A DNA stretch of 36,593 nt, from NCBI RefSeq assembly GCF_947258525.1, contig NZ_CAMYIP010000118.1, positions 1 to 36,593 of the forward strand. Reading direction: 5' to 3'. Numbering within the stretch: position 1 is the first letter of the stretch; each line of letters opens with the position of its first letter. The notes beneath the pieces are model-generated. The model was not told the DNA's origin. It made no database searches and saw nothing but the letters and a program-made list of their open reading frames with translations. Of the stretch, positions 1 through 36,593 are shown piece by piece. A program made the position numbers and the translations under genes. The DNA is from an uncultured Eudoraea sp. GTDB lineage: Bacteria; Bacteroidota; Bacteroidia; Flavobacteriales; Flavobacteriaceae.

Positions 1-75
1 TATTAATTCTAATATTAAAGCTCTTTGCCTTAAAAATATCGCAATCAAATCTTTCCATATTACGCAGAATTATTA

Positions 76-2229
76 TTATTCCTTAAATTCTTTAAGCACC
101 GCTTGATTTGGTAGTTCATCATAGCCCATATTAAAAAAGGTAAATCCAAAAATATCTGCATATTGTTCAATACGCTTACTAACAGGTGTGCCTGCACCAT
201 GACCGGCTTTAGTTTCAATACGGATTAAAGTGGGTGATTCCCCTTCATGAGATTTTTGCAAATTAGCGGCAAATTTAAAACTGTGAGCTGGAACCACACG
301 ATCATCATGATCGCCGGTAGTGATCAAGGTGGCCGGATAAGAAGTACCTTGATTTACATTATGAACAGGCGAATACCCTAATAAATATTCAAACATCTCT
401 TGGCTTTCCTCAGAAGTGCCATAATCATAAGCCCATCCCGCACCTGCGGTGAATTTGTGGTAGCGTAGCATATCAAGCACGCCTACAGCTGGCAGTGCTA
501 CTTTCATTAAATCTGGTCTTTGGGTCATTGTGGCTCCGACTAATAAACCACCATTGGATCCGCCTCTTATGGCCAAATAATCTGATGATGTATAGTTATT
601 CTCAATTAGATATTCGGCTGCGGCAATAAAATCATCAAAGACATTCTGCTTCTTTGTTTTTATACCGGCCTCATGCCATATCTTTCCATATTCTCCACCA
701 CCTCTAATATTTGGCACAGCATATATCCCCCCTTGTTCCATCCATATGACATTAGTTATACTAAAGGCAGGCGTTATGCTTATGTCAAATCCGCCATAAC
801 CATATAGGATCGTGGGGTTCTTGCCATCATATTCCACACCTTTTTTATGCGTAATAATCATGGGCACTTTAGTACCATCTTTAGAATTATAGAATACTTG
901 ATGCGACTCATAATTATCTGGATTGTAATCAATTTCTGGACTCCAATATTTTTCATAGCTTCCTTCTTCAATTTGGTATTTATAAATAGAACTTGGCAAG
1001 CTGTAATTAGTAAAGACGAAGTAGACCTCTTTCACATCTTTTTTGTCACCAAAGCCCCATATGGTGCCTATGCCAGGAAGTTTTACCTCACGGATAAAAT
1101 TACCTTCATAATCATATTGATAAACTTTGGATAGGGCATCTATCATATATTCGGCGAAAAAGGATCCGCCTGCAGATCGAACCGATAATACATTTTCTGA
1201 TTCAGGAATTACATCTTCCCAATTTTCAGCCGTCGGATAGGAAATATTAGTTTTAACTAACCTTTGATTAGGTGCTTCATAATTCGTTACTATATATAAT
1301 ATTGGGCCTTCATTATCTATGACCCAGGTATCTGCAGAATCAGATTCTTGAATTGGTTTAAACAAACTGTCATCGTTCAAGGATTTGAAATACAATTTAT
1401 TTCCTGATGTAGATGTGCTAAGGGACAAAAAAATAAATTCCTGGTCATCTGATATATAGGTGCCAATGTATCTATGTTTTTCTTCCGGCTTTTTACCATA
1501 AATTATCTCATCCGCACTTTGATCCGTATTTAGTTTATGGTAATAAACAATATGCTGGTCTGTTTTTGCTGATAATTCGCTCCCGTCCGGTTTTTCATAA
1601 CTAGAATAATAGAAACCATCATTTCCATACCAAGAGATTCCACTAAACTTTAGATCTACTAATGTATCGCCAATTACTTCTTTTGTCTCGGCATCCATCA
1701 CTATTGCTTTTCTCCAATCACTGCCACCTTCGGATATTGTATAAGCCATTATTGAACCATCTTTTGTAAAATACATCCCGGATAAAGAAGTGGTTCCATC
1801 TTCAGAAAATTCGTTTGGGTCCAAAAATACCTCATCCTCAGAAGCTCCATCTTTACGCCGGTAAACCACATATTGATCCTGTAGCCCATCATTTTTATGA
1901 TAGTATGTGTATTTGCCCTCTTTAAATGGCGAGGTAATTTTTTCATAGCTCCATAATTTTTCAAGTCTGTTTTTTAGATCTTCACGATATGGTATTTCAT
2001 TCAAATAATTAAATGTTACTTCATTTTGTCTACCAACCCATTCAGCTGTCTCATCGCTCATATCATCTTCTAACCAACGAAATGGATCTGGTACTTCCGT
2101 GCCAAAATATGTATCTACTGTGTCCACAGTTGCTGTTTCAGGATAAGTAAGTGTTATTGATTGTCTTTTATCCTTCTTGCAAGAAGCTCCAAACATTAAT
2201 AACGCAAGGAGTGGAATTAATTTTCTCAT
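76..2229 (-). CDS. Prolyl oligopeptidase family (S9A) lipoprotein
   Basis: Serine peptidase that cleaves short peptides after proline, here probably anchored on the periplasmic side. The 717-residue length is usual for prolyl oligopeptidase. The N-terminus is a lipoprotein signal ending in GASC followed by KKDKR. An N-terminal beta-propeller region is followed by the alpha/beta-hydrolase domain. The nucleophile is Ser558 in GGSNGG, the acid is Asp642 in DHDDRVVP, and the base is His677 in KAGHGAG; the spacing matches the porcine enzyme. The gene is the last one on the minus strand in this direction. It lies downstream of the twin small-peptide units, whose terminator at 2303-2363 separates it from them, so it probably has its own promoter in the roughly 70-nt gap. 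The 75 nt after the stop show nothing recognisable. Confidence 0.95.
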   Translation of the reverse strand: MRKLIPLLALLMFGASCKKDKRQSITLTYPETATVDTVDTYFGTEVPDPFRWLEDDMSDETAEWVGRQNEVTFNYLNEIPYREDLKNRLEKLWSYEKITSPFKEGKYTYYHKNDGLQDQYVVYRRKDGASEDEVFLDPNEFSEDGTTSLSGMYFTKDGSIMAYTISEGGSDWRKAIVMDAETKEVIGDTLVDLKFSGISWYGNDGFYYSSYEKPDGSELSAKTDQHIVYYHKLNTDQSADEIIYGKKPEEKHRYIGTYISDDQEFIFLSLSTSTSGNKLYFKSLNDDSLFKPIQESDSADTWVIDNEGPILYIVTNYEAPNQRLVKTNISYPTAENWEDVIPESENVLSVRSAGGSFFAEYMIDALSKVYQYDYEGNFIREVKLPGIGTIWGFGDKKDVKEVYFVFTNYSLPSSIYKYQIEEGSYEKYWSPEIDYNPDNYESHQVFYNSKDGTKVPMIITHKKGVEYDGKNPTILYGYGGFDISITPAFSITNVIWMEQGGIYAVPNIRGGGEYGKIWHEAGIKTKKQNVFDDFIAAAEYLIENNYTSSDYLAIRGGSNGGLLVGATMTQRPDLMKVALPAVGVLDMLRYHKFTAGAGWAYDYGTSEESQEMFEYLLGYSPVHNVNQGTSYPATLITTGDHDDRVVPAHSFKFAANLQKSHEGESPTLIRIETKAGHGAGTPVSKRIEQYADIFGFTFFNMGYDELPNQAVLKEFKE

Positions 2230-2302
2230 TTTTTAAGTTTTAGCGAATGCTAAATGTACTAAGAAATCGTAGGAAATATGGTTAAAGCAAATGAGTGAAA
2301 AC

Positions 2303-2363
2303 AAAAAACCCCTGCAGTACACATGAAGTAGAGCTTAGCTCACTCCACGGCTTGCTACAGGGG
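2303..2363 (-). terminator. Rho-independent terminator of small-peptide unit A
   Basis: On the minus strand, CCCCTGTAG (2355-2363) pairs with CTGCAGGGG (2309-2317), with an inner GAGCT/AGCTC hairpin. It is followed by a run of six T (2303-2308). It lies about 40 nt after the stop of the 30-codon gene at 2403-2495. Unit B has a terminator in the corresponding place. Confidence 0.75.
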
Positions 2364-2402
2364 ATTATTTTTTTAGGGCTGTTTCCTGACTGAATTTTGC
2401 TT

Positions 2403-2495
2403 TTACACAAAATAGAGCAGGACGTACATAGACCACAGCACGCAAAAAAAGCAGTAGCTGTATACAAAATAGGAAAATGTAGTTCTTCGTTTCAT
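2403..2495 (-). CDS. Small hydrophobic membrane peptide, copy A (30 aa)
   Basis: Unrecognised gene. It encodes a 30-residue peptide with a basic start (MKRRTTFSYFVY) and then an aromatic-rich hydrophobic stretch containing CVLWSMYVLL, which fits one membrane-spanning helix with the N-terminus inside. A second copy of identical length lies at 2832-2924; 17 of 30 residues are identical and most others are conservative. About 30 of 93 nt differ, many at synonymous third positions (AGA/AGG, TCC/TCG, TTT/TTC, CTG/CTA, stop TAA/TAG), which indicates selection on the peptide. A 124-nt conserved leader precedes it and a terminator follows, so it looks like a one-gene transcript. The ATG was chosen because homology in this frame begins exactly there; an in-frame upstream ATG at 2588 lies in leader whose reading frame is not preserved. 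Type I toxin-like peptide or small membrane regulator are both possible; function is unknown. Confidence 0.72.
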   Translation of the reverse strand: MKRRTTFSYFVYSYCFFCVLWSMYVLLYFV

Positions 2496-2619
2496 AGCAT
2501 TGGGGTTTACAAAGAGATAACCCCGTATAAGGCTTTTGGCGTAGATCTGCTCTGCCAACAGCCCCTTTATTCGTTGTAAATGCACCAATCCCGACCACCC
2601 GCAGATATCCTCTGTGAAC
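2496..2619 (-). promoter_or_regulatory. Conserved leader of small-peptide unit A
   Basis: These 124 nt upstream of the peptide start align without gaps to 2925-3048. The distal 71 nt (2549-2619) match the other copy at 67 positions, which is higher than the coding part. Homology starts abruptly at GTTCACAGAGG. Next to the start codon is a hairpin, GGGGTT/AACCCC around a loop containing ATCTCTTTGT (2502-2524), whose loop is identical in both copies. The leader may hold the promoter plus a structured 5' UTR, or the target of an antisense RNA. No known riboswitch motif was recognised and no convincing TAnnTTTG box was found. Confidence 0.55.
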
Positions 2620-2653
2620 GTACTTTTCCCTAAAAGCGCTTTGCCCGAATTAG

Positions 2654-2666
2654 CGGTAGTTTACCG
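2654..2666. other. Short hairpin between units A and B
   Basis: CGGTA and TACCG flank a three-base loop. It lies between the terminator of unit B and the conserved leader of unit A, where the promoter of unit A could be. It has no T-run, so it is not a terminator. Confidence 0.3.
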
Positions 2667-2740
2667 TGGTTTTTATGGGAGGTAGACAGCAAATTTTAGT
2701 GACATACAAGGGGGGAAGGGGGGTTGAAACAGCGAAAATT

Positions 2741-2774
2741 AAAAAACCCCCTGACATATTCGCGAGGGGGTTTT
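2741..2774. terminator. Terminator of small-peptide unit B (works on both strands)
   Basis: CCCCCT (2747-2752) pairs with AGGGGG (2765-2770). The minus strand continues with a T-run (2741-2746) and the plus strand with TTTT, so it can act both ways. On the minus strand it is about 60 nt after the stop of the peptide gene at 2832-2924, so units A and B are probably separate transcripts. Confidence 0.75.
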
Positions 2775-2831
2775 GTGTGCCCGTTAAGGCTACCCAATAA
2801 AAGGGCCTGTTACACTTTCGTTTGATACATT

Positions 2832-2924
2832 CTATACAATAGAAATAAGAATGTACAGGGACCATAGCAAGCAAAAACCGCTAAAGCCGTAAACGAAAAT
2901 CGAGTATGTAGTCCTCTTTTTCAT
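2832..2924 (-). CDS. Small hydrophobic membrane peptide, copy B (30 aa)
   Basis: Unrecognised gene, paralogue of the 30-codon gene at 2403-2495. The peptide begins MKKRTTYSIFVYGF, followed by CLLWSLYILI: a basic N-terminus and one hydrophobic helix with a central Trp-Ser pair that both copies keep. It is too short to appear in ordinary gene calls and was found by comparing the two intergenic copies. Start-to-leader spacing is the same as in copy A to the nucleotide, and a strong terminator follows. The leader's loop sequence ATCTCTTTGT lies about 20 nt before the ATG. No Shine-Dalgarno sequence is seen, as is usual in Bacteroidota. Copy B is upstream of copy A in the same direction. Function is unknown; see the findings for the toxin-like and regulatory alternatives. 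Confidence 0.72.
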   Translation of the reverse strand: MKKRTTYSIFVYGFSGFCLLWSLYILISIV

Positions 2925-3048
2925 AAGATTTGGGTTTACAAAGAGATAACCTCATACTTGGGGTAAAGCGTGGAATCGCTCTGTCAACAGCCCCTTTTTT
3001 CGTTATAAATGCACCAATCCCGACCACCCGCAAATATCCTCTGTGAAC
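2925..3048 (-). promoter_or_regulatory. Conserved leader of small-peptide unit B
   Basis: Same length and order as the leader of unit A. The near-identical 71-nt block is at 2978-3048, then about 25 variable nt, then the hairpin region GGTT/AACC with the ATCTCTTTGT loop (2932-2953). The outer base pairs of this hairpin are weaker than in unit A. Sequence outside 3048 is unrelated to the other copy, so the unit boundary is sharp. Confidence 0.55.
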
Positions 3049-3107
3049 GGTTCTCTATGCCTCTTCCCCTTGCCTGATTTTATGGCCCTTAATCGGGGAA
3101 ATGCAGC

Positions 3108-3127
3108 CCTGTAGCACGTACTACAGG
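3108..3127. other. Perfect inverted repeat upstream of unit B
   Basis: CCTGTAG and CTACAGG flank a six-base loop (CACGTA). There is no T-run on either side. Together with a second inverted repeat at 3239-3256 (TTAGTTA/TAACTAA) it occupies the 250-nt gap between unit B and the next gene. Either could be an operator or a decayed repeat. Confidence 0.35.
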
Positions 3128-3305
3128 ACAAATGCCAAAACCCAAATTCCAAGCGTAGGATTTGCTATTTTGTTAGAGCGACCTGGCTTAGGTGGATGTA
3201 TTCTTGTTATTGTAACAATGAAGAAAAGCCGTAATTATTAGTTATGAGTAACTAATCACAGGACTATGAAACTTGAAAAGTTTCCTTGAGCCTTTCAGAA
3301 AGTTA

Positions 3306-3839
3306 TCATGGCTCCTTATTTAATTTAATGGCATACATGCCTATCAGCATGCTAGCAGAACAATCACTATAGACAAATGTGGTGTTTCGAAAAAACTCTT
3401 CTGTTGAATTTTCAATATCTACCCAGTCGCCATCTGCCTTATATCTTTTATGTGAATTTTCTTCCCCAAGCTCTAGTCTTATCAGTTTAAATTTCTTTAA
3501 ATGGTTGTCAGGATCTATAATTTCCATGGTCGCAGATAGGGAGCCGCTATGTACTCTTCGCTTTGTAGCACTTTGTGGAGGCCTTCTGGTTATGGTAACA
3601 TCAAAACTGGCAGTGATTTCATTTACAGGAGATGTTTCAAAAGTAACAAGGATAGATCCACTAACCGGCCTATCCAGGGCTATACTCATGCTTGGAATAT
3701 CTACCCGCCAGGTACCTAAAAGACAAGGATCAATGTCTGCAACTTCCGTTGAAGTCTTAGGGGCTAGGATTACATATTTATTGGAAGATAGATCGAAGCT
3801 TAGCAGTGCTAATACAATAATCAGGCGAAAAATGTACAT
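3306..3839 (-). CDS. Secreted hypothetical protein, lipocalin-like
   Basis: Unrecognised 177-residue protein. It starts with a hydrophobic export signal (MYIFRLIIVLALLSFDL). The segment CLLGTWRVDIPSM resembles the LxGTW start of lipocalin-like domains common in Bacteroidota. The rest is beta-rich, with alternating polar and hydrophobic residues and a Cys pair (in DPCLLG and SDCSAS) that could form a disulphide. The opposite strand also has a long open frame here (3379-3846), but it lacks a signal or recognisable motif. The gene stands alone: about 250 nt separate it from the small-peptide units downstream, and the next gene in the other direction is divergent. Confidence 0.6.
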   Translation of the reverse strand: MYIFRLIIVLALLSFDLSSNKYVILAPKTSTEVADIDPCLLGTWRVDIPSMSIALDRPVSGSILVTFETSPVNEITASFDVTITRRPPQSATKRRVHSGSLSATMEIIDPDNHLKKFKLIRLELGEENSHKRYKADGDWVDIENSTEEFFRNTTFVYSDCSASMLIGMYAIKLNKEP

Positions 3840-4215
3840 AGTGTAAATTTTAAATTATACGACAAAGTGAAATTCCAGAAGGCCTAAGATAGCATAGTCC
3901 AAAAATGGAAACAGGCCTTGAACGACTTACTATACTACTAAAAATAATGTATTCAGGTGACAATTTTGTGTGATTGCACTTGATTGTTGTACAAATGGAC
4001 CTTGGCTATTGCATTTGATGCCTTTTGCAGCGTGTTTATAAGCGTAAATTCCAAGCCTGCCTGGAGGCAGGCAGGCATCAAATACCAAATTCCAAAAGCG
4101 ACCCAAAAAAGATTAGAATACTATATGCCACCTTTTCCGGGTTGTTATGCCCACTTTATTGTGCTATTTTTAAAAGGGACATTTCTATGTCTCGTCTAAC
4201 CTTAAAGAGTACATT
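3840..4215. repeat. Intergenic region with a GC-rich inverted repeat
   Basis: This 376-nt gap separates divergent genes. It contains the inverted repeat GCCTGCCTG/CAGGCAGGC (4055-4076), set between two AAATTCCAA-type segments; related GCCTGC/GCAGGC palindromes occur at 8041-8054. Just before the plus-strand gene is a hairpin GGGACAT/ATGTCTC (about 4177-4194). No convincing gene was found; the open frames here are repeat-derived. Confidence 0.4.
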
Positions 4216-4620
4216 ATGAAAAAAGTTGTTTTGGTCTTACTGGCTTCGCTATTTGTGAGTACGGCTTCTTTTAGCCAGGAGGAAACCACAGAAAATATTC
4301 AGTATTACCGGGTGCTTGCCATCAAGTTTAAATTTGGCAAGGCCGATGAAGGTATTAAGCGCGGTATGGACCTGTTTAAACAAGCCCTGACAGATATTGG
4401 GCGCGAGAATATGGTATTCCGGGGCGAATCGGGTCCGCACGACCTGCTGGTCTTTGACCCGGTTAGTAAGGAGAGTCCGTTTTCAGATGATTTCAGGGGA
4501 GACCATTTTAAAGCCATGATCGAAATTATGGGATCTCAGGAAGCTTTGATGGAAGAAATAGAGGCCTGGTCTGAACTTGTGGAAAGCCAGGAGATCTATT
4601 ACTACAAGCAAATAGGCTAG
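4216..4620 (+). CDS. Secreted small protein, possibly dimeric alpha/beta-barrel type
   Basis: A 134-residue protein with a clear Sec signal (MKKVVLVLLASLFVSTASFSQ, cleavage after the SFSQ region). The mature part alternates a beta-like segment (YYRVLAIKFKFG), a helix (ADEGIKRGMDLFKQALTDIG), a second strand and further helices. This resembles NIPSNAP/ABM-type dimeric ferredoxin-like folds, but no diagnostic motif was seen, so the fold is an inference. It is one of only three plus-strand genes and converges with the sulfatase, with about 100 nt between them and no clear terminator. The start is supported by the signal peptide. Confidence 0.65.
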   Translation: MKKVVLVLLASLFVSTASFSQEETTENIQYYRVLAIKFKFGKADEGIKRGMDLFKQALTDIGRENMVFRGESGPHDLLVFDPVSKESPFSDDFRGDHFKAMIEIMGSQEALMEEIEAWSELVESQEIYYYKQIG

Positions 4621-4719
4621 CTGCCTTTAATAGATTTATTAGGGAATAAAGTGCGTGACCAGGTGCCTTAAGGACAAATCCTATGCCTGCCACCGTATCG
4701 TTACTATGGACGCTCTTAA

Positions 4720-6144
4720 TCACTCAACTACACCAATGGGTCTTATTCCTGTTCCTTCCTTTTCCGTCAACGCATCCCCAAGTTCGGCACGTATGGCATC
4801 TCCAAGTAACTTGATCTTGGCCACAATTTCCGGGTGTTCGGCTGCTACATCGGTGGTTTCTCCAATGTCGGTCGAGAGGTTGTAGAGTTCTACATTCTCA
4901 ATGGTGTTGGTTTCATAGTCCACTGGAATTCCGCCCGTGCCGCCCGGTTTTCCATTCAGGCTTCGGTAGCTGTGCGGGAAATACAGCTTCCATTTCCCAT
5001 AGCGGATGCCGTGAAGTTCATTTACATGGTAATAGAAGTAATAGGCTTCCTGGGGCGATTGACTGGAAGTACCTGTCCAGATATCCCATACATTTTTCCC
5101 ATCGATCTTATTGGCCGGCAAGGCTGCGCCAGTAATATGGGCCAGGGTCGGCATGATGTCTATGGCCATCATCGGAACATTTATGACCCTTCCGGGCTTT
5201 ATTTTACCTGGGTAGCGGATGATACAAGGCTCTCTTTGTCCGCCTTCCAGCGCCGTGCCTTTACCTTCCCGTAACGGATAAGCGCTTCCGGCATGATCCC
5301 CATAGCTCAGCCAGGGTCCATTATCTGAGGTAAAAATGACAAGCGTATCCTCATCCAATTCATATTCTTTTAAGGCCGCCAGTACCTGCCCCACAGACCA
5401 GTCGACCTCCATGATCACATCGCCGTACAAACCCCTTTTTGATTTTCCCTTGAATTTATCCGAAACATAGAGCGGTACATGGGGTTGAGGATGAGCGATA
5501 TATAAAAAGAAGGGATTGTCTTTGTTTTTCTTAATGAAGTCCACACTCCTTTCCGTGATCTGGCTTGTCAAATTACTTTGGTCGCTCAGGGTGTCTATGA
5601 TGGTTTCATTCTCATATAAGGGAAGCGGGCCAAAATTAAATACAGGTCCTTGTTGGGGGTGGAGGGGCCACATATCGTTAGAATAGGGGATGCCGAAATA
5701 CTCATCAAAACCCTGCTTGATGGGCATGAAGTCGGGGTGATCGCCCAAATGCCATTTCCCAAAGATCCCTGTTTTATAGTCGATCTCCTTCAGCATTTCG
5801 GCCAGGGTAGTCTCGGAGGGGTTTAGTCCTTTCTTGCTATCGGGCATAAAGGCGCCGTGTACGCCGAGTCGGTTAGGATAACAGCCTGTCAGGAGTCCGG
5901 CACGCGAGGCAGAGCAAACCGCCTGGGCTGCATAGAAATCCGTGAGTTTGATCCCCTCCGCGGCCATCTGGTCAAGATGAGGAGTTTCGATATCCGTAGC
6001 CCCAAAAGAACCTACATCCTGATAGCCCTGATCGTCGGTAAAAATGATGATGACATTGGGAGGGCGTTCTTCAATAACTTCATAGCGACCGCAGGCAAGC
6101 ATGCCGGGTAGCAGCAGGAGTAAAAAGATCGATCTGTTCATCAT
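4720..6144 (-). CDS. Sulfatase (S1, Cys-type) lipoprotein
   Basis: Hydrolyses sulfate esters, probably of algal or other sulfated glycans. The 474-residue length fits family S1. A lipoprotein signal ends in LLAC (Cys18). Metal ligands are Asp37-Asp38 in FTDDQG. The active-site signature is Cys77-Ser-Ala-Ser-Arg81, where Cys is converted to formylglycine, followed by the second signature region GIFGKWHLG. Later metal ligands lie in FTSDNGPW. No sulfatase-maturating enzyme or glycan-binding SusC/D pair is nearby, so it is a lone sulfatase rather than part of a polysaccharide utilisation locus. It may follow the nuclease-fold lipoprotein gene as a loose operon (about 90 nt gap). The exact start is uncertain between the two adjacent Met codons. 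Confidence 0.93.
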   Translation of the reverse strand: MMNRSIFLLLLLPGMLACGRYEVIEERPPNVIIIFTDDQGYQDVGSFGATDIETPHLDQMAAEGIKLTDFYAAQAVCSASRAGLLTGCYPNRLGVHGAFMPDSKKGLNPSETTLAEMLKEIDYKTGIFGKWHLGDHPDFMPIKQGFDEYFGIPYSNDMWPLHPQQGPVFNFGPLPLYENETIIDTLSDQSNLTSQITERSVDFIKKNKDNPFFLYIAHPQPHVPLYVSDKFKGKSKRGLYGDVIMEVDWSVGQVLAALKEYELDEDTLVIFTSDNGPWLSYGDHAGSAYPLREGKGTALEGGQREPCIIRYPGKIKPGRVINVPMMAIDIMPTLAHITGAALPANKIDGKNVWDIWTGTSSQSPQEAYYFYYHVNELHGIRYGKWKLYFPHSYRSLNGKPGGTGGIPVDYETNTIENVELYNLSTDIGETTDVAAEHPEIVAKIKLLGDAIRAELGDALTEKEGTGIRPIGVVE

Positions 6145-6237
6145 ATCTTACATATACAGTAATATCCTTCAATACACCCTGAAGAGGGTAAAGCCCGGTT
6201 AACAGCTGATTTCATCCACTGTTTAATTTAATAAAAC

Positions 6238-7047
6238 TTAGTTTATGGTGACTTCTATTTCCACTAGCAGAGGTCGGTGATCAGATTCTATCGGTGCTTC
6301 TAACAATCTCACCTTCTTATATTTGAAGGTCACCTGGCTTGAATTTCTAAAGATCAGGTGATCCAATTCGGCTTTATGCGCACCCTGAAAACTTAGGCTA
6401 TCGGCACCTTTATGGGCAAACGTATATCCCTGTTCGGCAAAATACTGCATCGTTGGAGAATCTGGTGTACAATTAAAATCCCCAACTATAATACTTGCTT
6501 TTCCCAAGGCATCTATATAGTTCGCCAGGGCTTTTGCCTGTTTCAGACGGCTAACCATTCCTTCTTCTCCTGCTATCCAATCAAAATGCACATTAGCAAA
6601 TACCAGGCTATGGCCTTGTGATACTTCTACCTCGTGAACAAGGGATGAACGAGGCTCATATTTTCCATCGGGCAGGGGTACGACTTTTGATGAAACAAGG
6701 GGTAAGTCAGATAGGGTCGCCATTCCGTATTCCCCTTCCTGGTAATTCATAAACTTGCCAAAAGTGCCTGTTAAACCCGTTTGTTCTGCTAAATAGACTG
6801 TTTGATCGGTACTATCTGAACGACGGCAATATTTGTCCACTTCCTGTAAACCACACAGATCAGGACTTTGTGATCTGATTATCCCGGCAGGTCGGGAGAG
6901 ATCCAAGATGGTATCAAGTCCAACACCATGGCGTATGTTGTAGGACATTATTTTAAAAGTAACGGTTTCTTTCTGTGAACACGCCAATAGACTTAGCAGG
7001 CCGGTACAAAGCAGGGATAGTAATAAGATAGATCTATACGCGCTCAT
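6238..7047 (-). CDS. Endonuclease/exonuclease/phosphatase family lipoprotein
   Basis: Metal-dependent phosphoesterase of the DNase I-like fold. Members in Bacteroidota act on nucleic acids, phospholipid head groups or phospho-sugars, so the substrate is open. Motifs in order are MSYNIRHG, GLQEVD, FANVHFDW, VGDFNCTPDS, ELDHLIF and SDHRPLLVEI, which give the complete set of metal and catalytic residues. A signal MSAYRSILLL..LLAC marks a lipoprotein. I chose the inner Met at 7047 because it gives a normal short n-region; an in-frame Met at 7086 would add 13 polar residues and overlap the upstream gene by 14 nt. It is close behind the NTF2-like lipoprotein gene and probably cotranscribed with it. 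Confidence 0.88.
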   Translation of the reverse strand: MSAYRSILLLSLLCTGLLSLLACSQKETVTFKIMSYNIRHGVGLDTILDLSRPAGIIRSQSPDLCGLQEVDKYCRRSDSTDQTVYLAEQTGLTGTFGKFMNYQEGEYGMATLSDLPLVSSKVVPLPDGKYEPRSSLVHEVEVSQGHSLVFANVHFDWIAGEEGMVSRLKQAKALANYIDALGKASIIVGDFNCTPDSPTMQYFAEQGYTFAHKGADSLSFQGAHKAELDHLIFRNSSQVTFKYKKVRLLEAPIESDHRPLLVEIEVTIN

Positions 7048-7072
7048 AGAACCTGCCGTCTTAGATGGGTTA

Positions 7073-7684
7073 TTATTTGGTCTCACTATAGGTATCCGTC
7101 CACATAGATCTCCAGATCTTCCATGTACCGTCTGCCTGCTTTTTGTAGAGGGTGGTGTTTATTCCCTTTTGCAGCATCCCGAAATCCAGGCTGTCTTTTT
7201 TATACGTCCAGTCCAAGTGGGATGTATGCGTAGACACGGCCAAGGTATCCAGTATGTTCAGACTGATTATCTCAGTCGTATAGTTGTTGATCAATGTTTG
7301 CGAGCCATCCCGGGGAAACCAAAAGTCTCGTATTGACTTCTTGCCTTCTATGGTTTTCATAGAATTGGGTTGGATCCGTGAATCCTCCACTAATAAGCCT
7401 ATTATCTTTTCCTCGTCCCCACTCAACCAACCGCTTACGTAGTCTTCATGTAGCTGTCGTATCATTTGCTCATCCTGATCAGGCTGCTCGTTTTTACATC
7501 CATAAAAAGAGGTGATCAATAAAATTACTAGAGCAAATGCAATCGGACGGATCTTAGGTTCGGTCTCAAAGTATAAGAGCAAGCATGGGCTTATTGACTT
7601 GTATTTTTCCACATATTCATATCTTAAGAGCTCGTTATTCTTTATTCTTTGCTTTATTTTATTGTGATACGGATACATGAGCAA
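7073..7684 (-). CDS. NTF2-like (SnoaL/DUF4440-type) lipoprotein
   Basis: The C-terminal 130 residues look like an NTF2-like fold: a helix with IRQLHEDYVSGWLSGDEEKIIGLLVED, then a strand-rich part ending KKQADGTWKIWRSMW. These proteins bind small molecules or act as isomerase-like or lipid-binding domains; no substrate can be given. A lipoprotein signal (IRPIAFALVILLITSFYGC, then KNEQ) lies unusually far from the ATG start, after about 45 residues. The true start may therefore be a non-ATG codon just before the signal (a TTG lies in the CLLLYF segment), or the N-terminus is extended. It is directly upstream of the nuclease-fold gene. Confidence 0.68.
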   Translation of the reverse strand: MLMYPYHNKIKQRIKNNELLRYEYVEKYKSISPCLLLYFETEPKIRPIAFALVILLITSFYGCKNEQPDQDEQMIRQLHEDYVSGWLSGDEEKIIGLLVEDSRIQPNSMKTIEGKKSIRDFWFPRDGSQTLINNYTTEIISLNILDTLAVSTHTSHLDWTYKKDSLDFGMLQKGINTTLYKKQADGTWKIWRSMWTDTYSETK

Positions 7685-7729
7685 TTCTTACTAAAAAAGT
7701 ATGTTAATCATGGGTCAATTTTAAAAACC

Positions 7730-8014
7730 TTAAAGCATTTCCCAAACTTCGCCCATAGCCAGGGAGTACCACATAAATAGCAAAAACAGGACTATTTGCA
7801 CAGCAAATGGAATTTTGAAATTAAATTTTTCCATTAAAAAGGTGTTAGTCCAGGGCAAGCATAGGAAGGCAAGAAAGAGATAAACTAAACCGGGAACCGG
7901 GTGTACTAAAACAAGATTCAAAACCCCAACAACCAGGAGTATTAAGAAGAAGAACCATAGAATCGTGCTGCGAAGTTGAAATTTGTTTTGTGCTGTAGTT
8001 TCCATTTGATTCAA
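7730..8014 (-). CDS. Small three-helix membrane protein
   Basis: Unrecognised 94-residue protein. Three hydrophobic segments are visible: ILWFFFLILLVVGVLNLVLV, a short one around GLVYLFLAFLCLPW, and VQIVLFLLFMWYSLAMG. The start is either the first Met or the fourth residue, also Met. It lies about 45 nt upstream of the NTF2-like lipoprotein gene and has repeats behind its start, so it may head that transcript. No function is proposed. Confidence 0.65.
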   Translation of the reverse strand: MNQMETTAQNKFQLRSTILWFFFLILLVVGVLNLVLVHPVPGLVYLFLAFLCLPWTNTFLMEKFNFKIPFAVQIVLFLLFMWYSLAMGEVWEML

Positions 8015-8120
8015 TTTTAATAAACAAGTTACACATATTTGCCTGCTTGCAGGCTTAGCAGGCCAAGCATGGAATTTATGGTCTTAGTTTTATGAATATC
8101 ATTCTTAGTTCTCACCTATT

Positions 8121-8280
8121 GTCAGGTCGAGCGGAGTCGAGACCTACCCACCCCTTTTATTCCGCTCCAAGGAGGGGAAAGATTTTAGTACTTGATGAAA
8201 ATTCAGCATAGTTTACTTTTTGTCAGGTCGAGCGGAGTCGAGACCTATTCAACGCGCTTATATCTCGACTCCGCTCGATA
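8121..8280. repeat. Composite palindromic repeat element 1
   Basis: Two direct copies of a 25-nt repeat (core TCGAGCGGAGTCGAGACCT) lie at 8121-8145 and 8222-8246. An inverted partial copy is at 8264-8284. Between the first two is a second repeat type holding a CTCC/GGAG hairpin and the run AAGATTTTAGTACTTGAT. The same order recurs at 10647-10895 and 17638-17835. It sits between the small membrane protein gene and the tail of a lost Dabb gene. Confidence 0.75.
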
Positions 8281-8314
8281 TGACGCGCGATATGTCTTAT
8301 TTATCTACAAGAGC

Positions 8315-8378
8315 CTACTCCACCCAATAATCTACACCGGTTACATCTTCTACAAAAGGCCCGACCAGGCTTACAATT
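8315..8378 (-). pseudogene. Remnant of a Dabb-domain gene (last 18 codons)
   Basis: On the minus strand the frame reads SLVGPFVEDVTGVDYWVE then TAG. This is the same as the end of the intact Dabb gene at 10907-11344 except for one residue (Gly for Val). Nucleotide similarity continues a few bases into the end of the GMC oxidoreductase gene, so the TAA of that gene lies within Dabb-derived sequence in another frame. Both Dabb ends are followed by the same palindromic repeat. A duplicated Dabb gene appears to have been deleted down to its tail. Confidence 0.75.
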
Positions 8379-10083
8379 TACCTGCTTTTAGTTGCTTATG
8401 GGCATAGTCAACCGCTCTGGCCGTCAATGCCATATAGGTAATGCTGGGGTTTTGGGTTCCTGAGCTGGTCATACAAGCGCCATCAGTTACAAATACATTA
8501 GGTACTTCATGCATTTGATTCCATTTATTCAAGACACTGGTTTCAGGGTCATGACCCATACGTGCGGTGCCCATTTCGTGAATACAAGCTCCCGGTGCGG
8601 TTACATTGTTGTAGGATTCAATATCCTCACATCCTGCAGCTTCAAGCATTTCTACAGCACAGTTTACAGCATCTTCCCTCATAGTTAATTCGTTCGCCCT
8701 TAACTCTGCATCAAATGTAATGGTTGGCATCCCATAGCGATCTCTTTTATCAAAATTCAGGAACATTTTGTTATCATGATGAGGCAATATTTCTCCAAAG
8801 GCGACAATATAAATATAGTAAGGCCCGGGTTTGAAAATCCCTTCTTTTAATTCTTTCCCAAAAGCACCAGCTGAATTATTATGGCCTCTTTTAATCCCGC
8901 CCTGATATCCAAAACCTCTTACATAGTCTTGACGTTTCGTATGCTCATCAATATTTCTAAACCTGGGGATATAAAAGCCTCCCGGTTTTCTGCCTTTATA
9001 ATACTGGTCTTCAAAACCCGGAACCCTTGCCGCAACACCCATTCCGTAATGATGGTCCATTATATTATGACCTAATTCGCCACTGCTATTTCCTAATCCA
9101 TTGGGAAAGCTTTCAGATCTGCTATTGAGGAGAATTGCGGCAGTGCCAATCGTACTGGCATTGCAGAATATAATACGAGCGAAAAATTGAATTTCCTCCC
9201 GGGTCTCCCCATCTATAACCTTTACTGAAGAGGCCTTTTTAGTGTCATTATCATAGACTATTTCAGACACGATACTATAAGGCCGTATCGTTAAGTTTCC
9301 GGTAGCTTCAGCTACCGGAAGGCTTGCGGAAACACTACTAAAATAAGCGCCATAGGGACATCCCCGCCAACAGCGGTTTCGGCTTTGACAAGGACCGCGC
9401 AACCCTTTATGGATTTCCGGGTCATATTCTGTAAGGTTTGCCACTCTTCCCGGGGTGACTACCCGTTCAGGATACATTTTTGCAACTTCTTCCCTAAAAT
9501 ATTGTTCCACACAGTTCAGGGGGAAGGGTTTTAAAAACTTACCATCCGGAACCTGGCTCAGGCCTTCTGCCTGGCCGCTTACCCCCACGAAAGTTTCAAC
9601 GGTATCATACCACGGCTCAATATCCTTGTAGCGTATAGGCCAATCTACCCCAATTCCTTCCTTTTTGTTAGCTTCAAAATCCAGATCACTCCAGCGGTAG
9701 CAATGCCTGCCCCACATAATAGACCGGCCACCCACGTGATGCCCGCGAATCCAGTCGAACCGTTTTACTTCATCATAAGAATACTCACTGTCCTTGTTGA
9801 TCCAATGTTTATTATCCTGTTGCACCCACCAGTGAAGTCGGTTTTGCTTTTTAAAGTCCTTCTGTATTTCGTCATAAGGAACTTTATTCTGACTTGGCAG
9901 CTCCCATATGTCCTTGTTGGCAGTGGGATACTCCCCGTGTTTTACCATCCGACCCCTTTCCAGGACCAGTGTTTTATACCCTTTTGAACACAGTTCCATC
10001 GCGGCATAGCCACCGCTAATTCCTGAACCAATTACAATAGCGTCAAACGTATTATTGTTGTCATCTACATTCATATCGCCCAT
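8371..10083 (-). CDS. GMC oxidoreductase, gluconate/glucose dehydrogenase large-subunit type
   Basis: FAD-dependent alcohol or sugar dehydrogenase of 570 residues. The FAD site is VIGSGISGGYAAMEL with Gly19, Gly21 and Gly24. A Cys-rich segment, GPCQSRNRCWRGCPYG, is typical of the gluconate and FAD-glucose dehydrogenase branch, where Cys residues hold an iron-sulfur cluster. Catalytic His502 is in HEMGTARMG and Asn545 in TQNPSITYM. It has no signal of its own; in this family it is exported with the Tat-signal small subunit encoded by the overlapping upstream gene (13-nt overlap). No cytochrome subunit is present, so the electron acceptor is unknown. The TAA stop falls inside a remnant of a Dabb gene, so the extreme C-terminus may be altered; the family-typical end is nevertheless present. 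Confidence 0.93.
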   Translation of the reverse strand: MGDMNVDDNNNTFDAIVIGSGISGGYAAMELCSKGYKTLVLERGRMVKHGEYPTANKDIWELPSQNKVPYDEIQKDFKKQNRLHWWVQQDNKHWINKDSEYSYDEVKRFDWIRGHHVGGRSIMWGRHCYRWSDLDFEANKKEGIGVDWPIRYKDIEPWYDTVETFVGVSGQAEGLSQVPDGKFLKPFPLNCVEQYFREEVAKMYPERVVTPGRVANLTEYDPEIHKGLRGPCQSRNRCWRGCPYGAYFSSVSASLPVAEATGNLTIRPYSIVSEIVYDNDTKKASSVKVIDGETREEIQFFARIIFCNASTIGTAAILLNSRSESFPNGLGNSSGELGHNIMDHHYGMGVAARVPGFEDQYYKGRKPGGFYIPRFRNIDEHTKRQDYVRGFGYQGGIKRGHNNSAGAFGKELKEGIFKPGPYYIYIVAFGEILPHHDNKMFLNFDKRDRYGMPTITFDAELRANELTMREDAVNCAVEMLEAAGCEDIESYNNVTAPGACIHEMGTARMGHDPETSVLNKWNQMHEVPNVFVTDGACMTSSGTQNPSITYMALTARAVDYAHKQLKAGKL

Positions 10084-10613
10084 GCTTTACCATTGACCGA
10101 TTCCAGGCTAATACAAGGCTCGTACGCTCCCGGAATTGGTAAATAATTCAAATAATTGGTGGCAATTTCCTCGGTAGATACATAGTAAGCTACCGCCTGC
10201 TGCTTGATATCCAGAAGTCCTGCTTTAGCCTTAGCATCGGCTTCTTTATCGGAATTTAGCAGTTGTCCAACGGCAGTTGCCAGCTCTTTGTTTTCTGTAT
10301 ATACTGACAAGGAATGAAACAGCTCCATAAAAACGTTTTGCTGTTCAGGCGAGTAAACACTACCTACTATAGTATCCATGATCTGATGTACACCTACATC
10401 TGTTGCAGACGGACTGTCTGTTTTGGGTAGCAATACGTTAAGTATTTCTTTGAGGAATGAGAACTCCTTTTCTTTAAAAAAGCTAAGGGTGTAATCTGAA
10501 TCGCTTTCTTTTTTGACTCTTTTACAGGCGGTAAGTAAGGTGCCGGATAGGGGTATAGCCAGGGCAGACCCGGTGGCTATGGTGATTAACTTGACGAGTT
10601 CTCTTCTTTTCAT
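10071..10613 (-). CDS. Gluconate 2-dehydrogenase subunit 3 family protein
   Basis: Small partner of GMC-type dehydrogenases, 180 residues. It carries the export signal for the complex: MKRRELVKLITIATG has a twin-arginine motif, followed by a hydrophobic stretch and a lipobox-like LLTAC. The family motif LLPKTDSPSATDVGVHQIMD is present. Its stop overlaps the start of the oxidoreductase gene, which means translational coupling and supports a one-to-one complex on the outer face of the cytoplasmic membrane. Upstream lies a palindromic repeat region, and the promoter was not identified. Confidence 0.92.
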   Translation of the reverse strand: MKRRELVKLITIATGSALAIPLSGTLLTACKRVKKESDSDYTLSFFKEKEFSFLKEILNVLLPKTDSPSATDVGVHQIMDTIVGSVYSPEQQNVFMELFHSLSVYTENKELATAVGQLLNSDKEADAKAKAGLLDIKQQAVAYYVSTEEIATNYLNYLPIPGAYEPCISLESVNGKAWAI

Positions 10614-10646
10614 AATATATATTTCAAGTTACTATAGTTCTCTAAT

Positions 10647-10895
10647 GTCAGGTGGAGTGTTTATGCCGAGCTGGTACCTCGAACCTAGTCGAGACCCACC
10701 CCTTTTATTCCGCTTCGTCGCTAAAGCTATGAAGCGTCGGCGACCCTGCCAGGAGGGGAGAATTTGTGGTGAGGGTAAAATCCGCTCCCAGTAGGGCAAG
10801 TCTATACGTAAATGAAAACAGAATTTAATCATAATTTATCCATTGTCAGGTCGAGCGTTCACTCCCAGCTGTCAGGTCGAGCGGAGTCGAGACCT
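10647..10895. repeat. Composite palindromic repeat element 2
   Basis: It starts with a long variant of the 25-nt repeat (10647-10696) containing GCCGAGCTGGTACCTCGA, which reappears inverted at 34763-34819. Then comes the second repeat type (CTTCGTCGCTA.. and ..GGAGGGGAGAA, about 10697-10770), then a stretch with a MIKF-like start at 10832, and finally a truncated plus a full 25-nt repeat (10845-10895). No gene is supported here. Confidence 0.7.
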
Positions 10896-10906
10896 ATTTC
10901 AAGAGC

Positions 10907-11344
10907 CTACTCCACCCAATAATCCACCACAGTCACATCTTCCACAAAAGGGCCAACCAGACTTACAAATTCCTGGTGGGCAGGGTGGGGCAGATAGATG
11001 GCCCTGTCTTCTTCAGATAAAAATGTCACAAAAAAACAATGGCTAAGCCCCTTATCTAAACCTTCCGGGCTGTTGTTGGTGCCCCATTCAAAATCGTGTA
11101 TTTCAGGGATCCGTTCCGGCAAACCGGCAAATGCCTGTTCGATCTCTTTGATGTTATCATCTGTAGCTGTGTCAACAAAATTAAACAGCACAACATGCCG
11201 CAATAGTTTGACGGGTTCTTTCATTTCTTTTTTTGCGCCCTCTTGCTTCATTTCAGCGGTTTTCTTTTCCTCCTGCATGCAGGATCCTAAAATTAAGAAG
11301 AAGGATAATAGTACTAGGTAAATTTGTTTCATGAGTGTGGTCAT
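10907..11344 (-). CDS. Dabb-domain (stress-responsive alpha/beta barrel) lipoprotein
   Basis: A 145-residue protein with a lipoprotein signal (LVLLSFFLILGSC, then MQEEKK), a charged linker, and a Dabb domain. Recognisable parts are LLRHVVLFNFVDTATDD at the domain start, FEWGTNNSPEGLDKG in the middle and HQEFVSLVGPFVEDVTVVDYWVE at the end. Dabb proteins form dimeric ferredoxin-like barrels; the ligand is unknown. The start at 11344 shares its A with the TAA of the DUF6090 gene upstream (TAATG), so the two are translationally coupled; an inner Met four codons later is also possible. The end of this gene is duplicated as a remnant at 8315-8378. Confidence 0.87.
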   Translation of the reverse strand: MTTLMKQIYLVLLSFFLILGSCMQEEKKTAEMKQEGAKKEMKEPVKLLRHVVLFNFVDTATDDNIKEIEQAFAGLPERIPEIHDFEWGTNNSPEGLDKGLSHCFFVTFLSEEDRAIYLPHPAHQEFVSLVGPFVEDVTVVDYWVE

Positions 11345-12144
11345 TAGTTTTCCAGTTCCCGCTCAATTATATCGAGCACTGTATTGGAATATTCTATAAA
11401 ACCTTGTGCCTGGATGTTCGATACAGAAAGCCAATTTATGGTAGAACTGATCTTCCCTTCAAATTCCGTAGAGGTAAACAAGGCGCTGGAATCAAAATCT
11501 AATTTTGATTTCCCGATCTCAAACCTGTTTTCCCCACCCTTTTGCAGCAAGATATCGTCCAGGGCGCCGGAACTCCCGGTTTTAACCATAATGTTCCTGA
11601 ACGAGTAATATTGATATAAGGGCGGGCGCAAATGGTTGATATTAAATTCCAAATAGATCATTTCTTCTTCTTTGGCCTGTGTTACAAGACTGGACCAATT
11701 GGAGAGATGGAGTCTTAGTGAATCATTGGATATCAAGGCGAGTTTACCACCATCCATCAATTGTGTAATGATCCCATTGATGGGGTCAAAAGTAAAATTA
11801 GGGAGCATGGTGGCAAAGAGACTGTCGATCTTCCCGTAATCCTTTTCTAGTTCGGGATTGTCAATGATTTTCAAGATCTCATGGCAAGAATTTGCAGCAT
11901 CTTCTCTTTTAGCAATCTTGGTAAGTAACTGGTCCTTGTTTTGAAGGAATTCCGTGCGTAATTGTTTTAGCAATAGTTGTTCTTCCTTCGATTCCAAACG
12001 TTGCGTATTCCAATTGTCGACCTGCAACGCCAAAAGGATCCCGATCATGACAAGGAGGATCTCCCCAATGGCGTATTTAAAGTATTTACCAGTTTTTCCT
12101 GTCTCCATAAGGTCTTTTCTAATTTGTCTAAAAAATTTGATCAT
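11344..12144 (-). CDS. DUF6090 family membrane protein (paralogue 1)
   Basis: A 266-residue member of a Bacteroidota family of unknown function. It has an amphipathic basic start (MIKFFRQIRKDL), then GKTGKYFKYAIGEI, then one membrane helix (LLVMIGILLALQV) ending in DNWN, a coiled-coil-prone stretch, and a helical C-terminal region. The motif ISNDSLRLHLSNW recurs in the relatives as a polar-Leu-Arg pattern. The N-terminal 45 residues are shared with five other genes in the window, while the rest diverges. It is coupled by TAATG overlaps to both neighbours (paralogue 2 upstream, Dabb lipoprotein downstream). Family assignment is from memory of the N-terminal signature. Confidence 0.87.
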   Translation of the reverse strand: MIKFFRQIRKDLMETGKTGKYFKYAIGEILLVMIGILLALQVDNWNTQRLESKEEQLLLKQLRTEFLQNKDQLLTKIAKREDAANSCHEILKIIDNPELEKDYGKIDSLFATMLPNFTFDPINGIITQLMDGGKLALISNDSLRLHLSNWSSLVTQAKEEEMIYLEFNINHLRPPLYQYYSFRNIMVKTGSSGALDDILLQKGGENRFEIGKSKLDFDSSALFTSTEFEGKISSTINWLSVSNIQAQGFIEYSNTVLDIIERELEN

Positions 12145-12935
12145 TACTTATCCAGACTTTCGTTTATCTGGTCCAGAATTAGATCAATATGTGTCCGTAA
12201 CGGAACGGATTGAGCATTGGCAATATTCGAGAATAGTGCTATAAAGCTTATGTAATCTTCCAGGTCTTCAACCTGAAGTATTCTATTGACATTTTCCTGC
12301 ATGTTAGTTCTTCCGATAAAGGCATCCAGGCGATCGCTGCCTTGCGGATAGATCAGATCCTGGATGCCCAGATCCTGTTCCACCTGCTGAAACAGATCTC
12401 GTATTTGAATATGTTTATTCAAAAATGGCATGTAAAAGTTGTCTCTATGGTTTAACAAGACCACTTCTTCTTCAACAAGTTCATCCACTCTTGTCGGCCA
12501 TTTTGAAAGGAGGTTTTTTAGCGAATCGTTCTGAATTAAATTAATATCCTTGGAGGCAAAGAAGCTTTCTGAGTTAGCATTGAATGTCGGCGTATAAAGG
12601 GTTCGCTGTAAATGGAAGATCAAGCTATCATTCTCAATTTCCAATTTTTCATCCAGGGTATTTAAGATGACTTTGCAGGAGGAAATGATCCTATTTCTAA
12701 TGGCGATCTTATCATTGAGCTGTCTGAGGTCGTCCTCAAACTCTTGTTTTAACTGGCCAAGAAGTACTTGCTCCTTGTCTTTTGTTTTTTGACCCTCATT
12801 CCAATTATTGATAGAAAGCGCGATCAGAATCCCGATGACCACCAGAAAGATCTCCCCGATGGCGTATTTCAAGTAGTTTGCCGTTTTACCTTCACTCATA
12901 AGCTTGTATCGTATTTGGCGAAAGATTTTAATCAT
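12144..12935 (-). CDS. DUF6090 family membrane protein (paralogue 2)
   Basis: 263 residues. It starts MIKIFRQIRYKLMSEGKTANYL, then the family helix region YAIGEIFLVVIGILIAL ending SINNWNEG. A charged helical stretch follows (EQVLLGQLKQEFEDDLRQL), which aligns with paralogue 1 and with the gene at 18875. The pattern IQNDSLKNLLSKW corresponds to the conserved polar-Leu segment. Its start overlaps the end of the upstream paralogue by 8 nt and its stop overlaps the next start. So three DUF6090 genes plus the Dabb gene form one tightly packed operon. Function unknown. Confidence 0.87.
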   Translation of the reverse strand: MIKIFRQIRYKLMSEGKTANYLKYAIGEIFLVVIGILIALSINNWNEGQKTKDKEQVLLGQLKQEFEDDLRQLNDKIAIRNRIISSCKVILNTLDEKLEIENDSLIFHLQRTLYTPTFNANSESFFASKDINLIQNDSLKNLLSKWPTRVDELVEEEVVLLNHRDNFYMPFLNKHIQIRDLFQQVEQDLGIQDLIYPQGSDRLDAFIGRTNMQENVNRILQVEDLEDYISFIALFSNIANAQSVPLRTHIDLILDQINESLDK

Positions 12936-13620
12936 TTGCTAGTTCCTTATCGATCAGACGTACTACTTCCGTCATATTTTCATTAAGATCAAACAAGTGC
13001 TGATTGTAAAAAAACTTGATTTCTAAGAAATTGAATAGATCCAGAAAGATCTTGTCGTCCGCAGCGCTTTTCAGGTCGGTATAGGTCCAATGTATCCTTT
13101 CAGAGGCATAGGTCCAGTGTATCCTATCCTCGCTAGGCTTCAACGTCTCATAGACGCTGGCCATACGGGCGTGACGTTCATCATAGATTTGCTGGATCAT
13201 GGCGAAGAGCTCGCGGTTTTTTATCAGGCTGGATTTACCGTCTGCAACAAGTGAATTATAGGTAGCCCGAATAGGCCGGAATGAGATTCCCCTGTAAAAG
13301 ATATATTTATAGTGTGTGGTATCAGGTTCAATAAAGAAACCGCTATACCTGTCAGGAGCGTAAATGGCTTCCCGAAATACGGGTGATAGACTATTGAATA
13401 AGCTGATTTCTTTAGAATTTTGGTGAATGATACTATCCAAAAGTACAAAGTCCTTTTTGAGATCATTTTTGATACCTTCTAAATAGACCTTGGCCAATTT
13501 GGCTTCTTTCCTTTCCTCATTCCAATTATTGATAGAAAGCGCGATCAATATCCCAATAACTACCAAGAGGATCTCCCCGATGGCATATTTCAAGTATTTC
13601 CCAGTTTTTCCTGTTTCCAT
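12928..13620 (-). CDS. DUF6090 family membrane protein (paralogue 3), shortened N-terminus
   Basis: 230 residues from METGKTGKYLKYAIGEI. The codons before this Met still read IKFFRHIRKDL in frame, as in the other paralogues, but the expected ATG is replaced by GGG, exactly where the GIY-YIG gene and its repeat end. So the protein lacks the usual first 12 residues unless the following ATT is used as a start. The membrane helix (LLVVIGILIALSI, then NNWNEE) is intact. The C-terminal domain carries a 9-residue tandem duplication with RIHWTY twice, caused by a 27-nt repeat at 13081-13128. It overlaps the next paralogue by 8 nt. Confidence 0.82.
   Translation of the reverse strand: METGKTGKYLKYAIGEILLVVIGILIALSINNWNEERKEAKLAKVYLEGIKNDLKKDFVLLDSIIHQNSKEISLFNSLSPVFREAIYAPDRYSGFFIEPDTTHYKYIFYRGISFRPIRATYNSLVADGKSSLIKNRELFAMIQQIYDERHARMASVYETLKPSEDRIHWTYASERIHWTYTDLKSAADDKIFLDLFNFLEIKFFYNQHLFDLNENMTEVVRLIDKELAND
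13081..13128. repeat. 27-nt tandem duplication inside DUF6090 paralogue 3
   Basis: ATAGGTCCARTGTATCCT occurs twice with a period of 27 nt, which keeps the frame and gives the repeated RIHWTY in the protein. The two copies differ at a few bases, so it is not very recent. Confidence 0.7.
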
Positions 13621-13648
13621 TAAATCTTTTCTAATGTGTCTAAAAAAT

Positions 13649-14011
13649 TTAATCCCTTGCTCTTGTTATGTCTGGTCGAGCGGAGTCGAGACCTACTACC
13701 TGCGTCCTATTCTTAGCATGCGTCTCATTTCTGCACTGTGCTAATAGTTTTAATAGATCGTAATCTCCGTTTGCCAGGGCCAGCTTCTTTTTACTACTCC
13801 AATTTTTTATTCTTTTTTCGAAATATATCGCTTGATCAACATCATTAAATTCTTGATGAAACACCAATCGGACGGGTCTTCTTTTAAATGTAAAACAAGA
13901 CTTGTTCATACCTCTTTGGTGCTCTTCGAATCGCCTCGAAATATTGTTTGTCATTCCTGTATATGTCAAGCCATCTGAACATTGAAGTATGTAAACATAA
14001 TAGAGCTTCAT
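13649..14011 (-). CDS. GIY-YIG (URI) family nuclease framed by palindromic repeats
   Basis: Small single-domain GIY-YIG endonuclease, 120 residues from MKLYYVYILQCSDG. The first motif strand is YVY, the second TYTGMT; the catalytic Arg lies in ISRRFEEH and the metal-binding Glu in AIYFEKRIKNW. I chose the inner Met at 14011, because the longer frame from 14068 begins with codons made of the upstream palindromic repeat (CQVERSRD). The last residues, from about VVGLDSARPD, are encoded by another copy of the repeat in opposite orientation (13670-13694). The gene is thus bracketed by inverted repeats and its stop touches the damaged start of the DUF6090 paralogue downstream. It may help spread or maintain the repeats; that is inference. 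Confidence 0.88.
   Translation of the reverse strand: MKLYYVYILQCSDGLTYTGMTNNISRRFEEHQRGMNKSCFTFKRRPVRLVFHQEFNDVDQAIYFEKRIKNWSSKKKLALANGDYDLLKLLAQCRNETHAKNRTQVVGLDSARPDITRARD
13670..13694. repeat. 25-nt palindromic repeat inside the 3' end of the GIY-YIG gene
   Basis: One mismatch from the common form (GTCTGG instead of GTCAGG, then TCGAGCGGAGTCGAGACCT). It is in the opposite orientation to the two copies at 14031-14101, on the other side of the nuclease gene. Confidence 0.85.
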
Positions 14012-14030
14012 TGGCACCTTATTATTAAAG

Positions 14031-14101
14031 AGGTCTCGACTCCGCTCGACCTGACAGCTTTTTATCAACTAGTATTAGGTCTCGACTCCGCTCGACCTGA
14101 C
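14031..14101. repeat. Two palindromic repeats upstream of the GIY-YIG gene
   Basis: Two identical 25-nt copies, AGGTCTCGACTCCGCTCGA followed by CCTGAC, at 14031-14055 and 14077-14101, 21 nt apart. They are inverted relative to 13670-13694. The second is followed by the 58-nt block that begins with a MFKF-type start (14102-14159). Confidence 0.85.
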
Positions 14102-14159
14102 AATTTAATATTATTGACACTAATAAGCCTGCATTGTATTACTTTAAAAACTTGAACAT
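14102..14159 (-). pseudogene. DUF6090-start-like block attached to a palindromic repeat (copy 1)
   Basis: On the minus strand it starts ATGTTCAAGTTTTTAAAG then TAA, encoding only MFKFLK. The 58 nt from this ATG to the repeat match 15045-15102 at 54 positions, and 34820-34878 more loosely. It lies 9 nt after the stop of DUF6090 paralogue 4. It is probably the stump of a DUF6090 gene, copied together with the repeat. Confidence 0.5.
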
Positions 14160-14168
14160 CAGGTTGTG

Positions 14169-14915
14169 CTATTCATTATTTAAATTGCTCCTTATCTGTT
14201 GTTTTAAGGCGATGGTTTTTTTCAAGGCATCTTTCTTTAAGGCGGCACCTTGATACCTGAAACCACCCCTGTGCTTTATAATGTTATGGTATTCCGAATC
14301 ATTTAAAAGCGCATCGTAATCCACCGGTTTTGAATTCAGGCGGTCATTATACGGACTACCTTCCATATCATTGATCCGAAAATGCTTGTGGTAAATGGGT
14401 AGGAGAGAGCTGGGCCAGAATTGATCTTCCAGTCGTACCGTTTGGGAGATAAGAAAGCCATAGTCATTGTCGAACAATGTGATAATAGCGTTCCGTAAAC
14501 TATCCGAGGTTATGATGTCGAATCCCTTGCTTTGAATGGAATGAAATGCTGTAGCAGAGAGGATAATATCCGGTGAGTACTGAGCACGGCCAAAATGATA
14601 ATCCATGCTGTCATGATAGGGTAACCTGTTGTTCAGGATGGTAAGCACATGTTTTATGGAATTAATTGACTTGTATTCTTCAGCAATGTCCGACTCTAAA
14701 TTCTTCTCATTAAACTCCAGATTTTCAAATAATTCTACAAGCAATCTTTTTTCGATTTTACGCTCAATACGATCCTGATTCCAGTTGTTAATCGAAAGCG
14801 CAATTAGAATACCTATGACTACCAGGAGGATCTCTCCAATGGCATATCGCATATATTGCATCGGTTTGTTATCATCTGCCATTTTCCTGCGTATTTTTCT
14901 AAAAAACGGGATCAT
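14169..14915 (-). CDS. DUF6090 family membrane protein (paralogue 4)
   Basis: 248 residues. It starts MIPFFRKIRRKMADDNKPMQ, slightly divergent from the others, then the family helix region YAIGEILLVVIGILIAL and SINNWNQD. The C-terminal domain shares with paralogue 5 the pattern YHDS..YHF and the later GxDIITSDSLRNAI, so these two form a subgroup. The DNA around its start and end is occupied by palindromic repeats, so it is no longer joined to neighbouring paralogues, unlike genes 1-3. Function unknown. Confidence 0.86.
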   Translation of the reverse strand: MIPFFRKIRRKMADDNKPMQYMRYAIGEILLVVIGILIALSINNWNQDRIERKIEKRLLVELFENLEFNEKNLESDIAEEYKSINSIKHVLTILNNRLPYHDSMDYHFGRAQYSPDIILSATAFHSIQSKGFDIITSDSLRNAIITLFDNDYGFLISQTVRLEDQFWPSSLLPIYHKHFRINDMEGSPYNDRLNSKPVDYDALLNDSEYHNIIKHRGGFRYQGAALKKDALKKTIALKQQIRSNLNNE

Positions 14916-14929
14916 ATGTTTTCACTTTT

Positions 14930-15044
14930 ATCCTCCAAGGAGGGGAAGGATTTCGTAATTGACGAAAGAATTTGATCATTTCTTGACACTATTGATAGGT
15001 CTCGACTCCGCCTCGACAGGCTCGGCATAAACGCTCGACCTGAC
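14930..15044. repeat. Palindromic repeat cluster between DUF6090 paralogues 4 and 5
   Basis: It contains a type-2 repeat with the CCTCC/GGAGG hairpin (about 14933-14960), a MIKFF start stump (14955-14979), and a long variant of the 25-nt repeat (14997-15044) that includes AGGCTCGGCATAAACG. The long variant resembles those at 10647 and 34763. Confidence 0.7.
14955..14979 (-). pseudogene. MIKFFRQLR start stump of a DUF6090 gene
   Basis: The minus strand reads ATGATCAAATTCTTTCGT and then changes into the type-2 palindromic repeat (TTACGAAATCCTTCCCC). MIKFFRQ is the exact DUF6090 start. No family sequence follows, so only the 5' end of a gene remains. Confidence 0.55.
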
Positions 15045-15102
15045 AATCTAATATTATTGACACTAATATGCCTGCATTGTATTAATTTAAAAACTTGATC
15101 AT
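15045..15102 (-). pseudogene. DUF6090-start-like block attached to a palindromic repeat (copy 2)
   Basis: The ATG of this block overlaps the TGA stop of paralogue 5 (ATGA), just as intact DUF6090 genes overlap their neighbours. It reads MIKFLN then stop. It is 54/58 identical to the block at 14102-14159 and runs directly into a palindromic repeat. The overlap suggests that a coupled DUF6090 gene once followed. Confidence 0.55.
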
Positions 15103-15821
15103 GAGTCTTGCAGTTCTGTTTCAATAGCCTTGATCACGCTTTCTATTTCGGCAACTAATTCATCGAAGAAATCCAAATTATAGGTAGAAGCGTTCCTGAT
15201 CCACTGCAAGTGGTTCATAAATTCATCATCTTCTAAAAGGGATTCATAATCATTGGGGATAGCGATAGACTTCCATTGGACGGGCTCTATCCGTTTAAGA
15301 TACATAGGATATGTGAAATTGATATGATCTTCCCTGAAAAAGCCACCAATGTCTTTGCCATAGGAATAACTCTGGTTGTAAAGTTTAAGGATACTGTTTC
15401 TTAATTCAGAGCTAGAAATGATGTCGACCCCCCTTGCATTAAGATTCGATATGGCCCCGTTGTTTATATTAAAATGTTCATAATCATTCCAAATAGCAAA
15501 ATGATAGCTCAGGGAATCGTGGTACGACTTCTTATTTTTTAAATGACTAATCAGGATCGTACACGAATTTCGCACCCCCTGGTAGATCCCAATTGTATTT
15601 TTAATGCCCTGAATATCCAAGGTTAATTCGGTTGAAAACTGTTGCAGAAGTTCTCTTTCAATAACTTTTGCTTTTTTTCCTTCATTCCAGGTATTGATCT
15701 GTAAGGCGATCAATATTCCAATAACGACTAAAAGGATCTCGCCAATCGCGTATTTCAAGTACTTTCCAGTTTTTCCTGTTTCCATTAGGTCTTTTCTAAT
15801 GTGTCTAAAAAATTTGATCAT
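15099..15821 (-). CDS. DUF6090 family membrane protein (paralogue 5)
   Basis: 240 residues from MIKFFRHIRKDLMETGKTG; an in-frame Met at 15848 would add nine residues derived from a palindromic element, so I reject it. The family helix is LLVVIGILIALQI, ending NTWNEG. At the nucleotide level its first 100 or so bases are nearly the same as paralogue 3, while the C-terminal part instead resembles paralogue 4. This mosaic look suggests recombination within the 5' region. The start lies directly next to the cloverleaf-like repeat at 15838-15927. Function unknown. Confidence 0.86.
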   Translation of the reverse strand: MIKFFRHIRKDLMETGKTGKYLKYAIGEILLVVIGILIALQINTWNEGKKAKVIERELLQQFSTELTLDIQGIKNTIGIYQGVRNSCTILISHLKNKKSYHDSLSYHFAIWNDYEHFNINNGAISNLNARGVDIISSSELRNSILKLYNQSYSYGKDIGGFFREDHINFTYPMYLKRIEPVQWKSIAIPNDYESLLEDDEFMNHLQWIRNASTYNLDFFDELVAEIESVIKAIETELQDS

Positions 15822-15837
15822 GATTTTTGATTTGCAC

Positions 15838-15927
15838 TTCGAGTGCACTGAACTTGTTTCAGTGTGTATCGAGAAGTGACTGAATTAAGGCATTTCTCGA
15901 TACGTCCACCGAAGGTGGACACTCGAA
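15838..15927. repeat. Cloverleaf-like palindromic element (third repeat type)
   Basis: The outer arms TTCGAGTG (15838-15845) and CACTCGAA (15920-15927) pair. Inside are a hairpin CACTGAA/TTCAGTG, a stem TATCGAGAA (15867-15875) with TTCTCGATA (15894-15902), and a hairpin GTCCACC/GGTGGAC. The result can fold as a four-way structure on either strand. It is not a tRNA: the arm lengths and loops do not fit. Confidence 0.75.
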
Positions 15928-15962
15928 CTGCCCATGGTTTTTTTAAGAAAGAATTTGATCAT
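15885..15962 (-). pseudogene. MIKFF start stump overlapping the DUF885 stop
   Basis: ATGATCAAATTCTTTCTT overlaps the TGA of the DUF885 gene by ATGA, reads MIKFFLKK, and then runs into the cloverleaf-like repeat, where the frame stops after 25 codons. It looks like the remaining 5' end of a DUF6090 gene that was coupled to the DUF885 gene. Confidence 0.5.
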
Positions 15963-17623
15963 TTACTAATTGCTGCTAAATGTTTCTTTTGCCCTGTCAT
16001 TTGCCAATGACCCAATGAGATCGGGATGTTCCCTATGCTATTCAAGGTATCAAAAAAGTCTTTGGTTACGAAGGGTTCATTATTGAGCTCTTGAATTTGA
16101 GCATAATCCGCCAAAGCGCTTTCGAGCAAATATTTTCCAGTGATATAACTTGTCCCATAACCGGGTTGGCGTAAATACAAATGTTGCTCGAAAATAAGAA
16201 GCTCTTTTTCGGTTTTCATCCATCCGCGAGGGGTGTATTCACTGTGAATACCTCCTGCTTCTTCCATGGTCATTTCATTACTATGGGCATATAGGGAACC
16301 CAAACCTCTTGCAGCACGCTGAGCGATCATTATGTATACGATCTCTTTGCTTCTGGGGCTATCATCATACAAACCAGCTTGCATGAACATTTCTTCAACT
16401 GCGGTTGCTGTTCCTTCGTTCCTGGAATCGAAAATATTGTATAATAAAGGCCCTTTTCTTATGACACTTTTGTGGGGCTCCACCTCCATTCTTGCCAATT
16501 CAAACCAATGGTAAAAATGCGAATACAAGGGTCTTGGGTCATAATGTTCCCCAATTACAAAAAAGTTGCGCTTTTCTTTAGGCACAAATGCGCCCAGATG
16601 TTCCCTTAATGCAGGATCAAAATAGGGTTTCACAGTAACGATGTCTTGCTGGTCTAAAAAATCGATCAAACTTTTAGCAGCTTCATCAGCCATTTTATCA
16701 TAGGCTTCCGGAGAATTGGCATCAACCAGTTCAGGAAGGCCTCTGTTTCGATGTTCTTCAAGCTTCAATGAAGTCCACGCGCGGGCTAATTCCCTTTTTA
16801 ATAGCATCACTTCGTCATCCCAGGTCAATGGGACTAAATGTACGTTTTGCAAATACCAGCTGTAATTTTCCTTACCAATTCCTGATGGACCTGTTTTAGA
16901 CGTCGACTGATCATGTAACCAGGAAACCAGGTCATCGGTGGCACCGATAGCTTCATTGATCACAGAGATCAACGCTGTATCATCTGCGACACCGGGTCTT
17001 GATCTCAGTGTGGCAAGAACATCGCTTTGGGTTTTAATGTCTCGTATTCCCGTAACCCAAAGATCCCGGGCATTGCCGGTTAAATTTTGTTTGGCTTGTC
17101 TGTAAAATGGAGGTATCACTTGCAGGTCACTGATGAATCGCGAACGTTCCGATTCAGATAATGGGAACTGATACGTCCATAGTTCAGTTGTGCCATGGTT
17201 TGTTGGACCTTCATGTGCGGGAACATCACTTTTATAGGTCCAAACTACGTTGTAAAATGCCGGATCGCGCACCCAGGGTTTCAATATGTTATGATTAAAA
17301 TCATAGCCATTCATCTCTGCCCAAACGATCATCCAATCGACTTGATCCTCCACAGACCAATGCGTTGTGTCAATGGCTTTTAATTGGGATTGTAGTTCTT
17401 TGAATTCAGACCAGCGTTTGTCAAAGGTCGCTTTTGTATAATCTGGCGCACCATCCATAAGTGGGGGCTTTTCAAAGGACCGCCATTCATTGAATAATAG
17501 GACCAAATCATCATAGCTGGTGCTTTGAAAGGAGGGGCTTGTTTCTTGCACCTCTGATTTACCAGGGTCGTTGCAACCGCTCAGTATTAAACAGATAAAA
17601 AGAAAGCTTACTATATGTTTCAT
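15959..17623 (-). CDS. DUF885 family lipoprotein (putative metallopeptidase-like)
   Basis: 554 residues, the usual length of DUF885 proteins, which are thought to be peptidase-like. A lipoprotein signal ([14 protein letters not shown], then NDPGK) places it in the periplasm. Family-type segments are [21 protein letters not shown] (the position of the common EGW-type acidic motif), the following [21 protein letters not shown], and [18 protein letters not shown] near the C-terminus. The usual HE-type metal motif is not clearly visible, so activity is uncertain. The stop overlaps a MIKFF stump. Upstream lies a composite repeat element without a clear promoter. Confidence 0.8.
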
Positions 17624-17637
17624 TGCTTGTTGTGATT

Positions 17638-17835
17638 ACCCACCCCTAAATCCGCTTCGTCGCTAACCTACTTCGCCATAGTAGCATGGCTACGAAGGCC
17701 GAAAAGCTATGAAGCGTCGGCGACCCTCCATGGAGGAGAAAGATTTTCGTACTTGATTAAATATATTGGCATAGTTTAGTTATTGTCAGGTTGAGCGTTC
17801 ACATCAAGCTGTCAGGTCGAGCGGAGTCGAGACCT
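17638..17835. repeat. Composite palindromic repeat element 3
   Basis: It holds the type-2 repeat in a longer version (CTTCGTCGCTAACC.., GTAGCATGGCTACGAAGG, GAAGCGTCGGCGACC), then AAGATTTTCGTACTTGATTA, then a truncated 25-nt repeat (17787-17800) and a full one (17811-17835). The order is the same as in elements 1 and 2. The 244-nt gap 17624-17867 holds nothing else that I can see. Confidence 0.75.
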
Positions 17836-17867
17836 ACCCTTTGACTAAAGTATGAGAATTTAAGCAT

Positions 17868-18440
17868 CTATTCTTGTTCCTCCGTTTCTTCCTTAGGCTC
17901 TTCCACTACCGGAAAGTAGTTTTTTGTGTTTTCCTCAATAGTCCTTTTAAGATTGAAGAGATTAGTTTCCTCCTGGCTTACAAAAGTACCGCTCATCAAA
18001 GCCATTAGCGATTTTGAGAACATACCATTCCCTACAGCCGTTGTGCTCGAACTTATTTTTGTTTTGCCCTCCATCTCAGACATACGGAGGATATAATCCA
18101 TATTCATAAAATCATTCTCAAATGTCATGGTAATAGATTCATTGGGAACGATATCCGTTATGGTTTCCCGGATGACCATTTCCTGTCCGTCATCAATAAA
18201 ATAAACATCTGATACAGCACCTACCGTACCTGGCGTGCCGCTCACATGCTCAATTTTCTGGAAACCATCCAGCCAGTCGGCCATTCTTTCTTCATCCTGA
18301 CTCACAGCCCAGCTTTCAGCCAGGGGCTTGTTCACGGTAATCACGTTTTTATAGGCTACTTCCGATGAAAAGGCACCGATCAGGATAAATACAAGAACAA
18401 GAAGGGCGATAATTCCGAGTGCATATTTTAAAATTTTCAT
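17868..18440 (-). CDS. SRPBCC (START/polyketide cyclase-like) membrane-anchored protein
   Basis: 190 residues. An N-terminal hydrophobic anchor (YALGIIALLVLVFILIGAF) is followed by an SRPBCC-like domain: VITVNKPLAESWAVSQDEERMADWLDGF fits the start of this fold, and later strands include MTFENDFMNMDYILRM. The C-terminus is very acidic (EEPKEETEEQE). Such domains bind hydrophobic ligands; none can be named here. It follows the DUF1428 gene by 36 nt and is probably the last gene of an operon that begins with DUF6090 paralogue 6. Confidence 0.78.
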   Translation of the reverse strand: MKILKYALGIIALLVLVFILIGAFSSEVAYKNVITVNKPLAESWAVSQDEERMADWLDGFQKIEHVSGTPGTVGAVSDVYFIDDGQEMVIRETITDIVPNESITMTFENDFMNMDYILRMSEMEGKTKISSSTTAVGNGMFSKSLMALMSGTFVSQEETNLFNLKRTIEENTKNYFPVVEEPKEETEEQE

Positions 18441-18476
18441 ACCTAATTAATTTATGTGTTTCTATTTGTTTAGTAA

Positions 18477-18848
18477 TTATTGGATAAGGGCTTGAAATCC
18501 ACCATACACCATTCGCGAGGCATCAAATATCAATCTTGACGGATCGGTCAAATGCCCAACCAGCTCCGTCATTCTTGGGTCTGCCGGTACCTGCTTATTT
18601 GCATAGTCACGTACTTCCTTAGAAGGGAATACAACCAAGCCGAAGACAACGGCCTCATCGGCTGAAGCCGCAGTAGCTTCGATAAATGAACGTGTGCCTT
18701 CTAAATTCATATCCTCTCCCACAAATTCATAATAGGCGAGGGCACCGTGTTCTTTCCAAATGGAAGCTATCTTTTCGGCCACTTGCCGGTACTGATCTAA
18801 ATGTTTTCGGGGAACAGGTAGGACGAATCCGTCTATATAACTAGTCAT
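18477..18848 (-). CDS. DUF1428 family protein
   Basis: 123 residues, cytoplasmic, without a signal. Family features are the start YIDGFVLPVPRKHLDQYR, the central VFPSKEVRDYANKQVPADPRM and the end ASRMVYGGFQALI. DUF1428 proteins are dimeric ferredoxin-like barrels of unknown function. The length is slightly above the typical 117 or so. It is sandwiched between DUF6090 paralogue 6 (26 nt upstream) and the SRPBCC protein, probably in one transcript. Confidence 0.9.
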   Translation of the reverse strand: MTSYIDGFVLPVPRKHLDQYRQVAEKIASIWKEHGALAYYEFVGEDMNLEGTRSFIEATAASADEAVVFGLVVFPSKEVRDYANKQVPADPRMTELVGHLTDPSRLIFDASRMVYGGFQALIQ

Positions 18849-18874
18849 GTTTTCTCCTTGGTTTTTATGTTTTT

Positions 18875-19663
18875 TTACTCTTTTATTTCGATCTCTATCA
18901 ATCGTAATATTTCATTTATTCGCTTTCGCAATCCCTGGGATTCATAACTGTTGGTAATATTCAAGGCATAGCCCATTGAAATTAGACCTTCGAGTTCCGC
19001 ATTATTGAGCAGGCTTACGGATGTAGGCGCTATGCTTGAATTTACAAAATTTGGTTCCTTGCGGTCATATTCTTCCATCAAATATGAAGTTCGGGTGCTA
19101 TCTGACCAAAAACTTTTGATGATGTTTCTGGCAGTGCCGGTTCTATTGAAAAAAGGAATAATGGAATTTGAAAAGTAATCCACATATATCTGTTCCACTT
19201 CGCGAAGTTGATGCACATCAGAAGCCCAATTCGTAAGGAGGGTTTTAAGTTCAATATTTTTTATGAGTTGAATTTTACCAGAGCCTACTAATTCGTTTTG
19301 AATGGGGTCAAAGGTTAAGGGCAACATCAAGGCACTTAATTTTGCCGTTAATAATGAGTCACTCGGTACCTCTTGAACAGCAAAATAGTGCAAACAGTCT
19401 TCTAAATCATTCATGACATCATTACGCAATGCTATTTTAGAATCCAGCTGATTTAGATTTGAATTGAACTCAGCCCTGAGTTGTTTCAAAATAGCTTGTT
19501 CCCTGGAGTCTTCTATACTTTGTTCCTGAAAATTGTTTATTTGTATGGCGATCAAGATCCCAATAACCACCAATAGAATTTCACCAATGGCGTATTTCAA
19601 ATACTTTCCTGTTTTGCCTTCGGCTAGAAGATTTTGACGAGTCCGTCTGAAGAATTTTATCAT
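18875..19663 (-). CDS. DUF6090 family membrane protein (paralogue 6)
   Basis: 262 residues from MIKFFRRTRQNLLAEGKTG; an upstream in-frame Met at 19687 would add eight unrelated residues. The family helix is LLVVIGILIAIQI, then NNFQEQ, so the usual WNE is replaced. It is most similar to paralogue 1: LRAEFNSNLNQLDSKIALRND and LPLTFDPIQNELVGSGKIQLI match its LRTEF.. and FTFDPINGIITQLMDGGKLALI. It heads a small operon with DUF1428 and SRPBCC genes, and no palindromic repeat adjoins its start. That makes it the cleanest intact representative in the window. Confidence 0.87.
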   Translation of the reverse strand: MIKFFRRTRQNLLAEGKTGKYLKYAIGEILLVVIGILIAIQINNFQEQSIEDSREQAILKQLRAEFNSNLNQLDSKIALRNDVMNDLEDCLHYFAVQEVPSDSLLTAKLSALMLPLTFDPIQNELVGSGKIQLIKNIELKTLLTNWASDVHQLREVEQIYVDYFSNSIIPFFNRTGTARNIIKSFWSDSTRTSYLMEEYDRKEPNFVNSSIAPTSVSLLNNAELEGLISMGYALNITNSYESQGLRKRINEILRLIEIEIKE

Positions 19664-19712
19664 GGAATAATGGTTGTTAAAATACAAATTCCCAGCACCA
19701 ATTTCAATTCAA

Positions 19713-22115
19713 TTATTTTTTTGGAACAAGCTTGATCGCCTTTGCTTTCACCGATTCGACTTTCTCCCTACTATAGAATAATGGAAAGAACTTGTCTTTT
19801 GCCCAGGTATCAAATAGATTTTCATAGAAAGGACTATCAGAATTTCCAGATTGCCCCGGAGAATTAGTAAACAAAGAGCTATCAAAATCCCCGGTATCGA
19901 TTATCACCCTAAAAGAAGCGCCGCTGGATTGGTTGTCATTATTGCCTGTGCTTCCAACAGTAGTGCCATTGCCTCCCCTGGGATGTGGTCCTACTTCTAA
20001 TTTCTCCCTTGTGATTGAATCCACTGCAGCACTCATTGGATGCCTAAGTTTGATATGCTTAAATTTTTCTTGTCCATAGTGCCACTTCGCCATATCATTT
20101 CCCAACCTGACTTTTAACTTGTTCACGCTTTCCTTTAGTGCTTGTAAAATAAATGCGTCTCTACCCTTAATAGGATCGGTTCCAAATTTTCCATCAGGGA
20201 AAACCAACCAGTTGACGACTTTAGTTAATTGAAGATTACTAATAGCCCGGATTTCTTCCGGGATGACCAGAGATTCCATTTTCTCTTTTAACAGCCTTTC
20301 CCATGTGACATATATGGCAGCTTCTTTTGAGTCGGGGTTTAATTGATGATCTTCCCATTCTACAAGCATTAACCTGGCTTTTTCAGCAAGTTCATCCTTG
20401 GCGTTTAGATTCTTCAATAGGGGACAAATAAGTCTTGCAGCTAATGAAGTATAGTCAGTTACATATTCCGCCATATCCATTACCGTGTGTTTCCTGCCAT
20501 TTTTCAACATTTCATCTACTCGCTGACCTCTGTATGGATCTGACCAGGAAAATCCAATGGCATCCATATGAGGATAATTAATAGGCGTTACATTTTGATT
20601 TGCAGTTGAGAAAATGCCTGATTCAGGATTGTAAACGTTCGGTTTCTTTTTGATCTCCAAATACTTTTCCCATTCGTAGGATCCATCGCCGGGAACAGGA
20701 ACCATGCCGCTAAAATTTTTACGGACAGGAGCTATGCCTACTGCTTGCCATCCGATATTTCCCTCTTTATCGGCCCATATCATATTCTCACCAGGGATAT
20801 TACTATAATTACATGCTTCTCTAAATTCTTCAAAAGTTTGAGATTGATTCATGCGCAAGCTTGCAAGATATGGGGAACCTCCTATTTCCAGCCAGCCACA
20901 TCTCACAGCATACGCTTTGTGATTTTCGGGATCCTCATACACTATTGGACCATGTTTTGAATATTTTAATGGAACCTGTCTGGATCTCTGTCCTTTGACA
21001 GCTATTTCTTCATTTATGATTTCCATATCCAGCCAAGCATCTTGATACATGTATTGATCGTGATTTTGCGGATTTGTATCATATACATAAAGATCTTCAG
21101 CATCAGTTCGGAAGACAGTCAGTCCCCAAGCGCCTGTACCATTGTGGCCAATCGATATACCCGGAATCTCTGGTTCGCCTCCCCCTATTACATTCCATCC
21201 CGGACCTACCAGATGCGCCATATAACGAAGTGATGGTACAGCCTGTGTACGATGTGGATCGTTGGCCAACATAGGATATCCACTCGCTGTATGTTCGCCT
21301 GCTACTGTCCAATTATTACTCCCAAAATTGTCCAGATCATATTTTTTTTCAATTGCGCCAGATTCGGTATTCTGTTCGGCTAAATATCTATAGCTATCCA
21401 AATCATTCCTGACATTTGCGATTATATCTTCAGGCTGGAATCTAAGAGGTCTCCTATAGGCATTATAAAGCGCTAATATGTCATCGTACAACAGGGATTG
21501 ATCTATTTTAGGGTCTATGGTTAGATCAGGATCTCCGGGGTGGAAATAGTTAATCTCCTTAACTTTCTCAACACCTACTTTGGCAACCTGTCGCGAGATT
21601 GTCAATTCCTGGCCAATATTCCCAAGCAGTCCCTGGTGTCTTGATATGACTACTTCCGGTGTCCAATGTTGCGGTTTTGTATCCAGTAATTTAAACTCTA
21701 ATGGCAACTCATCCGGCTTGGAATTTATATAATCAATGTATGCATTCACACCTTTGACATAGGAAGTGATGATGGCCTTGCCATTTTCATGATAATGGCT
21801 CATCTCGTCATTTATATCTCCCCTGAACATAAATAATCGGGTCCCTATATCCCTCTTGAGCTCTCGTACCCCCAGAAGTTCTGCCACAGTACCAGTAGCT
21901 TGTCTCCGCCAGACTTCAAACTGAAACAACCTGTCTCTTGCTGCGTTCCATCCCTGTGCAAAAAAAAGATCTTCTTCAGTTTCAGCATATATATGGGGTA
22001 TACCCCAGGCATCTACCAGAATTTCAACAGGTTTTTCTAAGCCCTTTACCGGATAGTCCTGTGCTCTAAGTATTACAATACAAAAAGCAAGAAGCAATGT
22101 ATATGTGATCTTCAT
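19713..22115 (-). CDS. Penicillin acylase family (Ntn) amidase, secreted
   Basis: An 800-residue N-terminal-nucleophile hydrolase. These enzymes cleave amides such as penicillins or N-acyl-homoserine lactones; the substrate here is unknown. A signal peptide (TYTLLLAFCIVILRAQ) is followed by the alpha-chain region (FFAQGWNAARDRLFQFEVWRR) and a linker. The autocleavage site is NFG-Ser266-NNW, making Ser266 the nucleophile at the start of the beta chain. Other family features are ANDPHRTQAVPSL, ISIGHNGTGAWGLT and the late GGNGTTVGSTGNND. The length is normal for an uncleaved precursor. Upstream, with a 46-nt gap, is a membrane protein gene, likely in the same transcript. Confidence 0.94.
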   Translation of the reverse strand: MKITYTLLLAFCIVILRAQDYPVKGLEKPVEILVDAWGIPHIYAETEEDLFFAQGWNAARDRLFQFEVWRRQATGTVAELLGVRELKRDIGTRLFMFRGDINDEMSHYHENGKAIITSYVKGVNAYIDYINSKPDELPLEFKLLDTKPQHWTPEVVISRHQGLLGNIGQELTISRQVAKVGVEKVKEINYFHPGDPDLTIDPKIDQSLLYDDILALYNAYRRPLRFQPEDIIANVRNDLDSYRYLAEQNTESGAIEKKYDLDNFGSNNWTVAGEHTASGYPMLANDPHRTQAVPSLRYMAHLVGPGWNVIGGGEPEIPGISIGHNGTGAWGLTVFRTDAEDLYVYDTNPQNHDQYMYQDAWLDMEIINEEIAVKGQRSRQVPLKYSKHGPIVYEDPENHKAYAVRCGWLEIGGSPYLASLRMNQSQTFEEFREACNYSNIPGENMIWADKEGNIGWQAVGIAPVRKNFSGMVPVPGDGSYEWEKYLEIKKKPNVYNPESGIFSTANQNVTPINYPHMDAIGFSWSDPYRGQRVDEMLKNGRKHTVMDMAEYVTDYTSLAARLICPLLKNLNAKDELAEKARLMLVEWEDHQLNPDSKEAAIYVTWERLLKEKMESLVIPEEIRAISNLQLTKVVNWLVFPDGKFGTDPIKGRDAFILQALKESVNKLKVRLGNDMAKWHYGQEKFKHIKLRHPMSAAVDSITREKLEVGPHPRGGNGTTVGSTGNNDNQSSGASFRVIIDTGDFDSSLFTNSPGQSGNSDSPFYENLFDTWAKDKFFPLFYSREKVESVKAKAIKLVPKK

Positions 22116-22161
22116 AAAAGGTTTATTTTTTCTACTTCCTTGATTTTAGGTGTAGTTGCTT

Positions 22162-22575
22162 TTAGAGATCTCCAAGGTAAGGAATATCCCAAAACGGCAT
22201 ATACTCCGTCCATCCCAGGAAAAAAGAAAAGAAGGTATGAATAAAGGGGGCTGACAGGAAACTCAGGAAAAGGTATATGATGGTTCTCTTGGTATTTAAT
22301 TTCAGTAGGATCGGTGGCAAAAGTAGCGTCATTAACATAGGAATAGGGTAGTAGATCCACCATGGCAAGCCCCATTGTGCGCCATATTTGCCAAACAACA
22401 TCCCCAGGACGACTAGTAAGAAGGAGAGAAGCAGCACAAGCCTGAATTGTTCTTTAAAACGTGTTTTGCCGATAACTATCCTAATTATAAATAAGAAGAG
22501 CAGGAGGGAAGCCAGGATCATTAATGGAAAATGCCAGGCGGTATTCGAACTTAGATAGACCAGAACTAAAGTCAT
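22162..22575 (-). CDS. Hypothetical four-helix membrane protein
   Basis: Unrecognised 137-residue protein with about four hydrophobic segments: WHFPLMILASLLLFLFII, LVLLLSFLLVVLGMLF, YPIPMLMTLLLPPILL and IIYLFLSFLSAPFIHTFFSF. A shorter open frame overlaps it at 22112-22375 but is a shadow. It starts 20 nt after the end of the DUF4287/DUF5655 gene, so both probably share a transcript with the penicillin acylase. Confidence 0.7.
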   Translation of the reverse strand: MTLVLVYLSSNTAWHFPLMILASLLLFLFIIRIVIGKTRFKEQFRLVLLLSFLLVVLGMLFGKYGAQWGLPWWIYYPIPMLMTLLLPPILLKLNTKRTIIYLFLSFLSAPFIHTFFSFFLGWTEYMPFWDIPYLGDL

Positions 22576-22595
22576 GCTGACTAGGATGAGGGCCG

Positions 22596-23138
22596 CTATG
22601 TGGATTTGTCGTACGCCTCTTTGATCCAGGCTTTCAATTCGTCGTCAATATCATTGACATCATGTAATTGCACCCTGTGCGTGCACATCGAAGCAAAGGG
22701 ACCGGAATTTTCGAGTCGGCCTGTAATCGGTTTGTCCTTTAGTTTAAAACCCAGGTCAATTCTTGTCTTGGTTGCGGGTTTGATCAATACGAATTGCCGT
22801 TTTCGAATGATACTTACACTTGCCTTTTTGGGTGTAATTATCACATCACTACCGAGCGACTTAATAGCGTCGATCAATTTTTGATAAATAGGGTAGAGGG
22901 TTTCTTTGCCTTTGTACTGCTCAGACACCAGATCCACTTCAGGGGAATCCATGTCTTTGGCAAGCGAGACGATCGTATTGGCAAAACCATGGGTGACTTG
23001 ATGCTCAGATTTCAGGTATTTGACGGCTTCTGAATGCTTTGCAAAGGACTTCTCCTTTAAAATTTTAACCCATTCGTCTAAAGATTTGCCCGTTTTTTCG
23101 GGCATATTGGCGATCATTGTTTGCAGTGCTTTGTCCAT
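22596..23138 (-). CDS. DUF4287 and DUF5655 domain protein
   Basis: 180 residues, cytoplasmic. The N-terminal part, MPEKTGKSLDEWVKILKEKSFAKHSEAVKYLK..HGFANTIV, is the DUF4287 domain. The C-terminal part from about residue 75 (YPIYQKLIDAIKSLGSDVIITPKKASVSIIRKRQF) is DUF5655, found also in bacterial transport-like or uncharacterised proteins. This two-domain layout is common as a stand-alone protein. Function is unknown. It begins the transcript that continues with the small membrane protein. Confidence 0.88.
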   Translation of the reverse strand: MDKALQTMIANMPEKTGKSLDEWVKILKEKSFAKHSEAVKYLKSEHQVTHGFANTIVSLAKDMDSPEVDLVSEQYKGKETLYPIYQKLIDAIKSLGSDVIITPKKASVSIIRKRQFVLIKPATKTRIDLGFKLKDKPITGRLENSGPFASMCTHRVQLHDVNDIDDELKAWIKEAYDKST

Positions 23139-23186
23139 GGTGCTATTTAATTGTTACTAATTGCTTTCATACTCGAATTTGACTTT

Positions 23187-23753
23187 TCAAGGTTTGGGTA
23201 TTCGTTTTTTAACCAGGGCGATTTGTCCCATATGATTTGCCGAATGGTCTAACACATGGAACCAGGCCCAATGGAAGTTCATATTTTCGTCAATATCCGA
23301 TGCAAACCAGGCATCGTCTTTTTCTCTAAAACCTTCCAGGGTTTTGCTTCGCACCTCATTCCAGATATCCAGGTAGTGCTGGATGGGTTTTCCCTTAAAC
23401 GCTTCCCTGGATGTTTCTCCCAGCCCTGCGCCTACACTCCAGTAGGCAGCCTCTTCTTCTGTCCACGTGCGCCCTTCCAGGGATTCTACCTGGAAATAGG
23501 CTTCAGTTGCCGCTAAATGCATGATCATGGCCCCAATACTGTTGGCCTGATCATCTAAAAGAAAGTCTGTCTGTTCCTGGGTAAGATCCTGTATCTCTCC
23601 GGTTATCTGGTCTTTTATTTCCTCCAGCATATCTACCATTATACCGATCTGAGGGGTGTAGCCCTCTCTAGGCTGGATCTTATACTGAGCCTGGAGAAAA
23701 GACAGAGGACAATAGAATAGGAGAAGGCAACATAATTTTTTGAACAAATGCAT
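23187..23753 (-). CDS. DinB-like protein with signal peptide
   Basis: 188 residues. A signal (LFKKLCCLLLFYCPLSFLQAQ) precedes a DinB/DUF664 four-helix domain. Candidate metal-binding His residues are in IGAMIMHLAATEAYF (second helix) and in FHVLDHSANHMGQIALVKK (last helix), giving the usual three-His pattern. DinB-like enzymes include metal-dependent thiol transferases; secreted ones are frequent in Bacteroidota and uncharacterised. The gene lies about 50 nt upstream of the DUF4287 gene. Confidence 0.87.
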   Translation of the reverse strand: MHLFKKLCCLLLFYCPLSFLQAQYKIQPREGYTPQIGIMVDMLEEIKDQITGEIQDLTQEQTDFLLDDQANSIGAMIMHLAATEAYFQVESLEGRTWTEEEAAYWSVGAGLGETSREAFKGKPIQHYLDIWNEVRSKTLEGFREKDDAWFASDIDENMNFHWAWFHVLDHSANHMGQIALVKKRIPKP

Positions 23754-23855
23754 TTTTTATGTGTTTATACTTGTTTTAAATGTATTTAATTTATTCGGAG
23801 CTTATAAAGCTTGGTCATAGGAGTAGATGGCAGTAGTTTTTCTTTATCAAAAAGC

Positions 23856-24719
23856 TTAACTTTTATATATCGTGTGTTTACCATCCCTGGGAATTTTTCG
23901 TACACGCGTTCTGTTTCTTTTAGAAAACTCCATGATCCAATGTGTACCATCGGGTGCTATCAAGCCTGCCGCGGGAGCCCAGAATGTGTTGGATTGAAAA
24001 ATCGTGGTGATCTCTCCATCAGGGCTTATCTTCTTTACTTTGCCCGCTCCGTAAACTGCTACATAAAGATTCATTTCTTGATCTGACCAAAGACCAAATA
24101 TGTAGTGGCGATCTTCCACACCTCCGAATGAAATTCCGGATTCTTTTAGCGCATCTGAAACTACGGTTACGTCTCCTTCCAAAGTAACTTTTTTAATTTT
24201 TAAATGATCCACAACATAAAGGTTGTTATCATGTTTAGAATAATGCATCCAGCGGATATCGGTGAAAGTATGTTCTGTAACGGATAAGCGATCACCACTT
24301 GATGTTTGTTTTATCAACAATTCATGGTCACCGGTCTTTTCTGCCCAATAGGTACTATTCTCATTATCTCTTACCAAGGTGTTATCGTCGAGAAAACCCT
24401 CAACATCTTGAATGGTTTTTTCGAATATGCCATCGTTACCTAAACACCACACATAGTTACCCCACTTATCTGTGGCTTCCCCTTCATACCATTCATGTTC
24501 CCCGTAAAGATTATCTTCTTCATCTATATAGAGTTCATGCGTATGAACATTTTTGACGGCAATTGACAGCTCTCCATTATTTGAGATTTTCCAAACATGC
24601 GATAAGTCTGTGTAAAAGACATTGCCTTTACTGTCCATAACGATCCCGACACCAGGATGAGCCCCCAGATCAACTGAACTGAAGATAAGACAGAAGAAGA
24701 ATAAAACCAGTCTATTCAT
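23856..24719 (-). CDS. Secreted beta-propeller (SMP-30/NHL-like) protein
   Basis: 287 residues. A signal (LVLFFFCLIFSSVDLGAHP) is followed by repeated blade-like units: GIVMDSKGNVFYTDLSHVWKIS, LYIDEEDNLYGEHE, DNNLYVVDHLKIKKVTLEGD, MNLYVAVYGAGKVKKISPDGE and IAPDGTHWIMEFS. The pattern 'D.dGn.y..d....v.ki...G' fits NHL or SMP-30/gluconolactonase-type propellers. No catalytic Glu/Asp set could be assigned, so an enzyme role is uncertain. It is divergent from the GLPGLI operon across a 320-nt gap. Confidence 0.8.
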   Translation of the reverse strand: MNRLVLFFFCLIFSSVDLGAHPGVGIVMDSKGNVFYTDLSHVWKISNNGELSIAVKNVHTHELYIDEEDNLYGEHEWYEGEATDKWGNYVWCLGNDGIFEKTIQDVEGFLDDNTLVRDNENSTYWAEKTGDHELLIKQTSSGDRLSVTEHTFTDIRWMHYSKHDNNLYVVDHLKIKKVTLEGDVTVVSDALKESGISFGGVEDRHYIFGLWSDQEMNLYVAVYGAGKVKKISPDGEITTIFQSNTFWAPAAGLIAPDGTHWIMEFSKRNRTRVRKIPRDGKHTIYKS

Positions 24720-24760
24720 TAGGCGTCCTTTTTACCATACTAGTTTCAACGGCCACAGCC

Positions 24761-24778
24761 TGCCCATGACAACGGGCA
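24761..24778. repeat. Inverted repeat in the divergent intergenic region
   Basis: TGCCC and GGGCA flank an eight-base loop, followed by GGCCTACGGGCATGCAGG, another GC-rich piece. It resembles the other short GC-rich palindromes of the window. The rest of 24720-24970 shows nothing clear. Confidence 0.35.
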
Positions 24779-24980
24779 AACCGGCCTACGGGCATGCAGG
24801 TCTCAAAATACAAATTCCACCCCGTCCGTCAAAGTACTATTAGAAAAGTACATCGATTGAAATTCCAATTCCTATCAGTGAGACTTGGCGACTTGGATCC
24901 TGGCTGCCAATTGCTTGCAAAATAGCTTCAGCGGAAGGGTTTAATCAGCGCTAATTTCTGTTAATATTTTAATAACACAG

Positions 24981-25010
24981 TTAAAAATGTTTAAACATTT
25001 ACTATATTTG
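24981..25010 (+). promoter_or_regulatory. Bacteroidota-type promoter of the GLPGLI operon
   Basis: The -7 box TATATTTG (25003-25010) matches TAnnTTTG exactly. A -33-like TTA (24981-24983) lies 19 nt upstream, the normal spacing. The box overlaps a palindrome TGTTTAAACA (24989-24998) and a related TGTTAAACAA (25009-25018), which may be operator half-sites. It implies that the ATG at 24987 cannot be the real start. Confidence 0.7.
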
Positions 25011-25040
25011 TTAAACAATCATAACTATACCATTTCCCTT

Positions 25041-25865
25041 ATGAAAGCTATTCTCTTTAAATTCAGTTCTTTAGCCTTCCTATTACTTTTTTCCTTTATT
25101 CCGGCAGTTCAGGAATTCCAAGGACAGGCATTTTATGTTTCAAAATCCACCATGGAGCTCGGGAACTGGGGTGCCCGGCTTAGTGAAGCACAAAAAAAGC
25201 AAGTACAAGCCCGGCTTAAAAATCGGTTGGAAAAAACCTATGTTTTAAACTTCAATAAGGAGGAATCGTTTTTTGAGGAAGAGGATAAATTAGACGCTAT
25301 GTCCGGGGCTACGGATTCCTGGGGCAACAACTTTTCGCGGGGCGATCAATACAAAAATATAAAAGAAAATGCCCTGGTTCAAAGCCAGGAATTTTACGGC
25401 AAGTTATTTTTGGTTAAGGATGAACTGCAGCCCATTGCATGGAATATGGGTACCGAATCTAAACAGATCGGGCAATATTTGTGTTTTAAAGCATCGGCTT
25501 CAGTGCCTGCTACCGAATTGCAATGGTACGACTTTTCCTGGGGTGAGTTGAGATCCGCTACCTCAGATGATGCTGATTCTTCCGAACCTGAGATCCAAAT
25601 GACCAATATAGAAGCATGGTATACCCCTCAAATTCCGGTAGCACATGGCCCGGCAGAGTATTGGGGGCTTCCTGGTCTTATTTTGGAAGTAAGTGCAGGT
25701 AACACTACAATGCTATGCTCTAAAATTGTGATGAATCCTGATACAAAGCTAAAAATTGAGGCTCCTGATAAGGGAAAAGTCATAACAAGATCTTCTTACA
25801 AAGCGACAATTACTGACAAAATGCGCGAGATGAGAGACAACCGCGGCAGACGACGCAGCCGATAA
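25041..25865 (+). CDS. GLPGLI family protein
   Basis: 274 residues from MKAILFKFSSLAFLLLFSF. This start is chosen because the promoter's -7 box lies downstream of the alternative ATG at 24987 and because the signal peptide begins here. The family hallmark YWGLPGLILEVSAG is present near residue 210, preceded by AWYTPQIPVAHGP. The C-terminus is basic (REMRDNRGRRRSR). GLPGLI proteins are exported Bacteroidota proteins of unknown function; genes for them commonly precede a carboxypeptidase-regulatory-like outer-membrane barrel, as here (43 nt gap). It is slightly longer than usual in the middle. Both genes are likely transcribed from the promoter at 24981-25010. Confidence 0.92.
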   Translation: MKAILFKFSSLAFLLLFSFIPAVQEFQGQAFYVSKSTMELGNWGARLSEAQKKQVQARLKNRLEKTYVLNFNKEESFFEEEDKLDAMSGATDSWGNNFSRGDQYKNIKENALVQSQEFYGKLFLVKDELQPIAWNMGTESKQIGQYLCFKASASVPATELQWYDFSWGELRSATSDDADSSEPEIQMTNIEAWYTPQIPVAHGPAEYWGLPGLILEVSAGNTTMLCSKIVMNPDTKLKIEAPDKGKVITRSSYKATITDKMREMRDNRGRRRSR

Positions 25866-25908
25866 GTATAGTAAAATTTTTCACCCTTTACTTAGGTACT
25901 GAACATCC

Positions 25909-28623
25909 ATGAAACGCATTTGCTTTCTCCTATTATTTCTAACAGTCAGCATATCCTATGCTCAGATCACGCTTGAGGGTGTGGTCAAGGACAGCCTGAA
26001 TACGCCTTTGGAATTGGCGAATGTCATAGCCATTGATCAGGAATCAAGTGCATTGAAATCCTATGGTATTACCAATGCGCAAGGCCAATACAAACTGGAT
26101 TTGGGGAAAAATGGCAGCTATAAGATCCAGATCAGTTACGTGGGGATGAAAACCTTAGAAGATATCATAGCAACAGAAGAAAATAATATCCGTAAAGACT
26201 ATACCTTGAAACCGGATAATGTTCTGGAAGGCGTGGAGCTTGTTTATGAGATGCCTGTTGCTGTGAAAGGAGACACCCTGGTTTATAATGCAGACTCTTT
26301 TCAGGATGGGACAGAACGCAAGTTAGAGGATGTACTGGAAAATTTACCCGGAGTTGAGATCAATGAAGATGGCCAGGTTGAAGTGGAAGGCAAGGTCGTG
26401 AACAAGATCATGGTAAACGGCAAGGACTTTTTTGACGGGGATACCAAGTTGGCCACTAAAAATATACCCTCGAAAGCTGTCGATAAAATTCAGGTATTGC
26501 GTAATTACTCGGAAGTGGGCCAGTTAAGAAATGTGACCAATAACCAGGATAATGTGGCCATGAATATTAAGCTTAAGGAAGGAAAAGAAAGTTTTTGGTT
26601 TGGAAACGTCACTGCCGGGGGTGGTAACGCACCGGATGACGCGCTGTACTTGTTACAGCCTAAGCTGTTTTACTACAGTCCGAAATACAGCCTTAATTTT
26701 ATCGGCGATCTCAATAATACAGGGGAAGTCGCCCTGACCCGTCGTGATATACGAAATTTTGGCGGAGGTTTTCAGTCACCAAGCCGGAGCAGCGGAACTA
26801 ATATCAACCTGGGCGATAATAGTCTTGACTTTTTGACAACCCAAAGCAATGCCCTGGAGATCGAGAATAAACTGGCTTCAGGTAATTTTAGTTACTCACC
26901 GAGTCAGGCGCTGGACTTGAGCGGATTTCTTATTTACAACAGCAGTCGTATCCTTTCCAATGAATCGAGTTTTATACGCTATACAGATCCTGATCTGGGA
27001 ATTCCTGATGAAACTACAGATCAATCAAGCCTGGAACGTTCAGATCAGGGTTTGATGAAACTCAGTGCATCCTACCAGCCCAACTTTAATAACCAACTGG
27101 ATTATGATATCCTGGCCCGCGTTTCAAATGACCGACAGGATCAAAATGTGCTGTCTTCCGTAATAGGGAATACGCAGCAGCTGCAAGAAGTCACTCCTTA
27201 CAGCATTAATCAGAACATAAATTACTATTACACCCTGAATGAGAGAAATATTTTTGCTTTTGAAGCACAGCACTTGCTAAAGAATGAAGATCCTTTTTAC
27301 AGGGCGCTGCTGGCAAATGATCCCAATGGGGAAGATGCCTTTGATTCAACTGCCGAAGCCCTGGGATTGAATACGAATTCACCGACGTATGATCTAGGCC
27401 AAAACCGCCGGATAAAGTCGAATCAACTTGATGCCAAATTAGATTATTACAACATCCTCAATGCCAAGAGTAATATTAACCTTACCCTGGGGGTGATCCT
27501 CAGCAGGCAAGAATTCAATTCTAATATATTCCAGTTTTTAGCCGGGGGTGCACAAGTAGATCCAACACCTACAATCAACGAAGGCAGAGCCACCAACGAT
27601 ACAGAATATAGCTTCAGTGATCTATATGCGGGGTTGCATTACCGCTTGAAGTCAGGCAAGTTCACGATCACGCCTGGTTTTTCAGTGCATGCCTATGGGA
27701 ACAGGAATGTGCAGTTTGGAGAGACTTTTGAGGACAACTTTTTGCGATTTTTACCGGATTTCGAAACCCGAATTCAATTCAAAAAAAGTGAGGCCCTGAC
27801 GTTGAGATATGACATGCGCAATCAATTCACGGATGTGACACGATTGGCTGAAGGGCTCGTTCTAAATAATTTGAACAGCATCCAATTTGGAGAATCAGCA
27901 TTACAGAATGCCTTATCGCATAACATTAGTCTTTTCTATAGCAGTTTTAACCTCTTCAATTATACCAATGTTTTTGCACGTGCGGCATATTCGAATAATA
28001 TCGATCAGATACGCAGTTTGACCAATTTCGAGAATGTAATACGTACCAGCACCTTCTTTAATTCCAATTTTGCCGATGAAAACGTCAATGTTTTTGGGCG
28101 TATTCAGCGAACCTTTGGTAAGATCAGGGCCACATTAAATGCCAGTTTCAACTACAGCAAGATCAATCAGTTTATTCAAAGTGAACGCTCCTTAAATGAG
28201 GCGTACACGCAAACGTATACCCCCGGGCTTCGCACGAATTTTAAAATAGCACCCAATGTGACTTTCAGGTACAGATATAGCGTAACCAACAACAATCAGG
28301 GTGGGGGAGAGACCACTTTTGTGACCCAGGCACCCTCAATAGAGTTTGATGCCTATATCTGGAAAGCGGTGACATTCCGAACGAATTATACTTATACTCA
28401 ACAAGACCTAGGTAACGGGGATTCACAATCCTTCCAAAACCTGGATGCCTTTCTTACGTACAGGAAGGATAAGGATGCCAAATGGGAGTATGAGATCAAG
28501 GCTACAAACATTTTGGATATTGACGCCCAGGTCAGGAACAGGGCGAATAATGTATCCGTTTTCACTTCAGAGACTTTTATACAGCCCCAATTTGTGACTT
28601 TTAGGGTTGTTTATACACTTTGA
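25909..28623 (+). CDS. Outer-membrane beta-barrel protein with carboxypeptidase-regulatory-like domain
   Basis: 904 residues. A signal (ICFLLLFLTVSISYAQ) is followed by a CarboxypepD_reg-like domain (LEGVVKDSLNTPLELANV .. YGITNAQGQYKLDL .. ISYVGMKT). Next is a plug-like region (GDTLVYNADSF .. LEDVLENLPGVEINEDGQV .. IMVNGKDFFDGD), then a long barrel with many aromatic-ended strands, ending in TFRVVYTL. The last residues fit a C-terminal barrel strand. It resembles TonB-dependent receptors but is of the GLPGLI-associated type, and no partner SusD is present. It likely forms an outer-membrane system with the GLPGLI protein; cargo unknown. It converges with the next gene with about 60 nt between them and no clear terminator. 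Confidence 0.93.
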   Translation: MKRICFLLLFLTVSISYAQITLEGVVKDSLNTPLELANVIAIDQESSALKSYGITNAQGQYKLDLGKNGSYKIQISYVGMKTLEDIIATEENNIRKDYTLKPDNVLEGVELVYEMPVAVKGDTLVYNADSFQDGTERKLEDVLENLPGVEINEDGQVEVEGKVVNKIMVNGKDFFDGDTKLATKNIPSKAVDKIQVLRNYSEVGQLRNVTNNQDNVAMNIKLKEGKESFWFGNVTAGGGNAPDDALYLLQPKLFYYSPKYSLNFIGDLNNTGEVALTRRDIRNFGGGFQSPSRSSGTNINLGDNSLDFLTTQSNALEIENKLASGNFSYSPSQALDLSGFLIYNSSRILSNESSFIRYTDPDLGIPDETTDQSSLERSDQGLMKLSASYQPNFNNQLDYDILARVSNDRQDQNVLSSVIGNTQQLQEVTPYSINQNINYYYTLNERNIFAFEAQHLLKNEDPFYRALLANDPNGEDAFDSTAEALGLNTNSPTYDLGQNRRIKSNQLDAKLDYYNILNAKSNINLTLGVILSRQEFNSNIFQFLAGGAQVDPTPTINEGRATNDTEYSFSDLYAGLHYRLKSGKFTITPGFSVHAYGNRNVQFGETFEDNFLRFLPDFETRIQFKKSEALTLRYDMRNQFTDVTRLAEGLVLNNLNSIQFGESALQNALSHNISLFYSSFNLFNYTNVFARAAYSNNIDQIRSLTNFENVIRTSTFFNSNFADENVNVFGRIQRTFGKIRATLNASFNYSKINQFIQSERSLNEAYTQTYTPGLRTNFKIAPNVTFRYRYSVTNNNQGGGETTFVTQAPSIEFDAYIWKAVTFRTNYTYTQQDLGNGDSQSFQNLDAFLTYRKDKDAKWEYEIKATNILDIDAQVRNRANNVSVFTSETFIQPQFVTFRVVYTL

Positions 28624-28686
28624 TCCAAAGGTGTATTCTCAAAGGAATGTTCAAGTTGGTTTTCAGACTTGTTTGCGGCTCCAAAA

Positions 28687-29184
28687 TTATCTCATAAAGC
28701 TATATTCATTTCGCATTAGCCAGTCAGCTACATCATCAAATTTCACTTCCTTCCTTATCAGGAATTGTTTTGGTCCCAATATGTAGACATTCTTTATTAA
28801 TGCGCTCATATTATTGTCTTTGCCCTCATATTCGGTGGTAATTTTAACCACTTTATTCGGTAATACTTCCCTGCTTCTCACCCTGGTCTTGTTTATTAGC
28901 AACCCATCTTTGGAGATCTTGATCCTTCCCCTACTATTCGCATTGGGTTCATTTGGATACTTGTAAAGCAGTTGAACCTGGTATTCATTTTTACCTTTTT
29001 GCACAGTCACATTGGCTGGCATGGTAAAAGGCTTGTTAGTGCTGTAATCCATATAGGTAAGTGTGCCTTCCCATTCACCAGCGATCATGGTTAAGTCGTC
29101 CGGCGAAATGGTATTTTGAGCAAAACTGACATATGTGATCAGGAACATAAGGACAGGAAATATTTTACTAATAGCGTATTTCAT
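28687..29184 (-). CDS. Secreted lipocalin-like hypothetical protein
   Basis: 165 residues from MKYAISKIFPVLMFLITYVSFAQ; an earlier in-frame Met at 29211 would add nine residues before the signal. The mature protein is beta-rich, with AGEWEGTLTYMDYSTNKPF at the beginning, a pattern seen in lipocalin-like Bacteroidota proteins (GxWxGxL). Later strands include VVKITTEYEGKDNNM and FLIRKEVKF. It is probably downstream of the amidohydrolase gene in one transcript (39 nt gap). Ligand unknown. Confidence 0.68.
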   Translation of the reverse strand: MKYAISKIFPVLMFLITYVSFAQNTISPDDLTMIAGEWEGTLTYMDYSTNKPFTMPANVTVQKGKNEYQVQLLYKYPNEPNANSRGRIKISKDGLLINKTRVRSREVLPNKVVKITTEYEGKDNNMSALIKNVYILGPKQFLIRKEVKFDDVADWLMRNEYSFMR

Positions 29185-29223
29185 AGTTCTTTTTTTAAGT
29201 GCAAGTGTCATAAGTAAAAGGCG

Positions 29224-30543
29224 TCATTGCTTTATATTCAAAAATTTACCTTGCTTAACATATAGATTGATGGAATCAATATAGTCCCAATTATTTAATG
29301 GATTACCACTCAAAACTAAGAAGCTTGCTTCATACCCCTCCTTTAATTCACCTATTTTCCGGTCTGGATATATGGTCTGGGGGGTAGTTTCAGCAAGTAA
29401 CTTTAATGCGGTAAGTCGGTCAAAAGCCTCGAGCTTGTCTACTAAATAATTTGCTTCCAGTATACTGGTTTCGCCATCTTGGTCGGCACCCAGCGCTATG
29501 GATACACCCGCCTTATTGAGTCGCTTAAGCTCTTTGGTTAAAAACTGATTGACCGTTTCATATCGGAGGCTATCCAGTGAGGGGTTACCCCGATTGTCAT
29601 ACTTCACAGCATATACCTGTGCAAAATTAGCTGTTGGTATGATCACTATATTTCGATCTTTGGCTTTAGCGATGTCTTCATCTGTCAGACGGTACATGTC
29701 GACATCTGCTTTTCCATCCCAGCTGTAGCCGGGCAAATGGCCAAATCCATCTACACCTATGTTCAGGCCTACCCTGAAGTCATAGGCATTTTCCACATGG
29801 GCATACACTTTTAGGCCGGCCTCATGTGCCTTCTTCACCACTAAACGAGCGACATCTTCAGACAACCCGAAATTTCCCATTTGCTCTGCCTCTACGAGCG
29901 CTTCATGGCGTTCAGTGTTAATTAGATAGATCTTGATCAGATCGGGTTTTATGGTTAATATAGCATCCCATTTTTGTGCTACATCTTCAGTTGTGTCTAA
30001 GAACCAATAGGCATCATTTTCGGCCAGCCTGCTTTGTTTTATACGATCGCGCTGCGAGAACATTGCAGACCAGTGTAGATTGAGCGCAGATGTCTCATAG
30101 GCCAAATGCGGATGTCCCAAGGTTGATGTAAGTCCACCATTGGCGTATTTTACGTCGATAGTTTCTGGGCTCGAAAATCTGTCGCGTACTGAATCTGCTT
30201 TTGACGCATAATTGGTCAAGACCTGAACGTAATAGATCCCGTCCTGAACATATTTTTTCTCCAGGCTGTCAATCTTGGAAGGATCTGCAAGATTATGGGT
30301 GTGGGCATCTCCAAAAGGGGGAATGACATAATGTCGATCAAGTTGGATGGTACTATCCAAAGTGCCAGGGGGATTAAATGAGATCAAACCATTGATGACA
30401 TAAAAGGTTTTGGATTCAAACGTTTGCCCGTTGAACACCTGTCCTCCTTCAAACGCGACACCGTGTGAAGGGTCCTTTTTACAGGAAAGAGCCAGGACTA
30501 AACACATTAAGTATAAGGGAGTAAGAAATTTCAACTTGATCAT
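29224..30543 (-). CDS. Amidohydrolase family lipoprotein
   Basis: 439 residues from MIKLKFLTPLYLMCLVLALSC; the frame is open 38 codons further upstream, but the lipoprotein signal fixes this start. The metal-dependent hydrolase motifs are in order: HxH in GDAHTHN, a middle segment with KIYLINTERHE that may hold the Lys ligand, His in VYAHVENA, His in DGFGHLPGYSWDG, and Asp in ALGADQDGE. The C-terminal composite domain is also recognisable (IGELKEGYEASFLVLSGNPL). The substrate is unknown; relatives cleave dipeptides or cyclic amides. Cotranscription with the DUF1080 gene (137-nt gap) is possible. Confidence 0.9.
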   Translation of the reverse strand: MIKLKFLTPLYLMCLVLALSCKKDPSHGVAFEGGQVFNGQTFESKTFYVINGLISFNPPGTLDSTIQLDRHYVIPPFGDAHTHNLADPSKIDSLEKKYVQDGIYYVQVLTNYASKADSVRDRFSSPETIDVKYANGGLTSTLGHPHLAYETSALNLHWSAMFSQRDRIKQSRLAENDAYWFLDTTEDVAQKWDAILTIKPDLIKIYLINTERHEALVEAEQMGNFGLSEDVARLVVKKAHEAGLKVYAHVENAYDFRVGLNIGVDGFGHLPGYSWDGKADVDMYRLTDEDIAKAKDRNIVIIPTANFAQVYAVKYDNRGNPSLDSLRYETVNQFLTKELKRLNKAGVSIALGADQDGETSILEANYLVDKLEAFDRLTALKLLAETTPQTIYPDRKIGELKEGYEASFLVLSGNPLNNWDYIDSINLYVKQGKFLNIKQ

Positions 30544-30680
30544 GACTTTTCCTGGATTATGCCCAATGGGCTTATAGCCGATGCTACCTACCATAGCACC
30601 AAAAAAAACTTTTGCACTCGCAACAGGACTGGCTTTCAATTTTAGGACAACAAGCAACTGTGATCATCTTGATAATTGAA

Positions 30681-31544
30681 TTAGTCTTCAGAGAATTCCA
30701 TTGGCAATGCCTCAATAGGCCTTATTCTAATATCCTTATAAAATACTTCGGCGGATTCTGATTGCAATTCAATTTTCCCCTTAGTTAAGGGAACCTCTTT
30801 CCCTTCCTCCGTATAGTGGCGTGAATTGTGTAATATCATGGTTACGGTTCCATTAACCATGTGCACACTTGTCCCTTCAAAACAGTAAAGATCTATAGTG
30901 TTCCATTTGCCACTTGGTTTTTCAGCATCGGGCTGTTTTTTACAATTCCTGCCATTTTCACTCTGCTCACTAAAAGTTAAAAGTTCCGCATTAGGGTTAT
31001 AATAATAGGTGCTGTCCTTACCCATTTGTGCCCTTATATCAATTATTGTTCCTGCGACGCCCCAGAAATCTCCACAATCGCCTTCTTGAATTTGAAATTC
31101 CTGCGATTTTAGCCAGAACAGATCATTTTCTCCATGCGTTCCAATCCCATGATATAGAAGGCCGCTATCTCTTTTATCAGATGGTTCTCCTCTGGGATAC
31201 CATTTCTTATATCCCCATTTAAACTGAAGCTGCAGATGGTAGTTTTCAAATTCCCGCTTTGTAAAAACACCTCCCCAAACTTCTCCGGAAATGCGTAATA
31301 CAGCTTCACCATCCGGGTCGTCGATCGAAAATACCCCTAAGGAATCAGTGTTGTGTCCAATAGGTAGTTGCGATTCAATGTTTTCCCAGCTTACTTCAGG
31401 CCCAAAACGAGGGCCCAGGTAGGTATCCCATTGTTCCAGATCTTTCCCATCAAATAGATAGGTCCAATCTGGGGGTTTATTTTCTTCCTGCTTACACCCA
31501 AAGGCCGTTAGAATGCATATTAGGACAAGATATTTTGCGTTCAT
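30681..31544 (-). CDS. DUF1080 (3-keto-disaccharide hydrolase-like) lipoprotein
   Basis: 287 residues. A lipoprotein signal (YLVLICILTAFGC, then KQEEN) precedes the DUF1080 domain: WTYLFDGKDLEQWDTYLG is its typical start, then ENYHLQLQFKWGYKKW, DSGLLYHGIGTHGEND, the middle QEFQIQEGDCGDFWGV, and GKWNTIDLYCFEG. The end is LQSESAEVFYKDIRIRPI. Members are concanavalin-like lectin or glucanase folds, some of which hydrolyse 3-keto-glycosides. The 3-keto oxidoreductase normally paired with such enzymes is not adjacent, though a GMC dehydrogenase lies 20 kb away. Confidence 0.93.
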   Translation of the reverse strand: MNAKYLVLICILTAFGCKQEENKPPDWTYLFDGKDLEQWDTYLGPRFGPEVSWENIESQLPIGHNTDSLGVFSIDDPDGEAVLRISGEVWGGVFTKREFENYHLQLQFKWGYKKWYPRGEPSDKRDSGLLYHGIGTHGENDLFWLKSQEFQIQEGDCGDFWGVAGTIIDIRAQMGKDSTYYYNPNAELLTFSEQSENGRNCKKQPDAEKPSGKWNTIDLYCFEGTSVHMVNGTVTMILHNSRHYTEEGKEVPLTKGKIELQSESAEVFYKDIRIRPIEALPMEFSED

Positions 31545-31867
31545 AATTCGAAGATTTCACACCATTAGCATTAAAGCTACTTGTCACTCGTTACTGTCTA
31601 AGATACCATTTTATCCGATCGGGATTCTGGACGGATTTAGATTGTCATTTGTCGCCTGCCTGCGTGCCGTCGCCATCCGCGTGCCGCTGAAGCTTTAGCG
31701 GACCGCCGTCGGCAAAAGCCTATGGCGTCGGCCGAGGCGCAAGGCTTTGGCCGCCGGGCCGCCGGAGACCGCGTGTCTGATAGCGTATTGCTATTTAGTC
31801 AGGCAGGTTTACCATGCATAGCTTGGTTTTAGGTCTTGCTAGCGACGGGGTCTAACTTTATAGTTGA
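31545..31867. repeat. Intergenic region with a GC-rich palindrome-rich patch
   Basis: This 323-nt gap has a stretch (about 31650-31775) far richer in G and C than its surroundings. It contains CCGCTGAAGCTTTAGCGG (31684-31701), a near-perfect palindrome, and several GGCCGCC/GGCGTCGGC-type segments that can pair with one another. No open frame or RNA family was recognised. It may be an aggregate of the genome's GC-rich palindromes or a structured RNA. Confidence 0.4.
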
Positions 31868-32419
31868 TCACCCGGCTTTCGATTTAATTAAAGTTCTAAA
31901 AAATCGTACTAACCTATTTATTATTAAGCATGCTACCAATAATATGACCCCAATTATTATAGGTAATACACCTCCGAACGTGAATATCATCCCAAGTACG
32001 AATCCCATTAAATATTCAGGCAAATGAACGGGAATAAAAAAAGCCACAAGAATTGGAAATAAAATCAAGTATTTTAGGATACTTTCAAATTTAAATTCCC
32101 ATAATAAGGATATTAGAATACCAAATACCAGAGCTGCTATAAACCGTCTGAAGACGGCAGTTTCATTTTCCTGAAAATTTGATTTCAATTCGTCACTATT
32201 CTCTTGTCTTCGGTTTATTAGGGAAATAGCTATCCAAAATAATAAAGGAACAGTGAGCAGCCCCCACCAATTAGAGAATGCGGGGAGATCTTCTCTTGCA
32301 AGTAAATGGTGGCTAACAACCCCACCATTAAAATATTCCCAGAGAATACATGCAAAGGTCAAAATGAATGCACCTATTGTTGCTTGGATCCTATTATTGA
32401 TGACTGATTGTAATTTCAT
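31868..32419 (-). CDS. Hypothetical polytopic membrane protein
   Basis: Unrecognised 183-residue protein with five or six hydrophobic segments: ATIGAFILTFACILWEYF, WGLLTVPLLFWIAISLI, FIAALVFGILISLLWEF, YLILFPILVAFFIPV, then YLMGFVLGMIFTFGGV and IIIGVILLVACLII. A charged loop (NRRQENSDELKSNFQENE) lies between the second and third. The end is basic (RFFRTLIKSKAG). It has isolated promoter space on both sides and no operon partner. Confidence 0.7.
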   Translation of the reverse strand: MKLQSVINNRIQATIGAFILTFACILWEYFNGGVVSHHLLAREDLPAFSNWWGLLTVPLLFWIAISLINRRQENSDELKSNFQENETAVFRRFIAALVFGILISLLWEFKFESILKYLILFPILVAFFIPVHLPEYLMGFVLGMIFTFGGVLPIIIGVILLVACLIINRLVRFFRTLIKSKAG

Positions 32420-32604
32420 ATGTTTCTAGTTTCACGATAGTTTTTATTTTATGCTATAACACGCTTAGTTCAGATTCCCTTGTCACGAATGGTCTTGCAT
32501 ATGAGCTGTTTACATGGCTTATTTACATTGTAAGCCTTTCGTTATTTTGATTTTTCCATTTCGTTTATTCCTTTAGGTAGGGAAGCTATTACTACAATTC
32601 GAAA
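32420..32604. other. AT-rich spacer, no gene seen
   Basis: It separates the membrane protein and a VOC protein gene. The segment TTACATGGCTTATTTACATTG..GTAAGCC holds weak inverted repeats. No gene was found. Confidence 0.3.
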
Positions 32605-33030
32605 TTATTCTGAAAGGTTAAATTGCCATGAAATACCGTATTTGTCTTCACACCATCCGAATTTTTTACCAAAGCCGTAATCGCCTGAATCGTAGTTGTC
32701 AAGAGGTACCATGATCTGACCTCCATTTGAAGAAAGTTCTTCGAATAATGTTCGTATCTCATTTTCAGTGCTACAATCAACGAAAAGTGATACCCCTGGC
32801 GTAAATGACCAGGCGTGATTAAAATTACTTTCGGAAACCCTGTACTCTGTACCATTTAATGTAAATACTCCATATTTGATAAGCTCTGGTGTTCCACCAG
32901 CCTCTCCTTTTGCGTAATTGATTATGCTTTTGATCTCTGAATTCGGAAAGATTGACGTGTAAAATTGTATCGCTTCTTCAGCCTTTCCGCATTGATCACC
33001 TACAAATGTTAGAAATGTCGTTGTTTTCAT
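32605..33030 (-). CDS. VOC family protein, PhnB-like
   Basis: 141 residues, cytoplasmic. It belongs to the vicinal-oxygen-chelate superfamily, PhnB/3-demethylubiquinone-methyltransferase-like branch. It starts TFLTFVGDQCGKAEEAIQFY, a variant of the branch's usual 'L.F.G.aeeAi.fY', followed by FPNSEIKSI. Later features are YRVSESNFNHAWSFTPGVSL and DYGFGKKFGWCEDKYGISWQ, the typical end. Its role is unassigned; such proteins often bind small metabolites. It is 5 nt downstream of a second VOC gene, so the two form an operon. Confidence 0.9.
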   Translation of the reverse strand: MKTTTFLTFVGDQCGKAEEAIQFYTSIFPNSEIKSIINYAKGEAGGTPELIKYGVFTLNGTEYRVSESNFNHAWSFTPGVSLFVDCSTENEIRTLFEELSSNGGQIMVPLDNYDSGDYGFGKKFGWCEDKYGISWQFNLSE

Positions 33031-33035
33031 TTTTT

Positions 33036-33404
33036 CTAAATAGTTTGTCCGAATGTCAATAGGTTGTTGTCCGGGTCAAGAAGCGAAAATTCTTTTTGTC
33101 CCCATGGTTTGGTTTCCAATTTTCCATTCGGATGAATTTTAGTCTGTTTTTCCAATAGTGATCTATAAAATTCATCAATATTGTCGGTTCGAATATAAAC
33201 TTGTCCGTAATTCTCTTTGGGCTCAAGTTCTTTAAATTCGAAGAAATGAATTTGAATTTGGTCTTTTTCCATCATCAAGTAGCCGTCATAGTCGGCACTT
33301 CCAAATACCTTAAATCCTAATTGGTTGGAATAATACGAGTGCGTTACACTTTTGTCCCGCATTGGTAATTTCGGATTGATGTCTGTGAGCATATAATTCC
33401 GCAT
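33036..33404 (-). CDS. VOC family (bleomycin-resistance-like) protein
   Basis: 122 residues, cytoplasmic. It has a single glyoxalase/bleomycin-resistance fold: PKLPMRDKSVTHSYYSNQLGFKVFG begins the first module, LMMEKDQIQIHFFEF follows, and VYIRTDNIDEFYRSLLEK with FSLLDPDNNLLTFGQ make the second module. Such proteins sequester bleomycin-type antibiotics or are enzymes; which one cannot be told. It is the first gene of a two-gene VOC operon. The start is either the first Met or the fifth residue, also Met. Confidence 0.88.
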   Translation of the reverse strand: MRNYMLTDINPKLPMRDKSVTHSYYSNQLGFKVFGSADYDGYLMMEKDQIQIHFFEFKELEPKENYGQVYIRTDNIDEFYRSLLEKQTKIHPNGKLETKPWGQKEFSLLDPDNNLLTFGQTI

Positions 33405-33553
33405 TTAAATTTTTGATCTTCCGTTTTTAGTTTTCAGTTCAGTTGTCTCCACTTTATGCGCTGTAAGGGTACCCTAAATGACCGCAAACGGCTAGCATAT
33501 GAATCGTAGCGACCGAGTGAACTATGACTTAATATACATTGCTGGCAAGGATT

Positions 33554-34738
33554 TTATTTTCCTAACTTAGAAATGAGACTTACAAATTGAGTAAAGAAAT
33601 CGGTCTGATAATTGAATCCATCATTGTCCGCGCACCTAACTGCGACAATATTGGATTCTGGTACGATTACCAAATAATTACCCCTATACCCATCAGCATA
33701 ATATGCGACTATATCTTCACTATATATTCTTTTACTGGATATTACTGTTGGCGGTAATTCTGCATTTATAATTTGATTCCAATCCTTACCAAATATCTTA
33801 TCTAAATCACTGTAAAAGTCATATTTTGATTCATATAATTTGCCTTTCATTGATTTCATTTTATTCATAAATGCGTTATCAACTTTTGCTTCTTTCCAAG
33901 ATGACCAAATTTCATCGTCAATTATTCTCTTTTCATATTTTGGAAGTCGCCACCAAAGTAATCCCCAAATTGGTTTAAATCTTTGACCTTGTTTTAAGGA
34001 TTCATTTATCCATTCTTTGCTGATAATCTGTTTGCCATTATAAACACCTTCATTAAGGATTAATTCTCCGAACTTGATTAGATCGGATGGCTTAATAACA
34101 AAAGCTCCGTGAACTGTAGGATTTCCAGATTTATCTTTTATCCATTCATACTGTACGATATTTATTGGTTTAAAAAATTCGTCAACAAAAAAATGGTCGA
34201 ATGACTTTCCTGACAACTCTTGTACAATACCTCCTAAAAGGGCGACTGCCTTATTGTTGTATTTTACTTTTTGTCCTGGCGTATCCGATAATTCTGCTGA
34301 CAAAGCGAGGTCGATTATGTTATTAACTTTATAATCAGGTGCCGGCTCTAATTCTATACTCGCATTTGGGTTATTTTGCAATCCAGATGTATGATTTAGA
34401 AGCATTCTCACTGTTATTTCTTTTTTGCGCCCTTGTTTCCATTGCGGATATATTGTATGAACAGGTTGATCCAGTGAGTCTAATAGTTTTTTGTCAACCA
34501 GTCTTCCTATCGCCAAACTTGTCAACGATTTACCTGCAGAGGCTATATAAATTGGTATTTCTTCTTTCCCAAAATATTCCTTATAGATGATTTTTCCATT
34601 CTGTTTAATAATTACAGCATCGGAATTTGATTCCAAAGACTTCCTTTTTATTTCTTCCAATATGGAATTATCAATTTTCTGAGAATAACCTATTTCTGAT
34701 AGAGGTATCAGAAAAAAAAGAATCATATATTTTTTCAT
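33554..34738 (-). CDS. Serine hydrolase, beta-lactamase (class C)/penicillin-binding-like
   Basis: 394 residues from MKKYMILFFLIPLSEIGYSQ, a Sec signal; an upstream in-frame Met at 34759 adds seven residues and runs into repeat-derived DNA. The SxxK motif is Ser67-Ala-Gly-Lys70 in IASAGKSLTS, and the YxN motif is in KVKYNNKAVALLGG. The third motif (KTG/HxG type) is not obvious near YYADGYRGNYLVIVP, where a YRGN sequence lies in its place, so enzyme specificity is open (esterase, amidase or peptidase). The 5' end abuts a palindromic repeat and a MIKFF stump on the upstream side. Confidence 0.88.
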   Translation of the reverse strand: MKKYMILFFLIPLSEIGYSQKIDNSILEEIKRKSLESNSDAVIIKQNGKIIYKEYFGKEEIPIYIASAGKSLTSLAIGRLVDKKLLDSLDQPVHTIYPQWKQGRKKEITVRMLLNHTSGLQNNPNASIELEPAPDYKVNNIIDLALSAELSDTPGQKVKYNNKAVALLGGIVQELSGKSFDHFFVDEFFKPINIVQYEWIKDKSGNPTVHGAFVIKPSDLIKFGELILNEGVYNGKQIISKEWINESLKQGQRFKPIWGLLWWRLPKYEKRIIDDEIWSSWKEAKVDNAFMNKMKSMKGKLYESKYDFYSDLDKIFGKDWNQIINAELPPTVISSKRIYSEDIVAYYADGYRGNYLVIVPESNIVAVRCADNDGFNYQTDFFTQFVSLISKLGK

Positions 34739-34749
34739 TTGTATCATAA

Positions 34750-34878
34750 TTATTGCCAACGCCTCGACACCTCTCGACTAGGCTCGAGGTACCAGCTCGG
34801 CATAAACGCTCGACCTGACAATTTAATTGTAATCGCACTAATACACTTGCATGGTATTTTACTAAAGAACTTTATCAT
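34750..34878 (-). pseudogene. MIKFFSKI stump fused to palindromic repeat (42-codon open frame)
   Basis: The frame from ATG at 34878 begins MIKFFSKIP, like a DUF6090 start, then reads through a 59-nt block related to 14102-14159 and 15045-15102, and through a long variant of the 25-nt repeat. It stays open for 42 codons. It is far from the DUF6090 region (15 kb), which shows that the stump travels with the repeat. It is unlikely to be a functional gene. Confidence 0.5.
34763..34819. repeat. Long variant of the palindromic repeat
   Basis: It contains CTCGACTAGGCTCGAGGTAC and GGCATAAACGCTCGACCTGA. It is the inverse of the variant at 10647-10696 and similar to 14997-15044. It lies directly upstream of the serine hydrolase gene. 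Confidence 0.75.
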
Positions 34879-34976
34879 TGGGTTATTTAATGCAATAAAA
34901 CGTATTCGAGTATGAATTGTCCCAAGTCACAGGGATGAACATATGCACGTTGTTAAACTTGGTTTTTGTAAAGATT

Positions 34977-35960
34977 TTATTGTTTATTCTTTGGGGCTTT
35001 TAGTTTAATGGATTTTAAATAATCGAAGCTTTTTTTCAAAGCTATCTCCGGATCCTTCACAAAATCTTGCTCTACATAAAAATGTTTTACCCCTGCTTTT
35101 TCAGCAACTGAAACAATAGAGGGGATATCAATTACGCCGCTACCAGCTGTTGTCATATATGGAAATAGTTCCATCCATTGCATGGGATTGCCTCCATCAC
35201 CAGAAAACCTGACTTCTTCTTTCATGTCCTTTATGTGCATTAAATGATATCGATCCGGGTATGACTTGAGATAATGTATAGGATCAGCACTGCCGGCAGT
35301 TGTCCAGAAGATATCTAATTCAAAAAATACAAGGGATGGATCCGTTTGTTCAAGTAAGAGCTGTAAGGGTATTTGACCATCCATATCTTGTAATCCATAT
35401 CCATGATTGTGATACGCGAACTTTAATCCCACTTTTTTAGCCTGTTCGCCTATAGTATTAAACTCTTCCGCTACTATTTTATAATCATCTAAAGTTTTCC
35501 TTTTTTCTTCAGGAATAGCAGGTAGTCCGACGTATTCAAAACCTATTTGGTCTGCCGCTTCTCCGAGTTGTTGCATTCGGGTTTGCAAGGTTTCCATGTC
35601 TGTATGGATAGATGTAGCTTTTATTCCATATTCTTTTAAAATAGTACTGACTTCCTTCGGTGTGTGGCCAAAATAGCCACTTCCACTAAACCCTAATCGG
35701 GGTGCTAAGGAATTCCATCTCTCTTTCACAGAATCTACACTAAAGGGATACGGACCGTACATTTCAATTTCTTTATAGCCCATTTCTGAAAGTGCCCTTA
35801 TTCCACCTCTAAAATCTTTCTCAAGAATTTTAGGTAAGGAAAACAGCTGTACTCCGATTGTCTTAAGATTTTTATGAGCACTATTTGGTGCCATGCCGGG
35901 AAATAGTAAAAGAGCAGTAGTTGCTGCACTTGAAGTTGCAAGGAAATTTCGTCTTTTCAT
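34977..35960 (-). CDS. Sugar phosphate isomerase/epimerase family (TIM barrel), Tat-exported
   Basis: 327 residues. A twin-arginine signal (MKRRNFLATSSAATTALLL) leads into a xylose-isomerase-like TIM barrel: IGVQLFSLP, EMGYKEIEMYGPYP, IKATSIHTDMETL, FAYHNHGYGL, FFELDIFW, LMHIKDM and FYVEQDF. The Glu/Asp/His residues in these segments fit the metal site of the family. Such exported proteins act on sugars or cyclitols in oxidative catabolism; the substrate cannot be given. It stands alone, with about 220 nt to the gene downstream and 38 nt to the lipoprotein gene upstream. Confidence 0.92.
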   Translation of the reverse strand: MKRRNFLATSSAATTALLLFPGMAPNSAHKNLKTIGVQLFSLPKILEKDFRGGIRALSEMGYKEIEMYGPYPFSVDSVKERWNSLAPRLGFSGSGYFGHTPKEVSTILKEYGIKATSIHTDMETLQTRMQQLGEAADQIGFEYVGLPAIPEEKRKTLDDYKIVAEEFNTIGEQAKKVGLKFAYHNHGYGLQDMDGQIPLQLLLEQTDPSLVFFELDIFWTTAGSADPIHYLKSYPDRYHLMHIKDMKEEVRFSGDGGNPMQWMELFPYMTTAGSGVIDIPSIVSVAEKAGVKHFYVEQDFVKDPEIALKKSFDYLKSIKLKAPKNKQ

Positions 35961-35998
35961 ATCTGATTTTTAATAAAGCACAACATCTTTGTGTTCTG

Positions 35999-36448
35999 TT
36001 ACTTTGTTTTTTGTTTTATCTGCTTATAAGAAAATCCTTTGCCTTCATCACCTAATACAGTAACCTCAATTTCATTTTCATTTATTCTTTTATATTGAAT
36101 TTTTTTTGGAAAATCGTGGTCAATATTTTCAAATGATAAATAGTCTTTAATTTCATTATTTAAAGTAAACGGAATTGTTTTTCCCTCATTTTGGTCTGGA
36201 ACTGTAGCTTCAAAAATGACTGTATTCTCCAATATTTTTATAGAAAGAGTTTCTGTAATTATTTTTTGACTATCCTTAAACTTATATGAATATCCATTTA
36301 GTTCTTTGTTATTGGATAATTCCCAATTTTCATATTGTTCTTTTCCTTCCATTTTCCAAGTACCTATTAAAAAATCTATTCTTGATAATTTGTTTTCAGA
36401 GCAGGCAAGTAAAAGGCATAGAATGCATATGTATGTTAGAGTTTTCAT
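35999..36448 (-). CDS. DUF6265-type lipoprotein
   Basis: 149 residues. A lipoprotein signal (LTYICILCLLLAC, then SENK) is followed by FLIGTWKMEGKEQYENWE, the start of a lipocalin-like DUF6265 domain. The family features are ELNGYSYKFKD, ETLSIKILENTVIFEATVPDQN, and the late FENIDHDFPKKIQYKRINENE. Function unknown. It may be in one transcript with the isomerase-like gene, 38 nt downstream. Confidence 0.85.
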   Translation of the reverse strand: MKTLTYICILCLLLACSENKLSRIDFLIGTWKMEGKEQYENWELSNNKELNGYSYKFKDSQKIITETLSIKILENTVIFEATVPDQNEGKTIPFTLNNEIKDYLSFENIDHDFPKKIQYKRINENEIEVTVLGDEGKGFSYKQIKQKTK

Positions 36449-36488
36449 GTTTCAACTTTAAGAATTATGCTATTTCTTTTATTAATAG

Positions 36489-36593
36489 CACACAACGGTC
36501 TTGGCTATAATTGCGGCGCGCCATTGGGGGCGAAGCTAGCGGAGGATCTAACACGGTTAGTGTTAGAAATTCGTGCTGGCAAAGCAAGCCCTG
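36489..36593. repeat. Window-end element with hairpin
   Basis: The sequence ACAACGGTCTTGGCTATAA leads into a GC-rich part and a perfect hairpin CTAACAC/GTGTTAG (36548-36566), then GCTGGCAAAG. A loosely similar arrangement (CAAACGGCTAGCATATGA .. GCTGGCAAGG) is at 33484-33552. It is cut by the window end. Confidence 0.35.

Follow-up and report, generated by a model that had tools for sequence, protein, structure and literature searches.

The locus

The window examined here, that is the whole 36,593-nucleotide stretch of contig NZ_CAMYIP010000118.1 (uncultured Eudoraea sp., Flavobacteriaceae; assembly GCF_947258525.1), carries an open minus-strand reading frame for a single-domain GIY-YIG nuclease, framed by inverted copies of a short hairpin repeat (Table 1). 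The encoded protein passes the curated Pfam cut-off for PF01541 (62.0 bits, with the cut-off at 22.6), and this is the only domain that Pfam identifies in it: neither a separate DNA-binding domain nor an HUH Y1 tyrosine transposase domain was detected, and an NCBIfam search gave no match above its cut-off. The roles of the GIY-YIG core residues (Y, Y-x-G, R, H and E) are general background, and here Y7, Y17, R27, H31 and E65 are invariant across 22 aligned proteins while G19 is conserved in at least 90% of them. The five invariant residues favour an active enzyme, an inference from conservation only, as nuclease activity remains untested. The structural model has a mean pLDDT of 81.9 (at least 86 in every ten-residue block of residues 1–90), and its nearest solved folds are UPF0213 proteins first and Slx1 second. 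Slx1 is a structure-selective nuclease, and branched DNA is named in the titles of its structure entries. No match to a known defence gene was found for the two proteins searched, nor to a known RNA family at the gathering threshold, and both identities were rejected. The repeat–gene unit sits between two members of a row of DUF6090 genes (three Pfam-tested), which have a conserved 149-nt part in common (family D1) that congeners carry too.

Table 1. Coordinates of the nuclease gene, the hairpin repeats and neighbouring features in the window.
Feature	Position	Strand	Remarks
Same repeat as at nuclease gene	8120..8145	+	
Same repeat as at nuclease gene	8221..8246	+	adjoins inverted copy 8261-8284
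Variant repeat copy	8261..8284	-	outer stem altered (GTCATATCGAGCGGAGTCGAGATA)
Long-tip repeat variant	10646..10694	+	head and foot similar, hairpin tip longer
Second repeat, AAAGCTATGAAGCGTCGGCGACCC...	10723..10770		
Partial repeat copy	10844..10869	+	head and 5' arm; immediately before copy at 10870
Same repeat as at nuclease gene	10870..10895	+	
Row of DUF6090 genes	11344..15848		
Single-domain GIY-YIG nuclease gene, 120 aa	13649..14011	-	ATG at 14011, stop codon ends at 13649; PF01541 match, core residues, model
GTC-headed hairpin repeat, 3' side of nuclease gene	13669..13694	+	head away from gene; within 3' end of the reading frame; one mismatch to consensus
GTC-headed hairpin repeat, 5' side of nuclease gene	14031..14056	-	head outward
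Second GTC-headed hairpin repeat, 5' side of nuclease gene	14077..14102	-	head outward
Family D4 stretch, first copy	14089..14162		
Long-tip repeat variant	14997..15045	-	49 nt vs 26 nt in standard copy
Family D4 stretch	15032..15105		93% identity to first copy
Second repeat, AAAGCTATGAAGCGTCGGCGACCC...	17703..17750		
Partial repeat copy	17784..17809	+	immediately before copy at 17810
Same repeat as at nuclease gene	17810..17835	+	
Long-tip repeat variant	34772..34820	-	
Family D4 stretch	34807..34880		69% identity to first copy

The repeat is 26 nt long and has the form TGTC-AGGTC-gagcggagtcga-GACCT. An earlier, sequence-only reading of the window had placed the nuclease gene between inverted repeat copies, one in its 3' end and two of opposite orientation upstream. 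This part held: the copies were confirmed, and the gene interval has an inverted-repeat score of 26.0, compared with a best value of 13.5 among 130 control intervals of the same length in the window. The single mismatch of the copy in the 3' end is GTCT for GTCA, and this copy encodes ...GLDSARPD in the nuclease frame. The same reading had called the repeat dispersed across the window, which is misleading. A loose pattern finds ten copies in the whole assembly, eight of them in the window and two at the start of another contig, C44 (a reversed control pattern finds none), and a stricter pattern finds nine, with seven in the window; variants add five more to the window, three with longer tips and two partial. 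Within this draft assembly (3.8 Mb in 249 contigs, such that copies lost at contig breaks escape counting) the repeat is thus a local cluster in its genome and not a dispersed element. Two further sequences accompany the cluster. One is a second repeat (AAAGCTATGAAGCGTCGGCGACCC...), present twice in the window and also at the start of C44 (locus L007), alongside the two non-window copies of the hairpin repeat. The other is a sequence of approximately 60 nt that three of the copies in the window have in common directly beyond the head (family D4).

The source assembly contains five GIY-YIG matches. One of these, a second nuclease gene (L001), is accompanied by a different GTC-headed repeat, TGTCAGGCTGAGCGCAGTCGAAGCC, with a single copy at the 3' side of the gene and three in inverted orientation at the 5' side. 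The sides of the only Y1_Tnp gene of this genome carry a third, GC-rich palindrome that is unlike the nuclease repeats. Among nine congeners, distant matches to the window gene were found in two (65–66% identity) and the window repeat in none; as 11 candidates were scored per genome and several genomes are incomplete, absence is not shown.

Flanking repeats in the family and in other phyla

We searched 60 Flavobacteriaceae genomes and sampled 106 small GIY-YIG genes from 40 of them, examining listed matches only; one further gene of the source genome (L002, at a contig end with a tRNA-like flank) was left out. The first scoring set comprised 42 genes (40 family genes in match-rank order, the window gene and L001), to which the rest of the list was added later, as was a contig-end gene (G038:C40). 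Seven of these first 42 reach an inverted-repeat score of 20, compared with one of 1301 control intervals. UvrC-length genes (596–637 aa), which also encode a GIY-YIG domain, score no higher than 13.5 at any of their 20 loci. A motif-free count across the family loci points to both the head and its orientation: GTCA followed by a perfect stem of at least 6 bp occurs 0.541 times per kb facing outward near the genes, 0.319 times facing inward and 0.078 times far from them, whereas none of 12 other heads exceeds a near-outward value of 0.264, reached by CTGA, a head that overlaps the A-type repeat and has a far value of 0.115.

A single clade of the protein tree (support 99/90) takes in 68 of the 106 rows, and repeats could be labelled by loose patterns in 56 of the 68 rows inside it versus two of the 38 outside, although these patterns have no measured background rate. 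A strict criterion of hairpins on both sides is met by 12 of 68 clade genes and two of 38 outgroup genes, a contrast that is not significant (one-sided p 0.06) and is weak because many family repeats have interrupted stems. In the family, the flanking case is carried by the looser, sequence-based tests and not by the strict hairpin criterion.

Genes of other phyla show the arrangement too. A protein-only search gave 80 named loci from what we take, on the basis of locus titles, to be approximately 15 phylum-level groups; 78 could be scored and two were skipped for short flanks. Inverted flanks reach a score of 20 at 49 of the 78 genes versus one of 1233 intervals in the same loci, and a score of 16 at 56 versus five, leaving 22 genes below the lower threshold. 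Outward GTC hairpins stand on both sides at 53 of 80 loci (23 of 1124 control intervals), while seven other three-letter heads yield such hairpins at 0 to 2 of the 80. The usual element has a C/TGTC head, a stem opening with A-T and a CCA tail: among 176 outward elements, T or C precedes GTC in 162, the first stem base is A in 149 and the CCA tail is present in 126. These elements include 45 different perfectly paired 8-bp stems, so pairing has been kept while the sequence varies. Between the end of the upstream repeat and the start codon the median distance is 30 nt, and the downstream repeat follows the stop codon at 13 nt. Nine loci have Bradyrhizobium titles, and seven of them reach a score of 16.

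A second sample, with the criterion fixed beforehand, consisted of 20 genes taken by eye from about every seventh row of a Bacteroidota match list, two of which gave way to an adjacent row (one because of a contig end, one because it had been sampled before). Here seven of 20 genes reach a score of 16 (one of 199 control intervals) and 13 lack a clear inverted pair; hairpins on both sides occur at six of 20 genes and at none of the 199 intervals. The flanking rate is thus lower than in the cross-phylum set. Nor is this sample fully independent, as three of its stretches (L316, L317, L326) overlap earlier ones (L315, L310, L307) and several genomes recur.

Outgroup single-domain GIY-YIG genes have neighbours of other kinds. 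Among 13 loci picked for suspect flanks, ARAGORN places a tRNA gene beside the nuclease gene in ten (L046, L065, L067, L084, L145, L173, L176, L182, L184, L185), and the gene at L046 has partial tRNA-like copies to either side. It is conceivable that these are homing cassettes aimed at tRNA genes. A separate group in the tree comprises L073, L079, L083, L080 and L149; in the first three of these the gene stands, as judged by eye, at the 5' end of an epimerase-like gene (a name we assign from reading), with a copied gene start before the cassette.

Covariation, co-occurrence and possible movement

For pairs of genes from the same subclade and different genera, a flanking segment (score of at least 16, in strictly non-coding flanks) is shared in 97 of 136, and 86 of these 97 segments include the GTC tag; sharing drops to 5.4% among 2052 pairs drawn from different subclades and to 1.7% among 4392 far controls. 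The test left out eight pairs with long homology. When labels are shuffled within genomes the mean falls to 0.221, and none of 5000 shuffles reaches the observed 0.713. Sharing is uneven among subclades (E, 31/35; D, 26/35; B, to which the window gene belongs, 10/15; C, 4/14). Because the subclades had been drawn with the repeat labels visible on the tree, the test was repeated on protein identity alone. In this label-free form the correlation is 0.454 versus 0.117 (sd 0.039) in shuffles, none of 500 of which reaches the observed value, and flanks are shared in none of 73 pairs below 30% protein identity and in 18 of the 25 pairs whose identity exceeds 70%; far controls range from 1 to 8%. The type of repeat hence follows the protein between genera, even for genes of one genome.

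The repeats also tend to occur where the gene does. In 296 Bacteroidota genomes, five or more C-type repeats are present in 33 of 120 genomes positive for a C-type gene (threshold E 1e-22) versus four of 176 gene-negative ones (Fisher 8e-11), and copy numbers in some genomes run from the tens into the hundreds. When genes are called more strictly (E 1e-30) the association weakens to 22 of 73 versus 15 of 223. No more than 17 candidates were scored per genome, such that some gene-negatives may be misses, and copy counts in the co-occurrence tests include the copies at the gene itself. Kinship is not fully controlled in the Bacteroidota statistic: when genomes are split by kinship, any C-type copy is found in gene-positive versus gene-negative genomes at 19/29 versus 0/6 in one large family, 1/11 versus 2/53 in another and 29/80 versus 14/117 in the rest. 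In the 60 Flavobacteriaceae genomes, the comparison of gene-positive genomes with the others gives 6/6 versus 19/54 for B-type, 7/8 versus 18/52 for E-type and 8/8 versus 18/52 for D-type repeats. Repeats without a detected gene are thus common (for the C type, 16 of the 176 gene-negative Bacteroidota genomes), and matches left unlisted may explain some of them.

The sequence-only reading had suggested that the nuclease could be the counterpart that spreads or edits these repeats, and would have been undermined had GIY-YIG genes of other genomes shown no association with such repeats, or had the repeats been equally common without the gene. Neither is the case: flanking is seen in the family, the cross-phylum set and the second sample, the cognate repeats that flank the genes co-vary with them, and 1143 of 1218 C-type copies in the 296 genomes lie in gene-positive ones. 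Association and covariation support the proposal, with the limit that repeats without a detected gene do exist; cutting, spreading and editing are only inferred.

Presence and absence of a whole unit can be seen in one case. In genome G002, a 349-bp repeat–gene–repeat unit lies between two conserved genes, which we take from reading the sequence to be hemB and hemL, and all five congeners lack the unit, with the neighbours 20 to 106 bases apart (by alignment edges). These empty sites are too diverged to define exact insertion ends or a target duplication, and an unoccupied site has been demonstrated for this unit only and not for the window gene. Arrays of repeats surround nuclease genes in three further genomes (G156, G278, G013), and in the first of these the downstream end of a duplicated stretch lies, by eye, no more than 3 nt from a repeat head. 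The arrays come from 12 stretches chosen partly for their duplicated look and are illustrative examples rather than counts. In G013, E-type repeats form regular arrays on four contigs (C15, C18, C19, C23), some in alternating orientation, and the tips of these copies are variable but largely self-complementary.

A probable cognate nuclease for GTC-headed repeats

Flanking, outward preference, covariation and co-occurrence together make the association of these GIY-YIG nucleases with the repeats firm. They also read most simply if the nuclease acts on the repeats, an activity that is untested. We consider it likely that GTC-headed REPs have their cognate enzymes in these nucleases, and that repeat–gene–repeat blocks are gained whole, seed local arrays and probably spread by cut and repair; both cleavage and mobilization are inferred. 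On this view the window gene is one of a large clade of single-domain GIY-YIG nucleases paired with subclade-specific families of GTC-headed hairpin repeats, and the unit consists of a repeat, the nuclease gene and a second repeat, both heads facing outward. By analogy with its fold relative Slx1 on branched DNA, the nuclease may recognize an extruded or single-stranded hairpin beside the GTC head and would cut at the hairpin next to it, although there are no binding or cleavage data. GIY-YIG enzymes hydrolyse DNA and are not known to rejoin ends; copying would therefore need host repair from another repeat or from another repeat–gene–repeat copy. Spread would then be homing-like cut and repair rather than transposition, and could propagate single repeats, build local clusters such as that in the window and carry the gene along with its ends. 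More speculatively, the close upstream repeat might serve the nuclease as a binding site in its own leader.

The main rival, which remains possible, is that the nuclease is a homing passenger, a selfish gene that lands and cuts in pre-existing repeats multiplied by other means. GIY-YIG enzymes include known homing enzymes, and homing is plausible for the wider group because outgroup genes stand at tRNA genes (the ten of 13 loci above) and others at the copied start of the epimerase-like gene; repeats also exist without the gene. Against this, genomes with the gene carry more repeat copies, arrays surround some nuclease genes, and repeat and protein sequence vary together even among the genes of a single genome. 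It is less plausible, and in our view unlikely, that the repeats are control elements, regulatory or terminator hairpins bound by the nuclease and spread by chance recombination. The short distances between repeats and gene in the cross-phylum set fit such a role, but C-type repeats can number from tens to hundreds in a genome, GTC-headed repeats form arrays, and a conserved GTC head is not known as a feature of terminators. Least plausible are shared hot spots, permissive intergenic regions in which repeats and small mobile genes accumulate without a functional link: both are indeed intergenic and both come and go, but the outward preference, the dependence on the GTC head, the near-zero control intervals in the same loci and the covariation within genomes all speak against it, and RAYT-like genes of the same family have other inverted repeats at their flanks, or none.

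A RAYT as driver of the repeats was considered and rejected. Y1_Tnp genes occur in 28 of the 60 family genomes, giving 30 loci (including L006, with L120 unscorable for its short flank); ten of 29 scorable loci have inverted flanks (score of at least 16), none of which was judged on reading to be a GTC-headed REP. A crude text match flagged two loci (L124, L128) as GTC-type, and reading of the segments supported neither.

The preferred reading, of nucleases cognate to the repeats, invites comparison with several known systems. RAYT proteins and their GTAG REPs (REPtrons) share with the units described here a small gene bracketed by inverted short hairpin repeats, whose head is conserved and unpaired and whose families are specific to the protein. 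They differ in that a RAYT is an HUH tyrosine transposase acting with a GTAG head, whereas here we find a GIY-YIG nuclease and a GTC head; the layout thus works like a REPtron but, with enzyme class and head both different, is not one. CGTC-tagged REPs are apparently without a dedicated transposase, no associated transposase gene having been reported (Di Nocera et al., 2013, PMC3733652). Our cross-phylum elements mostly match them in head (C/TGTC), in the A-T pair that opens the stem and in the CCA tail, and Bradyrhizobium is among the organisms in both; the difference is that a partner GIY-YIG gene is found here. The window repeat is a looser fit. The three copies at the gene all have the unpaired C/TGTC head, in the form TGTC, and two of them an A-T first pair, but uninterrupted pairing is only 5 bp (AGGTC/GACCT), as opposed to an 8–9 bp stem from A-T, and in place of a CCA tail ACT, CTT and AAT follow the stem. 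We therefore describe it as CGTC-REP-like without assigning it to that group.

The clade nucleases have fold and sequence similarity to Slx1, UvrC and UPF0213. Slx1 acts together with Slx4. UvrC is a longer protein with a role in repair, and the 20 loci of UvrC-length genes were without flanking repeats. Free-standing GIY-YIG homing endonucleases have in common with the window protein the catalytic domain and a compact gene unit that is gained or lost, and differ from it in that the window protein has no separate DNA-binding domain in Pfam and seems to target a family of repeats instead of a single gene. We found no paper linking GIY-YIG genes with REPs in the open-access literature searched, and prior work may exist elsewhere.

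A bolder reading extends this to many phyla: GTC-headed REPs would be mobilized by GIY-YIG nucleases of about 100 residues via cut and repair, a second kind of REP mobilization chemically distinct from that of RAYTs, with many coevolving nuclease–hairpin pairs and with the enzyme for CGTC REPs among them. This could as readily prove wrong as right. REP repeats are common in bacterial chromosomes, and an enzyme is known for the GTAG kind and apparently lacking for the CGTC kind (PMC3733652); a partner gene that is flanked by, co-varies with and co-occurs with the repeats brings the question of the CGTC-REP enzyme within reach of tests on short oligonucleotides with a protein of about 100 residues. 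Small GIY-YIG genes are often annotated as UvrC-like (PMC1839093), and, if our interpretation is true, a common and unexplained group of them would gain a role, and two unrelated enzyme classes would have come to serve the same kind of repeat.
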